Origin: Prevotella sp. | GTDB taxonomy: Bacteria > Bacteroidota > Bacteroidia > Bacteroidales > Bacteroidaceae | NCBI GenBank assembly: GCA_017623155.1 | Contig: JAGAPR010000003.1 | Span: 1-64,000 of the forward strand | DNA length: 64,000 nt | Direction: 5' to 3' | Program-made: the position numbers and the translations under genes | Shown here: positions 1-64,000 of the stretch, piece after piece | How positions within the stretch are numbered: the first letter of the stretch is position 1 | How the letters are laid out: each line of letters begins with the position of its first letter | The notes under the pieces: generated by a model | The model's database searches: none | What the model was told of the DNA's origin: nothing | Seen by the model: only the letters and a program-made list of their open reading frames with translations

Positions 1-39
1 AAATGCACTTGGTGATGAATGAAAAGCGAAAAAAAAGAC

Positions 40-102
40 GAAGAGTGCAGAGTTATGATTACTTTCATGCCTTGAAAGCATATCAACAACTCTGCACTCT
101 TC
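40..102 (-). terminator. Long inverted repeat downstream of infB
   Basis: Perfect 15-bp arms (40-54 and 88-102) enclose a smaller inner stem (CTTTCA/TGAAAG). A second short hairpin lies at 130-145 (CCTCCCC/GGGGAGG), directly after the infB stop. The fold probably ends the rimP-nusA-infB transcript. The arm sequence (AGAGTGCAGAGTTATGATTA) belongs to a repeat that recurs at about 37.15, 51.0 and 62.04 kb, so this may be a mobile intergenic repeat reused as a terminator. No other gene is visible in 1-161. Confidence 0.55.
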
Positions 103-161
103 ACTCTAAAAAAAGAACTCTGCACTTATCCTCCCCGTGGGGAGGAGGGGTGGGATTCCTT

Positions 162-3089
162 TTACAACTTCTGTTGCACCTCTATCTCGGTGAATGTCTC
201 GATTATATCGCCTTGCTGAATGTCATTGAAGTTGACAAGACTGATACCGCACTCGAAACTTGCGGGCACTTCCTTGACATCGTCCTTGTAGCGTTTGAGG
301 GCGTTGATGGCACCGGTGTGAATGACAATACCGTCGCGCACGAGACGCGCCTTGTCCACACGGTGCACCTTGCCTTCGGTGACAAGAGCTCCGGCAACGG
401 TACCCACTTTCGATATCTTGTATACCTCGCGCACCTCAACCTGTCCGGTGACAACCTCTTTCTTCACCTTGTCGAGCATTCCTTCCATTGCAGAACGAAT
501 GTCTTCGATGGCGTCGTAGATGATTGAGTAGGTGTTTATCTCCACTCCGTCGCGGTCGGCCAGTTTGCGGGCTGCCGATGACGGGCGCACTTGGAAGCCC
601 ACGATGATGGCGTCCGAGGCATCCGCCAGAGTGACATCGTTCTCCGATATCTGTCCCACGGCCTTGTGGATAACGTTGACCTGTATCTTCTCGGTAGACA
701 TTTTGAGGAACGAGTCGCTCAGTGCCTCTACCGAACCGTCGGTATCTCCCTTGACGATGAGGTTCAATTCCTTAAACGAGCCGAGAGCGATGCGGTGGCT
801 TATGTCGGCCAGCGTGAGTCGTGTCTGCGTGCGCAGGCCCTGTTCGCGCTGAAGCTGCTCGCGCTTGTTGGCAATCTCGCGTGCCTCCTGCTCGGTCTCC
901 ATCACGTGGAACGAGTCGCCGGCTGTGGGTGCTCCATTGAGTCCGAGGATAATGGCTGGCTCTGCCGGGCCTGCCTGCTCCATGCGCTGGTTGCGCTCGT
1001 TGAACATTGCTTTGATGCGTCCGTGGCTCGTTCCGGCGATAACAATGTCGCCCACTTTCAGCGTTCCGTTGCTCACGAGCACCGTCGACACGTAGCCGCG
1101 GCCCTTGTCGAGCGACGATTCGATGATGGAACCCGTGGCGCGACGGTTTGGATTGGCTTTCAGGTCGAGCATCTCGGCTTCGAGCAGCACCTTTTCGAGC
1201 AGTTCGTCGACACCGAGTCCTTTCTTTGCCGAAATCTCCTGACACTGGTATTTACCGCCCCACTCCTCCACAAGCAGGTTCATCTGCGAGAGGTCTTCGC
1301 GTATCTTGTCGGGATTTGCGCCCGGCTTGTCTATCTTGTTGATGGCAAACACCATCGGCACGTTGGCCGCTTGGGCGTGGGCGATAGCCTCCTTGGTAGT
1401 GGGCATGACGCTGTCGTCGGCGGCGATGATGATGATGGCGATGTCGGTGACCTGCGCTCCACGGGCACGCATGGCGGTGAAAGCCTCGTGTCCCGGGGTG
1501 TCGAGGAACGTTATCTCACGGCCGTCGGCCAGTGTCACGTTGTATGCTCCGATGTGCTGTGTGATGCCTCCAGCCTCGCCGGCTATCACGTTGGTGTTTC
1601 GTATGTGGTCGAGCAGCGATGTCTTACCGTGGTCTACGTGTCCCATCACGGTGACGATGGGAGCGCGCGGCACGAGATCGTTCTCGTCGTCCTCCTCCTC
1701 GCTCACGGCCTCGCTAACCTCTGCGCTGACGTATTCGGTCGAGAATCCGAACTCATCGGCCACGAGATTGATGGTCTCGGCATCGAGCCGCTGGTTGATA
1801 GACACCATTATGCCGATGCTCATGCACGTTCCGATAACCTTGTTCACGGGAACATTCATCATCGTGGCAAGCTCGCTGACGGTAACAAACTCCGTGAGTT
1901 TCAGTGTCTTGCTCTCAGCCTGCTCCGAAAGCATCTCCTCGTTGAGACGCTCCTGCACGGCATCGCGCTTCTCGCGACGGTATTTCGCGCCTTTCTTGTT
2001 CTGGTTCTTGCTTGTGAGACGCGCCAGAGTCTCTTTCACTTGGCGTGCCACATCCTCCTCGTTCACTTCCAACGGCTTGGGCTGGTTGCGGTTTTTGCGG
2101 TTGCGCTTGCCCTGACGGTTGTCGGCGTTTGCGGCTTGGTTGTTGCCCGCTCCGCCGTTGTTGCCGCCCTTACTCTTGTTTTTCTTGGCGGCATTGCCAC
2201 TCTGCTGGTTGGCGGCAGCCTCGATGTCGACACGCTCCTTGCCGATGCGCACACGCTTCTTGCGGTCGCCGGCGGGTCGCTGCTGGGCAGCTTTCTCCTC
2301 GCGTTCCTTGCGCCGCTCCTCTTTTGTCTTCTTCTTCGGGCGCGTGCTTTGATTCAGCGCCGTCAGGTCTATCGTGCCGAGCACTTTCACCTGCGGAGCC
2401 TTTGCGCCCTCGCTCTTCAATGTGAAGATGTTTGATGTGCCCGCTGTGGCGGCCGTCTGCGCCGGCTCGGCCTTGGTCTCTTGCGGCTTTTGCTGCGGTT
2501 TGACCGGTTCTTCGGCTTTCGGATCCTCGGTCTTTTCGGCCTTATCGGCTTTTGCCTTAGCCTCCGGCTCCGCTTTCACGGGCTTCGGCTCGGCCTTTAT
2601 TTCGGGCTGTTTTTCTACTTTCAGACTCACGGGGTTCGGTTTTTCCTGCTTCGGTTCGGTCTTCACTTCGGGCTGTTTTTCCTGCTCTTGTGGAGCTGTC
2701 ACCGGTTTTTCGACCTGTTTCGGTGCTTTCTTTTCGTCTCCGTCGCCGGCTGTCGGGCGCTTGCCCACGCTGTCAAGGTCTATCTTCCCGAGCGGTTTGA
2801 ACGCCTGACGTTGCTCGAGCAGTTCCTCGCCTTTCGTGGTTTTGCGTTCTGCCTTTTCCGCCTTTTTGTCCTTAACTTTCTTCGCAAAGATTTTCTCGGC
2901 CTCGCTCTTGATGTCTTTGTCGCCTTTAAACTCCCTCACGAGAGCATTGTACTGCTCTACCGTTATCTTGGTGTTGACGTTGGCATCTTCCTTGATCTCA
3001 CCGAGGTCTTTTTTGTTTTTCAGGAAATCAACTGCTGTTTGAAGTCCTATATTCAGTTCCTTTAATACTTTATTTAATCTGACACCCAT
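162..3089 (-). CDS. infB: Translation initiation factor IF-2
   Basis: GTPase that delivers initiator fMet-tRNA to the 30S subunit and promotes subunit joining. The protein has 975 residues. It starts with an IF2_N-like helical segment, followed by a very long Lys/Glu/Pro/Ala-rich low-complexity region up to about residue 400, as is usual in Bacteroidota IF-2. The G domain shows the P-loop [12 protein letters not shown], the DTPGHEAF switch and the NKID motif. IF-2 domains II, III and the fMet-tRNA-binding C terminus follow and look complete. It is the last gene of the rimP-nusA-infB operon, 120 bp after nusA. The spacer between them carries an AT-rich inverted repeat. Identification is secure. 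Confidence 0.99.
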
Positions 3090-3101
3090 TCTGTTTAATT
3101 T

Positions 3102-3194
3102 TGAATTACGAATTATAAATTACGAATTTCCGGGAATACTTACCCGGCGCTGAACTGAGAGTTACGAATTCAACAGTTTCAAATTCGTAATTCA
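3102..3194. repeat. Inverted repeat TGAATTACGAATT in the nusA-infB spacer
   Basis: Perfect 13-bp arms at 3102-3114 and 3182-3194, with further partial copies (AATTACGAATTT) between them. The same sequence occurs at 48333-48368. It is a small intergenic repeat that can fold in RNA. Whether it tunes infB expression relative to nusA is not known. Confidence 0.6.
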
Positions 3195-3209
3195 CACACA
3201 CGGTTTCAT

Positions 3210-4469
3210 TTACTCAAACTCTGCACGAAGCACTCGCAAAACGAGCTCCACGGTCTCTTCTTCGAGGTCGGCTTTCTCGATAAGCATCTCGCGCGGGGCA
3301 TTGAGCACGGCCTTGGCTGTGTCGAGTCCTATCGCTTTTATCGCGTCGATGACCCATTGGTCTATCTCATCGGCAAACTCGTCGAGGTAGATGTCTTCGT
3401 CGGCCTCGCTCTCGTTAACCACGCGGAACACGTCGATGGTGTACTCCGTGAGCATGGAAGCGAGCTTGATGTTCATTCCTCCGCGGCCTATCGCGAGCGA
3501 CACTTCTTCCGGTTGCAGGTATACTTCGGCCTTGTGGTTTTCGGTATCGAGTGTTATGCTCGACACTTTGGCCGGACTGAGTGCGCGCTGGATGAACAGT
3601 TGCACGTTGCTTGAGTAGTTAATGACATCGATATTCTCGTTGCACAGCTCGCGAACGATGCCGTGCACACGGCTTCCCCTCACTCCGACGCATGCTCCTA
3701 CCGGGTCTATGCGCTCGTCGTAGCTCTCGACGGCCACCTTGGCACGCTCGCCCGGCATGCGTGCAATGCGGCGGATGGTGATAAGCCCGTCGTTGATTTC
3801 GGGCACTTCGGCCTCCAACAGTCTTTCGAGGAACATCGGACTGGTGCGGCTCAGGATGATGCGGGGGTTGTTGTTCTCGTTGTCCACACGCAGCACGACG
3901 GCTCTCACTGTCTCGCCCTTGCGGTAGTTGTCCGACGGTATCTGCTCTGCCTTGGGCAGGTGCAACTCGTTTCCCTCGTCATCGATGATGAGAACTTCGC
4001 GCTTCCACATCTGATAAACTTCGCCGCTGACGATCTGTCCCACCTTGTCTTTGTACTTGTTATAAAGTGAGTCGTGCTCGAGCTCGAGTATTTTCGATGC
4101 CAGTGTCTGCCGGAGATTGAGGATGGCACGGCGGCCGAACTTGGTGAAATTCACCTCCTCGCTCACTTCTTCGCCCACTTCATAGTCGGGTTCTATCTTC
4201 TGTGCGTCGGTAAGTGAGATTTCCTTGTTCTCGTCTTGCACTTCACCATCGGCCACAACGATGCGGTTGCGGTGTATCTCGAAGTCGCCCTTGTCGGGGT
4301 TTACAATGACATCGAAATTCTCGTCGCTGCCGAAAATCTTGGCTATCACGTTGCGGAAGCTCTCTTCCAGAACGCTCACCATCGTTGTACGGTCGATATT
4401 CTTGGTCTCCTTAAACTCCTGAAAGGTCTCTATCATGCTGGGGCCTTTCTCGTCTTTCTTTGTTGCCAT
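3210..4469 (-). CDS. nusA: Transcription termination/antitermination factor NusA
   Basis: RNA polymerase-associated elongation factor that controls pausing, intrinsic termination and antitermination. The 419-residue protein has the N-terminal polymerase-binding domain (about 1-130), an S1 domain (about 135-205) and paired KH domains, including GACVGVRGSRVHGI and the second KH motif AIGRGGMNIKLAS. It ends with a short acidic/helical tail and has no C-terminal AR repeats, the short form typical outside gammaproteobacteria. It lies 4 bp after rimP and upstream of infB, the classical order. The leader hairpin upstream of rimP is a plausible target for NusA autoregulation. Confidence 0.98.
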   Translation of the reverse strand: MATKKDEKGPSMIETFQEFKETKNIDRTTMVSVLEESFRNVIAKIFGSDENFDVIVNPDKGDFEIHRNRIVVADGEVQDENKEISLTDAQKIEPDYEVGEEVSEEVNFTKFGRRAILNLRQTLASKILELEHDSLYNKYKDKVGQIVSGEVYQMWKREVLIIDDEGNELHLPKAEQIPSDNYRKGETVRAVVLRVDNENNNPRIILSRTSPMFLERLLEAEVPEINDGLITIRRIARMPGERAKVAVESYDERIDPVGACVGVRGSRVHGIVRELCNENIDVINYSSNVQLFIQRALSPAKVSSITLDTENHKAEVYLQPEEVSLAIGRGGMNIKLASMLTEYTIDVFRVVNESEADEDIYLDEFADEIDQWVIDAIKAIGLDTAKAVLNAPREMLIEKADLEEETVELVLRVLRAEFE

Positions 4470-4473
4470 AGTT

Positions 4474-4941
4474 CTATTTGAAGCTTAATAAGTATTTTGT
4501 ATATTTCACGTCATTCATGTCAAAGGCTTTCTCCACGTCGACAATGACGGGGCGTTTCTTGCCTTCTATTTTCTGTTTCTCTTTCACCGTGACGGTAAAA
4601 GCTGTGCCGTCGACAGCCGTGAGCACACCTTGCACTTTCTTTCCATCGGCCGTGAGCACCTCGACTTCCTTGCCGATATGGTTGACATACTGGCGGGCAA
4701 CCTTGAAAGGCTGTCCCAGTCCGGCCGAGCCCACTTCCAATTCATAGTCGCCCAGTTCGTCGCCCAGCTTCTCCTGCACAAAGCGACTCAGCTCGGCACA
4801 GTCTTCAATCCACACTCCGTCGGCATGGTCTATCTCCACAACGATGCGGTAATCGGGCGTCATGACCACGTCCACAAGAAAGTACTCGCCTTTCTCCAAC
4901 CATTCTTCGACGATTGTCTTTACTACGTTTTTATCTATCAT
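4474..4941 (-). CDS. rimP: Ribosome maturation factor RimP
   Basis: Needed for maturation of the 30S subunit. The product starting MIDKNVVKTIVEEWL has 155 residues, the normal RimP size. It shows the N-terminal alpha/beta domain (YRIVVEIDHADGVWIEDCAELSRFV, ELEVGSAGLGQPF) and the C-terminal SH3-like barrel (GVLTAVDGTAFTVTV). An in-frame ATG at 5040 would add 33 residues, but they are encoded by the promoter and the leader hairpin, so the start at 4941 is chosen. First gene of the rimP-nusA-infB operon. Confidence 0.95.
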   Translation of the reverse strand: MIDKNVVKTIVEEWLEKGEYFLVDVVMTPDYRIVVEIDHADGVWIEDCAELSRFVQEKLGDELGDYELEVGSAGLGQPFKVARQYVNHIGKEVEVLTADGKKVQGVLTAVDGTAFTVTVKEKQKIEGKKRPVIVDVEKAFDMNDVKYTKYLLSFK

Positions 4942-4956
4942 ATAATTATAGATGTT

Positions 4957-4995
4957 ATTAAAATAAAATGAGGAGCTTCCGAAGAAGCCCCTCAT
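4957..4995 (-). terminator. Terminator-like leader hairpin before rimP (possible attenuator)
   Basis: Read on the minus strand, a 12-bp stem (4984-4995 with 4968-4979, one G-U pair) is capped by a UUCG tetraloop closed by C-G and followed by a U-rich run. It begins about 8 nt after the predicted start of transcription (promoter at 5010-5040) and ends before the rimP start. Known biology: in E. coli the rimP-nusA-infB operon is autoregulated through leader terminators and NusA. Attenuation here is inferred. It could instead simply terminate the upstream protease transcript. Confidence 0.7.
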
Positions 4996-5009
4996 TCCAC
5001 TGAACGCTG

Positions 5010-5040
5010 CAAAGGTAATAATAATTATTCTATCCGCCAA
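5010..5040 (-). promoter_or_regulatory. Promoter of the rimP-nusA-infB operon
   Basis: On the minus strand TTG (5038-5040), a 20-bp spacer and TACCTTTG (5010-5017) match the Bacteroidota sigma-ABfr consensus (TTTG-N19..21-TAnnTTTG). Transcription would start near 5003. Confidence 0.8.
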
Positions 5041-5082
5041 GCATTTGGTAAGAAAAAATAAAGAATTATTAGAGAGTTATTC

Positions 5083-5127
5083 TTTAGGAGTTAACTCCTT
5101 AACATCTTAACTCCTTTAACTCCTAAA
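5083..5127. repeat. Inverted repeat TTTAGGAGTTAA downstream of the protease gene
   Basis: Perfect 12-bp arms at 5083-5094 and 5116-5127, with internal GGAGTTAA copies. It directly follows the S41 protease stop at 5132 and may act as its terminator, although it lacks a clean U tract. Confidence 0.4.
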
Positions 5128-5131
5128 AACT

Positions 5132-6811
5132 TTAAGACGGACTTTGTTTCCCCCTCAACAATTCGGAATATTCTTTTTCGTTGTTGAGCACTTTCTCCGC
5201 ATCTTCCAACTGTTTGTCGTGCTTCATCGCGGCTTTCATCGTTCCTTCCTGGAAGTGATATGCCGCAATGATGTCGCGCTCTATCATCTCTTTCAACACG
5301 TCTTTGTGACGGTCGATATCTCTTGCCACATCATGTTTGAGCTTTGCTTTCAACGCGTCAAACTCTTCTTTGGCATCATCATAGTATCCCTCGAAGCGCG
5401 CTAATTTCACCAATTCGTCGAGTTTCTTCTCTGTCACAGGGTCGTAAGTGAAGCCGCTCTTTATCACACGCTGCTTGAAATCGGCAAAATCGGCATCGCT
5501 AAGTGCGAATTCTTCAGCCGGAGCGATGGTAGGATGCTTGGCAATGTAATCCACGACATAGTCGAACATCACCTCCATCGTGTCTATCCTGTCGAGATAA
5601 ACGGCGATGTTCGGCAACGTGTCGGGCTTCGATTCTATGTCAGGTTTAATTCCTCCGCCGTCACGCACCTCACGTCCGGCCTTGGTGTGAAATACATGTG
5701 TAAGACTGTCGGGCACTCTCTCCGTATATCCGCCGCCGCTATGCTTATAGTTGATTGCCTGTATGCACCGGCCGCTCGGTATGTAGTATTTGCTTGTCGT
5801 GAGCTTCATGTTCGTGTTGTATGGCAGTTCCATCGGCATCTGCACAAGCCCTTTGCCGTATGTCCGCGTGCCCACGACTACGCCGCGGTCGAGGTCTTGC
5901 AGCGAGCCGCACGTAATTTCGGCCGCGCTCGCCGTCTCTCCGTTCACCAGCACCGCTATCGGCATAAGTGTGTCTATCGGTTCCATGCGCGTCTTGTAAG
6001 CCTTGTTCGCTCTGGCCAGCTTGCCTTTTGTCTCCACGAGAGTGACATCTCTCGGTATCCACATATTTAATATATCGATGGCTTCCTGCAAAGAGCCGCC
6101 TCCATTGCCGCGCAAGTCGAGCAGCAATTTGCTCGCTCCCTGCCGTTTAAGGTCCACGAACGCTCGGCGCATCTCTTTCGCACTGTTCTCCGTATAGTCG
6201 CTCAGATTGATATACCCCACGCCGCCCGGCCGCATCCCGTAGTATGGTATTGTAGGCATCTTGATACTTTTCCTCGTTATCTTGAACTTCATCGTCTTGC
6301 CGGTCGACGGCCGTTCTATTTTAAGCACAAAACTCGTACCGGCATCACCGCGCAGACGACTGCTCACATGACTCACTGTTTTGTCGGTCATCACGCTGTC
6401 GTCTATCGCGAGAATGATGTCTCCTTTCTTCAATCCCACCTCCGCTGCGGGCATGCCGGCATACGGTTCGTCGATCACGACGCGCTTGAGCCGCTGATGA
6501 TAACGCACAAGAGCCCCGATACCGGCATATTTACCGGTGAGCATCATCTTCAATTCCTTCGACTTACTCTCCGGATAATACTCCGTGTAGGGGTCAAGAC
6601 TGTTGAGCATCGCATTTATTCCATTGCCTATCACCATTGCCGCATCGAGCGTATCCACATACATCAGGTCGAGATTTCTATATATGGCATTGAATATGTC
6701 GATATTCTTCGCCACCTCGAAATTGTGATTTTTCACATTTTGAGCATGCCCCACAGCGAACGGCATGCATGCGAAAGCAATGAGAAGCAACCGTTTCTTT
6801 ATTTTCATCAT
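5132..6811 (-). CDS. S41 family C-terminal processing peptidase (CtpA/Prc-like)
   Basis: Exported serine protease that cleaves protein C termini in the periplasm. Residues 1-23 form a signal peptide (KKRLLLIAFACMPFAVGHA). Then come an N-terminal helical region, a PDZ domain (about 95-175, YAGIGALVRYH through GLKKGDIILAIDD) and the catalytic domain with the nucleophile in VLVNGETASAAEI and the general-base Lys in RTYGKGLVQ. A C-terminal extension of roughly 150 residues is rich in charged helices. Length 559. A TAnnTTTG-type box (6850-6857 on the minus strand) lies about 40 bp upstream. The substrate cannot be told from sequence. Confidence 0.95.
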   Translation of the reverse strand: MMKIKKRLLLIAFACMPFAVGHAQNVKNHNFEVAKNIDIFNAIYRNLDLMYVDTLDAAMVIGNGINAMLNSLDPYTEYYPESKSKELKMMLTGKYAGIGALVRYHQRLKRVVIDEPYAGMPAAEVGLKKGDIILAIDDSVMTDKTVSHVSSRLRGDAGTSFVLKIERPSTGKTMKFKITRKSIKMPTIPYYGMRPGGVGYINLSDYTENSAKEMRRAFVDLKRQGASKLLLDLRGNGGGSLQEAIDILNMWIPRDVTLVETKGKLARANKAYKTRMEPIDTLMPIAVLVNGETASAAEITCGSLQDLDRGVVVGTRTYGKGLVQMPMELPYNTNMKLTTSKYYIPSGRCIQAINYKHSGGGYTERVPDSLTHVFHTKAGREVRDGGGIKPDIESKPDTLPNIAVYLDRIDTMEVMFDYVVDYIAKHPTIAPAEEFALSDADFADFKQRVIKSGFTYDPVTEKKLDELVKLARFEGYYDDAKEEFDALKAKLKHDVARDIDRHKDVLKEMIERDIIAAYHFQEGTMKAAMKHDKQLEDAEKVLNNEKEYSELLRGKQSPS

Positions 6812-6849
6812 GATTTTCTATTACTATTATAATAATATGTTTGATACCG

Positions 6850-6857
6850 CAAAATTA
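6850..6857 (-). promoter_or_regulatory. -7 element for the S41 protease gene
   Basis: TAATTTTG on the minus strand matches TAnnTTTG, about 40 bp before the ATG. No good -33 element at the usual spacing was seen. Confidence 0.45.
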
Positions 6858-6939
6858 CATGTTTATATGCTAACAACGGCCGTTTTACCCGCTTTTTTAT
6901 AAAAAAATAATATGTTTGAGCTATTTTTTCGCCGAAAAG

Positions 6940-6971
6940 TTTGCACGTTTCAGAAAAACGCATTACCTTTG
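6940..6971 (+). promoter_or_regulatory. Promoter of tRNA-Asn
   Basis: TTTG (6940-6943), 20-bp spacer, TACCTTTG (6964-6971). An ideal Bacteroidota promoter, 30 bp before the tRNA. Confidence 0.85.
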
Positions 6972-7001
6972 CATCGCAATTCAGGAATGAAGAGCAACAC
7001 T

Positions 7002-7075
7002 GCTTCAATAGCTCAGTTGGTTAGAGCACCTGACTGTTAATCAGGGGGTCGTTGGTTCAAGCCCATCTTGAAGCG
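7002..7075 (+). tRNA. tRNA-Asn (GTT)
   Basis: Acceptor stem GCTTCAA pairs with TTGAAGC. Standard D arm TAGCTCAGTTGGTTAGAGC. Anticodon stem CCTGA/TCAGG with anticodon GTT at 7036-7038. T arm contains GGTTCAAGCC. The CCA end is not encoded. Confidence 0.97.
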
Positions 7076-7078
7076 CGC

Positions 7079-7107
7079 AAGGAGTTACGAGAGTAACTCC
7101 TTTTTTT
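7079..7107 (+). terminator. Intrinsic terminator after tRNA-Asn
   Basis: Perfect stem AAGGAGTTAC / GTAACTCCTT with a 4-nt loop, followed by seven T. Confidence 0.9.
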
Positions 7108-7177
7108 GTTTTCCATACCCCGGCTTTTGAATTTCCATACCCGGCGCAACTCCGCAAAAAGACGAAAAGACAACAAC

Positions 7178-7230
7178 AAGAAAACGGCTCGACAGAAGTA
7201 TCTTTGCGATAACTTTCTGTCGAGCCGTCA
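7178..7230 (-). terminator. Intrinsic terminator after tRNA-Lys
   Basis: Perfect 14-bp arms at 7184-7197 and 7215-7228. The minus-strand transcript ends in a U-rich run (TTTTCTTG). Confidence 0.85.
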
Positions 7231-7239
7231 TTTAAACCG

Positions 7240-7312
7240 TACGCCTGCAGGGGCTCGAACCCTGGACACCCTGATTAAGAGTCAGGTGCTCTACCAACTG
7301 AGCTACAAGCGC
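7240..7312 (-). tRNA. tRNA-Lys (CTT)
   Basis: Acceptor GCGCTTG / CAGGCGT with wobble pairs. Anticodon loop CTCTTAA gives anticodon CTT (7277-7279 on the complement). T arm is CAGGGTTCGAGCCCCTG. Discriminator A. Confidence 0.96.
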
Positions 7313-7329
7313 TTGTTCATTTGCGGGTG

Positions 7330-7361
7330 CAAAGGTATACAATTATTTTTATTCGGCCAAA
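7330..7361 (-). promoter_or_regulatory. Promoter of tRNA-Lys
   Basis: Minus strand TTTG (7358-7361), 20-bp spacer, TACCTTTG (7330-7337), just upstream of the tRNA. Confidence 0.85.
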
Positions 7362-7427
7362 TCTTTTATTGTTTTTTTAATGCACAATACAATTTTATTG
7401 AAGAATTAAGAAACAATACAAAACAAA

Positions 7428-7455
7428 AAAAAGGTTGGCAAGAACCAACCTTTTT
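7428..7455 (-). terminator. Intrinsic terminator after tRNA-Pro
   Basis: Arms AAAAAGGTTGG / CCAACCTTTTT. Symmetric, with a T run in both directions, so it can work for either strand. It lies 15 bp past the tRNA-Pro 3' end. Confidence 0.85.
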
Positions 7456-7469
7456 AACTTTCCTATTAG

Positions 7470-7542
7470 TCGGGATGAGGCGACTCGAACGCCCGACCCC
7501 TACGTCCCGAACGTAGTGCGCTACCAACTGCGCTACATCCCG
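7470..7542 (-). tRNA. tRNA-Pro (CGG)
   Basis: Acceptor CGGGATG / CATCCCG. Anticodon stem CTACG/CGTAG with loop TTCGGGA gives anticodon CGG. T arm is GGGCGTTCGAGTCGCC. Discriminator A. Confidence 0.96.
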
Positions 7543-7560
7543 ATTGCTTGAAAGCGAGTG

Positions 7561-7593
7561 CAAAGGTATACAAAAAATTTGAAACGCGTGCAA
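7561..7593 (-). promoter_or_regulatory. Promoter of tRNA-Pro
   Basis: TACCTTTG on the minus strand (7561-7568), with TTG 22 bp upstream (7591-7593). Confidence 0.75.
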
Positions 7594-7608
7594 TTTTATC
7601 GTTAAAAA

Positions 7609-7640
7609 TTTGCATGTGTACAAAAAAACATCTACCTTTG
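7609..7640 (+). promoter_or_regulatory. Promoter of tRNA-Phe
   Basis: TTTG (7609-7612), 20-bp spacer, TACCTTTG (7633-7640), 25 bp before the tRNA. Confidence 0.85.
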
Positions 7641-7665
7641 CACTCGGATTTAAGAAAACAGCCAT

Positions 7666-7738
7666 GGTGCCATAGCTCAGTTGGTAGAGCAAAGGACTGA
7701 AAATCCTTGTGTCCCCGGTTCGATTCCTGGTGGCACCA
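7666..7738 (+). tRNA. tRNA-Phe (GAA), integration target
   Basis: Acceptor GGTGCCA / TGGCACC. Anticodon stem GGA/TCC region with loop CTGAAAA, anticodon GAA. T arm CCCGGTTCGATTCCTGG. Its last 18 bases (7721-7738) lie inside the 21-bp direct repeat that recurs at 28043-28063, so the integrated element restored the tRNA 3' end on integration and the gene stays intact. Confidence 0.97.
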
Positions 7739-7741
7739 CTT
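7721..7741 (+). repeat. attL (21-bp direct repeat in tRNA-Phe)
   Basis: Identical to 28043-28063. It covers the T-arm 3' half and the acceptor 3' strand plus 3 bases beyond the tRNA. Confidence 0.93.
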
Positions 7742-7763
7742 AGAAGAAAAGCAAAAGACAGTA

Positions 7764-7800
7764 AAATCCTGATTTCCAAACGAAATCGGGATTTTTTCTT
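7764..7800 (+). terminator. Element-borne terminator behind tRNA-Phe
   Basis: 13-bp arms 7764-7776 and 7782-7794 (one G-U) followed by T6. It replaces the original tRNA-Phe terminator, which insertion displaced to 28077-28110. Confidence 0.85.
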
Positions 7801-7818
7801 TTCCCGCGAAACGCAAAA

Positions 7819-7889
7819 AAACGGCAATATATTACCGTTTCTGGTGTTCCAAAAGGTGGAGCAAAATAGGTGGAGCAAACATCTCCACC
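7819..7889. promoter_or_regulatory. Probable integrase arm-type sites next to attL
   Basis: Two direct copies of AGGTGGAGCAAA (7854-7865, 7868-7879) are followed by an inverted CTCCACC (7883-7889). Another near-perfect dyad (AAACGG..CCGTTT) lies at 7819-7841. A further copy, GGTGGAGCAA, is near attR at 27967-27976. Distribution at both ends close to the att cores is typical of arm sites bound by the integrase N-terminal domain or by excisionase. Confidence 0.55.
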
Positions 7890-7952
7890 GAATAAGATTC
7901 TTCCTCTCTGATTTGCAGCATTTTGCGTATCAAGAAAGCGTGTATGGTTTCC

Positions 7953-7960
7953 TACTTTTG
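7953..7960 (+). promoter_or_regulatory. -7 element of the integrase gene
   Basis: TACTTTTG, 24 bp before the integrase ATG. No matching -33 box was found. Confidence 0.5.
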
Positions 7961-7984
7961 TACCACGAATAAAACTGTAGGAAC

Positions 7985-9220
7985 ATGAAACGAGATTCAT
8001 TCAAAGTGCTTTTCTTTCTCAAGAAAGCCAAACTGCTGAAAAACGGAGAAGCCTCCGTGTGTATGCGCATCACGGTGAACGGTGCACGAGTGGAAACCAA
8101 CATCCGCAAGAGTATCGACCCGGCTTTGTGGAATCAGGCGAAGGAGTGCGCCAAAGGCAAGAGCCGCAAAGCCTGCGACCTGAACGCCTACATCGAGGAC
8201 GCGAGAATCAAACTCCACCAGCTATTCAACGAGATGGAGGAGCAGGGACAGCTCATCACCGCCCGCATCTTGCAGGAACGCTTCTTTGGTCAGGACAAGG
8301 AACCCGAAGCCGTCCGTACCATCATCGGCACCATGCAGGAGCACAACGACCAATGCCGCGCCCTCGTGGGCAAGGACTATGCCCTCATTACCATCCGCCG
8401 TTATGAAAGTTGCAAGCGTTATCTGGCGGAACTTATCAAGCAGAAATACGGAAAAGAAGATTTACCCTTGATAGAGGTCAATGGCGAACTGGTACGTGCC
8501 TTTGAGTTTTACCTCAAGACAGAAAAAGAGTGCCAGCAGAATACCGTTATCCGCTACATGAAGTGTCTGAAGAAGATAACCAACCTCGCCCTTGCCAACG
8601 AATGGATAACCAAAGACCCGTTCATCGGAATCAAGTTCCACGAGAAGGAGGTCATCCGTGAATTCCTGACAATGGATGAACTGCTCACCATATACAAGAA
8701 GGAGCTCTCATTGGAGCGCATCACCGTTGTACGCGATGTTTTTATTTTCGCCGCCTTCACAGGACTGGCTTTCATAGACGTGCAACAACTCGTACCCGAA
8801 CACATCGTCGAAGACCAAAACGGAAACCTTTGGATTCGCAAGCCTCGCCAGAAAACAAAGAACATGTGCAACATCCCACTGCTTGACATCCCGATGGCCA
8901 TTCTCCGTAAATACGCAACACATCCTACTTGCCAAAAGAAAAATGTGTTGCTACCTGTTCCCTGCAATCAGAAAATGAACAGTTATCTGAAAGAGATTGC
9001 TGATTTATGCATGATAAACAAGACCTTGACCACACATACGGCTCGGCATTCGTATGCAACCTCTGTCTGCCTCGCCAACGGTGTGAGCATTGAGAATGTG
9101 GCCAAGATGCTCGGCCACTCTAATATCAAGATGACCCAGCACTATGCACGTGTATTGGATTCCTCCATCCTGCGCGATATGAACAATGTAAAGAACATGA
9201 TGGCCAAAGTAATGGGATGA
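7985..9220 (+). CDS. int: Tyrosine site-specific integrase
   Basis: Catalyses integration and excision at tRNA-Phe. The 411-residue protein has an N-terminal arm-binding domain (KAKLLKNGEASVCMRITVNG), a SAM-like core-binding domain (about 110-205) and a catalytic domain. The catalytic His-x-x-Arg-His is H351, R354, H355, and the nucleophile is Y387 in HYARVLD. The usual box-I arginine (TGLR) is replaced: the sequence reads TGLAFIDV. Loss of that arginine is known from Bacteroides integrases of the IntDOT type. It lies 250 bp inside attL, and its stop overlaps the next gene by 4 bp. Confidence 0.95.
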   Translation: MKRDSFKVLFFLKKAKLLKNGEASVCMRITVNGARVETNIRKSIDPALWNQAKECAKGKSRKACDLNAYIEDARIKLHQLFNEMEEQGQLITARILQERFFGQDKEPEAVRTIIGTMQEHNDQCRALVGKDYALITIRRYESCKRYLAELIKQKYGKEDLPLIEVNGELVRAFEFYLKTEKECQQNTVIRYMKCLKKITNLALANEWITKDPFIGIKFHEKEVIREFLTMDELLTIYKKELSLERITVVRDVFIFAAFTGLAFIDVQQLVPEHIVEDQNGNLWIRKPRQKTKNMCNIPLLDIPMAILRKYATHPTCQKKNVLLPVPCNQKMNSYLKEIADLCMINKTLTTHTARHSYATSVCLANGVSIENVAKMLGHSNIKMTQHYARVLDSSILRDMNNVKNMMAKVMG

Positions 9221-9585
9221 ATATGGAAAGAGGAATCATTACAATCAGTGAAAGCGGTGTGGTGAGTATGTCCACTGCACCCATATGGATGACACAGTTT
9301 GAGATTGCCGATTTGTTCAGGGTGCTCTCGTGTGATGTTCACAAGGCGATACATAGCATATACAAGAATAAGGAACTGAACCAAGTGAATACGATGAAAT
9401 ATGACAAGCAACCCGATGGAATCAGTTACGATGTTTACGGCCTTGAAATAGTTATAGCCATTGCATTCAGAATATGCAGTAAGAACAGTATGCTGTTCAG
9501 ACGGTTTGTAATCGGTAAACTGAGTGCTGATAAGATTTCGTTGTTTGTTTCCTGTGGCAGAGGAAGCAACCGATGGTATAATTGA
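9217..9585 (+). CDS. Small RhuM-N-terminus-like protein
   Basis: 122 residues, translationally coupled to the integrase (ATGA overlap). Residues 22-90 (WMTQFEIADLFRVLSCDVHKAI through YDVYGLEIVIAIAFRI) resemble the N-terminal half of RhuM-family proteins, including the full-length RhuM gene at 25426 in this element (WLTQNQLVEIYQTSKSNV, YNLDMVIALGYRV). The C-terminal part of RhuM is absent, so it may be a free-standing DNA-binding regulator or a remnant. Coupling to the integrase suggests a role in excision control. Function not established. Confidence 0.6.
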   Translation: MNMERGIITISESGVVSMSTAPIWMTQFEIADLFRVLSCDVHKAIHSIYKNKELNQVNTMKYDKQPDGISYDVYGLEIVIAIAFRICSKNSMLFRRFVIGKLSADKISLFVSCGRGSNRWYN

Positions 9586-9906
9586 GTCCATTCCGTCAGC
9601 CACTCGTTCCCGATGCTCGGATGCAAAGGTAGCGCATGGTTTGATGGCAGAAGCAAGGTCAAGCGGCAGAGCTGTTTCTGGCAGAATCTTCCTCCTGCGG
9701 AGCGTATTCAGCCCGAAAACCTTGTCCCTGCCGACCATGCGCTTGTAGGGCATCCGGCAACGGAAACAAGCGACTGACGGGAAAGCAGAAGAAAGGAACA
9801 GCTTACAGACGAAGCGTAGCATTGATGCTTCATCCGTAAGCCGTTCCTGTTTCTTTTCGCTGCCGCAATTACAGGGCAGACGGCAAACTGCGCTCCTTCA
9901 AGAAAA
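9586..9906. other. Non-coding stretch between the integrase unit and the HTH genes
   Basis: No convincing gene on either strand. It separates convergent transcription units (9217-9585 on plus, 9907-10212 on minus). No strong hairpin with a T tract was recognised. Confidence 0.5.
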
Positions 9907-10212
9907 TCAAGTTGCCGTCCGTCGGTAGGCGGAGCGGTAGCCGTCAAGCAGCATCTTCTCTATGTCCGACTCGCGGTAGAGAATCTTGCCGCCCAACTGG
10001 ATGTAGGGTATCCGTCCCTCGTTGCGGTAGTCCTGAAGTGTCCGACGGCTTACCTTCAACCGTGCCGACACTTCCTTGTCGGTGAAGAAACGCTCACCGC
10101 CAAGTGTCGGACGATAGTCTGCGGTCATACGCTCGTAGTTATCCAGCAGTCGGTCAAGACTGCCCATGAAGTGGAGAATCCACTCGTTGTCTTTGGTCAT
10201 CAGTTCATTCAT
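9907..10212 (-). CDS. Excisionase-type helix-turn-helix protein
   Basis: 101 residues. The C-terminal half is an HTH_17/MerR-like DNA-binding domain (FFTDKEVSARLKVSRRTLQDYRNEGRIPYIQLGGKILYRESDIEKML), the fold used by excisionases and element regulators of Bacteroides mobile elements. The N-terminal part is helical. It is 45 bp downstream of a second gene of the same type (10258-10569), a pairing common in Bacteroidota integrative elements. Likely role: control of excision or mobilization. Confidence 0.8.
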   Translation of the reverse strand: MNELMTKDNEWILHFMGSLDRLLDNYERMTADYRPTLGGERFFTDKEVSARLKVSRRTLQDYRNEGRIPYIQLGGKILYRESDIEKMLLDGYRSAYRRTAT

Positions 10213-10257
10213 GTTACTTTGATTTAGTGGTTATTGTTATTCTACTTTGTTTCTTGT

Positions 10258-10569
10258 TTATATTGTCCGTCCTTTGAACCGTGCTTCTTTTCGTCTGTCC
10301 TCCACATGAGCCACGATGCGCTTCACGTCTTCGGGACGATAATACGTCTTGTGGTTGATTTGCGAGAAGGCGAGTGTTCCATTGTCCCGCAGCGTCTGCA
10401 AGGTACGCGGACTGATGTTGAGCATCCGGCATACGTCCTGATTGTCCATCCACTCACTCATTGTTTTTTCGCCGTGCCGATGGCAAATGGCATCCATGCG
10501 GCGGGCGAACTGGTCGAACTTGGCGACCATCGCCTCAAAGGTTCTTTTCTCAATAGATACTATTTCCAT
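10258..10569 (-). CDS. Second excisionase-type helix-turn-helix protein
   Basis: 103 residues. HTH_17-type domain at about residues 38-90 (WMDNQDVCRMLNISPRTLQTLRDNGTLAFSQINHKTYYRPEDVKRIV), preceded by a helical N terminus. Upstream partner of the 9907-10212 gene on the same strand. Expected to bind DNA near attL/attR or the mobilization promoter. Confidence 0.8.
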   Translation of the reverse strand: MEIVSIEKRTFEAMVAKFDQFARRMDAICHRHGEKTMSEWMDNQDVCRMLNISPRTLQTLRDNGTLAFSQINHKTYYRPEDVKRIVAHVEDRRKEARFKGRTI

Positions 10570-10966
10570 AATTCAGTGCTTTTGTTGTTTTTCTGCCGCA
10601 AAGGAATGGATAATCCGCCATCCGACAATGCTTTTTTCAGAAGTGGCAGCCTTTGGCGTCACCATACTGGAAAACCGGTGCCAGTTGTTGGGTGAATATG
10701 CCTTAATTCCTATATATAATGGGAATGTCGCAGTTCAGATAAGACTTTAATTATAGTGCGTCCATAATTGCTTCCTATTATTCGTTCTCGGAGAATCGGT
10801 GAAGTCTGCACCATTGTTTCTATCGCCTCAAAGCAAATCCATACAAAATTGCCTAAGAGAATCCAAGTTCTTGACTGGGTGAACTATAGGTAGTTATTTT
10901 GCACCCGACAAACGGTCAAGTATGCGCATAACGACCAATAGTTATTCACCATTAACAAGAAACAGT
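10570..10966. other. Intergenic region without recognised genes
   Basis: About 400 bp between divergent units (HTH genes on minus, DUF3408 on plus). In related mobilizable elements a primase or VirE-like gene is often found near here. None is present. Nothing else could be supported. Confidence 0.5.
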
Positions 10967-11479
10967 ATGAGTAAGAAATTCAAAAGCATCGAGAACGATG
11001 AAGAGTTCAAGAACTTCAAGTTGGAAGACTATCTGCCTTCCATGCCCAATGTTGAGCGGACGGAGAAGTCGGCTGACGCGAAATCGGAGGTATCTGACGA
11101 AACGGGCAGTCTCTTTCCTCCGTTGAAAGAGCCGGACACATCCGTAGTGCAGACAGTGGTGTCAGCGGCTGTTACACACGGGCATGAGGAAGCAACTACA
11201 GAATTGGACGACACTCCTGCGGAGCGAATCATTGCCAGACGCATCAGCAGCAAGCAGCGTAGGCTGTCGCTGGACGAGTACCGCGACACGTATCTGCGCG
11301 TTCCTAAGATAATCGACCGCAAGCCTGTATTCGTCAGCAGTGAGGTGCGCGATGAGTTGGATAAGATAGTCCGTTGTCTTGGAGGCAGGGGAATGAGTGT
11401 GTCCGGGTTAGTAGAGAACCTCGCTCGCCATCATCTTTCCACATACGGGAACGACATTGAGCAGTGGCGTAAATTGTGA
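10967..11479 (+). CDS. DUF3408 family protein
   Basis: 170 residues if started at MSKKFKSIENDEEF. An in-frame ATG at 10922 would add 15 residues of unlikely sequence. The N-terminal half is acidic and low-complexity. The C-terminal half (RISSKQRRLSLDEYRDTYLRVPKIIDRKPVFVSSEVRDELDKIVRCLGGRGMSVSGLVENLARHHL) matches the conserved part of DUF3408, a family found upstream of mobilization genes in Bacteroides elements and thought to have a ribbon-helix-helix-like fold. Probable DNA-binding accessory of mobilization. Confidence 0.7.
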   Translation: MSKKFKSIENDEEFKNFKLEDYLPSMPNVERTEKSADAKSEVSDETGSLFPPLKEPDTSVVQTVVSAAVTHGHEEATTELDDTPAERIIARRISSKQRRLSLDEYRDTYLRVPKIIDRKPVFVSSEVRDELDKIVRCLGGRGMSVSGLVENLARHHLSTYGNDIEQWRKL

Positions 11480-11537
11480 GAATTAAGGAGCGACCAACGG
11501 ATGAACTATTAGAGTTGCTCTAAATCCATGTAACGAA

Positions 11538-11596
11538 GTTTGGAGAGGGCAAGTTTATGTTTCGGGCAGACCGAAACCACTTGCCCCGCTCCAAAC
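11538..11596. promoter_or_regulatory. Candidate origin of transfer (oriT)
   Basis: A nested dyad. Outer arms of 17-18 bp (11538-11554 and 11579-11596, differing by a single-base insertion) enclose a perfect 7-bp hairpin GTTTCGG / CCGAAAC (59-65 and 71-77 of the 11500s). It sits between DUF3408 and mobC/relaxase, where oriT lies in NBU-type and MOBP elements. The nick site cannot be assigned from sequence alone. Confidence 0.65.
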
Positions 11597-11663
11597 CTCG
11601 CAGGGAAGACATCCCGTTGGTCTATAACTACTATAATCAGCAATCAAAGTAAACTTGATAATC

Positions 11664-12020
11664 ATGAACAGCAATAAGAAAAAGAACAAAGGCGGTCGCC
11701 CGGTCAAGGGTGCAGCCGAGAAATTGAAGTATCGCATCACGGTGAAGATGGCAACGGAGGACTACTATCTGTTGAAGTCCAAGGCGAAGTCGGCTGGAGT
11801 ATCAGCAAGTGAGTTCATTCGTGGCTGCATCTCGGAGGGCGGAGTGAAGGAACGGCTCTCGAAAGAACATGGCGACCTTATCCGCAAGCTATGTGGCATG
11901 GCGAACAACCTAAACCAGTTGGCGCGGAAGGCGAATGCGGAGGGCTACGCTTCTGTGTTTGTTCCCTGCCGCACCCTGATGATAGAGATGGATAAGCTTG
12001 TAAACCGGATACGCCTATGA
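11664..12020 (+). CDS. mobC: Mobilization relaxosome protein, MobC family
   Basis: 118 residues from MNSNKKKNKGGRPVKG. A further in-frame ATG at 11655 would add 3 residues. It has a basic N terminus, then a ribbon-helix-helix-like segment (YRITVKMATEDYYLLKSKAKSAGVSASEFIRGCI) and the MobC signature region (IRKLCGMANNLNQLARKANAEGY). Helps the relaxase recognise and open oriT. It overlaps the relaxase start by 4 bp, so the two are translationally coupled. Confidence 0.9.
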   Translation: MNSNKKKNKGGRPVKGAAEKLKYRITVKMATEDYYLLKSKAKSAGVSASEFIRGCISEGGVKERLSKEHGDLIRKLCGMANNLNQLARKANAEGYASVFVPCRTLMIEMDKLVNRIRL

Positions 12021-12940
12021 TAGCAAAAATCATGAAAGGCTCAGACTTTCGAGGCGTAGTGAGCTACATCCTGAACGATGAGAAAGGCACTCAAATCATA
12101 GATGCAGACGGCTTATTTCTGGAAAATAACGACACGATAGCACAAGGATTTATCGGCCAAGCGCAGATGAATCCAAAGGTGACAAAGGCCGTAGGTCACA
12201 TCGCTCTGAGTTTTTCCAAAGAGGATGCGCCACGGTTGAACAACGCAATCATGGCTCAGATAGCCCGTGAGTACATGGAGCGGATGGGTATTAAGGAGAC
12301 GCAGTACCTCATTGGGCGGCATTTCGACAAGGAACATCCACACGTGCATATCGCCTTCAACCGCATCGACAATAATGGCAAAACCATATCCGACCGAAAC
12401 GACCGCTTCCGCAGCGAGCGTATTTGCAAGGAACTAACCCGGAAATACGGACTTCACTTCGCCAACGGCAAGGAGCAGGTGAAGATGGACCGATTGCGAG
12501 AACCGGACAAGACGAGGTATGAACTCTATCAAATCTTGAAAGCGGAAGTCGGTAGATGCAAGGATTGGCAGACCTTGCTTGACCGATTGGAACGGCAGGG
12601 TGTAGGAGTGCAGTTCAAGTACAAGGGGCAGACGGATGAGATTCAAGGCATCGTCTTCTCAATGAATGGCTACCGCTTCAACGGGTCCAAAGTTGACAGA
12701 CAATTCAGCTACTCCAAGATTGATGCAGCACTAAACCGTAACAACTACGGAGAACGACAGACACAACCTCAGCCACAGGCTAATCGGGAAGAAATAAGCC
12801 CGACTTCAAGCAACGATGTCGAGCTTATCAGCGGCTCATTAGGTTTGCTCACTCCAAGCAACGCACCGGAAGAACAGCAACTTTACGACCCCTATCTGAG
12901 AAATAAGAAAAAGAAGAAACAACGTAAAATCAACTGGTAA
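12017..12940 (+). CDS. Relaxase (MobA/VirD2-type)
   Basis: Nicks oriT and pilots the single strand. In the 307-residue protein, the metal-binding histidines are H107, H109 and H111 (EHPHVHIAFNRID). A likely nicking tyrosine is Y17 in RGVVSYILND. The MOBP-type fold extends to about residue 150. The rest is a basic C terminus ending in a run of lysines (NKKKKKQRKINW). Compact compared with plasmid relaxases but normal for Bacteroides mobilizable elements. No coupling protein or mating-pair genes are nearby. Confidence 0.93.
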   Translation: MIAKIMKGSDFRGVVSYILNDEKGTQIIDADGLFLENNDTIAQGFIGQAQMNPKVTKAVGHIALSFSKEDAPRLNNAIMAQIAREYMERMGIKETQYLIGRHFDKEHPHVHIAFNRIDNNGKTISDRNDRFRSERICKELTRKYGLHFANGKEQVKMDRLREPDKTRYELYQILKAEVGRCKDWQTLLDRLERQGVGVQFKYKGQTDEIQGIVFSMNGYRFNGSKVDRQFSYSKIDAALNRNNYGERQTQPQPQANREEISPTSSNDVELISGSLGLLTPSNAPEEQQLYDPYLRNKKKKKQRKINW

Positions 12941-12942
12941 CA

Positions 12943-13602
12943 ATGGCAGACAACAATGTATTCGTCCTCTTCGAGGAAATCAAAACCGCCATAAACGGCA
13001 TCAACAACAAGTTAGAGGAACTACCCAAATCGGTGGCACAATCCCCACAAAGCGAACCCAACGTCCAAGATTTATCTCCGATTAAGGAGATTGTGGCAGA
13101 AACAGCCAAGGCCCAATCAGAAGATATTAAGGACTTGTTGGCAAAGCACTGGAAGGCATACGCACAAATTTCCACTGTGATTTTGCAACACCTTGACACC
13201 ATCAAAAAAGTGCAGGAGAAGCAAGAAGTAGAACAGAAGTACCACCCGCAGGAGCATATCCATAAACACAGCTTCGACATCAAATCCAAGAAAGTATTTT
13301 CTTTTGTCGCAGGGCTTGGCGTGGCCTGCGCCTTATCCCTATGGGGCAACATCGCGCAGTGGCAATCCAACCGCCAGTACGCCGATGATGCCCTGAAGTT
13401 CCGTGCCATCCGCGCATGGGGTGGATGCAATGCTAACGATGTTCTTTGGTTGAATAAAGTGTTCGACATCCACCGAGACGAGAAAGCCATTGAGTGGATG
13501 CGGAAGCAAGCGGACGGATATGATGCTTCTCTGAAAGTGGTTTCTGATAGTCTGATGCAGGAGAGCATCAAAACAACGGCCGAAAAGCAGGGCAGCAAGT
13601 AA
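12943..13602 (+). CDS. Mobilization-associated membrane protein
   Basis: 219 residues, starting 2 bp after the relaxase stop. N-terminal helical/coiled-coil part (about 1-105), one predicted transmembrane segment (VFSFVAGLGVACALSLWGNIA, about 113-133) and a C-terminal soluble domain of about 85 residues. Proteins with this layout often follow the relaxase in Bacteroides mobilizable elements. The role is unknown, possibly anchoring the relaxosome to the membrane. Confidence 0.7.
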   Translation: MADNNVFVLFEEIKTAINGINNKLEELPKSVAQSPQSEPNVQDLSPIKEIVAETAKAQSEDIKDLLAKHWKAYAQISTVILQHLDTIKKVQEKQEVEQKYHPQEHIHKHSFDIKSKKVFSFVAGLGVACALSLWGNIAQWQSNRQYADDALKFRAIRAWGGCNANDVLWLNKVFDIHRDEKAIEWMRKQADGYDASLKVVSDSLMQESIKTTAEKQGSK

Positions 13603-13630
13603 TTCTTCGGACATATAACAAGAAACTAAG

Positions 13631-13672
13631 AATCGCATCGGAATGGGACAGCCTTTCCGATGCGATTTTTTA
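13631..13672 (+). terminator. Terminator of the mobilization operon
   Basis: 13-bp perfect arms 13631-13643 and 13655-13667, followed by T5. Confidence 0.9.
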
Positions 13673-13706
13673 GGTGTTGCTTTTTAAGCACTCAAATTAT
13701 TAGAAT

Positions 13707-13750
13707 TTGGTCGGTACTTGATCAGTAGTTGGTCGCAACTTGGTCGGTGG
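13707..13750. repeat. Four tandem 11-bp repeats (TTGGTCGGTAC type)
   Basis: Units start at 13707, 13718, 13729 and 13740. Each begins TTGGTCG or TTGATCA, with exact 11-bp spacing. It is not a triplet-compatible coding repeat. It lies between the mobilization terminator and the defence cargo. Confidence 0.75.
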
Positions 13751-13775
13751 CGATTTTGAGTGATTGCTTAGCTTG

Positions 13776-13813
13776 AGGGGTACTTAGGGGGTACATAAGG
13801 GGTGCTTAGGGGG
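13776..13813. repeat. Second 11-bp tandem array (AGGGGTACTTA type)
   Basis: Units at 13776, 13787 and 13798 and a partial one at 13809, again exactly 11 bp apart, with a different sequence from the array 25 bp upstream. One turn of DNA per unit suggests an array of protein contacts on one face of the helix. Confidence 0.7.
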
Positions 13814-13848
13814 ATTCTGTAAATTCAAGTTTTTTGCCTCGTAACCAA

Positions 13849-14790
13849 TTATTCAAACAAGTTTAACTGTTTCGGATGCGGCAGAATGATGTCCGATAAC
13901 TGTATCAGAGAAGTGTTTCTTAACGATAGTTGTTCGATGACATTCTCTATGCGTTTCTTGTCATTTTCGTTGTACCAACTGAATTCCCATTTGACTTGGG
14001 GATTTACGATGCTTTTAATATGTCTTAAATATGGGAAATCGACATCTGACAAAGAGAGTCCCCATACATGTATTGTGTCAATGTCAGACAGTTTTTTCCA
14101 TATTTCATTATTGTTTTTTATTATGGCATTTACATCCTTATATAAAGTCCCCATATCATTGACGGCTTCTTCCAATTGCTCTTTTTCATTGGTGAAGGTA
14201 TCAAAATGCCATTTGTTTTTGATTGTCTCTGGAGTTTGGTTATGGCCAAATATAAGGTATTGATTTAATGCTGCACATCCATGAATATAACAAATGCTAC
14301 CTTTGTTAATTCCATACGCCGTTTCTAATGTTGTAGTGTAATTGAAATTTATGAAATATGAATTGTTCTTGTTTATCTGAACTCTCTGATTATAATCAGG
14401 TGCACCAAGTTGTAAAATCCATTCTTTAAAATATTGTTCTATGTGAAAATATAATCTGTTGAGAGTATATCCTACTTCCGGTATAGGCCCATCAGAAAAA
14501 TCATCAAGGTTAAAAAATCCGCGACTTCCATCTACACGTGTGAAGAATATCATAAATGGAGAAGATACGTAGTCTTCAAGAATTGCCTCTATAGGGATGT
14601 TCCCTAAATTTTCTTCCAATGAACTCCATAAATCTCCGCCATCGAATTCATAGACCTGAAATAGACGGTTGAAGACAATTGCATCTTTGTCCTCTAACCA
14701 ATCCTTGAAATTATTGTAACTGGAGTTGATACAATGGTGCATATCAAATCCATTACCGATTAGATATAGCTCGTTAATTGATGAACTCAT
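13849..14790 (-). CDS. AbiH-like abortive infection protein
   Basis: 313 residues. The N-terminal motif LYLIGNGFDMHHCINSSYNNFKDWL (residues 8-32) is the hallmark of the AbiH family, known from lactococcal phage-resistance plasmids. The later segments INFNYTTTLETAYG, CYIHGC and IHVWGLSLSDVDFPYL also fit the family, which has a Rossmann-like core. It is the last gene of the XRE-McrB-McrC operon, 20 bp after the McrC-like gene, so it is probably co-expressed with that restriction system. The mechanism of AbiH is not known in detail. Confidence 0.85.
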   Translation of the reverse strand: MSSSINELYLIGNGFDMHHCINSSYNNFKDWLEDKDAIVFNRLFQVYEFDGGDLWSSLEENLGNIPIEAILEDYVSSPFMIFFTRVDGSRGFFNLDDFSDGPIPEVGYTLNRLYFHIEQYFKEWILQLGAPDYNQRVQINKNNSYFINFNYTTTLETAYGINKGSICYIHGCAALNQYLIFGHNQTPETIKNKWHFDTFTNEKEQLEEAVNDMGTLYKDVNAIIKNNNEIWKKLSDIDTIHVWGLSLSDVDFPYLRHIKSIVNPQVKWEFSWYNENDKKRIENVIEQLSLRNTSLIQLSDIILPHPKQLNLFE

Positions 14791-14810
14791 ACGAAAAATC
14801 TACTTCTACC

Positions 14811-17045
14811 TTATTTGTATAAATCCAGTAACTCTGAGTAAGTATGTATCTGACCGTTCCAATTGCGAAACTTAGGGATTTCTGCAATATGGTCGCCGAG
14901 GGGTGTGTATGCTCCGAGCTTGATGTTCAGACACGGCATCTTAACCATGATTTCTTTTCCATTGGCATCCAATATCGGATTGGCATCATCATCAAGCAAC
15001 GGTTGCTTGCGAGAACCGAAAGTGATACCTGTTATTTTATAATATCCGGCAATGCCTCCATCGAACATCGGCACAAAATGCTTTGCCTCGGAGATGTCTC
15101 CACCGGGCATGTTTCGCATCACAAACTCGTCAGCCTCCCGGTTGACAAACGCCAAATATTCTTTTGAAACCTCCATGTGCCCGTCCTTGCGACGTCTGTT
15201 TTTGTTGACGATACCGAAAAGAAACTTGCCGTGTGTTGCTGTCGTTGAAGGTACTGCAGTGCCCGCTGACACAGGTAGAAGAAGTTTACGCGGATCTTGT
15301 CCAAGCGGACATTCCACAATGGTGAATGCCTCTCCGAGTTCTGCAAGTACATGTGAGTTTTCTTCTTCGAACTGCTTGCGGTTGTCAAGTGCAAGAGCTA
15401 TGATATCCTTGTCATCGTATGGAGCATACACCTTTCCGAGAATGTCGCGGAAATGCGTTTCGATAAATTCTCGGGTATCAACTTCCGGCTTCGGCCGCAT
15501 GGCAAAGAATTTGAAGCGTTTCTCAAGTTCTTTCTGTATCTTATCGCGGAATATTCCACGTACCTTCTCACGCCATTCTTTCTTCCGATAGGCGTTATTA
15601 CGGGCATAGAGGGAAACAACATACAGGAAATTGACATCGTAGTGTGTTACAAGGAGCGTGTCGCGGTCAAACAGACGGTTGCGGAACTGCTGCGAGACAA
15701 AAGTCGTCGCACTTTTTTGCGCCTTTTCGACAGTATCAGTATACGAAAGATCATCGGGCACTGTTGCGCTGATGAAGAAGTTGGGAATGATGTTGTAGCC
15801 CTCCGTTATTTCATCGCGCAGACAGAAGTCGGTCTCTCGTGGCTTGCTTTCTGTGTCTTCACCAAAGAAAAGATTAAGATTCCATTGTATTACATTGCGG
15901 GCGTAGGTGTATTGTTTGGCAACCGACTCCCTTGAAATGGGGTTCTTCTGTTTGTAATACTTGGAGTCACCTATGTAATAGACCTGCTTGTCGGGTTCTA
16001 CTGAGGTCAGGCTCTTATACAGATACATGTGGTCAACCTGCTTGCCATCTTCCTGCTTCTTGTTGAGTCTGTCAGGAAACTCCGAGTCGCCGATAAGCTC
16101 GTCAATAATCGCTTCAAAGACGATATTGAAGTTTTTGGCAAGCAGAAATTCATTGAGCTGTGCATTGATGCGCACGTTCTTCGATTGGTCAAAGAACGCG
16201 AAGCACAAATCCCATAATTGTAATGCCTTGTCGGAAAAATACTTGTATTTTATCTGACGTAGGCGACGGACGCCAAAGCCGCAATCTGTGGTGCCATCCT
16301 CGCGACGGTGTGGCATATAGCATTCAAAACGCTTGCCTGTAATGAGATTGTAATTGAGATCTACTTCTACGGGAAAGCCGTAAGTCTGCCTGACGTAGTT
16401 GAGAATCGAATAGAAGATGACGAGCAGTTCTTCATCAAAGTTGATGCGCCGTTTCTTCGTTATCGGGTCAATGTAGACTGGCTCATTATCTTGTATCACC
16501 ACTTGCGATTTAGCAATGGTCTTGCTCCAGTTTATCTTGTTGAAACCGCTACGGTTATTTTTTAAGATAAACATGAACCAGTCTTTGTTCTGCCGTGCAA
16601 ACTCAATGAGCGAGAGAATGATGTCAAGGAATGTGTTTCCGGTACGGTGCTTGCCACGGCCAACCTTTATTGCGCTCTGCAGGCGTATGATGGTGTGGCC
16701 CTTGTTCTGACGTACGCAGTTATCACGGTAAACAGCTATTGCCCGGTAGATCCATACCGATAATCCATAGATGAACTGCCGCTGCCCTTGTGAGAGCGGA
16801 TTCCTGGGTTCATTAAGGTCAATGACATGCTCGGGATGCAATCCCTCCACGCCGAAAAGATTGTCGCGATGGTCTATTACTACCTTGGGGAGAATGAACA
16901 CCGCTTGGCTCTTTTCGGCATAATAGTAGTAGCCTACGTAATTAACGGAGGCTACGCCACCCACAACATCAAGTTCATCAATGTTGGGAAACAGTTCCCT
17001 TATGCTTTCAAATGGGTACGGGTGCCCCTCTACGAGTAGTTTCAT
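14811..17045 (-). CDS. McrC/LlaJI-like restriction endonuclease subunit
   Basis: 744 residues. The middle contains a PD-(D/E)xK-like nuclease motif (VYYIGDSKYYKQ, D360 and K362) and regions resembling McrC/LlaJI-type proteins that work with an McrB-type GTPase. The N terminus (about 1-110) is a beta-rich domain. The C-terminal ~130 residues (KFLFGIVNKNRRRKDGH onward) look like an extra domain. Its start overlaps the McrB-like stop by 4 bp (ATGA), so the two are translationally coupled. Assignment to McrC versus LlaJI type is uncertain. Both cleave DNA only with the GTPase partner. The target (modified or specific unmodified sites) cannot be read from sequence. Confidence 0.75.
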   Translation of the reverse strand: MKLLVEGHPYPFESIRELFPNIDELDVVGGVASVNYVGYYYYAEKSQAVFILPKVVIDHRDNLFGVEGLHPEHVIDLNEPRNPLSQGQRQFIYGLSVWIYRAIAVYRDNCVRQNKGHTIIRLQSAIKVGRGKHRTGNTFLDIILSLIEFARQNKDWFMFILKNNRSGFNKINWSKTIAKSQVVIQDNEPVYIDPITKKRRINFDEELLVIFYSILNYVRQTYGFPVEVDLNYNLITGKRFECYMPHRREDGTTDCGFGVRRLRQIKYKYFSDKALQLWDLCFAFFDQSKNVRINAQLNEFLLAKNFNIVFEAIIDELIGDSEFPDRLNKKQEDGKQVDHMYLYKSLTSVEPDKQVYYIGDSKYYKQKNPISRESVAKQYTYARNVIQWNLNLFFGEDTESKPRETDFCLRDEITEGYNIIPNFFISATVPDDLSYTDTVEKAQKSATTFVSQQFRNRLFDRDTLLVTHYDVNFLYVVSLYARNNAYRKKEWREKVRGIFRDKIQKELEKRFKFFAMRPKPEVDTREFIETHFRDILGKVYAPYDDKDIIALALDNRKQFEEENSHVLAELGEAFTIVECPLGQDPRKLLLPVSAGTAVPSTTATHGKFLFGIVNKNRRRKDGHMEVSKEYLAFVNREADEFVMRNMPGGDISEAKHFVPMFDGGIAGYYKITGITFGSRKQPLLDDDANPILDANGKEIMVKMPCLNIKLGAYTPLGDHIAEIPKFRNWNGQIHTYSELLDLYK

Positions 17046-18811
17046 TCTGCAATTTGTTCAAATTCCATACCAAAGGAGGTCGCAAATTCTTGAATCTTAT
17101 CAAGTCTTTGTTTTCCCCATTGAGTCGAAACAACAAATTCGATATTATCACCGGCTGTTATAATCGGTTCGTTCTCAAAATATCGATGGTCTCGTTTACT
17201 ATCATTGACATGTTCTTGTTTCCATTCGGACAGAGATGCAACTGGTAAAAAAATGTCTTTTCCGCAGATAGCTTTACCTGCGTCAACCATTTTTTGAAGT
17301 GTCATGTTGGGCTGTCGAGCAATAGCTTTACTCATTTCGAGAAAAGCTTCGCCGATTCCATAGCTGCCATTGCCATTGACCGAATACTTAAGACGTTTCC
17401 CATTAGGAGACATATCATCTTCTTCGTTAGCGTCATCTGATTCTTCTGAGGTCTTGGGGGTAAGACCAAGATTGGTAACAAAATGTTCAATACGCTCCTC
17501 ATTTATTTCGCCTACTTCATCAAAGTATGATGCGAAAGTCATCGTTTCGCCATTTTCGTCCTTGAAGAAGGCTTCTTCAAGGACAAAGTCCTTGAATACG
17601 TCATTGTAAAGGTAGAACAGCACTTTCGACACAAAAGTTTCGGCACTGATTTTACCATCGCATGCCTTTGCAAAGAAATAACCGAGTTTCTTGTCCTCTT
17701 GTTGTATCTCGCCACATTCAATCTCCGCGTTAATGGCTGAAACAAACTGCCACCAATCATATTGATGTCCGTTGGAGAATGTTATGCGGTAACCTTTCTT
17801 TGCATCCTTGATTTTGATATACTTCCAATCCCAACGACGTTTGAATGCGGAGTCAATGGGGAATAGGGATTGGTCAGAAGTGTTCATCGTCGCCCAAATA
17901 TAAAGGTTGTTAGGCAACAGCAGGTGTGACCCAAACTTCACTTGTGCAACAACATCCTTGCCGCCTTTGTAAAGAGCATTTATGTTCTCAGCATTAACAA
18001 TCTTGAAGTCGCCAAGTACACGCTTTAACTCTTGTGCAAGATCATCATCGGCCACTATAGGATAATCTGAGAATCCAGCTTCATTTCGGTCAAGCAGCTG
18101 GAAGATATCGCCGAAAATCTGAGCACAGTTGCCACGGTTAATTTCTTCGATGATAAGGAACACCGGCTTTGGTTCCTCATTCTGTTGCTCGCGCCATGCG
18201 GCAATATATGCTTTGAGAAACGACTGAAAAATGTATCGGTAAACAATACGGTCTTCAAGTATAGTTTTGCCTTCCTCATCACGAAGTTTCGTGCCTTGTA
18301 TGCCATACACGGGCACACGGACAGTAATGGGCTTGTACGATCCGACAAATGCCGCATAGTCTGTGTCTGGATGAAATGTTGTGCGATAGTTCTCATACTG
18401 AGCGCACATCTGATTTATGGTATGTGACTTCCCCGTGCCTGGAGCACCATAGTATATTGCTTGAATTGGGTGATTATCTCTGTTTTTTATTTCTGAGGTT
18501 TCATATTGCCTTTTCTTTCTCGAAATAAGACCTCTATTAAGTTCGCTGAGTTTTGCGAGGGTCGCATTATAGCCATACTCGAATTTATCAATCTCTGTTT
18601 TTCCCGACAGGTCGTTCCTTGCGTCGGTGGCAGAGGCTTGTGGGTGTTGATTAAAATATTCAACAAACTCGCAAAGCAATCTCTTAGAAATTGTCCTAAC
18701 GCTACCATTCGCGCCTTTTACCAGAAAGCAGAGTCTATCCTCATCAACTATTTCTAATTTTCCGTCATTAGAGGTGTCTCCCACTTTTAAAAATAATAAT
18801 CCATTATTCAT
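17042..18811 (-). CDS. McrB-like AAA+ GTPase
   Basis: 589 residues from MNNGLLFLKVGDTSNDGKLE. The frame is open up to 18994, but that extension lies antisense-free over the XRE gene, and the ATG at 18811, 5 bp after the XRE stop, is the better start. N-terminal domain (1-110) of unclear specificity. AAA+ core with Walker A G122-APGTGKS-129, Walker B FLIIEEINRG (E222, E223, N225, R226) and the McrB signature MNTSDQSLFPIDSAFKRRW. It drives translocation for the McrC-like nuclease encoded next. Restriction role by family; target unknown. Confidence 0.88.
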   Translation of the reverse strand: MNNGLLFLKVGDTSNDGKLEIVDEDRLCFLVKGANGSVRTISKRLLCEFVEYFNQHPQASATDARNDLSGKTEIDKFEYGYNATLAKLSELNRGLISRKKRQYETSEIKNRDNHPIQAIYYGAPGTGKSHTINQMCAQYENYRTTFHPDTDYAAFVGSYKPITVRVPVYGIQGTKLRDEEGKTILEDRIVYRYIFQSFLKAYIAAWREQQNEEPKPVFLIIEEINRGNCAQIFGDIFQLLDRNEAGFSDYPIVADDDLAQELKRVLGDFKIVNAENINALYKGGKDVVAQVKFGSHLLLPNNLYIWATMNTSDQSLFPIDSAFKRRWDWKYIKIKDAKKGYRITFSNGHQYDWWQFVSAINAEIECGEIQQEDKKLGYFFAKACDGKISAETFVSKVLFYLYNDVFKDFVLEEAFFKDENGETMTFASYFDEVGEINEERIEHFVTNLGLTPKTSEESDDANEEDDMSPNGKRLKYSVNGNGSYGIGEAFLEMSKAIARQPNMTLQKMVDAGKAICGKDIFLPVASLSEWKQEHVNDSKRDHRYFENEPIITAGDNIEFVVSTQWGKQRLDKIQEFATSFGMEFEQIAE

Positions 18812-18815
18812 GATA

Positions 18816-19028
18816 CTAGTGGCTTTGTTCGGGCATTTTAACCAATTCTTGAATCTGCACATTGAGAAGCTCGGCAATCTTGAGAAGAGTGTCGAGACTC
18901 GGTTGAATCGTGTTCGTACACCATTTGGAGACCGTAGCAGGGTCTTTGCCGAGTTGCTCGGCAAGCCATTTGTTGGTTCGCTTCTTCTCCACAAGTATGA
19001 CTTTGATTCGGTTTATATCTTTGCCCAT
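18816..19028 (-). CDS. XRE-type helix-turn-helix regulator
   Basis: 70 residues, a single HTH_3 domain (VEKKRTNKWLAEQLGKDPATVSKWCTNTIQPSLDTLLKIAELLNV). First gene of the McrB-McrC-AbiH operon, 4 bp before the McrB-like start. Small controller (C) proteins of this kind commonly time restriction-gene expression after entry into a new host. Autoregulation is inferred. Its promoter has a TACCTTTG box at 19054-19061 (minus strand). Confidence 0.88.
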   Translation of the reverse strand: MGKDINRIKVILVEKKRTNKWLAEQLGKDPATVSKWCTNTIQPSLDTLLKIAELLNVQIQELVKMPEQSH

Positions 19029-19053
19029 GATGTTTATTACTTGTTCAATGGCA

Positions 19054-19061
19054 CAAAGGTA
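19054..19061 (-). promoter_or_regulatory. -7 element of the XRE-McrBC-AbiH operon
   Basis: TACCTTTG on the minus strand, 26 bp before the XRE start codon. A TTG lies about 23 bp upstream, slightly wide. Confidence 0.6.
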
Positions 19062-19139
19062 ACAATTTTCATTGAGGAATCACCCAATTCAAGCCATATG
19101 ATTGGTTTAATATTTCAATAAAGTGCATTTCGTGCAATT

Positions 19140-19637
19140 TCAACCTTCGGAATAAGTGGATTCAGACTCTGCAGCCACAAGAATATCCGGTTCTTCAACA
19201 GAATATCTTTTAACGGTAGAACACGTTATATCATTAAAGAGTTTGTTCAATGCCGCCTCCCGGTTGCTTTTATTGCGGAGTTCACACTCCCAAATACTGA
19301 TTACTTTCCAACCAAGAGCGGTCAAGGCTTGTGTTGTCTCCTTGTCGCGTTCAATGTTCCGCGTAATTTTAGCCTCCCAAAACGGAGTATTGCTTTTGGG
19401 CAGTCTGAAATACTTGCATCCTTCATGACCATGCCAAAAGCAACCGTCAACGAATATGACGGTCTTGTATTTTTTTAATACAATATCCGGTGACCCAGGA
19501 AGTTTCCTGTTGTTCAGGCGATACCGAAGCCCCTTGCTGAACAAGAATTTCCGCACCAAAATCTCCGGCTTGGTATCCTTGCCCCTGATGGCCGCCATAC
19601 AGCGACTCCGTTGTTCGAGTGTCATCACATCAGTCAT
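19140..19637 (-). CDS. vsr: Very-short-patch repair (Vsr) type endonuclease
   Basis: 165 residues of the Vsr superfamily: RSRCMAAIRGKDTKPE, LPGSPDIVL with the catalytic D51, FVDGCFWHGHEGC and GWKVISIWECELR. Known role of Vsr: nicks at T:G mismatches produced by deamination of 5-methylcytosine. In operons with GHKL ATPases, members are proposed to act as restriction nucleases. The His equivalent to E. coli H64 is Asp here, while H69 is kept. Its start overlaps the receiver-protein stop by 8 bp. Last gene of the Dcm-GHKL-receiver-Vsr operon. Confidence 0.93.
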   Translation of the reverse strand: MTDVMTLEQRSRCMAAIRGKDTKPEILVRKFLFSKGLRYRLNNRKLPGSPDIVLKKYKTVIFVDGCFWHGHEGCKYFRLPKSNTPFWEAKITRNIERDKETTQALTALGWKVISIWECELRNKSNREAALNKLFNDITCSTVKRYSVEEPDILVAAESESTYSEG

Positions 19638-21294
19638 CTTCCTTATTTGGATAATGTGGTAAATCTATCCCCATTCTTTGTGCATGGGAAAACGCATAGT
19701 TTATCAAACGTTGGGTATATTCGATTTTTTGATTGCCTAAAAATAACAATTCGTTATTTTTCCCATTACTTAACAGTACTCGTATAGGATGATTAACATA
19801 AAATTTCTTTTGTGATTCAATATGGATTGTAAAAAAATGATGAGTCCATTCAATTGCATTTTCAGAAGAAACAAATGAATACCATTCTCTTTCTGTAGCA
19901 GTGAGTGCCCGTCTCAAATCAGCCTTGTGCCCATGTAAAAACGCATAGTTGTGATAAACTTTTTGCGGCCTTTTACAATCACAAGATTGAGTTATACATA
20001 TAATATATTCCTCCTTCCCATTTTCTGGGTGATAAGGATTGGACAAAGCAAAAATGTCACCTGTCTGAATTGTATGTATATCTTCTAACTTATTTTTGTC
20101 AGTAAATGTCAGAAAACAGTTTAGATTGCACAAATCCCGATCGGATGGAATTTCATTTCCTGCATCTATCTTAAATAACTTATGAATATCATCCTTCCCA
20201 ACATACGAGAGCATAGAGCTTTTTAATAGACCCATTGTGCAATTAGAGAAGTATTGAATGAATTCATCTGTGTTATCGTATGATTTTGCGTGGTAAGCCA
20301 ATGCTTTTTCGTTAATACTTCCAAGGTTTTTACCCCATTGAGCAATCTCATCATTCATCACGTTTTTCAAAAGAATAGAAAAGATAAACGTTCTGATATT
20401 CTTTACTTTTGAAACGGAATCTACAATCTTGCTAAAAACATCTTCAGGCGCGACAGAATTCGGAATCAAATCTCCGTTTGGGGCAATATTTTTTTGAAGA
20501 ACGATGACAATAGTGTTGTCAATGTGAATTGAATATGGCGTTAATACAGATATTTCATAGACATTACGTGAATAAATGGTAGAAGAATTCTGATTACAAA
20601 AGTCTAGCCAACACATTGCATCAGAGGTATTGTTAAATCCTTCTTTTTGTACGATTTCGTTTATCATACGACACAATTTGCCTTTCAAAGCAGAGGTCAT
20701 CCTAATGCCCAACTGCTGGTTGAGAGATTTCTTAATTTCTTTTTCTCTTTCTGGATTTAGAGCAAATCCAGAAACTTCCCTTTTAATCAATTCCCAAATC
20801 TTGTCTCCATCGTCATCTAAAGAATTGACTTCACAGAACTCTTCAAGTTTTTCTAAAATATCATTTTCAACGGTGCAGAATTGCTGTTTATATTTTGAGA
20901 AATAATGCATAATTGCTTTGACAATATCCTCAATAGATGGACTTTGGGTATAGATGACAACATATCTTAATGATTTGCAGGTTACGCCACTCTCTATAAT
21001 TTTTAACGTATCCTCATATTTGATTTTAGCATTAGGACATAATTCCCAATCAACAATTAATAAATCTCTATTCTTGAATAAAGTTGGAAGTATAGTGTCT
21101 GTTCCTTCTTTATTGATATAATGAAATACATCAAGATTGCATGCGTGAAAATTCCTAAAGTTTGCACACATGGATTGGGGAATTTGAATATTTCCATTCT
21201 CATACTCATACGGTGCACAAAATTCATCATCAATACATATTGCATTACTGATTGATGACGAAATAATTTCCTTTATTCTATCGTTGCCTATCAT
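19630..21294 (-). CDS. Receiver-domain protein of the restriction/defence operon
   Basis: 554 residues. The first ~125 residues look like a CheY-type receiver: acidic pair D22-D23 in ICIDDEF, candidate phosphoacceptor D82 in DLLIVDWEL, and T116 in YVVIYTQS. The conserved receiver lysine was not confidently located. The middle (about 130-390) is helical without a recognised family. The C-terminal domain has a Cys motif QSCDC (436-440) of unknown meaning. It overlaps the GHKL gene by 4 bp and Vsr by 8 bp, so the operon is tightly coupled. It is the natural partner of the histidine-kinase-like domain encoded just upstream. No DNA-binding output domain was recognised. Confidence 0.65.
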   Translation of the reverse strand: MIGNDRIKEIISSSISNAICIDDEFCAPYEYENGNIQIPQSMCANFRNFHACNLDVFHYINKEGTDTILPTLFKNRDLLIVDWELCPNAKIKYEDTLKIIESGVTCKSLRYVVIYTQSPSIEDIVKAIMHYFSKYKQQFCTVENDILEKLEEFCEVNSLDDDGDKIWELIKREVSGFALNPEREKEIKKSLNQQLGIRMTSALKGKLCRMINEIVQKEGFNNTSDAMCWLDFCNQNSSTIYSRNVYEISVLTPYSIHIDNTIVIVLQKNIAPNGDLIPNSVAPEDVFSKIVDSVSKVKNIRTFIFSILLKNVMNDEIAQWGKNLGSINEKALAYHAKSYDNTDEFIQYFSNCTMGLLKSSMLSYVGKDDIHKLFKIDAGNEIPSDRDLCNLNCFLTFTDKNKLEDIHTIQTGDIFALSNPYHPENGKEEYIICITQSCDCKRPQKVYHNYAFLHGHKADLRRALTATEREWYSFVSSENAIEWTHHFFTIHIESQKKFYVNHPIRVLLSNGKNNELLFLGNQKIEYTQRLINYAFSHAQRMGIDLPHYPNKEDD

Positions 21295-24188
21295 AATGTA
21301 ACAGAATTAAGTTTAATAATAAAACATGCTCCATCAAGACGATTATACCTGGGATCATTACTTGCAGAAATGTCCATACCGATGCTTTTTAGACTATTTT
21401 TAGCCAAATAAAGTCCGATTCCCCTGCCATTGTGTTTCCTGGTGAAAAACAATGTAAAAATGTCATTTATGATGGTATCGTCTATTCTCTCTCCGTTATT
21501 CATGATTAGCATCTCTTGAGAATCTTGGAGATATTCAAGTCTTATCATTCTGTTGGCAGAGGGAATTAACCAATAAAGGGCATTGTTAATAATATTTATA
21601 AATACTGAGTAAATTACAGACTCATAAGTAAAAAACTCGTAGTTATCAAACATATCTGAAGACTCAATGGTTACATCTAAATCTTTTATTTTTTGACTGA
21701 AGAATGTATTCATTGATTTTAAAATATGTTTTCCAGTAAAAATCGTACGTTGTTTCTTGGCAGAACGATACAAAGGCTGAAGCATTTTGTAATTAGCCTC
21801 CATATGTTCGAAGGCTACAGAAAGTTGCTTGTATTGGGATGAAATTTCAATATGGTTATGTGAGTATTCTTTGAAAAATTTTAATGAGTTCGCAATCTGG
21901 GCATGAAGGGAGTATAATTCATGATCAATTATTTCTGCTGAAATTCCTAGTTGAGCCAATTCATTTGTGGCATCAAGCCTTTCTTCCAACTCCTGATATT
22001 TTGATCGATACCATTCTAATATGACTTCCTCATCAATATCAAGAGACAAAGATTCTATGTGAGAAACAAATGGCAAAAATAGATTATCTATCTTTGCTCG
22101 AATATCTTCTCGGTAAAGAACTATCTGCTTGATTGCTGCTTCATACTCGGATGGTAAGTTAAGAGACGGTATCGTTTCCGAAACCATCTGTTTAAATTGC
22201 TCTGAGAAAGCATGGCCCTCATTAGATATCATTGCCTTATGAGCATCAGCAATAGAGATGATTCTTGATATATACTGATTAATTGACGTTGAAATTTCCC
22301 GTAGGGAATATACATACTGATTCTCAAAATCTTTTTTGAGACTCTGTACGTCAAAGCGCTTACGTATTTGTGCTATTACCTCTTCGCAAAGTCCGAAATT
22401 ATTACTTAGCGTAGTGTAATTCATTTGATATTCTGCGAACTTTCGCTCTTGAGTAGATGACAAAGACACATGCTTGGGAGTGGTAAGTTTTAACGAGCGC
22501 AACTTATCCCTTTTACTCAAAAGAGAGTTGCTAAGTTCCAGATATTGCTCGTATGTTAAATTTATCAGCTCTGCTTTCTTCGTAAGTTCTAATTGAAGAG
22601 CGGAAATTTCCTGATTAATGGTTTCTATTTCCTCTTGATTGGCTTTAAGTTGTTTGGTGAAGTTCGCCTTTGTCTGACGGTTCCGTTTCTTCTCAGCTTC
22701 AAGAATTGCATGATGCTTTCGTTGGATAGCGTCCAACTGCTCAGAACGAGCATTTACTTCATCAGACTCTGTTGACCTTAAAAATCGCTTGGCGATGTCA
22801 ACAAACAAGGCGATAAGATCCTCCTTGAGTTCTCTATAGGCTTTATTCTCTATGAGACCTTCGCGACCAGCTTTATCTTTCAATAAAGGGTTCGCATTTC
22901 GTGTTATGGAGATATAACCGAACATATTTCTGTGGCTAAAGAAATAGTAGCCTGCTTTTTTGGATCGGCGCTCCTCAAATTTTAAGAAGTCATAATCTGT
23001 CCTGCCGTATGGCAAGACTCTAAAACAATCTCGATATATATATAAACCTCCATATTTTGCTGTCTTGGATGAAATAAAATCATATTGTTCCGCTGTTAAC
23101 ATTGATGCTTTGGAAGCACCTTCCATTTGGCCCAGTTCGATATCCAATGGACCATAAGGGGTGTTGCCCGGCTTCCGTATCGGCCGAAACGAGTAAGAAT
23201 ACGTTTGCCCGAAAACACGGATTGTGCCATTAAACATCCCGTTCTCGTCAATTTTACCCCTAATATGGTGATCTGCAAATTTGAAATCGTCTGGATCAAA
23301 GAAATCGCTAATTATATTGTATTTGCCACTCTCGTTCAAAACATTAAATGAGGTTGAGAAGTCGGGAGTGTCTTTAAACACATTAAAAATACCTGTAAGA
23401 GAACGTTGGATTTCAAGCAAAGAGGCATTAGAGTCTTCCAAAGGAGAAAAGTCGACCAAATCTAAAAGTTGTTCATTGGGATTGCTTATAATAAATTTTG
23501 TCCCATGATTTAATGGATTAAGGAAGGCTTGAGAGAAATCAAAAAGTAAGCTATCTGGGAGATAAAAGGAAGTAACGTCATGGATTATCTGATTTTTTAA
23601 TTCTTCTTGCCCATTCCAAATCGGGTCGGACTCCTTGTTTGTGCTAAAATTCTCAAGAAATTCTGCTTTCATTTCAGAAATCAGAATTTCTAAATTTGCA
23701 CTTCCATCAAAGGAATGACAAGGAATATTTACTTCGTCAATAAACAGATTGTAATTTTCAAGAATCCTCCAATCGATAAATACTGCTTGACAAACTTCTT
23801 CCTCTTTCTTTGTCAGCATTAGCATGGGAGAACCAAGATAAGCAACTGATAAACGTCCAATGCCTTTCTCTCCCATTGGTATACGTTGTTGTAATCCGAA
23901 TGTTTGAATTGACGTACAACTTTGAATCCCCCTTGATTTGGAGTCTGTCCCAAGAACAATCCATTTTGTAACTATATCATTATAGTTCATTCCCCATCCA
24001 TCATCGGAGAGACAGAATAAAGGTTCCTTTATATCCTTATATCCAGGAATATATAAATCACAAGAAAGGTTCTTTGCATAGGCATCGTATCCGTTCTTCC
24101 ACAGTTCGGATATTGCTGTAGGCAAATCTGCGATTTGCCCTTTACCTAATAGCTCTACGGCTCTTGCTTTAGTTTTAAAATTAGCCAT
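21291..24188 (-). CDS. Dual GHKL ATPase: MORC/Hsp90-like plus histidine-kinase-like
   Basis: 965 residues from MANFKTKARAVELLGKG. This ATG overlaps the methyltransferase stop and is preferred to an ATG 11 codons upstream. The N-terminal GHKL ATPase has N-box E28-LWKNGYDA with N32, D62-DGWGM and G106-EKGIGRLS, as in MORC/MutL/Hsp90 proteins. A transducer-like region (about 200-480) and a coiled coil (about 481-569) follow. The C terminus is a second GHKL unit of kinase type: an H-box-like IIDHELYSL with H756, N-box INNALYW (N868, N869), NNG at 897-899, and GRGIGLYLAKN from G921. Having both classes in one chain is unusual. Adjacent to a receiver protein and to Vsr. Confidence 0.85.
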   Translation of the reverse strand: MANFKTKARAVELLGKGQIADLPTAISELWKNGYDAYAKNLSCDLYIPGYKDIKEPLFCLSDDGWGMNYNDIVTKWIVLGTDSKSRGIQSCTSIQTFGLQQRIPMGEKGIGRLSVAYLGSPMLMLTKKEEEVCQAVFIDWRILENYNLFIDEVNIPCHSFDGSANLEILISEMKAEFLENFSTNKESDPIWNGQEELKNQIIHDVTSFYLPDSLLFDFSQAFLNPLNHGTKFIISNPNEQLLDLVDFSPLEDSNASLLEIQRSLTGIFNVFKDTPDFSTSFNVLNESGKYNIISDFFDPDDFKFADHHIRGKIDENGMFNGTIRVFGQTYSYSFRPIRKPGNTPYGPLDIELGQMEGASKASMLTAEQYDFISSKTAKYGGLYIYRDCFRVLPYGRTDYDFLKFEERRSKKAGYYFFSHRNMFGYISITRNANPLLKDKAGREGLIENKAYRELKEDLIALFVDIAKRFLRSTESDEVNARSEQLDAIQRKHHAILEAEKKRNRQTKANFTKQLKANQEEIETINQEISALQLELTKKAELINLTYEQYLELSNSLLSKRDKLRSLKLTTPKHVSLSSTQERKFAEYQMNYTTLSNNFGLCEEVIAQIRKRFDVQSLKKDFENQYVYSLREISTSINQYISRIISIADAHKAMISNEGHAFSEQFKQMVSETIPSLNLPSEYEAAIKQIVLYREDIRAKIDNLFLPFVSHIESLSLDIDEEVILEWYRSKYQELEERLDATNELAQLGISAEIIDHELYSLHAQIANSLKFFKEYSHNHIEISSQYKQLSVAFEHMEANYKMLQPLYRSAKKQRTIFTGKHILKSMNTFFSQKIKDLDVTIESSDMFDNYEFFTYESVIYSVFINIINNALYWLIPSANRMIRLEYLQDSQEMLIMNNGERIDDTIINDIFTLFFTRKHNGRGIGLYLAKNSLKSIGMDISASNDPRYNRLDGACFIIKLNSVTL

Positions 24189-25227
24189 TATATTCGTGTT
24201 GTAATACCAAGAGAAGTTCACCTAATCGACGGGCATATTCTGGAGGTACGGCGTTGCCTATAATTCGTGCATTTACGGTCATATTTCCTCCTTTGAAAAC
24301 ATAGGAATCTGGAAATGTCTGAAGTCTAGCGCCTTCCCTTATAGAAAGACCTCTATTTTCGCAAGGATGTGCAAACCTTCCGCTTGTAATCTTAATAAAA
24401 TTGGTTGTAATAGTGGATGATGGGCGATTCCAGCGCAAACGGCCATACACATCACGAAAGCTATTGTCCCTTCCAATATAACATTTCAGTTGTAATTCCT
24501 CATCATCTTTCCATTCCATTCGCGATCCGCCATTTTTAGATGTCCTTAGGAGACGTTTCATGTTAATGGGTGCTAATCTCATTGTGGAATGCATGAAATC
24601 GGTAGGATCGATGTGCCCCGCCGGAACGTTTTTTAGCCCGCGTTTTGTCCCAATAAACTCGGATAGAAGTTTCGGCCGAGAATCTTTCTCTGGCATTCGT
24701 ACTTCACCTAAGCGAGATGCAACCAATGAAAAACGACGACGTGTTTGTGGCACGCCATAGTAGGACATGTTGACGACGTCATATTTGACTTGGTAATCAT
24801 GAGTAGCTAAAAATTGAATGAATTCAGGAAATGCACTATCTTCTCGGGACAAAAGACCTGGGACATTCTCAACAAGAATGAATCCCGGATTATAATATTC
24901 CACAAACCTCATAAAATCCAATAATAGGTCTTTGGACAATTTCGACTTTTCCCTTGTGGTATTAATTATGCTATAGTACTGACAAGGACTACATCCGACA
25001 AACAGCAACTCATCATCGTTTCGTAGTACCCCTAACTCCTTCTCAAAATAGTTTAGTGGGAGTCTTTTGATGTCTGCACACACAAATCTAGCCCCAGCGT
25101 TGTTGAACTCATAGGTTGTTCTACAGTCCTGCGCAAGGTCTACGCCAGCAACGACCTCAATGCCTGCATTGCGAAGACCATAGGTCATTCCGCCGCCGCC
25201 ACAAAAGAAGTCTATTGCCCGTATCAT
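24181..25227 (-). CDS. dcm: C5-cytosine DNA methyltransferase
   Basis: 348 residues with the full set of m5C-MTase motifs: motif I DFFCGGGGMTYGL, motif IV GCSPCQ with catalytic C82, motif VI ENV (120-122), motif VIII QTRRRF (161-166) and motif X ARIIGNAVP. The target-recognition region lies between VIII and X (about 190-290). The specificity is not deducible. First gene of the four-gene operon. It would protect host DNA, with GHKL, receiver and Vsr as the effector side. Its promoter box TAACTTTG lies at 25263-25270 (minus strand). Confidence 0.97.
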   Translation of the reverse strand: MIRAIDFFCGGGGMTYGLRNAGIEVVAGVDLAQDCRTTYEFNNAGARFVCADIKRLPLNYFEKELGVLRNDDELLFVGCSPCQYYSIINTTREKSKLSKDLLLDFMRFVEYYNPGFILVENVPGLLSREDSAFPEFIQFLATHDYQVKYDVVNMSYYGVPQTRRRFSLVASRLGEVRMPEKDSRPKLLSEFIGTKRGLKNVPAGHIDPTDFMHSTMRLAPINMKRLLRTSKNGGSRMEWKDDEELQLKCYIGRDNSFRDVYGRLRWNRPSSTITTNFIKITSGRFAHPCENRGLSIREGARLQTFPDSYVFKGGNMTVNARIIGNAVPPEYARRLGELLLVLQHEYNG

Positions 25228-25262
25228 ATATGCACTTTTATCTGAATCATATAAATTTTCAG

Positions 25263-25270
25263 CAAAGTTA
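25263..25270 (-). promoter_or_regulatory. -7 element of the Dcm-GHKL-receiver-Vsr operon
   Basis: TAACTTTG on the minus strand matches TAnnTTTG, 36 bp before the methyltransferase ATG. Divergent from the RhuM promoter at 25387. Confidence 0.6.
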
Positions 25271-25386
25271 CAAATTTAATTTGATACGAGGATGCTTTTC
25301 AATCACATTGTCCTAAATATAAGTAAATCATATGCATACTTTTGCTATATTGCGTGACAAGCATGACTATTTTGCGACTAAATCAC

Positions 25387-25394
25387 TACCTTTG
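25387..25394 (+). promoter_or_regulatory. -7 element of the RhuM/PIN unit
   Basis: TACCTTTG, 31 bp upstream of the chosen RhuM start. It rules out the ATGs at 25342 and 25399 as starts, since transcription should begin near 25401. Confidence 0.6.
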
Positions 25395-25425
25395 CACGAT
25401 GAAGCCAATCATATCCATGATTAAA

Positions 25426-26406
25426 ATGAGCGAAGAAAATAAAATAATACTATATCAGGACGATGACGAGATAACTCGTGTGTCCGTTCGCTTTGCTGAC
25501 GAAGATTTGTGGCTAACACAAAACCAACTGGTGGAAATATACCAAACAAGCAAATCGAATGTAAGCGAGCATATTAAGCATATATTTGAGGATGGTGAGT
25601 TATCAAAGGGGACAACTGTTCGGAAATTCCGAATAGTTCGATTAGAAGGTTCTCGTAAGGTTGAACGAGAAGTGGACCACTATAACCTTGACATGGTTAT
25701 CGCTTTGGGCTATCGTGTGCAGTCGCAGGTTGCGACTCGCTTCCGCCGTTGGGCTACACAGCGGCTTCATGAGTATATTCAAAAGGGATTTGCGATGGAT
25801 GATGAGCGGTTGAAGCAAGGAGGTAATCGGTATTTCCGTGAGTTGCTGCAGCGTATCAGAGATATTCGTAGTAGCGAGCGTAACTTTTACCAACAGGTGA
25901 CGGACATCTATGCCACAGCCACAGATTATGACCCACGGGACGAGATGACAAAGATGTTCTTTGCAACCGTACAGAACAAGCTGCACTACGCCGTCCATGA
26001 GAACACGGCAGCGGAGGTTATCTACAATCGTGTGGACAACGAAAAGCCGTTTGTAGGTATGACGAACTTCAAAGGCAACTATGTAACCAAAGACGATGTA
26101 AAGATTGCCAAGAACTATCTCTCAGAGATTGAACTGAAACGTCTTAACCTGCTTGTTTCCGGTTTCTTGGACTTTGCCGAGTTCCAAGCATTGGAAATGA
26201 ATCCCATGACGATGAAAGATTGGATAGAGGCATTGGACAATCAGATTATCGCTCACAAACGAAAGGTCTTAATTGGCAAGGGGAACATTTCGCATAAGCA
26301 AGCGGTTGAGAAGGCGGAAAAGGAGTTTGAAATCTATCGCAAGCGCGAAATGGAACTGCTTGAAAGCGATTTTGATAGAGAAATCAAGAAGCTGAAAGAT
26401 AAATAG
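25426..26406 (+). CDS. RhuM family protein
   Basis: 326 residues from MSEENKIILYQDDDEI. An ATG at 25417 would add 3. Full-length RhuM-type protein: N-terminal winged-helix-like region (WLTQNQLVEIYQTSKSNVSEHIKHIF, YNLDMVIALGYRVQS), a conserved central part (MFFATVQNKLHYAVHENTAAEVIYNR), and a basic helical C terminus. Named from a Salmonella pathogenicity-island gene; the biochemical function is unknown. RhuM genes are frequent in defence and mobile islands, often beside restriction systems. 13 bp upstream of the PIN-like gene, so the two form a unit. Confidence 0.85.
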   Translation: MSEENKIILYQDDDEITRVSVRFADEDLWLTQNQLVEIYQTSKSNVSEHIKHIFEDGELSKGTTVRKFRIVRLEGSRKVEREVDHYNLDMVIALGYRVQSQVATRFRRWATQRLHEYIQKGFAMDDERLKQGGNRYFRELLQRIRDIRSSERNFYQQVTDIYATATDYDPRDEMTKMFFATVQNKLHYAVHENTAAEVIYNRVDNEKPFVGMTNFKGNYVTKDDVKIAKNYLSEIELKRLNLLVSGFLDFAEFQALEMNPMTMKDWIEALDNQIIAHKRKVLIGKGNISHKQAVEKAEKEFEIYRKREMELLESDFDREIKKLKDK

Positions 26407-26419
26407 ATTCAATACGCAT

Positions 26420-27805
26420 ATGGTTACCATATATTTTGACAAACAACTTTTTAGTCATCTGTTTAAATCGCAAGAAGAAAAATATCTTGCTTTGCGTAAG
26501 AAAATACTGTCTCATCGTGACGAGTTTATTTTCCTGTATTCAAATGCTCATTTACTCGACCTTCAGCAGGATACGACTGACATTAAGTATGACGAGATGG
26601 ATTTCATGCAATCTATTGTGGATGGTAATCATATCTTTTATGAATCTCCTAATATTGGTGTCATAAAAGAGTCACCACGTTCCGCGTTTAATAATGTAGC
26701 GAAAGTTGATGATTTTTCTTGGCTTTACGAACTTGATTTGTCGCAGATTACAGAAGAACAATGTGATGCCATTAATAATATAATAGACATATCCATCAAA
26801 GATTTAAGAGGAGAATTGGAGTTTGATTGGTTGAAGAAAAGGACTCCGATACGTTCAAAAGAACTTGCAATAGATAAAGAAAATCTTATCTCATTCGTAA
26901 AACTTGTAAAGGACAATTTTTACGAGGATAAAAATTCATATAAGAACATCAGGGATAATGCTGTCAAAAGTTACAACCCAACGTTAATAACTTCGGACTG
27001 TGAAAATGTTTTCAATGAGCAACTGGAAGCGGCTCCATTAAGGTTATCTTTTATAGAAACGATTAAAGCTGTCATAAACCAATTTGGTCTTAAATCATCT
27101 GACGCGACTATTGTATATTATGTATCCTATATGCTCCTTGATTTACTTGGAGTTAGTAAGGAAACTCGAAGGAAAGTTAAGTTCCGTAATATGCAAACTG
27201 ACTGTATGCATAGTTTCTTTGGTTCATATTGTGATTGTTTCGTAAGTGACGATGCGGGTATACTCAAAAAGAGTAAAACGTTATACAAGCTCTTTAATTT
27301 TGAGACCAAAATATATTCAATAGATGAGTTTATTCAGACATTTGATGAAGCGATAAATAACAATCAGAAACATGTATCTGAGTATTTTAAAGAAATCTGT
27401 ACAGACTATGAGAAAAAAGAGGTGATATGGGCTGAATCGCTTACTCAATATACATTGACTCAATTACGCGCTTCCAACATCTATTTTGGCTATTTTAATT
27501 ATATGTCGGAACGAACATCAAAAGATGAAACGGTTATAATACTTCATAAAAACAAAAGAGCAAGCCAACTGTTACTTATTCAAGAAATAGAGATTGTTGT
27601 TAACAGGCTCGTGCGTTCTTTTAATGAAATAGGGGCAACTTTTTCTCTGTTCAATAAAGATGTGGAATTTTCACAAATGCGGACAGGCAATTGGAATAGG
27701 ATTCTAAAATTAAACGATGCGGATATTTGCTTAACGAATGCCCAAGATCCTTTTATGCTTTATTTATGGATAAATGTTAGGCATCCTGTGTCTATCCAAT
27801 CGTAA
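26420..27805 (+). CDS. PIN-like nuclease domain protein, hypothetical
   Basis: 461 residues, no family recognised with certainty. Features suggesting a PIN-like RNase fold: D7 in VTIYFDKQLFSHLF, SNAHLLDLQQD at about 40-52 as the second acidic site, and near residue 270 the segment CDCFVSDDAGILKKSKTLYKLF, which resembles the last acidic strand and helix of PIN domains. The rest is mostly helical. AT-rich like the other cargo. Co-directional with RhuM and last gene before attR. A toxin or RNA-cleaving effector is a reasonable guess, not shown. Confidence 0.5.
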   Translation: MVTIYFDKQLFSHLFKSQEEKYLALRKKILSHRDEFIFLYSNAHLLDLQQDTTDIKYDEMDFMQSIVDGNHIFYESPNIGVIKESPRSAFNNVAKVDDFSWLYELDLSQITEEQCDAINNIIDISIKDLRGELEFDWLKKRTPIRSKELAIDKENLISFVKLVKDNFYEDKNSYKNIRDNAVKSYNPTLITSDCENVFNEQLEAAPLRLSFIETIKAVINQFGLKSSDATIVYYVSYMLLDLLGVSKETRRKVKFRNMQTDCMHSFFGSYCDCFVSDDAGILKKSKTLYKLFNFETKIYSIDEFIQTFDEAINNNQKHVSEYFKEICTDYEKKEVIWAESLTQYTLTQLRASNIYFGYFNYMSERTSKDETVIILHKNKRASQLLLIQEIEIVVNRLVRSFNEIGATFSLFNKDVEFSQMRTGNWNRILKLNDADICLTNAQDPFMLYLWINVRHPVSIQS

Positions 27806-28042
27806 AAAGTGCAGTTCAATCTTCACATGACTTTCTAATTCGTCCAATTATTAAGTCATTGCATCATTTAAGTTCCCCAATCATGCCGATTTCTCAAACT
27901 AATTCACTATCTTTGCCATCAAGAAATCATCCGCATTCCACGACACGCAGAACGCAGAAGTCCAGCGGTGGAGCAATAGGAGGAGATTGCTGTTGAGGCG
28001 ATTCTGAAAAGTGATGATATAGAGCCGCTTGGGCGTAGATTA
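27806..28042. other. Right-end region of the element
   Basis: No gene recognised. It contains a possible -7 box TATCTTTG near 27908 pointing to attR and an arm-type-site copy GGTGGAGCAA at 27967-27976 next to a degenerate second copy. Probably part of the attR recombination region. Confidence 0.5.
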
Positions 28043-28063
28043 CGATTCCTGGTGGCACCACTT
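28043..28063 (+). repeat. attR (21-bp direct repeat)
   Basis: Perfect copy of 7721-7741, a fragment of the tRNA-Phe 3' end without the rest of a tRNA. Marks the right end of the integrated element. Confidence 0.93.
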
Positions 28064-28076
28064 CAAAAATCTTACG

Positions 28077-28110
28077 AAACGTTGCAACATGTTTAGTTGC
28101 AACGTTTTTT
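28077..28110 (+). terminator. Original tRNA-Phe terminator, displaced by the element
   Basis: Perfect 12-bp arms AAACGTTGCAAC (28077-28088) and GTTGCAACGTTT (28096-28107) followed by a T run. It lies 14 bp after attR, the distance expected from the uninterrupted tRNA-Phe. Confidence 0.85.
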
Positions 28111-28190
28111 ATTTTCCGTGGTAAACATTTTATATTATTCGGTTCACCCGACGAATATGGCGAGAGCTGTTGGCACGGCTTCAGCAAACA

Positions 28191-28232
28191 AAAATCCCCA
28201 CGACATGCCTGTGGCATCATCGCGGGGATTTT
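28191..28232 (-). terminator. Terminator of pnp
   Basis: AAAATCCCC (28191-28199) pairs with GGGGATTTT (28224-28232), with an inner ATGCC/GGCAT stem. The minus-strand transcript ends in ATTTTTGTTT. Confidence 0.8.
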
Positions 28233-28278
28233 ACGCTATATATATAATATGTATACTACAAATTAAAATCCGTCGGGA

Positions 28279-30597
28279 TTAGAAATCCATGTGATCGAGA
28301 GAGTCGTTAAAGTCTTTCGGCTCGTGGTTCTCGTGTGCGGGAGCTTCGCTGAAGTCCTGACCCTGACGGCGCTCGCCACGCTCGGGACGGGGACGGCGTT
28401 CACCACGCTCGGGGCGCGGACGACGCTCGCGACGCTCTCCGCGTGCGGGACGCTCCACATAATCGGCCGGTTTCTCGACGAGAACACGGTGAGAGAGTTT
28501 GTATTTGCCCGTCTTCGGGTCTATCTCCATCAGTTTCACCTGTATCTTGTCGCCTTCCTTGATGCCGGCTTCCTCTACTGTTTCAAGGCGTTTCCAGTCT
28601 ATCTCGCTGATATGGAGCAGTCCGTCTTTGCCCGGCATTATCTCCACGAAACATCCGTAAGGCATTATCGAGCGCACTGTTCCGTCGTAAACCTCTCCCA
28701 CTTCGGGTATTGCCACGATGGCGCGGATTTTTCCGAGAGCGGCGTCGATACTCGTCTTGTCCGGTCCGCTCACCTGAACCTTACCCACACCGTCAACCTC
28801 ATCTATCACGATAGTGGCACCGGTATCCTCCTGCATCTGCTGGATAATCTTGCCGCCCGGGCCTATCACAGCACCGATGAACTCCTTGGGAATCTCTATC
28901 TGTACGATGCGGGGTACGTGGGGCTTCAGCTCTGCACGCGGTTCGGCAATCGTCTCGGTCAGTTTGCCGAGTATGTGCTCGCGGCCGGCCTTGGCCTGCA
29001 TGAGGGCCTTCTCGAGGATCTCGAAGCTCAGTCCGTCGCACTTGATGTCCATCTGGGTTGCTGTCAGACCATCCTTCGTACCGGTGGTCTTGAAGTCCAT
29101 GTCGCCGAGATGGTCCTCGTCGCCGAGGATATCGCTGAGCACGGCATACTTGTCTTCGCCCGGGTTCTTGATGAGTCCCATGGCGATGCCGCTCACGGGC
29201 TTCTTCATCGGCACTCCGGCATCCATCAGCGCCAGCGTTCCGGCACATACGGTAGCCATCGACGACGAGCCGTTGCTCTCGAGAATCTGGCTGACGAGGC
29301 GCACCGTGTATGGGAAGTCTTCGGGTATCTGACCTTTCAGACCGCGCCATGCGAGGTGTCCGTGACCGATCTCGCGGCGGCCTACGCCACGCTGTGCCTT
29401 GGCCTCGCCGGTACAGAATGGCGGGAAGTTATAGTGGAGCAGGAAGCGCTGGTAGCTCTTGTCGAGCACGTCGTCCACGAGTTTCTCGTCGAGCTTCGTG
29501 CCGAGCGTACATGTAGAGAGGCTCTGCGTCTCGCCGCGGGTGAATATCGAGCTTCCGTGAGGCATGGGCAGCGGGCTTACCTCGCACCAGATGGGGCGTA
29601 TCTCGTCGGTCTTGCGGCCGTCGAGGCGTATGCCCTCGTCGAGGATGCAGCGGCGCATTGCGTCGCGCTCAACGTCGTGGTAGTAGCGGTCCATCATGGC
29701 GCACTTCTCTTCCAGCTCGTCCTCTGTGAGGTCGGCGTGTGCGGCGGCATAGCTCTCCTTGAAGTCTTCGATGATTTTCTCGAAAGCCTCGGCACGTGCG
29801 TGCTTGTCGAGGGCCTGACGCGTGATGTCGTATGCTTTCTGATAGCATTCCTTGTTTACCTGCTCGCGCAGTTCCTCGTCGTTCACCTCGTGGTCGTACT
29901 CGCGCTTGACGTCTTTTCCGAGTTCCTTGCTCAGCTCTGTCTGCAACTCGCACATAGGCTTGATTGCGGCCATGGCGGCCTTGAGCGCGCCGATCATGTC
30001 CTGCTCGGACACTTCCTTCATCTCGCCTTCCACCATCATGATGTTCTCTGCCGAGGCACCTACCATGATGTCCATGTCGGCATCTTTCATCTGCTCGAAT
30101 GTCGGGTTGATGACATACTCGCCATTGATACGGGCCACGCGCACCTCACTGATGGGGCACTCGAAAGGTATATCCGAGCAAGCCAGAGCGGCAGAAGCCG
30201 CAAATCCGGCCAAAGCATCGGGCTGGTCAACGCCGTCGGCACTGAGCAACATGACGTTGACGAATACTTCTGCGTGATAGTTTGAGGGGAACAGGGGGCG
30301 CAACACGCGGTCTACGAGCCGCGAAGTGAGAATTTCGTTGTCGCCGGGCTTACCCTCACGCTTGGTAAATCCGCCGGGGAATCGTCCTGCGGCGGCATAC
30401 TGCTCCTTGTAATCTACCTGCAAGGGCATGAAATCTGTTCCGGGAACTGCATCCTTTGCGGCACAAACAGTGGCCAGAAGTACGGTGTTGCCCATACGCA
30501 GCACAACACTTCCGTCGGCCTGCTTTGCCACTTTCCCGGTCTCAATGGTGATGGTTCTTCCATCAGCCAGTTGAATGGTTTTCGTAATTACGTTCAT
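28279..30597 (-). CDS. pnp: Polyribonucleotide nucleotidyltransferase (PNPase)
   Basis: Phosphorolytic 3'-5' exoribonuclease of mRNA decay. In the 772-residue protein, two RNase PH domains flank an all-helical linker: first core from [15 protein letters not shown], second with [14 protein letters not shown] and [27 protein letters not shown]. Then KH ([28 protein letters not shown]) and S1 ([33 protein letters not shown]) domains. The C-terminal tail carries RPERGERR-type Arg/Gly/Glu repeats. Monocistronic, with a TACCTTTG promoter box at 30634-30641. Confidence 0.98.
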
Positions 30598-30633
30598 CTT
30601 TGTATTTTAAACATCTAAATAATAAAATTTGGA

Positions 30634-30641
30634 CAAAGGTA
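30634..30641 (-). promoter_or_regulatory. -7 element of pnp
   Basis: TACCTTTG on the minus strand, 37 bp before the ATG. Confidence 0.6.
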
Positions 30642-30737
30642 ACTAAATTCATACTAACAAACGAATAAAGCGTGTTATTTTTCGCTTTTATTATGATATA
30701 TATGTCCGTTAAAGCGGTTTTTACGACCGAAAAGACC

Positions 30738-30745
30738 TATCTTTG
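30738..30745 (+). promoter_or_regulatory. -7 element of the GH105 gene
   Basis: TATCTTTG, 67 bp before the ATG at 30812. The -33 box is not clear. Confidence 0.5.
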
Positions 30746-30811
30746 CAAGCATTAAGTATCATATTTGCAATCATAAGAACCTATTGGCATACAATATTTA
30801 TAATTCGATAT

Positions 30812-32179
30812 ATGAAAAAGCTACTACTCACCACCGCGATTGTCGCCTTTCCGGCACTGTCCACTACTTTGTGTGCCACGGCCGATGCCGCGACAACCGA
30901 ACAAACACGTTACAGCCAATGGCTCGTGGCTTCCGAGATGAAGCGCACGCCGCATCCCTACAACCTCGACTTCTCGTCTTCTCCGCGCTGGAGCTACGTC
31001 ATGGGCATCGAACTCGAATCGATGCTCGACACGTATCTGGCTTACGGTGGCGACGAGATAATGGAATATCTCAAGGAATATCCCGCGAAGATGATTGACA
31101 GCGAGGGTAACATCACGAAGTACAAATACTCCGATTTCAACCTCGACAACGTTCGCACGGGACGCTTCATACTTCGGATGCACAACCTCTTCCCTTCGAG
31201 AAAGGACTCTCTGGCCATCGACATGCTCTTCCGACAACTCGAAAACCAGCCACGCACGAAAGAGGGTGTGTGGTGGCACAAGGCGATATATGCCAATCAG
31301 GTGTGGCTCGACGGCATTTTCATGGGGCTGCCGTTCTACTGCATGGCCGCGCCGTGGCTCAGACCGGACAACACCGCACACTACTATGACGACGCCACCG
31401 ACCAAGTGGCAAAGACCGAGGCTCGCACTTACGACGAGCCCACCGAGCTGTGGAAACACGCTTGGGACGAGACCCACTCCATGTTCTGGGCCGACAGCAA
31501 GACAGGACTGAGCCAACACACGTGGGCAAGGGCTCTCGGATGGTTCTCGATGGCGCTGATAGAAATTCTCGATGTGCTGCCGCCGGAGCACGAGCGCCGC
31601 GCCGAGACTGAGGACATACTGCGCAAGGTGATGGCGTCGGTGGTGAGGTATCAGGACGACGAGAGCGGCGTATGGTACGACGTGATGGATGTCGACGACC
31701 CGCGCAACTATCTCGAAGCCACGGCCTCGTCGATGTTCACATACTGTCTGCTCAAAGGTCACCGCCTCGGCTACCTCGACGGTTCGTATCTCGAAGCCGG
31801 CGTAAAGGGTTATCGTGGCATCGTCAGCGAGTTTATCAAAAAGAATACCGACGGCACCATATCGCTCACGAAATGCTGCGAGGTGTCGGGACTCGGTCCC
31901 GACAACAACCGACGGCGCGACGGCTCGTTCGAATACTACATCAGCGAGCCTATCCGCGACAATGATGCCAAGGGCGTGGGACCGTTCGTCTGGGCATCGC
32001 TCGAAATGGAGCGCATGGGCTTCACCGTGCAAAATCTGTACACACACGAGACGGGTATACACGCCGTCGAAACCCACACCGACGGCAACAGTGGCGCTAC
32101 ATACGACCTCCGCGGCATACGCCAGCCCGAAAACAAACACGGAATAATCATCAGAAACGGCAAGAAGTTTCTTGAATGA
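30812..32179 (+). CDS. Glycoside hydrolase family 88/105 (unsaturated rhamnogalacturonyl hydrolase-like)
   Basis: 455 residues from MKKLLLTTAIVAFPALSTTL, a typical signal peptide. A start 23 codons upstream lies in the leader and is rejected. The (alpha/alpha)6 barrel shows family motifs: WHKAIYANQVWLDGIFMGLPF, SQHTWARALGWFSMALIEIL, YLEATASSMFTYCLLKG and the C-terminal GPFVWASLEMER. Such enzymes remove the unsaturated uronic acid from oligosaccharides left by polysaccharide lyases. No lyase or SusCD pair is adjacent, so the substrate is open. Confidence 0.9.
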   Translation: MKKLLLTTAIVAFPALSTTLCATADAATTEQTRYSQWLVASEMKRTPHPYNLDFSSSPRWSYVMGIELESMLDTYLAYGGDEIMEYLKEYPAKMIDSEGNITKYKYSDFNLDNVRTGRFILRMHNLFPSRKDSLAIDMLFRQLENQPRTKEGVWWHKAIYANQVWLDGIFMGLPFYCMAAPWLRPDNTAHYYDDATDQVAKTEARTYDEPTELWKHAWDETHSMFWADSKTGLSQHTWARALGWFSMALIEILDVLPPEHERRAETEDILRKVMASVVRYQDDESGVWYDVMDVDDPRNYLEATASSMFTYCLLKGHRLGYLDGSYLEAGVKGYRGIVSEFIKKNTDGTISLTKCCEVSGLGPDNNRRRDGSFEYYISEPIRDNDAKGVGPFVWASLEMERMGFTVQNLYTHETGIHAVETHTDGNSGATYDLRGIRQPENKHGIIIRNGKKFLE

Positions 32180-32355
32180 ATTCAAAACTCGTAATTAACT
32201 TAAAAGTGTTAACGGAAAGTAAAAAGTCGCAACAGACAAAAGCGATCAAAGTAGGTTTTATTAACTTAAAATATTTAACCTTTAAGGTTGATATTTAATA
32301 TTTGGAAACAATTGAAATCCGTTTTCTTTCCATTTTTGGCATTTTTGCGTTCCAA

Positions 32356-32443
32356 TTAGGCTGTAATTGCATTCCATTTACGGCCTAATTGGCGTGCAAT
32401 TACGGCCTAATTGCAATCCAATTACGGCCTAATTGGAAAACAA
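32356..32443. repeat. Intergenic array of four 22-bp dyad repeats
   Basis: Units start at 32356 (degenerate, TTAGGCTGTAATTG), 32378, 32400 and 32422, exactly 22 bp apart. The conserved part is TTACGGCCTAATTG with a variable linker ending in CA. Each core is a dyad CAATTA-CGGCC-TAATTG. The same family occurs at 62230-62316 and related arrays at 40825 and 50310. Confidence 0.8.
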
Positions 32444-32652
32444 GACGGTTTTTAAAGTACCCGCGAAAAGCGCAAATCTTTATATCTTCCTTATATACAG
32501 ATATTTACAGAAAGCGTCTCAAAACTCGCAAATTTGCGGCCTCGAGAATATTTTTTCAGAAAAACGCCGTTATTTGAAATGTTAAATTAACATAACAACT
32601 GATTTTAGTTACATATACGCAACTAAAATCTGGTGGCATGCTTTCGGAGTTA

Positions 32653-32693
32653 TCTGCGCCCTCAGAGTTCTAAGACAGCTCTGAGGGCGCAGA
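32653..32693. other. Strong GC-rich hairpin in the intergenic region
   Basis: Perfect 15-bp arms TCTGCGCCCTCAGAG (32653-32667) and its complement (32679-32693), with an 11-nt loop. Imperfect pairing extends outwards (TTTCGGA...TCCGAA). There is no T tract, and it lies 65 bp before the next promoter box. Rest of 32180-32800 is AT-rich with no gene. Confidence 0.7.
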
Positions 32694-32757
32694 GAATTCC
32701 GAAGCCGCCGCAAGTGTTAAATTATTGATAAAGTCCCTTACATCCGTGCAAATTATC

Positions 32758-32765
32758 TACCTTTG
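32758..32765 (+). promoter_or_regulatory. -7 element of the DUF4369 gene
   Basis: TACCTTTG, 38 bp before the ATG. Confidence 0.6.
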
Positions 32766-32803
32766 CATAATAAATAAGAATACTTCATATTCAAAAAAGC
32801 ATA

Positions 32804-33955
32804 ATGAGAAAAATCATATTCACGGCCGCCGCGCTGATGGCGCTCGCGCTGGGCTCTTGCGACAAGGGCAACAAATACACGGTAAACGGAGAGATTGACG
32901 GAGCGAAAGACTCACTGCTGTATTTCGAAAACATGAGTCTGACCGGACCGGTGACCGTAGACTCGGTGAAACTCGATGCCGACGGTAAATTCTCTTTCAG
33001 CGACAACATCGGCAACGCTCCTGAATTCTACCGCCTGCGAATAGGCAACCAAATAATAAACTTGGCCGCCGACTCTGTCGAAACTGTCACCGTGAAAGCC
33101 GAATATGCCACCATGCCGACGGCATACACAGTGGAAGGCTCGGACGACTGCAAACGCATAAAAGAGCTGGCACTTAAACAAATAGACCTGCACAAACGGG
33201 CCGTGGCACTCGAAAACAACCGCGACTTGGCCCGTGAGAAAGCTCTCGACAGCCTGATGAGAATGACGGATGAATACAAGACATACGTCAAGACACACTA
33301 CATCTTCAAAGACCCGAAAGCCGCATCGTCATATTTCGCCCTGTTTCAGACTCTCGGCAACTACCTTATATTCAACCCCCGCACCAACAGCGACGACATA
33401 CGGGTGTTCGCCGCCGTGGCCACCGCATGGGATACATACTACCCCGAGGCCGAGCGAGGCAAGAACCTGCACAACATAGCGATAGAAGGAATGAAAAACG
33501 AACGCATCGCCGCAGCCAACAGAGACAAGGAAATTTCGCCCGACAAGATAATCACAACGGGAATAATAGACATAAAACTGCCAGACAACACAGGCACGAC
33601 ACACACCCTCACCGAGCTGAAAGGCAACGTGGTGCTGCTCGACTTCCACGTGTTCGGCATGGAGAATTCGCCCAAACGGATACTCATGCTCCGCGAATTA
33701 TACAACAAATATCACAACCGCGGACTGGAAATATATCAGGTATCGGTGGATGCCGACGAGCATTTCTGGAAACAACAGACGGCGGCTCTGCCGTGGATAT
33801 GCGTCTACGACGAGAGCAGCCTCAGCTCGCGATACCTTTCCTTATACAACATCAGCAACCTTCCGGAGTATTTTCTCATCGACAGGGCAAACAATCTCGT
33901 GAAACGCTCGGAGCAGATGGACGACTTGGAGAAGGAAATCGAGAAACTGTTGTAA
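32804..33955 (+). CDS. DUF4369/thioredoxin-fold lipoprotein lacking CxxC
   Basis: 383 residues. Signal peptide with lipobox (LMALALGSC) predicts a lipoprotein. The N-terminal DUF4369 domain (about 22-120, YTVNGEIDGAKDSLLYFEN through RIGNQIINLAADS) is followed by a helical linker and a TlpA/AhpC-TSA-like thioredoxin fold (about 250-380, GNVVLLDFHVFGMENSPKRILMLRELYNKY through LPEYFLIDRANN). At the place of the CxxC redox motif the sequence is FGMENSPK, so no thiol-disulfide chemistry is expected. Probably an envelope protein with a binding or structural role. Confidence 0.85.
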   Translation: MRKIIFTAAALMALALGSCDKGNKYTVNGEIDGAKDSLLYFENMSLTGPVTVDSVKLDADGKFSFSDNIGNAPEFYRLRIGNQIINLAADSVETVTVKAEYATMPTAYTVEGSDDCKRIKELALKQIDLHKRAVALENNRDLAREKALDSLMRMTDEYKTYVKTHYIFKDPKAASSYFALFQTLGNYLIFNPRTNSDDIRVFAAVATAWDTYYPEAERGKNLHNIAIEGMKNERIAAANRDKEISPDKIITTGIIDIKLPDNTGTTHTLTELKGNVVLLDFHVFGMENSPKRILMLRELYNKYHNRGLEIYQVSVDADEHFWKQQTAALPWICVYDESSLSSRYLSLYNISNLPEYFLIDRANNLVKRSEQMDDLEKEIEKLL

Positions 33956-33959
33956 AATA

Positions 33960-34032
33960 AAGGTAAAAAGGTAAAAAAGCCATGCGGATAGCTTTGCATT
34001 CATGCCGCATGGCTTTTTTACCTTTTTACCTT
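33960..34032. terminator. Bidirectional terminator between convergent genes
   Basis: Perfect 28-bp inverted repeat (33960-33987 and 34005-34032), core AAAAAAGCCATGCGG. T-rich on both strands. Serves the DUF4369 gene and the convergent esterase gene. Confidence 0.92.
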
Positions 34033-34047
34033 CCTACTTCTTTACCT

Positions 34048-34872
34048 TTAAAAGCTGTTCAGCCACGCTTTCAGGTTGAGAATCATCTCTATATGATACG
34101 GGAAACTCTGCTTGAAGCCCCATCCGTGGCCGCCGGTGGGATAGACATACAGCGATGCCGGCACGTCATGACGGTAGCATTCGAGATAGTAGTTCGTGCC
34201 GTTTGCCGGGAGAACAGTATGGTCGTCGTCGCTCAAAGCGATGAAAGCGCGCGGCGTGACGCGCGTCACCTGCTGGTCGCTGCTGTACAGACGCTCCTGC
34301 TTCTTATGCGCGTTTGAGCCCAAGAAATTATCGTGCGAGCCCTTGTGAGTGAAGCTCGGGTCCATTGTTATCACCGGATAAAACAGTATTTGGAAGTCAG
34401 GAGCCGTGTCTCCCTTACCTTTCGTGGCTATGACAGACGCGAGATGCCCGCCTGCCGACGAGCCCATTATCCCCACCTGATTACGGTCTATGTGCCACGC
34501 CGTGGCGTTGCGGCGCACCATCCGCATGGCTTCCTCGGCGTCGCTCACGGGGATATTGTGGTTGCCGTGCGGCATACGATACTTCAACACGACGGCCGCA
34601 ATGCCCTGCCCGTTGAAGAACTGCGCCCAGTCTTTGCCCTCGTGGTCTATCGCAAGATGCGAATACGCACCGCCGGGGCATATCACCACCGCGCGGCCCG
34701 TGGCTTTCTTCGCGTCGGGAAGATATACATACACTTTGGCAACATCATTGGGATCGCCGTTGTTTCCGGGTGCCTTTCCCGGCCATAAGTCAAATTCCGC
34801 CCCGTTCTGGGCCGATGCCGAGAGGGCGACGGCGAGGGCGACAAACATTGTTTTAAGTCTTTTCTTCATCAT
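34048..34872 (-). CDS. Secreted alpha/beta-hydrolase (esterase-like)
   Basis: 274 residues, or 273 if the second Met is used. Signal peptide MKKRLKTMFVALAVALSASAQ. Alpha/beta-hydrolase core: oxyanion-hole region VVICPGGAYSHLAIDHEGKDWAQFF, nucleophile elbow IMGSSAGGHLASV, acid in LSDDDHTVLP and catalytic His in TGGHGWGF. This resembles xylan/acetyl esterases of the BD-FAE/Axe type common in polysaccharide-degrading Bacteroidota. Single gene. Substrate not determinable. Confidence 0.88.
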   Translation of the reverse strand: MMKKRLKTMFVALAVALSASAQNGAEFDLWPGKAPGNNGDPNDVAKVYVYLPDAKKATGRAVVICPGGAYSHLAIDHEGKDWAQFFNGQGIAAVVLKYRMPHGNHNIPVSDAEEAMRMVRRNATAWHIDRNQVGIMGSSAGGHLASVIATKGKGDTAPDFQILFYPVITMDPSFTHKGSHDNFLGSNAHKKQERLYSSDQQVTRVTPRAFIALSDDDHTVLPANGTNYYLECYRHDVPASLYVYPTGGHGWGFKQSFPYHIEMILNLKAWLNSF

Positions 34873-35038
34873 TTATAGTAGTAACATTATTCAGCCTGAT
34901 AAACAAATGCCGGGCAACACGAAAGGCATCTCATGCCGCCGAAGCTCTGCAAAGATAGGAAAAAATTTCCGTTTGGCATAGCTTTTGGGCGTTTCAGTGG
35001 CTTTCGCATTGCCCGGCACGCGCTTTACAGCGATACCG

Positions 35039-37099
35039 TTACTTGAATGTGAGGCGCAAACCGACCGTCAACATACGTCCGGGAGAGTAGAGTGCATACC
35101 GGCGCAAGTTGCTGTCTATGCGGTCGTCGACACGGTCGAAGATGTTATCGACGCCCAAGCTCGGCTCGAGGAGCACGTTTTTCAGTCCGTCAAACGTGTG
35201 CGTCGTGTTGATGTTCCACACCCCGTAGCCCGGCGCGTTCTCGTATGCGGCATAGTAGGTCTTGCTCTGCATGCGGCCGTTGAGATTGACATTAAGTCCG
35301 TATCCGCGCCATTTGTGGTTATAGTTTACGGCCACCGTCGCCGTATTCTTTATCGAGCGGTCCACGAGTTGCCACTCTTCGCCGCTCTTGCCACGGGCAT
35401 ATATATATGCGTAATTGGCGGCAATATCGAGTCCCGGCAGCACATTCACCTGCACATCGGCCTGCAATCCCTTCACCTCGCCTTTGTCGCTGTTCAGGTA
35501 TACGGCATATTGCGTCATGGCATCGGCCTGCTTCTGCGTCATCTCGGGAAACTCTTTCAACAACATTTGGCGTCCCGCGTCGTCGAGAGGCACGCTCCCT
35601 TTGATTATCATATCGTCTATGAAATTCATGAAGCCGGTCACACCGACGGTGAATTTTGCCGTGTGATACTCCGCACCGACGGAGAAATAGTTGCTCTTTT
35701 CCGGTTTGAGGTCTTTGTTTCCGAACGACACCTGCGCCTTGCCGCGGTTTACCGAGAAGTAATGATAGAACAACTCATCGAGTCCCGGGGCACGAAATCC
35801 GCTGCTGTAATTCGCTCTGAATATGAAATTTCCCGGCGAATACATCACTCCCACCTTGGGACTGAAATGACTTCCGGCCGTCTCATGATATGTATAACGC
35901 ACTCCCGCCGTGGCTTTAAGGTTGCGAATGATGCGCTGCTCGTGCTGAACGTAGCCGGCAAGTGTATATACGTTACTGTTGATATTGCCCGAAACGGCCG
36001 TCAGATAGTCCTTGCGCCAGTCTATTCCGGCCACAGTGGTACCGCCGTCGACGAGACCCAGTATCGCCTTTACCTCGGCGTCGAGTGTCTTTTGCTTCTT
36101 CGACTGCTCGTAATATCCTCTCGCATAGTTCTTCGTGTCCACGTCATATTCTTTGCCATAGCGGTAACGGTCTACCGAGAAGTCGGCTTGCAGGGAGTTG
36201 CGGCGGCCGAATTTGTATATACCGCCCACATTCCAGCGCAGTCCTTTGTATCTCATCTCGTAGTCAAGACCGCCGTCCACGTCGTCTCTTGTCTCCGGGC
36301 GGTTGGTTATCTTGTATGTTCCCTCTATGCCGGCATTAAACGCAAGGCGGTCGTTTGGCGAGTAAGTGAACCGCTGACTGAGCAGGTTCGACCAGTAACC
36401 GCTATACAGCGGCGCGATGGTACGCTCCGTCTCGGTGTCGCTTCCTTTCTTGTATATAAGGTCATTGGTGCGATAGCTGTCGGCCTCATCGTGCACAAAC
36501 GATGTTGACGAGCCGAAACCGCGCTTGAATATGTCGACATTTATCGACTGGGTGAATTTTCCTTTGCCCGACACTCGTGTGTCGCTCGTTGCCGACAGCA
36601 TGTCGCTTGTCGGCTGTTCGGTGATGATGTTTATCACCCCGCCTATCGCGTCGCTTCCGTAAAGAGACGAAGCCGCGCCGTCGAGTACTTCGATACGCTT
36701 CACCCTCGACATGTTGATACGGTTGATGTCGATGTTGTTCGATATGTCGCCGCTGAGTTTCCGGCCGTTCACGAGTATGAGAATGTACTTGTTTCCAAGT
36801 CCGTTAAGTCTCAACTGCGATCCCATTCCGTTGGGAGCGAGCGATATTTGCGGTATCATTCGCGTCACGACATCCTCGAATGTGGACACTCCCTGTTCCT
36901 GAATATCTTTCTTCGAGACTACGCGCACCGGCGTAATGGCCGATTTAAGACGCTGATGATGCCCCGAGCCTGTTACAACCACGGGGTTGAGATTTACCGT
37001 CTTACTCGTCTTTACCGTGTCTTTCTTCGACACATGTATCTGCGCCATGGCGCTTGTACCGCACAAAGCGGCCGCTACAAACAGTAGTTTTTTGTTCAT
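35039..37099 (-). CDS. TonB-dependent outer-membrane receptor
   Basis: 686 residues. Signal peptide MNKKLLFVAAALCGTSAMAQ. Plug domain with NPVVVTGSGHHQRLKSAITPVRVV, RLNGLGNKYILILVNGRKLSGD and VKRIEVLDGAASSLYGSDAIGGVINIIT. 22-stranded barrel ending in a terminal Phe-Lys (LTVGLRLTFK). No N-terminal carboxypeptidase-like domain, so a BtuB/heme type rather than a SusC type. It is the last gene downstream of the riboswitch-controlled BtuB and chelatase genes, so corrinoid, heme or metal-chelate uptake is likely. Confidence 0.92.
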   Translation of the reverse strand: MNKKLLFVAAALCGTSAMAQIHVSKKDTVKTSKTVNLNPVVVTGSGHHQRLKSAITPVRVVSKKDIQEQGVSTFEDVVTRMIPQISLAPNGMGSQLRLNGLGNKYILILVNGRKLSGDISNNIDINRINMSRVKRIEVLDGAASSLYGSDAIGGVINIITEQPTSDMLSATSDTRVSGKGKFTQSINVDIFKRGFGSSTSFVHDEADSYRTNDLIYKKGSDTETERTIAPLYSGYWSNLLSQRFTYSPNDRLAFNAGIEGTYKITNRPETRDDVDGGLDYEMRYKGLRWNVGGIYKFGRRNSLQADFSVDRYRYGKEYDVDTKNYARGYYEQSKKQKTLDAEVKAILGLVDGGTTVAGIDWRKDYLTAVSGNINSNVYTLAGYVQHEQRIIRNLKATAGVRYTYHETAGSHFSPKVGVMYSPGNFIFRANYSSGFRAPGLDELFYHYFSVNRGKAQVSFGNKDLKPEKSNYFSVGAEYHTAKFTVGVTGFMNFIDDMIIKGSVPLDDAGRQMLLKEFPEMTQKQADAMTQYAVYLNSDKGEVKGLQADVQVNVLPGLDIAANYAYIYARGKSGEEWQLVDRSIKNTATVAVNYNHKWRGYGLNVNLNGRMQSKTYYAAYENAPGYGVWNINTTHTFDGLKNVLLEPSLGVDNIFDRVDDRIDSNLRRYALYSPGRMLTVGLRLTFK

Positions 37100-37116
37100 T
37101 TCTATAATTTTTAGTG

Positions 37117-37213
37117 AAGAGTTCAGAGTTTAGAGTGAAGAGTTATGATTACCTTTTAGTGCAGAGTTATGATTACTTGCAGGAGTATAAGGTAATCATC
37201 ACTCTTCACTCTG
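37117..37213. repeat. Cluster of AGTTATGATTACC-type repeats
   Basis: Several copies of GAAGAGTTATGATTACC and GTGCAGAGTTATGATTAC, ending in an inverted copy (GGTAATCATCACTCTTCACT). The same repeat occurs at 40-102, about 50985-51015 and about 62034-62060. The inverted copy encodes the last residues and stop of the upstream chelatase gene. Confidence 0.7.
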
Positions 37214-38224
37214 CTTGTTCCATTCCACGGGGTCGCCGGCAATGGCAACCTTTGTGTGGTTTATCCATATATTACGTATGTTCCGATAGTCGAGAAGACC
37301 CTCGAGAGTGTAGTCGTTGCGGTATCCTTTCTCGGTGAAATATCCGCCCCAGTCTTCCACCATGTCGTTGTGCGCGTGGTCTCCGGCGATGGACATCAGC
37401 GGATAGCAGTGCACGTTTCCTGATGTTATTCCGGCGGCAACCATTCGCGCATGCACGTCGTCCACGAAGTTGTCTTTCATGTCTACCGTGCCCACGAAGT
37501 AGTTGCGGTTGAGTTTTTGAAGTTCCTCTTCAAGTTGCGTATAGCGTATGTTTGCGCTGTAAGTATCGTAAGTATCGGGATTTCCGTGTCCCATAAGAGC
37601 CACGACACCGTCGTTTGCCTTCGCGGCGAGATTGGTATTGAGGGCCGCAGCCACGGTTTTCACGTCGCCGACAGTGGCCATCAGGGGTGCGCCGAGATAT
37701 ACATCGACGTTGGAGAGATAATCTCCCGCCATGTCACGGTATTGGTTGTTGCAGAAATTCTTCACGTCGTTTACCACTCGTGCGTACTCTTCTCCGGGGA
37801 TTACTTGAAGCGACTGCACCACGATAGTGTTGTATTTCACTTTTCCGAACGCCCGAAGATAGTTTTCGGGAGCATAGTAATTTCTTATCTCCGTGTTCTC
37901 GTATTTGTGCACTCCCGTTGCGGCGTTGTTACGGCAGATTGCCGATGAGAACGAAATATACACGTCGTAGCCCGGGAATTCCTGCTTATATGCCGTCACC
38001 GTCTTGTCGAATGTGTCAAACGCTTTCTGCCATGTGGAGCCGAACACGACGAGCAGCAGAGCCTTGTCGCCTTTCTTGTTGGCCTCGACCTCGGTGTTTA
38101 CTCTTTTCTGGTATATCGCCATGTTGTCTCTTACCATTGACTCGTCGTCATCGCTGCACGATGTGAGACTTGCCAACATGCTTATTGCCATCATGGCAAC
38201 GAGCAAAGAATTAATCTTCTTCAT
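37199..38224 (-). CDS. CbiK-type cobaltochelatase-like lipoprotein
   Basis: 341 residues. The N terminus MKKINSLLVAMMAISMLASLTSC is a lipoprotein signal peptide, so the protein is exported. The body matches anaerobic cobalt chelatases of the CbiK family (ALLLVVFGSTWQKAFDTFDKTVTAYKQEFPGYDV, VVQSLQVIPGEEYARVV, VVALMGHGNPDTYDTYSANI, SIAGDHAHNDM), with His residues in the MGHG and GDHAHND motifs as expected for the active site. Known exported homologues (Desulfovibrio CbiK-P) bind heme/cobalt. It lies between two TonB receptors and overlaps the BtuB-like gene by 14 bp, hence a role in corrinoid or metallo-porphyrin handling in the periplasm. Confidence 0.85.
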   Translation of the reverse strand: MKKINSLLVAMMAISMLASLTSCSDDDESMVRDNMAIYQKRVNTEVEANKKGDKALLLVVFGSTWQKAFDTFDKTVTAYKQEFPGYDVYISFSSAICRNNAATGVHKYENTEIRNYYAPENYLRAFGKVKYNTIVVQSLQVIPGEEYARVVNDVKNFCNNQYRDMAGDYLSNVDVYLGAPLMATVGDVKTVAAALNTNLAAKANDGVVALMGHGNPDTYDTYSANIRYTQLEEELQKLNRNYFVGTVDMKDNFVDDVHARMVAAGITSGNVHCYPLMSIAGDHAHNDMVEDWGGYFTEKGYRNDYTLEGLLDYRNIRNIWINHTKVAIAGDPVEWNKQSEE

Positions 38225-40334
38225 TGTTTTTGCTTTTAAAATCAGACTTATTATAGGTGTTCTTTATTTTCTTGCCGTTGTTAAACCTTACCGTCACCGA
38301 GGCGTAAAGGGTTGTGCCGGGTGTCGTCGTGCCGAGATGAAGACCGTGCGGCGTGCGGTCGACGTAGTTGAAAATGTTGTCCACACCCGCCTCCACGCGA
38401 TATGTCATCTTCTTCGAGTGCCCAATGTCATGGCCGGTGTTTATCCGCCATATCTGATAACCCTTGCCGTCGCCGTCCATCTGGTAATATCTTTTGGACG
38501 ACATGCGGCCGAAGATGCCGATGCTCAGTTTGTAATCTCGACCGAACGCATGGCTCCATGTGGCGTACACGTTGCCTTTGTGATGCGCCATACCGTCTAT
38601 CGTGACATCCGCGAGCGTCTCTTTCTCGTCGTCATATACCCTCGCGTCGGTATCGAGATAGCTGTATCCGGCTCCCGCCGTGATGTTCTTGCCGGTATAC
38701 CGCATACTTATGTCCACGCCATACGTCTTCGCGCTTTCGAGATTGAGATATTTCCGTACTTTTATCGGTTGGTATTGCGCCAGCAAGTCGGGCGGTGCCT
38801 GCGTCGAGGGGATGGTGACAAGGTTTATCATGTCGCCCACCTTGTTGTGATATCCGGTGAGTGATACGGTGAATTTGCCCGCGGTGTATTCGCCGCCGAG
38901 CGAGAAATAGTTTGAGGTCTGGGGCTTGAGCCCGGTGTTTCCGAGATACAGGTATGTGCCGCTCATGTATCGCACATAGTGGTAATAAAGCTCTTTCGGC
39001 GTGGGAGTCTTAAATCCTTGGCTCCACGTACCGCGCAGACGGAAGTCGCCCACACTGTACATTGCCGACACTTTCGGCGTGAGCCGCAGACCGAACTCCT
39101 TGTTCTCGGTGAGCCTGAGCCCCGCCGTGATGTTGAGAGCCTTTGTCGGGCTGTACTCGTCTTGCACGTAGGCGGCCGCCGTGTAGTCGCTCACCGAGCC
39201 GCCGTCCACGCGCACCGGTGCTTTAAGATAGTCGTAGCGCCACTCCGCTCCGGCACTCAGCCGGTTGCCGGCAGGCAGCGTGAACACCCCTTTCAGTGTT
39301 ATCATGAAGCGCTGCTGGTCGCTCTGCACCTGTTTCTGTCCGGGGAAATAGGGCACATCGTTCTTGATGACTCCGTCGAGAATGCCATCGGTCAGTGTCA
39401 CGGCGGTGAAATTATGGTAATAGGCATGGCGGTTCCAGTCGGCATCAAACTGTATGAAATCGTCGCCCGCGAGCTTTAACTTTCCGCCGGCAGCCACCGA
39501 ACCGTTGTGATATTCGAGGTCGTAGGTCTTCACGTCGCACGAGGCATACTTGCCGCTCGGGCGGTAGATACGTTTCCAATAAATGTTTCCGTCGGCATAA
39601 AGTTCGAGCCTTTTCATCGGGTTCCATGTCAACCGCTCGGCTATTTGCCAATTTGTGTGGCGGTTGACGGTCTTGTTTCGCGAGTCGGTGATGAGGAATT
39701 CTGTCCTGTTCGGGTCTTCCACCGATGTGTTCTGCCATCCGTCGCTGTGCTGCAACTGAAAGTTGGTGTACGAACTCACCTTGCCTATGCGCACGGCGAG
39801 GCCGTTGTGCTGGCGGATGTCGCCGTGTCCGGCGGCGCGCGTAGTGTTCTCCACGAGCAGTCCGCTGTCGTGCTTGCGGGTGATGATGTTTATCACGCCC
39901 GCGATGGCGTCGCTGCCGTAGAGTGCCGACGAGGCTCCTTTCACTATCTCTATACGGTCGATATTGTGCGGGTCGATGAGTCCGAGGTCGTTTTCGCCGC
40001 CCACATCGCCGTGGATACGCTTGCCGTCGACGAGTATCAGGATATAACTGTTTCCCAGTCCGTTCATTTGCATGCCGCTGCCCATGTCGCTCTCGTTGAA
40101 CGCGAACGACGATGTCAGCCCGGCAAGTATGTCTTCCAAGCTGCGGCCTGCATATCCGGCGAGCATCTTACGGTTGATAACCTCTGTCTGCACAGGAGCG
40201 TTTTTCAGCAGATGGCGCGTGCCGGTACCCGTCACCACCACCTCGGCGAGACTGTCGCCCCGTAGAGTTTCCTGTGCCGCTGCCGGCAAACCGGCGGCTA
40301 TCGCAACCGCAATAAAAAAACTTTTTTTGTCCAT
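38211..40334 (-). CDS. btuB: BtuB-like TonB-dependent receptor under cobalamin riboswitch
   Basis: 707 residues from MDKKSFFIAVAIAAGLPAAAQ. The reading frame is open to 40502, but the upstream part lies in the leader. TonB-box-like SLAEVVVTG, plug motifs MNGLGNSYILILVDGKRIHGD and IDRIEIVKGASSALYGSDAIAGVINIIT, then the barrel. A cobalamin riboswitch about 190 bp upstream identifies it as a vitamin B12/corrinoid receptor. It is followed by the CbiK-like lipoprotein and a second receptor. Confidence 0.9.
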   Translation of the reverse strand: MDKKSFFIAVAIAAGLPAAAQETLRGDSLAEVVVTGTGTRHLLKNAPVQTEVINRKMLAGYAGRSLEDILAGLTSSFAFNESDMGSGMQMNGLGNSYILILVDGKRIHGDVGGENDLGLIDPHNIDRIEIVKGASSALYGSDAIAGVINIITRKHDSGLLVENTTRAAGHGDIRQHNGLAVRIGKVSSYTNFQLQHSDGWQNTSVEDPNRTEFLITDSRNKTVNRHTNWQIAERLTWNPMKRLELYADGNIYWKRIYRPSGKYASCDVKTYDLEYHNGSVAAGGKLKLAGDDFIQFDADWNRHAYYHNFTAVTLTDGILDGVIKNDVPYFPGQKQVQSDQQRFMITLKGVFTLPAGNRLSAGAEWRYDYLKAPVRVDGGSVSDYTAAAYVQDEYSPTKALNITAGLRLTENKEFGLRLTPKVSAMYSVGDFRLRGTWSQGFKTPTPKELYYHYVRYMSGTYLYLGNTGLKPQTSNYFSLGGEYTAGKFTVSLTGYHNKVGDMINLVTIPSTQAPPDLLAQYQPIKVRKYLNLESAKTYGVDISMRYTGKNITAGAGYSYLDTDARVYDDEKETLADVTIDGMAHHKGNVYATWSHAFGRDYKLSIGIFGRMSSKRYYQMDGDGKGYQIWRINTGHDIGHSKKMTYRVEAGVDNIFNYVDRTPHGLHLGTTTPGTTLYASVTVRFNNGKKIKNTYNKSDFKSKNNEED

Positions 40335-40519
40335 TCGTGTAGCGTTTTGTCGTCGATGACTCACATCGACACTCCTTTTCCGCAGAGAAAAACAATCCTG
40401 TTCTCCCGAAATATAAGCACGACGCACGGTGGGGACATTGCCGTGAAACGCTTCAACACACATCTTGGCTGCTGACGAGGCCCCAAATCCTGAGGGCATC
40501 ATGCTCTGTCTCTATCGGA

Positions 40520-40685
40520 TAAAACGGCAGGTATTCTGGCTTTCCCCTGCCTGCCCTGCCTTCCCGCTTCCGTTTCGAAGCAGTGGCGTTATACGGGCAG
40601 ACCGTATTAAAACGGGGATTACAGCTGCAGGTACAGCTCCGGTATTTCACTCGGATTCCCTTTCATCAAGCGACTTCGGCCGCAT
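40520..40685 (-). promoter_or_regulatory. Cobalamin riboswitch
   Basis: On the minus strand the conserved elements occur in order: AAAGGGAATCCGAGTGAAAT (about 40644-40663), GGAGCTGTACCTGCAGCTGT, CCACTG, GGGAAGGC and finally the B12 box GCCAGAATACCTGCC (about 40525-40540). It controls the BtuB-CbiK-TonB receptor genes, repressed when cobalamin is available. The expression-platform hairpin was not resolved. Confidence 0.93.
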
Positions 40686-40758
40686 GATTGCCTGTTTTCC
40701 GCTGCAAAGTTATGGCTTTATATCGGAATGAACAAATTTTTAACATAATAAATTGATT

Positions 40759-40912
40759 CATTGAGCGCTTATAAGCAGTTCTTTGGAGACGTCAAAAGTT
40801 TTTTATCGGGAGGTCTTGATGATATTACAACGGTCAAGTAACATCGTTACAACGGCCAAATCACAATCTTACGCGGGCGAAGTAACACTGTTACAACGGC
40901 CGCGTAACATTT
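40759..40912. repeat. Four-unit 22-bp repeat array with GAGCGCTTATAAGCA leader
   Basis: TTAC units start at 40825, 40847, 40869 and 40891, exactly 22 bp apart (for example GTTACAACGGCCAAATCACA). About 65 bp before them is TTGAGCGCTTATAAGCA, also found before the array at 50310. Lies between the permease 3' end and the riboswitch. Confidence 0.75.
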
Positions 40913-40919
40913 CGTGTGC

Positions 40920-41945
40920 TTATTTCCTGCGCTTGAAAAGGATTACCGCCACTACGGGAGCACCCACCAATGCAGTGACCGAATTTACGGGAAGAGCACC
41001 CTCGAAACCGGGGATGCGGGCTATGAGATTGCACAACAGGGCGAGAGCGGCACCGGTGAGCATCGTGCCGGGCATGAGTATTCGATGATCGGAAGTGCGA
41101 AAAATGGCACGGCAAAGGTGCGGAACGGCCAGTCCGACAAACATTATCGGACCGCAATAGGCCGTGACAATGGCCACGAGAACACCCGAACTGACAATCA
41201 CGAGAGTGCGCGAGCGGCGCACGTTCAGCCCGAGATTGCGGGCATAATCGTCGCCGAGAAGCATAAGGTTCATGGTCTTCACGAGCAGGAACGCGGGCGG
41301 CAGCAGTATAATCATAAGCACTATGAAAAGCATCATCGCGTCGCCCGACACACGTGCGAAGCTGCCCAAGCCCCACACCACGTATGCCTTGACGTCTTCT
41401 TCGGCACTGAAAAACTTTAAAACGCCGATGATTGCGTTGGCCAGATAGCCTATCATCACGCCGATGATGAGCAGAGTGACGTTGCCGCGCACACGCTGCG
41501 CCACATAAAGGATGAGCGACATCACGGCAAGAGAGCCGGCTATGGCGGCCACCGACATGGCGACGTCGCCGATATAGCCCATGCGACTGAGCGCAACGCC
41601 GCCCAACGAGCCGGAGAGCAGCACCACAAAGGCCACCCCGAGGCTTGCACCGCTGCTGATACCGAGCACCGACGGGCCGGCGAGCGGGTTGCGGAAGACG
41701 GTCTGCATCTGCAATCCCGCGACGGAAAGGCCGGCTCCCGCGGCAATGGCGGTGAGTGCCTGAGGCACGCGCGACTTCAAAACGATGTTGCGCCATATCT
41801 CCGACACGCCGTCGTCGCCCGCCAGTATTCGGCAGATATCGGTCATGGGTATGCGCACCGTGCCGATGAACACGTTGACAAGAAAGAGCAACGCTATCAC
41901 GGCGGTGAGCAGAACGGTGAGCGGCAGCGGTCGGCGCATGGTCAT
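40920..41945 (-). CDS. btuC: BtuC/FecCD-type ABC transporter permease
   Basis: 341 residues, about nine to ten hydrophobic segments. Family motifs: VLKSRVPQALTAIAAGAGLSVAGLQMQTVFRNPLAGPSVLGISSGASLG, and the BtuD-contact region LGDDYARNLGLNV. Moves corrinoid or iron-chelate across the inner membrane. Starts within the stop of the binding-protein gene (ATGA overlap). The ATPase gene (BtuD) is not in this window. Given the downstream riboswitch locus, a cobalamin or cobinamide substrate is likely. Confidence 0.93.
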   Translation of the reverse strand: MTMRRPLPLTVLLTAVIALLFLVNVFIGTVRIPMTDICRILAGDDGVSEIWRNIVLKSRVPQALTAIAAGAGLSVAGLQMQTVFRNPLAGPSVLGISSGASLGVAFVVLLSGSLGGVALSRMGYIGDVAMSVAAIAGSLAVMSLILYVAQRVRGNVTLLIIGVMIGYLANAIIGVLKFFSAEEDVKAYVVWGLGSFARVSGDAMMLFIVLMIILLPPAFLLVKTMNLMLLGDDYARNLGLNVRRSRTLVIVSSGVLVAIVTAYCGPIMFVGLAVPHLCRAIFRTSDHRILMPGTMLTGAALALLCNLIARIPGFEGALPVNSVTALVGAPVVAVILFKRRK

Positions 41946-43111
41946 TTCAGGAGTTTATAGAATGTGGGGGTATAGTCTTTCGGCATCAGCTCGGGATGGA
42001 ATATTGCCACAAGGTCTTTCAACACCACATCCGGCTGCACGGGAGTTATCTCGTAATATGGCGTGCGCCGCATGTTGCAATATATCACCTTGCGCTCACG
42101 GTAAGCCTTGAAGTCGACGTTGCGCGGCTCCGACGAGCGCAGCGCGTCGTACGAAAAGTCGCCGGGAAAACTGTTGAGTATCCGCCAATAGTCGGCGTTT
42201 GCGGCGAGCGAATACATCTTCTCGAACTCAATCGGTATTCCGCCCGTGTTCTCGTCGTCGCGCAGGATGTAGTCGGCACCCGCGTCGCGGAACAACTGCG
42301 CGAGATAGCTCCGGCCGCCGACGGCATACCAGTTGCCGCCGTGCATCTCGCCACTGAACACCGTGGGGCGGCTTTTCGCCCCGGCGGCAATGGCTTTCAC
42401 CTCGGCATAACGGCGCTCGATGCCGTCGAAAACGGCGTTCGCCTCGGTCTCGCGACCGATGAACATCGCGATAAACTTTATCCATTCGGCCTGTCCGAGC
42501 GGGTCGAGTTCCTTGTATCCGAGATGCGGCACGAGCGTGACGCCCGTCTCCTTGATGGCATCATAGCCCCCGCGCTTGAACGGAGAGATGAATATCACGT
42601 CGGGATTTGCCGCCATAACCACCTCGGAATCGAAGTTACCCTCGGTCCCTATCTTCACAGTCTTTCCCTCCCTGACACGCCGCAGGATGTCGGCGTTATA
42701 CAGATTTTTCGTTCCCGTAAGTCCGCAAACGAAGTCGTGGGCATCGAGAGCGGTGAAGTTTGACAGCTGAAGCGATGTCATGCAGATTGCCGAACGGATG
42801 GGAACGGACACTTTCGTGTAGCCTTCCGGAACGTCGGCATCCACTCCCCGGGGCACGAGTGCGATGTGATAGGTCTTCACCTTGCCGCCGTTTTTCTGCG
42901 GGTCGGCCACATCCACGAGCCTCACGCCACGTTCTATGTACTTCACAATAAAGCCCTTGGCATGGCGCGGCGTTATCATCGCGGCCGAATCGACAGGCAC
43001 GTCGCCGTCGGCAGCCGCTATTTTACTCTTGTTCACCACCGACGTGCAGCCGCAAAACACAAGCACGAGAACCGCCGTCAGGCACGAAAAAAACGTTTTC
43101 ATTCTTATCAT
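41942..43111 (-). CDS. btuF: BtuF/FepB-like substrate-binding lipoprotein
   Basis: 389 residues from MIRMKTFFSCL. MKTFFSCL at 43102 is an equally good start. Lipobox LVFCGC. Class III periplasmic-binding-protein fold: VSVPIRSAICMTSLQLSNFTALDAHDFVCGLTGTKNL, KIGTEGNFDSEVVMAANPDVIFISP, ETGVTLVPHLGYKELDPLGQAEWIKFIAMF. Passes its ligand to the co-transcribed BtuC-like permease. Expected ligand: a corrinoid or related chelate, from the neighbourhood. Promoter box TAATTTTG at 43154-43161. Confidence 0.88.
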   Translation of the reverse strand: MIRMKTFFSCLTAVLVLVFCGCTSVVNKSKIAAADGDVPVDSAAMITPRHAKGFIVKYIERGVRLVDVADPQKNGGKVKTYHIALVPRGVDADVPEGYTKVSVPIRSAICMTSLQLSNFTALDAHDFVCGLTGTKNLYNADILRRVREGKTVKIGTEGNFDSEVVMAANPDVIFISPFKRGGYDAIKETGVTLVPHLGYKELDPLGQAEWIKFIAMFIGRETEANAVFDGIERRYAEVKAIAAGAKSRPTVFSGEMHGGNWYAVGGRSYLAQLFRDAGADYILRDDENTGGIPIEFEKMYSLAANADYWRILNSFPGDFSYDALRSSEPRNVDFKAYRERKVIYCNMRRTPYYEITPVQPDVVLKDLVAIFHPELMPKDYTPTFYKLLK

Positions 43112-43153
43112 CGTTTTGTTTCCATAAGTAAGCCGAAGCCTCTTTTCACGACG

Positions 43154-43161
43154 CAAAATTA
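43154..43161 (-). promoter_or_regulatory. -7 element of the btuF-btuC unit
   Basis: TAATTTTG on the minus strand, about 43 bp upstream of the ATG. Divergent from the promoter at 43202-43232. Confidence 0.5.
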
Positions 43162-43201
43162 ATAATTATAGTCCGTTTGACAGACAAAAAGCGTGTTTTT
43201 C

Positions 43202-43232
43202 TTTGTTTATCGGCCGATTAATAGTAAATTTG
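43202..43232 (+). promoter_or_regulatory. Promoter of the ribitol-type cytidylyltransferase/LicD unit
   Basis: TTTG (43202-43205), 19-bp spacer, TAAATTTG (43225-43232). Confidence 0.75.
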
Positions 43233-43307
43233 CGCTACAAAACGAGCAGCGGACGGCAGGCAACAGAGGGCCCCGCACAACGTAAAAAGAAACAAAAAGC
43301 ACGATAC

Positions 43308-44684
43308 ATGAAAAGAAACATTGCCGTGATACTGGCCGGAGGCGTGGGCAAACGGCTCGGCCTGTCCACCCCGAAACAGTTTTTCAAGGTGGCGGGAAAG
43401 ATGGTTGTCGAGCACACCGTCGACGTGTTCGAGCGCAATCCCCGCATCGACGAGATAGCGATTGTGTCTAATCCGTATTTCATTTCGGAGTTCGAGAACA
43501 TCACGCTGCGCAACGGATGGCGCAAGGTGAAACGCATATTGAAAGGCGGCAAGGAGCGTTACGACTCAAGTCTGGCGGCTATTCAGGCATACGCCGACGA
43601 GAATGTGAGCCTCATCTTTCACGATGCCGTGCGCCCGTTGCTGAGCCAGCGCGTGCTCGACGACGTGATAGACGCGCTCGACAGCCATGATGCCATCGAC
43701 GTGGCGGTGCCTTCTGCCGACACCATCATAGAGGTGGATGGCGACTATATCAGTGCCATCCCCGACCGTTCGAGGCTGCGCCGCGGGCAGACACCGCAGG
43801 CTTTTGCCATCGACACGATACGAAAAGCATACGAGAAGGCACTCACCGACCCGGCGTTCAAAGCCACCGACGACTGCGGTGTGGTGCGCAAGTACATGCC
43901 GGAGGTGCCTGTGTACGTGGTGAGAGGCGAGGAAACGAACATGAAACTGACCTACAAGGAAGACACATACATGCTCGACAAGTTCTTCCAACTGCGCAAC
44001 AGCGAGCCCGCAAGCGCAGATATCGACGACGGATATTTCGCCGGCCGCGTGGCGATAGTGTTCGGCGGAAGCTGCGGAATAGGCGCGGAGACGGTGCGGA
44101 TGCTGCGCGAAAAGGGTGCCAAGGTATACAGCTTCTCGCGCGGCGAGACGGGCACCGACGTGGGACGGCGAGACAACGTGGAGGCGGCACTGGCACGGGT
44201 GGCGGCCGCGGAGGGGCGCATCGACTGCGTGGTGAACACCGCCGGCGTGCTGAACAAGGAGCCGCTGACGGCAATGAGCGCGGAAACGATAGGCACGGCG
44301 ATAGCAACCAACTACACGGGAACGGTGAACGTGGCGGTGGCGGCACACCCGTATCTCAAAGAAACGAAAGGAAAACTGATATTCTTCACGTCGAGCTCGT
44401 ACACGAGAGGGCGCGCGTTTTACAGCATCTACTCGTCTACCAAGGCGGCAATAGTGAACTTCGTGCAGGCGATAGCGCAGGAATGGGAGTGCGACGGAAT
44501 AAGAATAAACTGCATAAACCCCGAGCGGACGAAGACACCGATGAGGATAAAGAACTTCGGCAACGAGCCCGACGACTCGCTGCTCGCCGCCGACAAGGTG
44601 GCCGAAGCCACTCTGCGGGCACTCGCTTCCGACTATACGGGACAGGTGATAGACGTGAGACGGAAAACGATTGACGACGATTAA
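43308..44684 (+). CDS. Bifunctional cytidylyltransferase / short-chain reductase (CDP-ribitol synthase type)
   Basis: 458 residues from MKRNIAVILAGGVGKRLG. The N-terminal half (1-235) is an IspD/TarI-like nucleotidyltransferase (LAGGVGKRLGLSTPKQFFKVAGK, FHDAVRPLL, TPQAFAIDTIRKAY). The C-terminal half (about 245-455) is an NADP-dependent short-chain dehydrogenase with GGSCGIGAETV and catalytic Tyr/Lys in YSIYSSTKAA. The same fusion in Haemophilus (Bcs1) reduces ribulose-5-phosphate and makes CDP-ribitol. The adjacent LicD gene supports a polyol-phosphate or phospho-decoration pathway for a surface glycan. Exact polyol inferred. Confidence 0.85.
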   Translation: MKRNIAVILAGGVGKRLGLSTPKQFFKVAGKMVVEHTVDVFERNPRIDEIAIVSNPYFISEFENITLRNGWRKVKRILKGGKERYDSSLAAIQAYADENVSLIFHDAVRPLLSQRVLDDVIDALDSHDAIDVAVPSADTIIEVDGDYISAIPDRSRLRRGQTPQAFAIDTIRKAYEKALTDPAFKATDDCGVVRKYMPEVPVYVVRGEETNMKLTYKEDTYMLDKFFQLRNSEPASADIDDGYFAGRVAIVFGGSCGIGAETVRMLREKGAKVYSFSRGETGTDVGRRDNVEAALARVAAAEGRIDCVVNTAGVLNKEPLTAMSAETIGTAIATNYTGTVNVAVAAHPYLKETKGKLIFFTSSSYTRGRAFYSIYSSTKAAIVNFVQAIAQEWECDGIRINCINPERTKTPMRIKNFGNEPDDSLLAADKVAEATLRALASDYTGQVIDVRRKTIDDD

Positions 44685-44696
44685 CACTGCGACGGC

Positions 44697-45524
44697 ATGC
44701 GAAACAAATATCTGGAAGAGTTCAAGAAAGAACAACTGAGAAAGTGCCAGCTCAAACAGTTGGGCATTCTCGAAGTGATAGACGGCATCTGCCAAAGGCA
44801 CGGAATAGAGTACTGGCTCGACGGCGGCTCGCTGCTCGGAGCGGTGCGCCACGGCGGTTTCATCCCATGGGACGACGATATAGACATCGCCATGCGGCAG
44901 GAAGACGTGCAACGCTTCTGCGAAGTGGCACCGAAAGAACTCGGAGAGGGCCTCATGTTGCAGACGAGAGAGACGGAACCGGACACGAAAGAGCCTATAA
45001 TAAAGGTGCGCGACCTCAACTCTTTCTACGTGGAGGGAGGCGACAACTTCGCCGCCACGTATCAGAAAGGAGTGTATGTGGACATATTCCCGTTCATATC
45101 CTACCCCACCCTGCCGCGGAAGACGGTGCGATTTCTCACCCGCGGCATTTCAAGAAGCAAGGCGATACTCGCCAAGCCGCACCGCTACTCGATACGGGCG
45201 GTGGCGGAATTCTTCTATTTCAACGCCAAATTCGCCCTCTGCCGCACCGTATGGGCACTGCTGTGCCTGTTCAGAAGCCGCGGCGAATACATGTCGAACA
45301 CGCTCAACAACAACGGTTACGGCATCATGCACCGCACGGACAGCATCTTCCCGCTCGGGAAAATAGAGTTTGAAGGCAAACGGTTTCCCGCGCCGGCAAA
45401 CCCCGATGCCTACCTGACCGACCTCTACAAGAACTACATGGAGATACCGCCGGAAGAAAAAAGAGTGATACACTCGGTGTTCATTCTGGCGGAAATGATA
45501 AAAGATAAATACGCAGACGGTTAA
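44697..45524 (+). CDS. LicD family phosphotransferase
   Basis: 275 residues. LicD signature: CQRHGIEYWLDGGSLLGAVRHGGFIPWDDDIDIAM, with the metal-binding DDD, then FVEVAPKEL-like helices and VYVDIFPFISYP. LicD proteins move phosphocholine or polyol-phosphate from CDP-activated donors to glycans. It lies 12 bp after the CDP-polyol synthase gene, its likely donor source. Confidence 0.93.
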   Translation: MRNKYLEEFKKEQLRKCQLKQLGILEVIDGICQRHGIEYWLDGGSLLGAVRHGGFIPWDDDIDIAMRQEDVQRFCEVAPKELGEGLMLQTRETEPDTKEPIIKVRDLNSFYVEGGDNFAATYQKGVYVDIFPFISYPTLPRKTVRFLTRGISRSKAILAKPHRYSIRAVAEFFYFNAKFALCRTVWALLCLFRSRGEYMSNTLNNNGYGIMHRTDSIFPLGKIEFEGKRFPAPANPDAYLTDLYKNYMEIPPEEKRVIHSVFILAEMIKDKYADG

Positions 45525-45558
45525 TAATATACCGACTGAAGCAACAGTAAAGGCTGTG

Positions 45559-46896
45559 TTAGAAACCCAAAAATCTTACTTTTTTCTTCCAAAAAAAGAA
45601 GCGAACTGTCTTCCAAAAGTCTATAAATGTATCCATTGCGGGAACGATTTTAAACAATATAGGATGTCGGTTTTTTAGCATGCGCAAACTCTCCTTGTAA
45701 CGTTTAAGCTCGAAATGAGGATTTACAAGTTCACTTTCAGGATGTAATTTCATACCATTCGGTATACAATATGTAAGCAATTGTTCCCACTCCGCAACAA
45801 TAACATCTGGTGAGAACGTTTCTTCCATATATTCTCTAATACCATTTTCAATATGATTACACCGCAATTCCTTTATTATCGCATCGGCAAGTTCATCACT
45901 GTCTTTTACTAAGACTCCGCTTTTTACAGTGTCAAGATAACCGGCACAACGCTTCGATACAATCTTCGCTCCTAACATTTGCATCTCAACAGCACTGATA
46001 CAAAATGTCTCCGTACGCCCCGATGGATTAGGAACGCCTATCTTTGTCTGTCCCAATATGTCGTACTTCTCATTCCCCAAAATACCTAACAGGCTGACAC
46101 TTGGTAACAGATTGCCGGCGTCGTCTGTTATATACTTGGCAAAAAGGCTTTCATACTTTTTATCGGCAAGACCAAATTCCCCTGCATTTTTTTTATTTTT
46201 ATCTCCTCCGGAATAAAGAAATCCGTTCCCGATAACGTTCAGTCTTGCATCTGGAACAGCCTTTATTATCTTCGGCCATGCCTTTGCAAGAAGGTGAAAA
46301 CCTTTTGATTGAATGACACATCCCATATAAGTGACAACCGATTCACGCTCGGAATAAGGCCTGCTGCCCACTTTATACCTATCTGGAACACTGACACAAT
46401 TGTATATATAGTCTGTTTTAGAAAACGCTTTATGGTCTCTGTAAACATCCATTTGTTCCCTTCCTACCGTTATCAAGCGTTCTACAGCATCGCAACCGGC
46501 ATATAAAGACAATTCTTTTCGACCTACAAAATTATGACACCATACTATAAATTTAACGGAACTGTGTTCTTTTCTTTCCAAAATTTGATTTAAATAGACT
46601 TCCGAATGCTTTATTACTATGAAATCAATTTTGTTCTCTTCACACCTATTCCATGCCTCGGAAAAATCTTTAACGACAACATTTGTCACTTCATTAGGGT
46701 ATAAGCCGGCATTTGTAGTATACAAAACCACATCTATATCATTATCTCTTGCCGACAGTTTCCATGCCATCATATAAAACATATAAGCCGTTCCGCTAAT
46801 CCCGGGATTACCATCTGTCAAACAACGACAGTCACAATCCGGTCTGCCTCCGTTATCAAAAAAGAACGCCACAGTCGTTTTTTTACATTTTCCCAT
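45559..46896 (-). CDS. Glycosyltransferase, GT4-like
   Basis: 445 residues. C-terminal GT-B domain: VTYMGCVIQSKGFHLLAKAWPKIIKAVPDARLNVIGNG and the donor-site segment PNPSGRTETFCISAVEMQMLGAKIV (E-x7-E pattern). The N-terminal acceptor domain begins VAFFFDNGGRPDCDCRCLTDGNPGISGTAYMFYMMAWKLS. Clearly more AT-rich than the genes on both sides and on the opposite strand, suggesting separate acquisition, as is common in glycan loci. Acceptor and sugar unknown. It follows a small secreted-peptide gene by about 50 bp. Confidence 0.88.
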   Translation of the reverse strand: MGKCKKTTVAFFFDNGGRPDCDCRCLTDGNPGISGTAYMFYMMAWKLSARDNDIDVVLYTTNAGLYPNEVTNVVVKDFSEAWNRCEENKIDFIVIKHSEVYLNQILERKEHSSVKFIVWCHNFVGRKELSLYAGCDAVERLITVGREQMDVYRDHKAFSKTDYIYNCVSVPDRYKVGSRPYSERESVVTYMGCVIQSKGFHLLAKAWPKIIKAVPDARLNVIGNGFLYSGGDKNKKNAGEFGLADKKYESLFAKYITDDAGNLLPSVSLLGILGNEKYDILGQTKIGVPNPSGRTETFCISAVEMQMLGAKIVSKRCAGYLDTVKSGVLVKDSDELADAIIKELRCNHIENGIREYMEETFSPDVIVAEWEQLLTYCIPNGMKLHPESELVNPHFELKRYKESLRMLKNRHPILFKIVPAMDTFIDFWKTVRFFFWKKKVRFLGF

Positions 46897-46945
46897 TACA
46901 GAATATATTATATTAAAAAACGGTAATACACTTATTTACAATACT

Positions 46946-47116
46946 CTAATTAGGATATACCGTACCTTCATTACCTATCATCAAATGAGCTGATGTTGCT
47001 CCATTACCTCTTGCAATTCCCGCATTGCCATTACTATAAACATTCAACTGTGAAAATACAGGTATAAAAACAAATAACAATACTAAAACAGCAAAACTTT
47101 TCTTTTTTATTTTCAT
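46946..47116 (-). CDS. Small exported peptide, unknown
   Basis: 56 residues: signal peptide MKIKKKSFAVLVLLFVFIPVFS with likely cleavage before QLNV, then a 33-residue mature part rich in Gly, Asn and Ala (YSNGNAGIARGNGATSAHLM). It has its own -7 box (TATTTTTG, 47140-47147 minus strand) and a clear stop. It may be a real small secreted peptide or the preserved start of a lost larger surface protein. No homologue recognised. Confidence 0.5.
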   Translation of the reverse strand: MKIKKKSFAVLVLLFVFIPVFSQLNVYSNGNAGIARGNGATSAHLMIGNEGTVYPN

Positions 47117-47139
47117 AATATTAATTGTTTTAATCTTAG

Positions 47140-47147
47140 CAAAAATA
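47140..47147 (-). promoter_or_regulatory. -7 element of the small-peptide/glycosyltransferase unit
   Basis: TATTTTTG on the minus strand, 23 bp before the peptide ATG, in a very AT-rich leader. Confidence 0.45.
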
Positions 47148-47273
47148 AAAATAAAAAATTGCTTATCAGTTTATTATTGCTCTTTTTTATCCTTTATTAA
47201 CTTAATATCGCGCAACCAACAACTCATAACAAAAGAATAAGATTGTATTTTCTTTTAAACCTTTCTTTTTCAT

Positions 47274-47281
47274 TATCTTTG
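47274..47281 (+). promoter_or_regulatory. -7 element of the GNT-I-like glycosyltransferase
   Basis: TATCTTTG, 24 bp before the ATG at 47306. It shows that the upstream in-frame ATG at 47243 is not the start. Confidence 0.6.
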
Positions 47282-47305
47282 CAAAAAAGAATAAAACTTA
47301 CATTT

Positions 47306-48325
47306 ATGAAACATCCCGCAAAGACAGATGTCGCAGTGCTGCTGATATTCTTCGCGCGCCCCGACACGTTCCGACTCGTATTCGACGAAGTGAAAAAGGC
47401 AAGGCCGTCGAAACTGTTTCTATACCAAGACGGCCCGCGCGGAGAGCGCGACATGCCGGGAATAACGGCCTGCCGGGACATCGCCGAGGACATTGACTGG
47501 GAGTGCGAGGTGCACCGTAAGTATCAGGAACGCAACTACGGGTGCGACCCTTCGGGCTTCATCGCCCACAACTGGGCGTTCTCTCTGACCGACAAGTGCA
47601 TCGTGCTCGAAGACGATGTGGTGCCGTCGCAGTCGTTTTTCCCGTTCTGCAAGGAGATGCTCGACCGCTACGAGCACGACGAGCGGATAACGATGATAGC
47701 GGGGTTCAACACCGACGAGACGACGCCCGACACGCCCTACGACTATTTTTTCACGTCGGTATTCTCCGTTTGGGGATGGGCTTCGTGGCGGCGCGTGGCC
47801 GAGAAATGGGACAGCGAGTACTCTTTCCTGAAAGACCGCTACGCGATGGGCCGCCTCAGGGCACTGGCCAAGCAGCGCGGATACAGGCCCGACATGATAC
47901 AAATGTTTAAAGACCACTCGGAAACGGGCAAGGAATATTTCGAAACCATATACTGGGCCGAGATGCTGTTTAACTCGGGGCTGGCCGTCATGCCCACGCG
48001 AAACATGATCAACAACGTGGGACTGACCGTCGACTCCACTCACTACTCAGCATCGTTCGACACCATGCCGCGCCGCCTGCGCCGCATATTCACCATGCGC
48101 CGCCTCGAAACTGACTTCCCGCTGCGCCATCCGCGCTACGTCATCGAGGATGTGGACTACAAGGAACGACTGTACAGACGCAACGCTTGGGGGCACCCGT
48201 GGATAAAGATACAATACTCTCTCGAAGAACTTTTGCGCAATCTTCGGCACGGCAACTTCGGCACAATAACCAAATCTCTGCGCCGAAGAGTGAACAAATG
48301 GCTGGGCCGGGAGAAACACGGGTAG
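47306..48325 (+). CDS. GNT-I-like (GT13-type) glycosyltransferase
   Basis: 339 residues from MKHPAKTDVAVLLIFFARPD. GT-A fold with the metal-binding acidic motif in KCIVLEDDVVPSQSFFPFCKEML, and segments KLFLYQDGPRGERD and SVFSVWGWASWRRVAEKWD that are typical of bacterial proteins annotated as GNT-I/alpha-mannoside GlcNAc-transferase-like. Probably adds a hexose or HexNAc to a surface polysaccharide. Sugar unknown. Belongs to the glycan gene group 43.3-48.3 kb. Confidence 0.8.
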   Translation: MKHPAKTDVAVLLIFFARPDTFRLVFDEVKKARPSKLFLYQDGPRGERDMPGITACRDIAEDIDWECEVHRKYQERNYGCDPSGFIAHNWAFSLTDKCIVLEDDVVPSQSFFPFCKEMLDRYEHDERITMIAGFNTDETTPDTPYDYFFTSVFSVWGWASWRRVAEKWDSEYSFLKDRYAMGRLRALAKQRGYRPDMIQMFKDHSETGKEYFETIYWAEMLFNSGLAVMPTRNMINNVGLTVDSTHYSASFDTMPRRLRRIFTMRRLETDFPLRHPRYVIEDVDYKERLYRRNAWGHPWIKIQYSLEELLRNLRHGNFGTITKSLRRRVNKWLGREKHG

Positions 48326-48332
48326 ATAATTT

Positions 48333-48368
48333 TGAATTACGAATTCGTTATTCGTAACTCGTAATTCA
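48333..48368. terminator. Inverted repeat between convergent genes
   Basis: TGAATTACGA (48333-48342) and TCGTAATTCA (48359-48368). Same repeat family as 3102-3194. Likely a weak bidirectional terminator. Confidence 0.5.
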
Positions 48369-48373
48369 TTAAC

Positions 48374-48718
48374 TCAAAGCACTGCCGCGATTTTTTTGAT
48401 GCTTTCCAATCTTTTCAAGAACGATTTATCGCGCTTTGCTTTCTGCATATCATAATCTGTCTGCAAGTCCAATAGTATATGGGCAGGGATGCCCAAGGCC
48501 GCTTCGCACAGCAAAGCGAATTTCGTATTGACGGAACGTCTGCCGTTCACAATGTCATTAAGAACGGTATATGCCACTCCCATGTCTTCCGACAACCGCT
48601 TTTGCGATATTCTGCGATATTCTATTTCATCCTTTATAAGCTCCCCCGGATGCGTGGGTTCAAACGGTTCGATGTTATTGGCAATCATTTCCCAGCGTAT
48701 ACCTTGTACCTCTATCAT
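48374..48718 (-). CDS. higA: HigA-type antitoxin/XRE regulator
   Basis: 114 residues, HigA layout: PTHPGELIKDEIEYRRISQKRLSEDMGVAYTVLNDIVNGRRSVNTKFALLCEAALGIPAHILLDLQTDYDM. An internal Met at residue 11 is another possible start. HigA proteins usually neutralise HigB mRNA interferase and repress their own promoter. No HigB gene is found on either side, so this is an orphan regulator or half of a decayed toxin-antitoxin pair. A 32-bp palindrome about 100 bp upstream is a likely operator. Confidence 0.85.
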   Translation of the reverse strand: MIEVQGIRWEMIANNIEPFEPTHPGELIKDEIEYRRISQKRLSEDMGVAYTVLNDIVNGRRSVNTKFALLCEAALGIPAHILLDLQTDYDMQKAKRDKSFLKRLESIKKIAAVL

Positions 48719-48786
48719 ATATAATATTCATTTATAATGGTTAGACTCAACAAGAAGAACGCAGAACTTATCCATATAATGAACAT
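48715..48786 (-). CDS. Possible 23-codon leader ORF overlapping higA
   Basis: MFIIWISSAFFLLSLTIINEYYI, a single hydrophobic segment whose TGA overlaps the higA ATG (ATGA). It occupies the place a toxin gene would take. It could be a leader peptide, a toxin-like hydrophobic peptide, or chance. Confidence 0.25.
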   Translation of the reverse strand: MFIIWISSAFFLLSLTIINEYYI

Positions 48787-48819
48787 GTCGTCTGTCTTCT
48801 GTAAAGATAGGCTATTTGA

Positions 48820-48851
48820 ATTAAATATCCGCAAAATTGCGGATATTTAAT
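48820..48851. promoter_or_regulatory. Perfect 32-bp palindrome upstream of higA
   Basis: 15-bp arms ATTAAATATCCGCAA and the complement, with a 2-bp centre. No T tract, so more likely an operator than a terminator. Placed between the stop of the upstream membrane-protein gene and higA. Confidence 0.65.
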
Positions 48852-48913
48852 GATATATTAACAGAAAAAACGAGAGAATGCCACTATATCCTGCTTTTCC
48901 CATCCTCTGCCGC

Positions 48914-49516
48914 TCAATAAAAATATCCCACAGATATGCTTGCCGACACGCTCCAACGGTTGCCCGCGTATATCGCGTCGGCCGATGGAGTGAGCAACCA
49001 GCGCCTGAAGCGCATGTCGATGCCCACTCCACCCACGGCGGCGAGTCCTTTGCGGGTTTCTTCACGGCCGAAGACAATGCGTCCGTTGTCACCGTAATGC
49101 GGGTCGAAGTCGTCGTATTCGGAGTGACGCAGGCCATATCCGGCAAGCATTCTCACGTATATGCTCAGCGTGTTGTTGCCGTTCTGATATACGTCACAGC
49201 CCGGCCCCACGGCTATCACAAGACAGTCGCGATGGTCGTCTATGTCGGCAGTGCCGTCTCCTCGCACCACGCTTGTGCTCCCATCGTGGGTGCCCCAGTG
49301 GCCCCACATGTCGACGAAAACGCGATCCGAGGTATAGAACCGCCCGTTAGCCGCGAGCGACAAGCCCCTCGGCGAATAGGCTTCCGACAGCCATTCGGCA
49401 CCGACTCCGAAGCTGAAAGCAAACGTGGCATCCTTGGATATCCCCGACTGCGCGTGCGCCGCGCACGACAAAAGCACCGCCACGCACAGCACCACCCGTC
49501 TCGCCACGGCTTTCAT
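48914..49516 (-). CDS. Outer-membrane beta-barrel-like protein, unknown
   Basis: 200 residues. Signal peptide MKAVARRVVLCVAVLLSCAAHAQ. The mature part has alternating hydrophobic/aromatic strands (FAFSFGVGAEWLSEAYSP, LSIYVRMLAGYGLRH, AVGGVGIDMRFRRWLLTPSADAIYAG) and ends in SVSISVGYFY, an aromatic C terminus typical of outer-membrane barrels. Starts inside the stop of the preceding lipoprotein gene (4-bp overlap), so both are made together. Function unknown. Confidence 0.65.
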   Translation of the reverse strand: MKAVARRVVLCVAVLLSCAAHAQSGISKDATFAFSFGVGAEWLSEAYSPRGLSLAANGRFYTSDRVFVDMWGHWGTHDGSTSVVRGDGTADIDDHRDCLVIAVGPGCDVYQNGNNTLSIYVRMLAGYGLRHSEYDDFDPHYGDNGRIVFGREETRKGLAAVGGVGIDMRFRRWLLTPSADAIYAGNRWSVSASISVGYFY

Positions 49517-50196
49517 CGCGTCTTGGGATTATACTGTTCCACGATTTTCGTGAAGTCGAAAGCGTCTATCTCTTTCCCGGCAATCTTCCGACAGAGTTCC
49601 GGGTCGTCCGAGAGCCACTCCTGCCAAGCCTTTCTCATGTATGAGCGGCTCGATATGCTGCGGCCGAAATATATCGGACAGTCGTCACCCTTGCGCTGTA
49701 AACAGTATTTGATACCCTCGTCACGACTGTACGTTATCACCAAAGCGCCGTCTTTTGCAAGACTGAACGTATTTCCATAAGCCGTTATAAAGATGTTGTC
49801 GCCCACGTCTTTGAGCACCTGCCAGCACTTGAACTCGCGGAATTTCTGCACGCCTTTTTTCGTGTAAGGCATCTTGCATGTCGTGTAGACCAGCGTTTGC
49901 GACCTCTCGGGATGCCCCTTTCTCGACAGTTTCATGTACTCTATCTGCTCGCTTTTCACCTTTATGCGTCCCGAATCGGTCTTTATACTGATTGTCTTCG
50001 CACCGGAAGGAAGATTGGACGAGCGCTGGCCGCCGATGCGGCCGGTAATCAGCCGGTTGTCCTTTGTGGTGATTTCTGTGTCGTAATAAGTACTTCCTGC
50101 AACAGCAAACTCCACAAGCTGACACGAACTAAGCGCGAATAGTCCGCACACGGCTATCGCCGCAAGCACGACCGATAATGTTTTTCCCTTTTTCAT
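49513..50196 (-). CDS. Hypothetical lipoprotein
   Basis: 227 residues from MKKGKTLSVVLAAIAVCGLFALSSC. An upstream in-frame ATG at 50298 lies over a 22-bp repeat array and is not used. Lipobox LSSC. The next ~80 residues (TYYDTEITTKDNRLITGRIGGQRSSNLPSGAKTISIKTDSGRIKVKSEQIEYMKLSRK) look like a small beta-barrel or LSM-like element, followed by a domain with several Cys (TTCKMPY, CWQVLKD, YCLQRKGDDCPIYF). Family not recognised. Operon partner of the downstream barrel protein. Confidence 0.6.
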   Translation of the reverse strand: MKKGKTLSVVLAAIAVCGLFALSSCQLVEFAVAGSTYYDTEITTKDNRLITGRIGGQRSSNLPSGAKTISIKTDSGRIKVKSEQIEYMKLSRKGHPERSQTLVYTTCKMPYTKKGVQKFREFKCWQVLKDVGDNIFITAYGNTFSLAKDGALVITYSRDEGIKYCLQRKGDDCPIYFGRSISSRSYMRKAWQEWLSDDPELCRKIAGKEIDAFDFTKIVEQYNPKTR

Positions 50197-50279
50197 ATAT
50201 ACTCTTGGTTTAATTGTTATGCTGGCAAAAATATAAAAACAACAATGAAAAGATGTCAACATTTGTTGAGATTTAATGT

Positions 50280-50366
50280 GTTGAGCGCTTATAAGCACTT
50301 CTTGTGGTGTTACAAGATTTTTGTAATCGCATTACAAGACTTTTGTAATAAAATTATATTGTAATG
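50280..50366. repeat. 22-bp repeat array (TTACAAGATTTTTGTAA type)
   Basis: Units start at 50310, 50332 and, in shortened form, 50354: exactly 22-bp spacing. The core TTACAA-N5-TTGTAA is a dyad. Preceded by TTGAGCGCTTATAAGCA, which also precedes the array at 40825. Confidence 0.75.
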
Positions 50367-50395
50367 TACGGTACTGGTTTTACTCGTCTCTTGAC

Positions 50396-50968
50396 CTATT
50401 TTTTGGAAAAAGTAAAAGTTAGTTCCCTGCGTATTCGACTGAGATGCGTAGGTGTAATATTCAGATAAGATGCCATTTCTTTAAGGCTTATATTCTGTAA
50501 TATGTCCGGACAGCGCTTCAACAAAGCCACATAACGGTCTTTTGACGACTTGACATGCTGCTCCAAAAACAATTCATAAGCCTGACAGAACAGGTTTTCT
50601 GTCATCTTGTTGCGCAGGTCGGGCTTGTTATCGAGCATGGTTCTCACCACCGATATATCACACACCATAACCTCGGCATCGGTAGCCGCCACGATATTCG
50701 TCTTGGCCGGACTCTGCCTTATTATGCTCATGAAATCGCCCAAAAGGTCGTCGGAAAACACAAATCCCACGACATGGATATTTCCGTTGCTGTCGGCTAT
50801 CGTATATTTAAAAGTGCCACTCAGTACAAAGCCACAGTATCTCAACCGCTTTCCATGCCGGACAAAAATCTCTCCTTTTCTGAAACGCATCGGCGAGCCC
50901 TTTGATAAAAACAGTTCTCGCCATACAGACAGGTCAAGCTCGTATGTATATGAATTAAAACTGGACAT
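50396..50968 (-). CDS. Crp/Fnr family transcriptional regulator
   Basis: 190 residues. Cyclic-nucleotide-binding-type beta-barrel (about 25-125: FRKGEIFVRHGKRLRYCGFVLSGTFKYTIADSNGNIHVVGFVFSDDLLGDFMSI) and a short winged HTH (NISLKEMASYLNITPTHLSRIRRELTF). No Fe-S Cys cluster like Fnr. Typical of the many single-gene Crp-like regulators of Bacteroidota. Effector and targets unknown. Single gene with no evident operon partners. Confidence 0.9.
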   Translation of the reverse strand: MSSFNSYTYELDLSVWRELFLSKGSPMRFRKGEIFVRHGKRLRYCGFVLSGTFKYTIADSNGNIHVVGFVFSDDLLGDFMSIIRQSPAKTNIVAATDAEVMVCDISVVRTMLDNKPDLRNKMTENLFCQAYELFLEQHVKSSKDRYVALLKRCPDILQNISLKEMASYLNITPTHLSRIRRELTFTFSKK

Positions 50969-51057
50969 ATCTTCAATTATGAGTACAGAGTAATGAGTTT
51001 AGAGTTATGATTACCATTTGGTCCAAAGAACAGAGTCATGACATGTTTTCAAGATAT

Positions 51058-52143
51058 TCACTTCTCCTCCCCTTGTGAAGACCGTATGGGACTCTTGGGC
51101 TTCGGTATCTTATCCATGAGCAGTTCGAACACTCCCGCTATCGCCACCACGCCGATGATATAGAGCAACAGGCCGGCATATACCTCGCCGTTGAGAGATA
51201 CGGGGATGAAAATCTTGCGGGCGATGGGATGGGTGACAAACATCACGGCCGACACTCCGCCCGTCCAGAGCAGCGGAGGGAGAGCGACGGCGGGTAGCGA
51301 CTTGACGAAAAACACGGTGGCGGCAACGGCAAAGAGCGGTGCCCAGAGCCATGTCTGGAAGTTGAAACACATCAGTGAGAGCACGCCCATCGTGGCCATA
51401 CAGAGCAAAGCCCACTGCCACCGGCGGAAGCACTGCATCCAAGCTGCGGGGCGCGAGCGACCGAGCAGCACACCGGCACAGAACGGGAGCATGCCGCCCA
51501 CACAGTTGTAGCGCAGACGGCGCAACGTCTCGTCTTCCGGCCCGCACACGGCTTGCAACAGCCAGCACACCAATACCAGTCCCACCACAACGGCCGGGCC
51601 CCGGCGATGGATGAAAAGGCGGTAGACGATATAAAGTTGTATCATCAGTCCGAAAAACCAGTAGGGCCCGGGCCAGATGCTGCGCGACGGCCAAGGCAGG
51701 AGGTTTATATACATCAGCAGCTGGGCGATGATGTTGCCTGCCGTGTAATGGAAAGGCCGTGGAGTGGCAAGGTCGACAAGCGTGAAAGCCGCAAAACCGG
51801 TGAACAGCATCGTCAGCAGTTTGAGATAGTGATAGCGTATAAACCGGAACACAGGCAGGTCGGGCCTGTCGCCGTATTTCATCACGAGTCCGTAGCCGCT
51901 GAGAAAGAGGAACACCGGCACTCCGTAATGCCCGAAGTAAGACACGAGATTTATCGGCAGCATAGCGTCGGGATGCGCCAGTATGCCAAGCAGTCCCTCG
52001 TTGTTCGACACCCGATAGAGGTATTCGTTTTCCTTTGCAGGTATCGACAGCCAGTGACAGAAGTTGTGCAGCATGATGCCCAAGATGGCAATGCCCCGCA
52101 ACGCAGAGCACTCCGCGCGACTGAGCCATGTTTTATTTTCCAT
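51058..52143 (-). CDS. Acyltransferase family 3 membrane protein
   Basis: 361 residues from MENKTWLSRAECSALRGIAILGIMLHNFCHWL, with the family's catalytic His in the first membrane helix. About ten hydrophobic segments. The start overlaps the upstream sulfatase-fold gene by 11 bp, and a longer reading frame from 52206 is rejected. Such enzymes O-acylate surface polysaccharides, peptidoglycan or lipids. Paired with a phosphoethanolamine-transferase-like gene, suggesting joint envelope modification. Confidence 0.88.
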   Translation of the reverse strand: MENKTWLSRAECSALRGIAILGIMLHNFCHWLSIPAKENEYLYRVSNNEGLLGILAHPDAMLPINLVSYFGHYGVPVFLFLSGYGLVMKYGDRPDLPVFRFIRYHYLKLLTMLFTGFAAFTLVDLATPRPFHYTAGNIIAQLLMYINLLPWPSRSIWPGPYWFFGLMIQLYIVYRLFIHRRGPAVVVGLVLVCWLLQAVCGPEDETLRRLRYNCVGGMLPFCAGVLLGRSRPAAWMQCFRRWQWALLCMATMGVLSLMCFNFQTWLWAPLFAVAATVFFVKSLPAVALPPLLWTGGVSAVMFVTHPIARKIFIPVSLNGEVYAGLLLYIIGVVAIAGVFELLMDKIPKPKSPIRSSQGEEK

Positions 52144-53962
52144 AATCGTTTCGCAATTTATCGTAATCGGTGGTATTTTTAAGTATTCTCGGGTTGCGCT
52201 CGTCATAGTCGGGAGAGAGCGGATTGCAGTCGGGACGGTAGTAGGGGCATGATATTCCGCCGAGATAGAGCAGCAGGTGCGGCAGGCGGTCGGTCATGAA
52301 AGGCTTGGCGGCGGCAGCCCGCACGGCGGCCACGACCTCGGGCCGGGCGGCCTCATAACTCTCGGAACACCATATCCAGAACGGCACTTCATACTCTTCG
52401 TATGCCGTCTCGTAGCTCGGCCGCTCGCTGTGTGTGCGCCCGAACTTGTCGCGGTCGAAACCGAAACAGCTCTCTCCGTGGTCGGAAAGGTATATGACAA
52501 CGGCATCACGACTTTCAAACCGGCGGATGACGGCATCGAGTATCGAGTCGTTGTAGAGCGTGGCATTGTCATAGTCGGCCAGCACCCAGCGGGCGTGGTT
52601 GTTCACACGGCGGTGCCGGTAGTCTGCCGGGCGAAACACTTTGCGGTCGCGCGGATACTTGCGCCTGTACTCTGCGTGCTGTCCCTTGAGGTGGAAAATC
52701 GTGAGATTGGCCTTTGCCGAGGGGCGCGGCAGAGTGTCGTATTCGGCCAACAGCCCCTCGTCATACTCGTGTATGGCACTGTTCCGCACATCGAACATCT
52801 TGTCGCTCAGTTCATGGTCGGTCATGAAAAAGCCGCCGCTGAAATTGCATATCGACTCGGCAGCATCGGGCACGAACTGATTTGTGACAAACGTCACGCC
52901 GTAACCGGCGGCACGAAAGACCTCGGGGAAAAGCGGATAGTCGCACCAGTCGGCCTTGTCGCCGACGGTCTGCAACGAAAAAAGGTTCTTGAAAACGAAG
53001 CTCGTGAGGTTCCACGGACTCACCACATCGGTGAAAACAACGAGCCGGCCCGCATCGGCACGCGCTTTCTGGCGCGGACTGACGGCCTTGTCGTAGCCGT
53101 ACAACTGTGAGTGATGGCGGTTGTGGCTCTCTCCTATCACGAGCACTATCTCGGGAGAACGGAACGAACAGCTGTCGATACGCGAGCAGCCAACGAATTC
53201 TGTCAGCTTGTCGAGCTGGCGGTCGGCGAGGTTATTGGCGTAAATACTGAAAGCAAGACGATGCACGGGGAGGTAGAGTTCGGCCTTGTTGTCGTCGAGA
53301 AAAGCCCTTTCCACCTTGCCGAGCTCGCCGGCGGAAAACAGTTTGGCCGTGGCTCGCTTATTGGGCAGCGTGACCGTAATGCCCCATATCAAAAGCACCG
53401 CAACGGCAACGGCGGCCGGAAGACAGCACAGGCACGAGCAGCCGTGACGCAACTCCTCGTTGATGCGCGGCCTGTGACGCATGCGACGCACAAGAAAAGC
53501 ACCGACGGCGACACACAGATGCAACGCGGCGAGAGCCATAAGCCACCCCACGGGAGAGGCAATCACATCCCAACCGACGTATGTGCTGAAAAACTGTGAG
53601 GCCTCGTCGTAGTTCGTCTCGTTCACGAGCAACAGCATCGTGGGCGACAGCGAGGTGCCGAAACGATGGAAGCAATACACATCGGCAATGGAAACGGCAT
53701 AGAGAAACACCGAAAGAAGCGCACGGGGAATGCCCCGCCACCGCCGCGGGACGATGCACAGCAATGCGCAAATCACGTAAAGGTCGACAAAAAGCTCGTA
53801 TAAGGCATAGCTGTAAGGCGGCGGATTACCGTCGGGCGAGGCCGTAAGCAACAGGCACAGCCACCCGAGGGCATACATAAAAACAAAAAAAGAGGCATTG
53901 CCGGTTATCGGAGCGAGCAACAAGCCCGCCGACTCACGGCATGCCTTCGACATATTTACCAT
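52133..53962 (-). CDS. Phosphoethanolamine transferase-like (EptA/sulfatase fold)
   Basis: 609 residues; Met4 (53953) is an alternative start. Five N-terminal transmembrane helices up to about 200, then a periplasmic sulfatase-fold domain: IVLVIGESHNRHHSQLYGYDKAVSP, candidate nucleophile Thr in WNLTSFVFKNLFSLQ, FHLKGQHAEYRRKYP and VIYLSDHGESCF as metal sites. Family members add phosphoethanolamine to lipid A or glycans, which changes surface charge and polymyxin sensitivity. It overlaps the nadD 3' end, so it is at the tail of the housekeeping operon. Confidence 0.88.
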   Translation of the reverse strand: MVNMSKACRESAGLLLAPITGNASFFVFMYALGWLCLLLTASPDGNPPPYSYALYELFVDLYVICALLCIVPRRWRGIPRALLSVFLYAVSIADVYCFHRFGTSLSPTMLLLVNETNYDEASQFFSTYVGWDVIASPVGWLMALAALHLCVAVGAFLVRRMRHRPRINEELRHGCSCLCCLPAAVAVAVLLIWGITVTLPNKRATAKLFSAGELGKVERAFLDDNKAELYLPVHRLAFSIYANNLADRQLDKLTEFVGCSRIDSCSFRSPEIVLVIGESHNRHHSQLYGYDKAVSPRQKARADAGRLVVFTDVVSPWNLTSFVFKNLFSLQTVGDKADWCDYPLFPEVFRAAGYGVTFVTNQFVPDAAESICNFSGGFFMTDHELSDKMFDVRNSAIHEYDEGLLAEYDTLPRPSAKANLTIFHLKGQHAEYRRKYPRDRKVFRPADYRHRRVNNHARWVLADYDNATLYNDSILDAVIRRFESRDAVVIYLSDHGESCFGFDRDKFGRTHSERPSYETAYEEYEVPFWIWCSESYEAARPEVVAAVRAAAAKPFMTDRLPHLLLYLGGISCPYYRPDCNPLSPDYDERNPRILKNTTDYDKLRNDYGK

Positions 53963-54530
53963 AATATTCTGTTATCTTTTCTTTCACCACATCGGGCACC
54001 ATGCCGTCTATCGGCAGGCCGCAGCCTATACGCCCGCGTATCTCCGTGCTGCTGATATCGAGCAGCGGAACATCGACAAGCGTCACACCTGCCGGCAGCG
54101 AGGCCGCATCCACCGTGCTGCCACGGCGAGGATATATCACAACGGGATAACCGGCGAGTATCTTCTCGTGCTCGCGCCACCCGCCGAAACGCTGCCAGTT
54201 GTCGGCACCGATGAGCAATGTGAAGCGGCGGTCGGGCATTTCGGCCGTCAATCCGCGGAGCGTATTCCACATGTAAGACGGTTTGGGCAACCGAAATTCG
54301 TAGTCGCTCACCGCCATACCGCGCTCTCCGGCCACCGCCATGCGGGCAATCTCGAGCCGCAACGAGTCGTCGAGCAACCACGAATTGCGCTTAAACGGGT
54401 TTTGGGGCGACACCATAAACCATATCTCGTCGAGGGCGGCGGACTCCAGCAACCGCCGTGCGATGGCTATATGCCCGTTGTGTATGGGATTGAACGAGCC
54501 GCCGAATATTCCTGTCGATATGGTGTCCAT
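53934..54530 (-). CDS. nadD: Nicotinate-nucleotide adenylyltransferase
   Basis: 198 residues. Converts NaMN and ATP to deamido-NAD. Motifs GIFGGSFNPIHNGHIAIARRLL (with HxGH) and the C-terminal ISSTEIRGRIGCGLPI. Follows gmk by 12 bp. Confidence 0.97.
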   Translation of the reverse strand: MDTISTGIFGGSFNPIHNGHIAIARRLLESAALDEIWFMVSPQNPFKRNSWLLDDSLRLEIARMAVAGERGMAVSDYEFRLPKPSYMWNTLRGLTAEMPDRRFTLLIGADNWQRFGGWREHEKILAGYPVVIYPRRGSTVDAASLPAGVTLVDVPLLDISSTEIRGRIGCGLPIDGMVPDVVKEKITEYYGKYVEGMP

Positions 54531-54542
54531 AGGCTTATATCA

Positions 54543-55115
54543 CTATGATATGAACTCCTTTATCACGCCGTATGTCTCGCGACAGGCCTCATCGATATTG
54601 TCATTGACCACGATACGGTCGAACTTAGGTGCGAAACCGAGTTCAAACTCGGCACGCGCTATGCGCTTGTCTATCGCCTCGACTGTCTCGGTGCCGCGGC
54701 TTTCGAGCCTGCGGCGCAACTCCTCCACCGACGGCGGGCGCACGAATATGCTCAAAGCGCGGTCGGCATAGTAGTCTTTAATGTTGCAACCGCCTTTCAC
54801 ATCGACGTCGAGCACCACGTTCCACCCGGCTTCCAACTGTTTCTCCACCTGCGATTTCAACGTGCCGTAATACCTTCCGGCATACACCTCCTCGTACTCC
54901 AAGAACTCGCCGGCGGCAACCTTCGCCCTGAACTCGTCGGGAGTGACGAAGAAATAATCCTCGCCGTCAGTCTCTCCGGGACGCGGGCCGCGGCTCGTAC
55001 ACGACGTGGAAAAGGCCATGCGCAACTCGTCGTGCGCCATGAGACGCTTAATGATGGTGCTCTTTCCCGTTCCGCTCGGGGCGGAAAATATTATAACTTT
55101 ACCCTTACAACGCAT
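54543..55115 (-). CDS. gmk: Guanylate kinase
   Basis: 190 residues. Phosphorylates GMP to GDP. P-loop FSAPSGTGKSTIIKRL, GMP-binding TSCTSRGPRPGETDGEDYFFV, and VVLDVDVKGGCNIK. Starts 11 bp inside the yicC 3' end. Same operon as nadD. Confidence 0.98.
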   Translation of the reverse strand: MRCKGKVIIFSAPSGTGKSTIIKRLMAHDELRMAFSTSCTSRGPRPGETDGEDYFFVTPDEFRAKVAAGEFLEYEEVYAGRYYGTLKSQVEKQLEAGWNVVLDVDVKGGCNIKDYYADRALSIFVRPPSVEELRRRLESRGTETVEAIDKRIARAEFELGFAPKFDRIVVNDNIDEACRETYGVIKEFIS

Positions 55116-55980
55116 TCAGCACCTGTTCTTTTATTTGCTCCAACTCGTCTTTCATCATCACGACAATGTTCTGCATCTCCGCCAGATTGCTCTTCGAACC
55201 GGTGGTATTGATTTCGCGTCCCATCTCCTGAGCGATGAAACCGAGCTTCTTTCCCTGTCCGTGTCCGTCTTCCATTGTCTCGCGGAAGTATTTGAGATGA
55301 TTGGCAAGACGCTGTTTCTCCTCGCTGATGTCGAGTTTCTCTATATAGTATATCAGCTCCTGCTCGAGGCGGTTCTTGTCGTATTCCACATTTGGAATGG
55401 AGCTCAGACCGTCTACAATGCGGGCACGTATCTTCTCGACACGGGCTTTCTCGTAAGGTTCTATGGATGCGAGAAGAGCCGAAATGTTGTCGAGCTTCTC
55501 GCAGAACTTGCGTTGAAGGGCCACTCCCTCCTGATTGCGGAACGCCGTTATCTTCTCTATCGCGCCGACAATGGCACCGCGCGCCGCGCTCCACTCGTCG
55601 TCGCTGAGCTCTTCCTGCTCGGTGCGCACCATCACATCGGGCATGCGCAGAAGCGTGGCAAACCAGTCCTGAGGCTCCGGAATGCCGGTCTTTTCGGATA
55701 TGGCACGTATCTGCCGGTAGTAGTTTTCCACGAGAGCACCGTTTATCGGAGTGGCATCCGTGCCGGCTTCTTTCTCTATCCAGATGCAGAAATCCACCTT
55801 TCCGCGCTCCAACGCCGCCGAGAGCATCTGCCGAATTTCCATCTCTTTCTCTCTGTATAGCGGCGCAATACGCGTCGAGAGGTCAAGAGCCTTGCTGTTG
55901 AGCGACTTTATCTCCACATTTATTTTCTTCTCTCCATAGGTCACGACAGCCTTGCCGTAGCCCGTCATCGATTGTATCAT
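55105..55980 (-). CDS. yicC: YicC family endoribonuclease
   Basis: 291 residues, starting with the family signature MIQSMTGYGKAV and ending with the conserved C-terminal domain (FIAQEMGREINTTGSKSNLAEMQNIVVMMKDELEQIKEQVLNA). E. coli YicC is an endoribonuclease affecting small RNA RyhB. Fixed partner of gmk in Bacteroidota. Confidence 0.95.
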   Translation of the reverse strand: MIQSMTGYGKAVVTYGEKKINVEIKSLNSKALDLSTRIAPLYREKEMEIRQMLSAALERGKVDFCIWIEKEAGTDATPINGALVENYYRQIRAISEKTGIPEPQDWFATLLRMPDVMVRTEQEELSDDEWSAARGAIVGAIEKITAFRNQEGVALQRKFCEKLDNISALLASIEPYEKARVEKIRARIVDGLSSIPNVEYDKNRLEQELIYYIEKLDISEEKQRLANHLKYFRETMEDGHGQGKKLGFIAQEMGREINTTGSKSNLAEMQNIVVMMKDELEQIKEQVLNAL

Positions 55981-56027
55981 AATATTATTGTTTAAGTTTC
56001 GCTGTTATATGTTATAGCATTTTGTCA

Positions 56028-57398
56028 TTACATGATGTGCAACCAGCGCAATATGTCGTTGAGATTTGCCACCACCATCAACAGGATAAGTATGCCGAAG
56101 CCTATATACTCGGCCCGTATCATGAACGTCTCGCCCGGTTTCCGGCGCGTAATCATCTCGTAAAGCAGGAACAAGACGTGTCCTCCGTCGAGGGCGGGAA
56201 TGGGCAGTATGTTCATGAACGCGAGAATAATGCTTAGGAATGCCGTCATTTTCCAGAACAGATACCAGTCCCATGTGGGCGGGAAAAGGCTGCCGATGGC
56301 TCCGAAGCCGCCAAGCGATTTCGCTCCTTCCGACGTGAAGACATACTTCATGTCGTCTACGTATGTCGACAACACATGGCATCCGTACTTCACTCCGGCG
56401 GGTATGCTCTCGAAGAAACCGTACTCACGTGTGACGGGTTTATAGAGAGCGACGTATGATTTTGTCATTATTCCGAGTTTAAGGTCGGCCGTAAGCACCA
56501 CATTCGCCGTGTCGTTGACTCCCTTTCTCTGCGTTATTATCGTGACATTGCGTGCCGCCATGCTGTCGGCAGGCGTCGACGCGACTGCCAGCACATCGCC
56601 GAGCGTGCCCATTTCGTCGAGGAACGTGTTGTAAGAGTCCACCGGTTTGCCGTTGAAAGCGATTATCTTGTCGCCTTTTTGCATTCCGGCTGCCGCTGCC
56701 GGCGTGCCCGGCAGGACGCTATCGAGCACCGCCGGCGTGAGAGGACGCACAAACGGTGGCACGGTTTTGAGCATGTCGAGCAGGTTCAGGTCGCCGGGCA
56801 GGTTGAGACTCATCTGCTTTCCGCCGCGAACGAGGTCCACGCGGTGCGCCTCGGAGATGTCTCTGAGCATGTCTGCGCTGAAATCCTTGAACTCGCCCTT
56901 GTCCGTTCCGATGAGAATATCGCCGTCGCGGAAGCCCAATGCCTTTGCTTCCGTGTTGAATTTCATGCCGTATGTCATGTCTTTCGCGGGGATATATGTG
57001 TCGCCCCACACGAAAAGTATCCCGGCATATATTATCAATGCGAGCAGGAAATTGACCAGCACGCCGCCTATCATGACAAGCAGTCGCTGCCATGCGGGCT
57101 TTGAACGGAACTCCCACGGCTGCACAGGCTGCTTCATTTGCTCGGTATCGAAACTCTCGTCTATCATTCCCGATATCTTGCAATAGCCGCCGAGTGGCAG
57201 CCATCCCACGCCATATGTCGTGTCGCTGTTTTTCGGTTTGAACTGGAAAAGATGGAACCAAGGGTCGAAGAACAGGTAGAACTTCTCCACCCTGATACCG
57301 AACAGTTTTGCAAAAAAGAAGTGTCCGCCCTCATGGAGCAGCACCAAAATCGATATTGCGAGCATGAGTTGCAACGCACGTATTAAGAATATTTCCAT
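56028..57398 (-). CDS. rseP: RIP metalloprotease RseP (site-2 protease)
   Basis: 456 residues. Zinc motif HEGGHFFFAKLFGIRVEKF in the first membrane helix, PDZ domains in the middle (SVLPGTPAAAAGMQKGDKIIAFNGK), and the second zinc-site motif NILPIPALDGGHVLF near the C terminus. Cleaves transmembrane anti-sigma factors in the membrane. Follows dxr by 21 bp, the common arrangement. Confidence 0.96.
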   Translation of the reverse strand: MEIFLIRALQLMLAISILVLLHEGGHFFFAKLFGIRVEKFYLFFDPWFHLFQFKPKNSDTTYGVGWLPLGGYCKISGMIDESFDTEQMKQPVQPWEFRSKPAWQRLLVMIGGVLVNFLLALIIYAGILFVWGDTYIPAKDMTYGMKFNTEAKALGFRDGDILIGTDKGEFKDFSADMLRDISEAHRVDLVRGGKQMSLNLPGDLNLLDMLKTVPPFVRPLTPAVLDSVLPGTPAAAAGMQKGDKIIAFNGKPVDSYNTFLDEMGTLGDVLAVASTPADSMAARNVTIITQRKGVNDTANVVLTADLKLGIMTKSYVALYKPVTREYGFFESIPAGVKYGCHVLSTYVDDMKYVFTSEGAKSLGGFGAIGSLFPPTWDWYLFWKMTAFLSIILAFMNILPIPALDGGHVLFLLYEMITRRKPGETFMIRAEYIGFGILILLMVVANLNDILRWLHIM

Positions 57399-57419
57399 TT
57401 ATTATATGTATTGTGATTG

Positions 57420-58580
57420 TTATTTAGCTGTCAACAACTCCGTGGCCACGCGCCTTGCCTCGCTGTCTGTGGCCACATACGTGTCGTAATCGGGATTTAA
57501 TTCGAACGCCACGCGGCTCATCGTCTTCTCTATTATGTCGCTCATCTGCAAAAAGCCGCAGCGGTCTTCGAGGAAACCGCGGTTGACAATTTCGTTGGCG
57601 GCGTTGACGATGCATGGCATGTTGCCGCCTTTTCGTATCGCCTCGAATGCCAACGCGAGGCAGCGGAACTTCTCCATGTCGGGCTTGAAGAACTCCAACG
57701 GGTGACTGAAAAGGTCCAATCGCTCCGACGTGAGATGTATGCGGTCGGGATAAGAGAGCGCATACTGTATGGGGAGGCGCATGTCCGGCACGCCGAGTTG
57801 TGCCTTTACGGCCCCGTCGCAGAATTGAACGGCGCTGTGAACGACCGACTGCGGATGCACGAGCACCTCTATCTTGTCGGCATCCACGCCGAAAAGCCAC
57901 TTCGCTTCGATAACTTCAAATCCTTTGTTCATCATCGTCGCACTGTCTATCGTTATCTTCGCTCCCATGTCCCATGTGGGATGTCGCAGGGCATCGTCCT
58001 TGGTGACGGCGGCCAACCGGTCCATGGTGAAATTGCGGAACGGTCCTCCCGATGCCGTGAGAAGTATCTTTTCCACTTCGTTGTCGCCCTCTCCGGCAAG
58101 GCACTGGAATATCGCCGAGTGCTCGCTGTCGACCGGAAGTATCGGCGTGCGGTATTTTTCCGCCAGCTCACAGATAAGTTTTCCTGCCACGACGAGTGTC
58201 TCCTTGTTTGCCAGACATATCGTCTTGCGCGCCTTTATGGCGTGTATCGTCGGCGAAAGGCCGGCAAATCCCACCATTGCCGTGAGCACCATGTCTATCG
58301 GTCCTGCCTCTACAATCTCGTCGAGCGCGTCTTTTCCCGCGTAGATTTTTATGTCGGACTCGTCTGCGAGCAATGCTTTCAGCTCGTCATACCGCCGTTC
58401 ATTGGCGATGACAACGGCCGCGGGCTTGAACTTACGGGCCTGTGCCGCAAGCTCTTCGACCTTGTTGTTTGCCGTGAGACAATACACCTCGTACCGGTCG
58501 GAGTGCTCTTCTATCACCCGAAGGGCCTGTGTTCCTATCGAACCGGTGGAGCCGAGTATTGCTATTTGTTTCTTCTTCAT
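57420..58580 (-). CDS. dxr: 1-deoxy-D-xylulose-5-phosphate reductoisomerase
   Basis: 386 residues. First committed MEP-pathway step to isoprenoids, fosmidomycin target. NADPH-binding AILGSTGSIGTQALRVIEEH, catalytic/metal site VDSEHSAIFQCL, and LTASGGPFRNF. Complete. Confidence 0.98.
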   Translation of the reverse strand: MKKKQIAILGSTGSIGTQALRVIEEHSDRYEVYCLTANNKVEELAAQARKFKPAAVVIANERRYDELKALLADESDIKIYAGKDALDEIVEAGPIDMVLTAMVGFAGLSPTIHAIKARKTICLANKETLVVAGKLICELAEKYRTPILPVDSEHSAIFQCLAGEGDNEVEKILLTASGGPFRNFTMDRLAAVTKDDALRHPTWDMGAKITIDSATMMNKGFEVIEAKWLFGVDADKIEVLVHPQSVVHSAVQFCDGAVKAQLGVPDMRLPIQYALSYPDRIHLTSERLDLFSHPLEFFKPDMEKFRCLALAFEAIRKGGNMPCIVNAANEIVNRGFLEDRCGFLQMSDIIEKTMSRVAFELNPDYDTYVATDSEARRVATELLTAK

Positions 58581-58658
58581 GTTTTTTTTATATTATGATG
58601 CGCGGCAGTAACGCCTCCGCCGCATAACGTCAGAGTGTCGTCTGTGCGCCGATAAGTC

Positions 58659-59183
58659 TTATTCTTCCGCCTTGTCGATGTCGAGCAGTCCCTCGGGCAG
58701 TGCCATCTCTATCGTTCGCCGGGCGGTATCCACGTCGCGGATAAGCTCGTCTTGCGCCGGAACGAGTGTGCCGTCTTCCAGTTCGAAGAGCGTGTTCACC
58801 GTGCTGTCGTCCACCGACGCTATCCGTCCGACGGCCTTGCCGCTGCCTGCGTCGATGATTTCGAAGCCCACGGTTGCCGCCCACGACAGTCCGGTACCGT
58901 CGGCATCGGACAATTCTCTCGGGAAAAACACGTCGGTGTTTGTCAGTTCCGCCGCCCGTTCCTGAGTGTCGATGTCCTCGAATTTGACGAGTGCCGTCTC
59001 TTCGCTTTTGAACCTGTACTCGTCGATAAAGAACGGAACGAGTATCCCGTCTATCGAAAGTATGAGATAGTCGCAGTCCGTGCGATCGAAAATATCGTCG
59101 TCGAACATGAATGTTATCTCGCCTTTCACGCCGTGCGGCTTGCCGAGCCGGCCTATCCTGTATACGTCTTCCTGTCTTATCAT
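58659..59183 (-). CDS. rimM: Ribosome maturation factor RimM
   Basis: 174 residues from MIRQEDVYRIGRLGKPHGVKGEITF. RimM N domain (1-95) and PRC-barrel (about 100-170, GFEIIDAGSGKAVGRIASVDDSTVNTLFELE). Assists 30S assembly. The frame stays open to 59234, but the extension MSFYKSYKYYKSYKSYK is translated from short AT-rich tandem repeats (about 59184-59228) between murA and rimM and is not likely part of the protein. Confidence 0.95.
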   Translation of the reverse strand: MIRQEDVYRIGRLGKPHGVKGEITFMFDDDIFDRTDCDYLILSIDGILVPFFIDEYRFKSEETALVKFEDIDTQERAAELTNTDVFFPRELSDADGTGLSWAATVGFEIIDAGSGKAVGRIASVDDSTVNTLFELEDGTLVPAQDELIRDVDTARRTIEMALPEGLLDIDKAEE

Positions 59184-59230
59184 TTTATAAGATTTATAAG
59201 ACTTGTAATATTTGTAAGATTTATAAAAGC

Positions 59231-60550
59231 TCACTCTACCGGACAGTTGAGTCGCGTGATGCGCGCTCCGAGACTGTTCAGCCGCTCCTCGATGCTCTCA
59301 TATCCGCGGTCTATCTGCTCGATGTTGTCGATGCGGCTCGTCCCGCGGGCACTCATGGCCGCTATGAGCAGTGCTATTCCCGCACGGATGTCGGGGCTTG
59401 ACATGCGGCCGGCGCGCAACGTTATGTTGCGGTCGTGGCCCACTACCACCGCCCTGTGCGGGTCGCAGAGTATTATCTGTGCTCCCATGTCTATCAGCTT
59501 GTCTACGAAAAACAGGCGGCTCTCAAACATTTTCTGGTGAAAGAGCACGCTGCCCCGTGCCTGCGTGGCCACCACGATGAGCACCGACAGCAGGTCGGGG
59601 GTGAGTCCCGGCCACGGAGCATCGGCCAGAGTCATTATCGTCCCGTCGATGAACGATGCCACCTGATAATGGTCTTGACGCGGAATGATGAGGTCGTCGC
59701 CCTCCCGGTCTATCCTCACCCCGAGTCGGCGGAAGGCTTCGGGAATGATGCCGAGGTTGTCGGGCGATACATCCTTGATGCGTATGCCGTCGCCCACCAT
59801 TGCCGCCATGCCGATAAAGGAGCCCACTTCTATCATGTCGGGCAGTATGCGGTGTGTCGTTCCGTGCAGTTTCTCCACGCCGACGATGGTGAGCATGTTC
59901 GACGCTATGCCGCTTATGCAGGCTCCCATGGCGTTGAGCATGTGGCACAGCTGCTGTATGTACGGTTCGCAGGCTGCGTTGTATATCGTGGTGGTGCCCT
60001 CGGCGAGCACCGCCGCCATGATGATGTTGGCCGTTCCTGTCACCGAAGCCTCGTCGAGCAGCATGTAGCAGCCTTTCAACCGGTCGGCACCTATCTCATA
60101 TACGCCGCGGTCTTCGATGTGCCTGAACGTCGCCCCGAGCCGCTCGAAGCCGAGAAAGTGGGTGTCGAGCCGCCGCCTGCCTATCTTGTCGCCGCCCGGC
60201 TTGGTGATTACGGCCTTGCCGAAACGTGCCAGCAGCGGTCCTATCATAAGCACCGAACCGCGCAACGAGGCGCACTTGCGCACAAACTCGTCGCTTTCGA
60301 GATAGTCGAGATTGAGGTCGTCGGCCGTGAACGAGTAGTCGTTTGTGCCCGTGCGTTCAACTTTCACGCCTATGTCTTTGAGCAGGAGTATCAGGTTTTT
60401 GATGTCGAGGATATCCGGGATATTGCTTATTCTCACCTCTCCTGCCGTGAGCAGCGAGGCGCATATCACTTCGAGAGCCTCGTTCTTGGCTCCCTGCGGC
60501 GTTATTGTTCCGCTCAGCGGATGACCGCCTTCGATGATGAATGCCGACAT
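59231..60550 (-). CDS. murA: UDP-N-acetylglucosamine 1-carboxyvinyltransferase
   Basis: 439 residues. First committed step of peptidoglycan synthesis. Signature GTITPQGAKNEALEVICASL. In the flexible loop, where E. coli has the fosfomycin-reactive Cys115 (GGCAIG), this protein has GGDKIGRRR with D121. Asp at this place keeps activity but is known to make MurA insensitive to fosfomycin. Confidence 0.97.
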   Translation of the reverse strand: MSAFIIEGGHPLSGTITPQGAKNEALEVICASLLTAGEVRISNIPDILDIKNLILLLKDIGVKVERTGTNDYSFTADDLNLDYLESDEFVRKCASLRGSVLMIGPLLARFGKAVITKPGGDKIGRRRLDTHFLGFERLGATFRHIEDRGVYEIGADRLKGCYMLLDEASVTGTANIIMAAVLAEGTTTIYNAACEPYIQQLCHMLNAMGACISGIASNMLTIVGVEKLHGTTHRILPDMIEVGSFIGMAAMVGDGIRIKDVSPDNLGIIPEAFRRLGVRIDREGDDLIIPRQDHYQVASFIDGTIMTLADAPWPGLTPDLLSVLIVVATQARGSVLFHQKMFESRLFFVDKLIDMGAQIILCDPHRAVVVGHDRNITLRAGRMSSPDIRAGIALLIAAMSARGTSRIDNIEQIDRGYESIEERLNSLGARITRLNCPVE

Positions 60551-60569
60551 ACCTTAATAATATAATGTG

Positions 60570-61178
60570 TCACTTGCGTTTTCTTCTTCTCTGATTGTCG
60601 CCCGAGCCGCCCGCAGTCATCTTGTCAAACTTGAACGTATTGAGGTCGAGCTGTATCTTTCCGTCGGTGAAGCGGGCAAGGTCGGATGCCACTTTCTCGT
60701 CGTCCATCGACCCGTGACCCCATGTCGTAAGGTCGCGCTTCATCTGATTGGCCACCATGCGTGTCAGTTCGTCGCGCTCATTACCCTCGGGCATGGCTTT
60801 CAACTTGTCGAACATCTTTTCGAGCAGATGGCCGTAGTGGCGCAGCCGCACGCCGCCGTCCTTTCCGGGTATGGCCATCGGTGCCGGCTTGCCGAGTATT
60901 TTCTCGGCCTCCGTCACGTCATACGGCCATTCGATGTCGAGCTCTCTGCCGCTCATGAGATAGAGATGATCCCACAGCGTGCGCTCAAAGTCGGCATTGT
61001 CGTGCAGTTGGGGCACTTTGGTGGCCATCATCCGCACGATGATTTCGGCGCAAGCCTGCCGCTCGGCCCTGTCTGTCAGCGTCACGGCATGGTCTACCAT
61101 CTTCTGTATCTCACGCCCGTACTCAGGCATCATCAGCCGTTCGCGCTGCGTGTTGTAGTCTAATCCTTTTATTTCCAT
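60570..61178 (-). CDS. DUF4290 family protein
   Basis: 202 residues, starting MEIKGLDYNTQRERLMMPEYGREIQKMVDHA, the family's conserved N terminus. Mostly helical, basic tail NQRRRKRK. Found almost only in Bacteroidota, next to murA. Function unknown. Confidence 0.9.
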   Translation of the reverse strand: MEIKGLDYNTQRERLMMPEYGREIQKMVDHAVTLTDRAERQACAEIIVRMMATKVPQLHDNADFERTLWDHLYLMSGRELDIEWPYDVTEAEKILGKPAPMAIPGKDGGVRLRHYGHLLEKMFDKLKAMPEGNERDELTRMVANQMKRDLTTWGHGSMDDEKVASDLARFTDGKIQLDLNTFKFDKMTAGGSGDNQRRRKRK

Positions 61179-61185
61179 AAATCTT

Positions 61186-61878
61186 TTAAATCAGCTTTTT
61201 ACTCTCCTTGGCCACGAAATCTTTCAGGTAGAACGGCACGAAATATGCCGTGTCTTCTGTCTTTCCGGCCGCCATGCGTTTCTCCGCGAGCGGAAACATC
61301 CAACGGGCCAACGGTTTTATGTTCTCTATCAGGCGGGCATTGGTGTGGCCGATGGTATCCATGCACTTTGCCGCACCGCCGCCGAAGAAATACACCGGAT
61401 GACTGTCGAGCATCTCGCGATACGTATCGGCGGTGACAATGTCGGCTCCCACGGGGCGCACAGTCTGCAAGGCACGGTCGTAGATGCCGGCATACACTTC
61501 CATTCTGCGGGCGTCTATCATCGGGCACAAGAGCGCGTCGCTCTCCATCGCGTCGTGCTCCAAAAGCACCGGCACGCACATCAGCTCGAGCGTGGGCACG
61601 GCTATCAGCGGGATGTTGCGCCCGTAACAGATGCCTTTGGCCATCGACACGCCTATGCGCAATCCCGTATACGACCCGGGACCGCAGCTCACCGCCACGG
61701 CGTCGACGGTCAATGCCGCCTCGTCGCAGAAAGAGAGAGCCTCGTCGACAAACACGCCGAGCTTCACTCCGTGGTTGGGGCCGTCGTGGTCTTCCCTGTT
61801 AAACACACACTCGCCACCGTTGCTGACGGCCACCGAACAAACGTCGGTGCTCGTCTCTATATGTAATATACAAGACAT
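61186..61878 (-). CDS. tsaB: tRNA threonylcarbamoyladenosine biosynthesis protein TsaB
   Basis: 230 residues from MSCILHIETSTDVCSVAV. An upstream in-frame ATG at 61935 precedes the promoter and is rejected. ASKHA-type fold: HIETSTDVCSVAVSNGG, and CGPGSYTGLRIGVSMAKGICYG. Partner of TsaD in making t6A37 of tRNA. Probable first gene of the long operon down to nadD. -7 box TATTTTTG at 61908-61915. Confidence 0.95.
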   Translation of the reverse strand: MSCILHIETSTDVCSVAVSNGGECVFNREDHDGPNHGVKLGVFVDEALSFCDEAALTVDAVAVSCGPGSYTGLRIGVSMAKGICYGRNIPLIAVPTLELMCVPVLLEHDAMESDALLCPMIDARRMEVYAGIYDRALQTVRPVGADIVTADTYREMLDSHPVYFFGGGAAKCMDTIGHTNARLIENIKPLARWMFPLAEKRMAAGKTEDTAYFVPFYLKDFVAKESKKLI

Positions 61879-61907
61879 AGTCAGAATATCCGAATGATAA
61901 TAATTTG

Positions 61908-61915
61908 CAAAAATA
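61908..61915 (-). promoter_or_regulatory. -7 element of the tsaB operon
   Basis: TATTTTTG on the minus strand, 30 bp before the chosen tsaB ATG. Confidence 0.5.
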
Positions 61916-62229
61916 CGCTTTTTTTCCGTAATCATACGCTCATTTATCAGAAATTAACCCTTTAATAATATGATATGATATGAATTCTAAGCTAATAGCT
62001 TAAATTATGAAGTATAAATTCTAAGTATAAAGGTTATCATAACTCTGCACTGTTCAATTCTTAATATTTATAAAATTCAAAGGCCAATTGTTAAAAGCAA
62101 AAGGTGCGACTTGAAGTCACCGTTTAGAAAAAGCCGAGAATTTAAATTGACATTTCTGTGTCATTATTTCGAGGTTGGGCTGCAATTATTCAAGTCTGAG
62201 CGTGATTTTCGGGTGTTTTTGCTCTGCAA

Positions 62230-62317
62230 TAAGGCCGTAATTGCATTGCATTTACGGCCTTATTGCGTTCCAATTACGGCCTAATTGGAATGCAATTACG
62301 GCCTAATTGGAAAAGCA
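62230..62317. repeat. Intergenic array of four 22-bp dyad repeats (second locus)
   Basis: Units at 62230 (degenerate, TAAGGCCGTAATTG), 62252, 62274 and 62296, exactly 22 bp apart, core TTACGGCCTAATTG. Closely matches the array at 32356-32443, including the degenerate first unit. The rest of 61920-62610 holds one copy of the AACTCTGCACT repeat (about 62040) and AT-rich sequence, no gene. Confidence 0.8.
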
Positions 62318-62619
62318 CGAACTGCAAACTTTACCGCCAAAACGGTCAACATATTGACATACAGTAAATTACGCTAATATCGAAAATACGGCGTTTTTTC
62401 GGCATTCGGAAAAATATTTTTGAAATTTTTGAATTACAACGCGTTTTTATGTAAAAACAAGTTCAAACCGTTAAGACATTTTAAACGGTTTTAACAGTCG
62501 GGCCGGCCAGTGTGTTTCTTTGTGCTTTTTACCCTTTTACCCTTTTTACTTTTTACCTTTAAATAATATTAACGAATGTTATTTCGGGGGGGGTAATTTC
62601 ATGGTTTCGTTAAAAATAT

Positions 62620-62627
62620 TATCTTTG
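62620..62627 (+). promoter_or_regulatory. -7 element of the small HTH gene
   Basis: TATCTTTG, 49 bp before the ATG at 62676. Confidence 0.55.
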
Positions 62628-62675
62628 CATATAGATTTTTAATAGACATAACGAAATTACCTTAAACAACTTAGT

Positions 62676-62900
62676 ATGCACATAGGAAACAGAATAAAGG
62701 AAGTACTCTTTGAACAAGGACACAATGCTTGTTGGTTGGCCGACAGAATACCATGCGAACGCTCTAATGTTTATCATATCTTCAAGCGAAACGATTTGGG
62801 AATACAATTGCTCCTCACCATATCCGGAATACTAAACCACGACTTCTTCGCCGAACTGTCGGCCGAGTATAACGCCATGGAAAAGAATAAAAAGGAATAA
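62676..62900 (+). CDS. Small helix-turn-helix protein
   Basis: 74 residues. HTH-like (GNRIKEVLFEQGHNACWLADRIPCERSNVYHIFKRNDLGIQLLLTISGILNHDFFAELS), close to the XRE type but with a short loop. Lies 52 bp upstream of an outer-membrane receptor gene on the same strand and may regulate it. Similar small HTH genes precede beta-barrel genes in Prevotella-like genomes (from memory, not checked). Confidence 0.75.
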   Translation: MHIGNRIKEVLFEQGHNACWLADRIPCERSNVYHIFKRNDLGIQLLLTISGILNHDFFAELSAEYNAMEKNKKE

Positions 62901-62952
62901 TCGGCAGCAGACTATTAAACCTTTTGCCGCCTCCGGCGTCAAACAATACATT

Positions 62953-64000
62953 ATGAATAGGATAATACTGGTATTTGTTATGATGATCAGTGCCGTTGCG
63001 GCATCGGCCCAAGGCACGGTAAAGGGAAAAATAGTAGACAGGCAGACGAACGAGGTGTTGCCATACGTCAACGTAAGAGTGTCGCAGCGGGGCACGGATA
63101 AGATGGTCAAAGGTGCTATCAGCGACGAGCGCGGACACTTTGCCGTCACCGGACTCGCCAAGGGCGACTATCGCCTCACGGTGTCGTTTGTGGGCTACAA
63201 GAACGCCGTGCGCGACTTCTCCATTACCGACAAGGCGAAAAACATAAACTATGTCGTAATATATATAGGTGAGGACTCGCGCACGCTGAAAGAAGTCAAG
63301 GTCACGGGACAACGCTCGCAGATGAAGCTCGAAGTAGACCGAAAGACTTTCTCCGTAGACCAAGTGCTCGCCGCGGCGGGCGGCTCGGCCAGCGACCTGC
63401 TCGAGAACATCCCGTCGGTAGAGGTGTCCACCGATGGAGAGATATCGTTGCGCGGCAACAGCAGTGTAGAGGTATGGATAAACGGAAAGGCCAGCGGACT
63501 GACGACAGACAACCGCGCCGAGATACTACAGCAGATACCCGCCGAGAGCATAGAGAAAGTGGAGGTGATAGACAACCCCGGCGCCAAATACAGTGCCGAA
63601 GGCTCTGCCGGCATCATCAACATCGTGCTCAAGCGCGACCGCAAGGCCGGATACTACGGCTCGGTGCGCGCCGGAATGAACACCATGGGCGGCGGACAGG
63701 CAGGTGCCAACATCAACTACTCGAGCGGACCGCTCGACGCATTCGCCAACATAGGATTCCGCGCACGGAAAAACAAGGGCGGCTCGCTCAGCGAACAGAC
63801 ATACGCCAACCGCGGAACATACCAGAACTATGAGGCCGAAGACGAACGAAAAGGCAGAAACCTCTTCGCACGCGCAGGACTGACATGGCACTTCACCAAG
63901 AAAGACGAAATATCACTGTCGGGAATGACCATGCTCGGCAAGCGCGACAACCTCTCGCTCACGCCATACCGGTATGGAACAATCGGCGGAGCGGCCGACT
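62953..64000 (+). CDS. Outer-membrane beta-barrel/TonB receptor-like protein (5' part)
   Basis: The gene runs off the window; 349 codons are visible. Signal peptide MNRIILVFVMMISAVAASAQ. CarboxypepD_reg-like domain (about 21-100, GTVKGKIVDRQTNEVLPYVNVRVSQRG through VGYKNAVRDF). Plug-like domain with LLENIPSVEVSTDGEISLRGNSSVEVWINGK and AESIEKVEVIDNPGAKYSAEGSAGIINIVLKR, then barrel strands. Belongs to the SusC-like/outer-membrane-beta-barrel family with a peptidase-regulatory domain, often involved in peptide or siderophore uptake. C-terminal part not seen. Confidence 0.9.
   Translation, partial: MNRIILVFVMMISAVAASAQGTVKGKIVDRQTNEVLPYVNVRVSQRGTDKMVKGAISDERGHFAVTGLAKGDYRLTVSFVGYKNAVRDFSITDKAKNINYVVIYIGEDSRTLKEVKVTGQRSQMKLEVDRKTFSVDQVLAAAGGSASDLLENIPSVEVSTDGEISLRGNSSVEVWINGKASGLTTDNRAEILQQIPAESIEKVEVIDNPGAKYSAEGSAGIINIVLKRDRKAGYYGSVRAGMNTMGGGQAGANINYSSGPLDAFANIGFRARKNKGGSLSEQTYANRGTYQNYEAEDERKGRNLFARAGLTWHFTKKDEISLSGMTMLGKRDNLSLTPYRYGTIGGAAD

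Follow-up and report, generated by a model that had tools for sequence, protein, structure and literature searches.

A predicted modification-coupled defence operon in Prevotella that joins a C5-cytosine methylase and Vsr to a MORC-like histidine kinase and its receiver

Within a stretch of 64,000 nucleotides from Prevotella sp. (contig JAGAPR010000003.1; hereafter the window), we analysed a minus-strand operon of four genes encoding, in this order, a Dcm-type C5-cytosine DNA methyltransferase, a kinase with two GHKL ATPase domains, a receiver protein and the mismatch endonuclease Vsr. The operon probably encodes a modification-coupled defence system under the control of a two-component phosphorelay, in which Vsr would serve as an accessory for the repair of 5-methylcytosine (m5C) damage and not as the cutter.

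The operon comprises the genes for Dcm (24181..25227, 348 aa), the dual-GHKL protein (21291..24188, 965 aa), the receiver protein (19630..21294, 554 aa) and Vsr (19140..19637, 165 aa), and the Pfam scores of all four products exceed the curated cut-offs. Successive genes overlap by 8, 4 and 8 bp, which confirms the order and the 4–8 bp overlaps of the original prediction, with the dual-GHKL gene counted from an inner ATG at position 24188. The listed ORF begins with a GTG (21291..24221, 976 aa) and overlaps the Dcm gene by 41 bp. The inner ATG (M12), from which the previously stated length of 965 residues is counted, agrees with the consensus start of the family. Because the shorter form begins at M12 of the longer one, H756, N32, D62 and G106 of the former correspond to H767, N43, D73 and G117 of the 976-aa ORF, whose numbering is used below. 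Beyond Vsr, genes for McrB-like, McrC-like and AbiH proteins follow on the same strand. Two copies of the tRNA-Phe 3′ end enclose the operon together with further defence-like genes; an empty-site comparison for this putative island at the pnp flank in four genomes of the same genus revealed neither a nearby tRNA gene nor a conserved junction.

The dual-GHKL protein combines an N-terminal HATPase_c_3 domain (42.2 bits, cut-off 25), a HEF_HK domain at residues 757–822 (77.3 bits, cut-off 24.1) and a C-terminal HATPase_c domain (39.5 bits, cut-off 26.4). Residues 12–492 (22746..24188, minus strand) contain the GHKL and S5-type transducer module of MORC/paraMORC proteins, and residues 734–973 (21303..22022, minus strand) the DHp and catalytic (CA) domains of a histidine-kinase core. 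Both folds were found in the predicted structure, which places the phospho-His H767 (21921–21923, minus strand) in a DHp helix pair adjoining the CA domain, although the kinase model is weak around this residue (pTM 0.56, pLDDT <50 at residues 752–764). In an alignment of 53 kinases (52 of 54 recovered proteins plus the window), H767 is kept in all 53 and the ATPase motif residues that we checked are invariant, with the exception of D74 (51/53). The residue after the phospho-His is Gln rather than acidic in 16 of the 53 kinases, which is unusual for HisKA-type chemistry. A match to the BbrUII/HgiDII restriction enzyme model (NF050001) was rejected, since it reached 45.2 bits against a cut-off of 550 and covered the N-terminal GHKL part alone. 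The window kinase also matched three plasmid records, and the one examined encodes a methyltransferase, an ATP-binding protein and a receiver in the same order.

The receiver protein matches Response_reg_2 with 81.3 bits (cut-off 27), and its AF2 model has a pLDDT of 86.0 and a pTM of 0.83. Model and conservation together recover a receiver fold at residues 13–296 (20407..21258, minus strand) with the expected DD, D, T/S and K positions, here D22, D23, D82, T116 and K268. Among 61 homologues (56 of the 59 long receiver ORFs of the 63 loci described below, the window and four of nine further receivers), D22 and D82 are present in 61/61, Thr or Ser at position 116 in 61/61 and K268 in 57/61. This switch lysine, absent from the earlier residue list, is preceded by a mostly helical insertion of ~120 residues between α4 and β5. 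The predicted presence of a complete His-Asp pair in a methylase operon is thus borne out by conserved residues and by predicted kinase-core and receiver folds, with low confidence next to the phospho-His. On the other side, Foldseek by itself matched the receiver model to nothing in PDB at E ≤ 0.001, and a BFVD search at this threshold was equally negative. Matches below the PF19192 cut-off were obtained at L011–L019; L011 and L014 were inspected and proved to be ordinary response regulators. No relatives of the window receiver were detected in viral contigs or plasmids at the sensitivity used.

The receiver protein ends in a β-rich domain (residues 397–535; 19690..20106, minus strand), delimited by the secondary structure of the AF2 model. 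It carries the motif GD...CITxxCDC...QRIAN...RVG, and G412, C438 and F452 are invariant in the 61 receivers. We found no known family, fold or catalytic motif for this domain, and its best match to PDB profiles had an E-value of 0.067. The domain was modelled within the whole receiver protein, and its fold may yet prove to be a known one. A MazF/PemK-like fold was considered and rejected, because the hhalign probability against 12 PemK homologues (0.3) is no better than that of the Vsr (0.59) and Dcm (0.36) controls.

We then compared 64 loci, the window and 63 others recovered via the receiver gene only. A kinase ORF lies directly upstream of the receiver gene in 63 of them, and in L065 it precedes a receiver gene broken into two ORFs; this adjacency is therefore not due to chance. 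Neither of the two results that were named as refuting the original prediction, missing DHp-like or receiver folds and neighbourhood by chance, was thus obtained. Dcm is encoded upstream in 54/64 loci, and five of the ten loci without it have less than 600 bp of contig upstream. An operonic Vsr gene is present in only 16/64 loci, 10 times downstream of the receiver gene and six times upstream of Dcm. The DNA examined in the other 48 loci, some on contigs ending early, contains no operonic Vsr gene; four of these loci carry one on the opposite strand elsewhere. The slot downstream of the receiver gene is variable and can be occupied by HNH_2, HNH, NOV_C, AAA_15/AAA_21 ATPase or DUF2357-PDDEXK_7 genes, as judged by Pfam searches with representatives of the downstream clusters. 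In 27/64 loci, the next 150 bp contain no further gene on the same strand, which is an upper bound, because our simple ORF chain can be broken by small antisense ORFs (as in L028) and four of the 27 are contig ends. A fourth gene therefore seems not to be obligatory.

With the profile of the C-terminal domain, we detected further kinase/receiver pairs that do not belong to the Pfam families. Nine of these related pairs have the phosphorothioation genes SspB, SspC and SspD within ~10 kb (9/9 loci examined), and one is located at a TSPPY methylase. Neither Dcm nor Vsr was matched in the nine phosphorothioation-linked loci, and examination of the DNA around all 10 related pairs gave no match to Vsr. 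Weak matches to the same profile also include a partial ORF at a contig end (L120) and a fragment with two stops (L151).

Based on these observations, we propose the following mechanism. Dcm would place 5-methylcytosine on the host's own DNA. The dual-GHKL protein would be a soluble histidine kinase with the MORC-like ATPase as its sensor, which probably clamps onto DNA in an ATP-driven manner. On DNA that lacks the mark or is otherwise foreign, a coiled coil would switch on the C-terminal kinase, which would phosphorylate H767, and from there the phosphate would be transferred to the receiver protein at D82. We infer that phosphorylation then alters the β-rich C-terminal domain, so that restriction is executed or recruited, with an exchangeable nuclease added in some relatives. 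Vsr would mend the T:G mismatches left by deamination of the Dcm mark.

Dcm scores 172.9 bits with DNA_methylase and 124.5 bits with TIGR00675 (dcm; cut-off 100.65), and its target-recognition region remains alignable among 45 homologues (44 of 53 Dcms plus the window), with conservation slightly below that of the whole protein. Vsr scores 118.6 bits with the Pfam model and 157.7 bits with TIGR00632 (cut-off 97.85), and its residues 3–139 align with E. coli Vsr (1cw0). It retains D98 as well as D51 and H69, which we take to be catalytic, and F67, W68 and W87, presumably the aromatic mismatch wedge. H64, presumably also catalytic in E. coli Vsr, is replaced by Asp, and 16 homologues (15 of 19 Vsrs plus the window, four non-operonic ones excluded) show H in nine, N in four, D in two and Q in one case at this position. 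The original prediction held that the phosphorylated receiver licenses Vsr as the restriction nuclease, a reading for which one can cite the 8 bp overlap with the receiver gene in the window, the downstream position in 10 of the 16 loci with an operonic copy, the variable position 64 and the lack of another nuclease after Vsr within the window's four genes and in L055, L060 and L063. Family models recognise no dedicated restriction endonuclease in the four genes apart from Vsr, beside which stand the McrBC-like neighbours and the unassigned C-terminal domain of the receiver protein. We nevertheless regard a licensed Vsr as very unlikely: the gene is optional, can precede Dcm, coexists with HNH genes (L052, L082) or NOV_C (L044), is unmatched, like Dcm, beside the phosphorothioation-linked relatives, and its product keeps the repair residues other than H64. 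Since Vsr often follows the receiver gene and H64 is lost, a role other than repair would fit too.

The cutter could instead be a separate nuclease for which the relay acts as the switch, namely the McrB/McrC-like pair in the window and HNH, NOV_C or PDDEXK proteins in relatives. The McrBC-like neighbours may be this nuclease, which counts against our main reading. The McrB ORF begins 145 bp past Vsr on the same strand, and homologues of both proteins adjoin Dcm, on the opposite strand, in L070, one of the nearer relatives; HNH_2, HNH, NOV_C or DUF2357-PDDEXK_7 genes occupy the downstream slot in other relatives. However, phmmer found McrB and McrC homologues in just two of the 64 loci (the window and L070), which leaves McrBC as an obligatory partner unsupported; McrC homologues in five other genomes of 390 never occur with a Response_reg_2 match; the McrB start probably lies ~180 bp inside the listed TTG, widening the gap to Vsr; and up to 27 of the 64 loci have no downstream operonic gene. 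We consider a separate nuclease rather unlikely. As a controller rather than a defence trigger, the pair might also regulate how strongly the methylase, and any nuclease, is expressed or how active it is. Control of restriction-modification (R-M) systems by such signalling has been put forward as speculation (Bellieny-Rabelo et al. 2021; PMC8011034) and would suit the frequent upstream Dcm, but Pfam detects no DNA-binding output domain in the receiver protein and the same kind of pair stands beside Ssp genes of a different chemistry, which makes this role improbable.

Returning to the phosphorelay as a defence trigger, we see an even chance that the MORC-like sensor kinase and the receiver with its C-terminal β domain form a general, modification-agnostic immune signalling module, which would serve m5C, TSPPY-type methylation and SspABCD phosphorothioation, read the self mark and have a receiver output domain of a new type as its effector part. 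If the phosphorelay reads whether DNA is marked as self, signalling that depends on ATP and phosphate would govern R-M immunity instead of a fixed competition of enzymes, and a role open to testing would emerge for the MORC-like proteins of R-M operons. Thanks to the phosphorothioation-linked relatives, this idea can be tested with two chemistries that are unrelated to each other, and Ssp defence may have in these relatives a partner that has so far gone unrecognised.

Among known systems, Detocs is a phage-defence system of a histidine kinase and two receiver proteins with an ATP-degrading effector; it is not known to include a DNA methylase or a MORC-like sensor. GrwAB of V. cholerae, in connection with which paraMORC is mentioned, is an unrelated DUF262 system, and the paraMORC-like protein there is Shedu. 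Like E. coli dcm-vsr, the very short patch repair system, the window has Vsr in one operon with Dcm; unlike it, kinase and receiver genes are added and H64 of Vsr is replaced. The modification genes near the related pairs are those of SspABCD, which acts with SspE or SspFGH, and a further shared feature is the presence of FtsK-like genes in plasmid loci (PMC8092258); the word “histidine” gives no match in the accessible text of that source, so a kinase/receiver pair is apparently not a component. Iyer et al. (2008; PMC2292703) described MORC/paraMORC GHKL proteins encoded together with cytosine methylases and Vsr in R-M operons. They share the N-terminal GHKL and transducer ATPase with the window protein, whereas, as far as that source is accessible, the fusion to a full histidine-kinase core and the pairing with a receiver distinguish the latter.

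The closest precedent is the HEF_HK (PF19191)/Response_reg_2 (PF19192) two-component-like pair beside Dcm (Bellieny-Rabelo et al. 2021; PMC8011034), which means that the complete pair in such an operon, originally regarded as new, had already been published. A literature search found no experimental paper on this kinase/receiver pair. The window shows the same arrangement, HEF_HK with both ATPases, an adjoining Response_reg_2 and an upstream C5 methylase, and shares with the 2021 pair its domains, gene adjacency, upstream Dcm and conserved His, Asp, Thr and β5 Lys; Bacteroides and Prevotella are among the genera named, and Vsr is most often encoded immediately downstream of the receiver gene (PMC8011034). 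For the receiver protein, that paper reports loop extensions, also near β5, and no other known domain, and its accessible text contains no description of an insertion of ~120 residues as such, nor of the conserved C-terminal domain or the Ssp and TSPPY pairings. New here are the helical insertion and the conserved C-terminal domain without an assigned family, by way of which the Ssp- and TSPPY-linked pairs were found.

The operon lies on the minus strand, where a C5-cytosine methylase, Dcm (25227-24181), is followed by a dual-GHKL kinase (24221/24188-21291), a receiver protein (21294-19630) and the mismatch endonuclease Vsr (19637-19140). Above Pfam cut-offs, these proteins match DNA_methylase, HATPase_c_3 with HEF_HK and HATPase_c, Response_reg_2 and Vsr, respectively. 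Successive genes overlap by 8 (counted from the inner ATG), 4 and 8 bp. By coordinates and Pfam domains, the four-gene order and overlaps of the original prediction are accurate. Further along the same strand are an McrB-like ORF (18994-17042; Pfam AAA_5, weak match to the McrB model), an McrC-like ORF (17045-14811), named from position and sequence and without a Pfam family above chance, and AbiH (14790-13849; Pfam 170.8 bits). The McrC-like protein (14811-17045) has 744 amino acids; matches in five other genomes reach residues 1-561 at most, and a C-terminal extension of ∼185 residues lies beyond this region. Divergent from Dcm, 25342-27805 encodes a RhuM-family protein (Virulence_RhuM 360.5 bits; PADLOC PDC-S05) together with a protein of 461 aa that has no Pfam match.

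Within the 2.74-Mb assembly (104 contigs), this region is flanked by a 21-bp direct repeat of the tRNA-Phe gene 3' end (7721-7741 and 28043-28063, ∼20 kb between the copies). Inspection of the sequence by eye revealed a putative tyrosine-recombinase-like (integrase-like) ORF just after the first copy (7985-9220) and putative relaxase-like ORFs (11655-12940). The G+C content per kb is 0.32-0.47 across 14-28 kb, compared with 0.49-0.60 in most kilobases past 33 kb. Because of the repeat, these ORFs and the low G+C content, the ∼20-kb stretch is a probable integrative element carrying the operon.

Response_reg_2 matches over the cut-off occur in 9 of 395 genomes of the phylum, the window's own included. 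We assembled 64 loci, the window plus 63 from a scan of genome contigs, selected on the receiver gene only. A kinase ORF directly precedes the receiver gene in 63 of them; in L065, two ORFs behind the kinase make up a split receiver gene. Dcm is located upstream in 54 loci. Among the other ten, the contig extends less than 600 bp upstream in five (L043, L057, L069, L071, L072), Dcm is arranged tail to tail in L079, L077 and L080 seem to be disrupted, L050 retains only a kinase fragment, and L073 (7230-10217) harbors an Eco57I-type N6 methylase downstream of the pair, with no Dcm in 2.5 kb upstream. The kinase histidine H767 (H756 from the inner ATG) is found in all 53 aligned homologues, and the acidic position that follows, 768 (kinase alignment A4), holds E in 37 of them and Q in the other 16. 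Receiver residues D22 and D82 are invariant (61/61), position 23 is D or E in 60, all 61 have T or S at position 116, and 57 retain K268. Sequence and predicted fold support the proposed two-component pair well.

Across 44 loci, median pairwise identity is 0.28 for the receiver, 0.43 for the kinase, whose N-terminal GHKL part is most conserved (0.70), and 0.54 for Dcm. The Dcm target-recognition stretch is alignable throughout; over 181-270, the conservation of 15-residue blocks ranges from 0.32 to 0.59 (mean 0.46, vs 0.52 for the whole protein). Most of the family therefore likely shares one target sequence, whatever the downstream nuclease.

The original prediction assigned cleavage to Vsr, which the distribution of the gene does not support. 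Of the 64 loci, 16 have Vsr in the operon, ten times downstream of the receiver gene and six times upstream of Dcm; in four others, a Vsr gene lies outside it, on the opposite strand. Another operonic gene is found downstream in at least seven of these 16: an HNH gene (L052, L082), a NOV_C gene (L044), a gene assigned to the BLAST cluster of the latter by membership (L074), a gene without a Pfam match (L033, L049), or genes clustering with the kinase/ORC-like pair of L024 (L039). In L024 (10583-15411) and L039, two genes follow the receiver. The first encodes a protein of 405/387 aa, without a known family in a Pfam scan on L024, and the second a ∼1200-aa protein with Ser/Thr-kinase and ORC-CDC6-like parts. 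Elsewhere, the downstream slot holds HNH_2, HNH, AAA_15/AAA_21 ATPases, or DUF2357-PDDEXK_7 with an AAA ATPase (AAA_5 score below cut-off); at most 27 of 64 loci lack a same-strand gene within 150 bp downstream, four of these at contig ends. In L051 (10570-15481), the genes after the receiver encode a second Dcm-like protein, an AAA ATPase and a protein of Schlafen/AlbA type that includes a RecG-type ATPase domain. Among the residues that we take to be functional in Vsr, the window protein keeps D51, H69, F67, W68, W87 and D98 and has D in place of H64. Together with the distribution over loci, this pattern agrees better with a role in patch repair of deaminated m5C than with one in restriction. 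Homologues of the window's McrB/McrC pair occur in two of 64 loci, the window and a nearer relative from Bacteroides mediterraneensis (L070), where both adjoin Dcm on the opposite strand. McrC relatives were found in five other genomes of 390, none with a Response_reg_2 match. McrBC therefore seems to accompany the operon occasionally and not to be a constant component, but may act as the nuclease in the window.

A profile of the receiver C-terminal domain (A7) found matches in 10 of 385 genomes of the phylum and, for the class to which the L068 genome belongs, in 5 of 369; it also reached kinase/receiver pairs outside HEF_HK and Response_reg_2. In L112 (131-4052, genome G215), the methylase ahead of a dual-GHKL kinase and a 393-aa receiver is of TSPPY type; it matches PADLOC MTase_II (E 3e-15) but no Pfam family. 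The same contig carries a Dcm-HEF_HK-Response_reg_2 set 5.4 kb away. In L123, the genes run kinase-receiver-Dcm-Vsr, without HEF_HK or Response_reg_2 matches; L121 and L122 carry divergent Dcm types, the latter with Vsr and NOV_C.

Other pairs accompany phosphorothioation (Ssp) genes. Three genomes of one genus (L113+L146, L114+L147, L152) share the order SspB, SspC, SspD, PbeA, PbeC/DndD-like ATPase, small genes, dual-GHKL kinase and receiver. The receiver of this type matched seven plasmid records (H1-H7), of which we examined six, H2 being identical to H1 in length and coordinates. By tblastn, all six encode SspB, SspC and SspD homologues, directly adjoining the pair in H6 and H7 and ∼9-10 kb away, partly on the opposite strand, in H1, H3, H4 and H5, with FtsK/SpoIIIE and other genes between. 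PAPS reductase is annotated in H1, H3, H4, H5 and H7, and DUF4007 in H1, H3, H4 and H5. All six scanned kinases of Ssp-linked loci, two of them from the three-genome group, contain both HATPase domains, with HEF_HK absent or below cut-off; the five plasmid kinases inspected have a VAHEL or FIMHEL H-box, and four scanned receivers gave no Response_reg_2 match. No tblastn match to Vsr or Dcm was found in the DNA retrieved for the nine Ssp-linked loci (L113+L146, L114+L147, L152, L153-L156, L158, L159). Because these were found by mutual similarity, nine of nine reflects linkage within a set of related loci and should not be read as a frequency.

Parts of this picture have precedents. Iyer et al. 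(2008; PMC2292703) described R-M operons in which MORC and paraMORC ATPases accompany Dcm and Vsr. Bellieny-Rabelo et al. (2021; PMC8011034) described the pair, with 91.6% linkage over 644 regions, cytosine methylases upstream, and Vsr genes in 20 genera, which most commonly adjoin the receiver gene on its downstream side; they propose a two-component-like system tied to R-M. Since the pair is reported there in an R-M context, the novelty originally claimed for it in a methylase operon is superseded. Our literature search, with subscription papers and most preprints outside its scope, found no experimental test of the pair. Term searches of PMC10853773 and PMC8092258 did not return "histidine", and "sensor histidine kinase" was absent from the eight papers listed among 25 matches, which does not prove that a link between the pair and phosphorothioation genes is unpublished. 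The stronger lead is that the pair may operate irrespective of the type of DNA modification.
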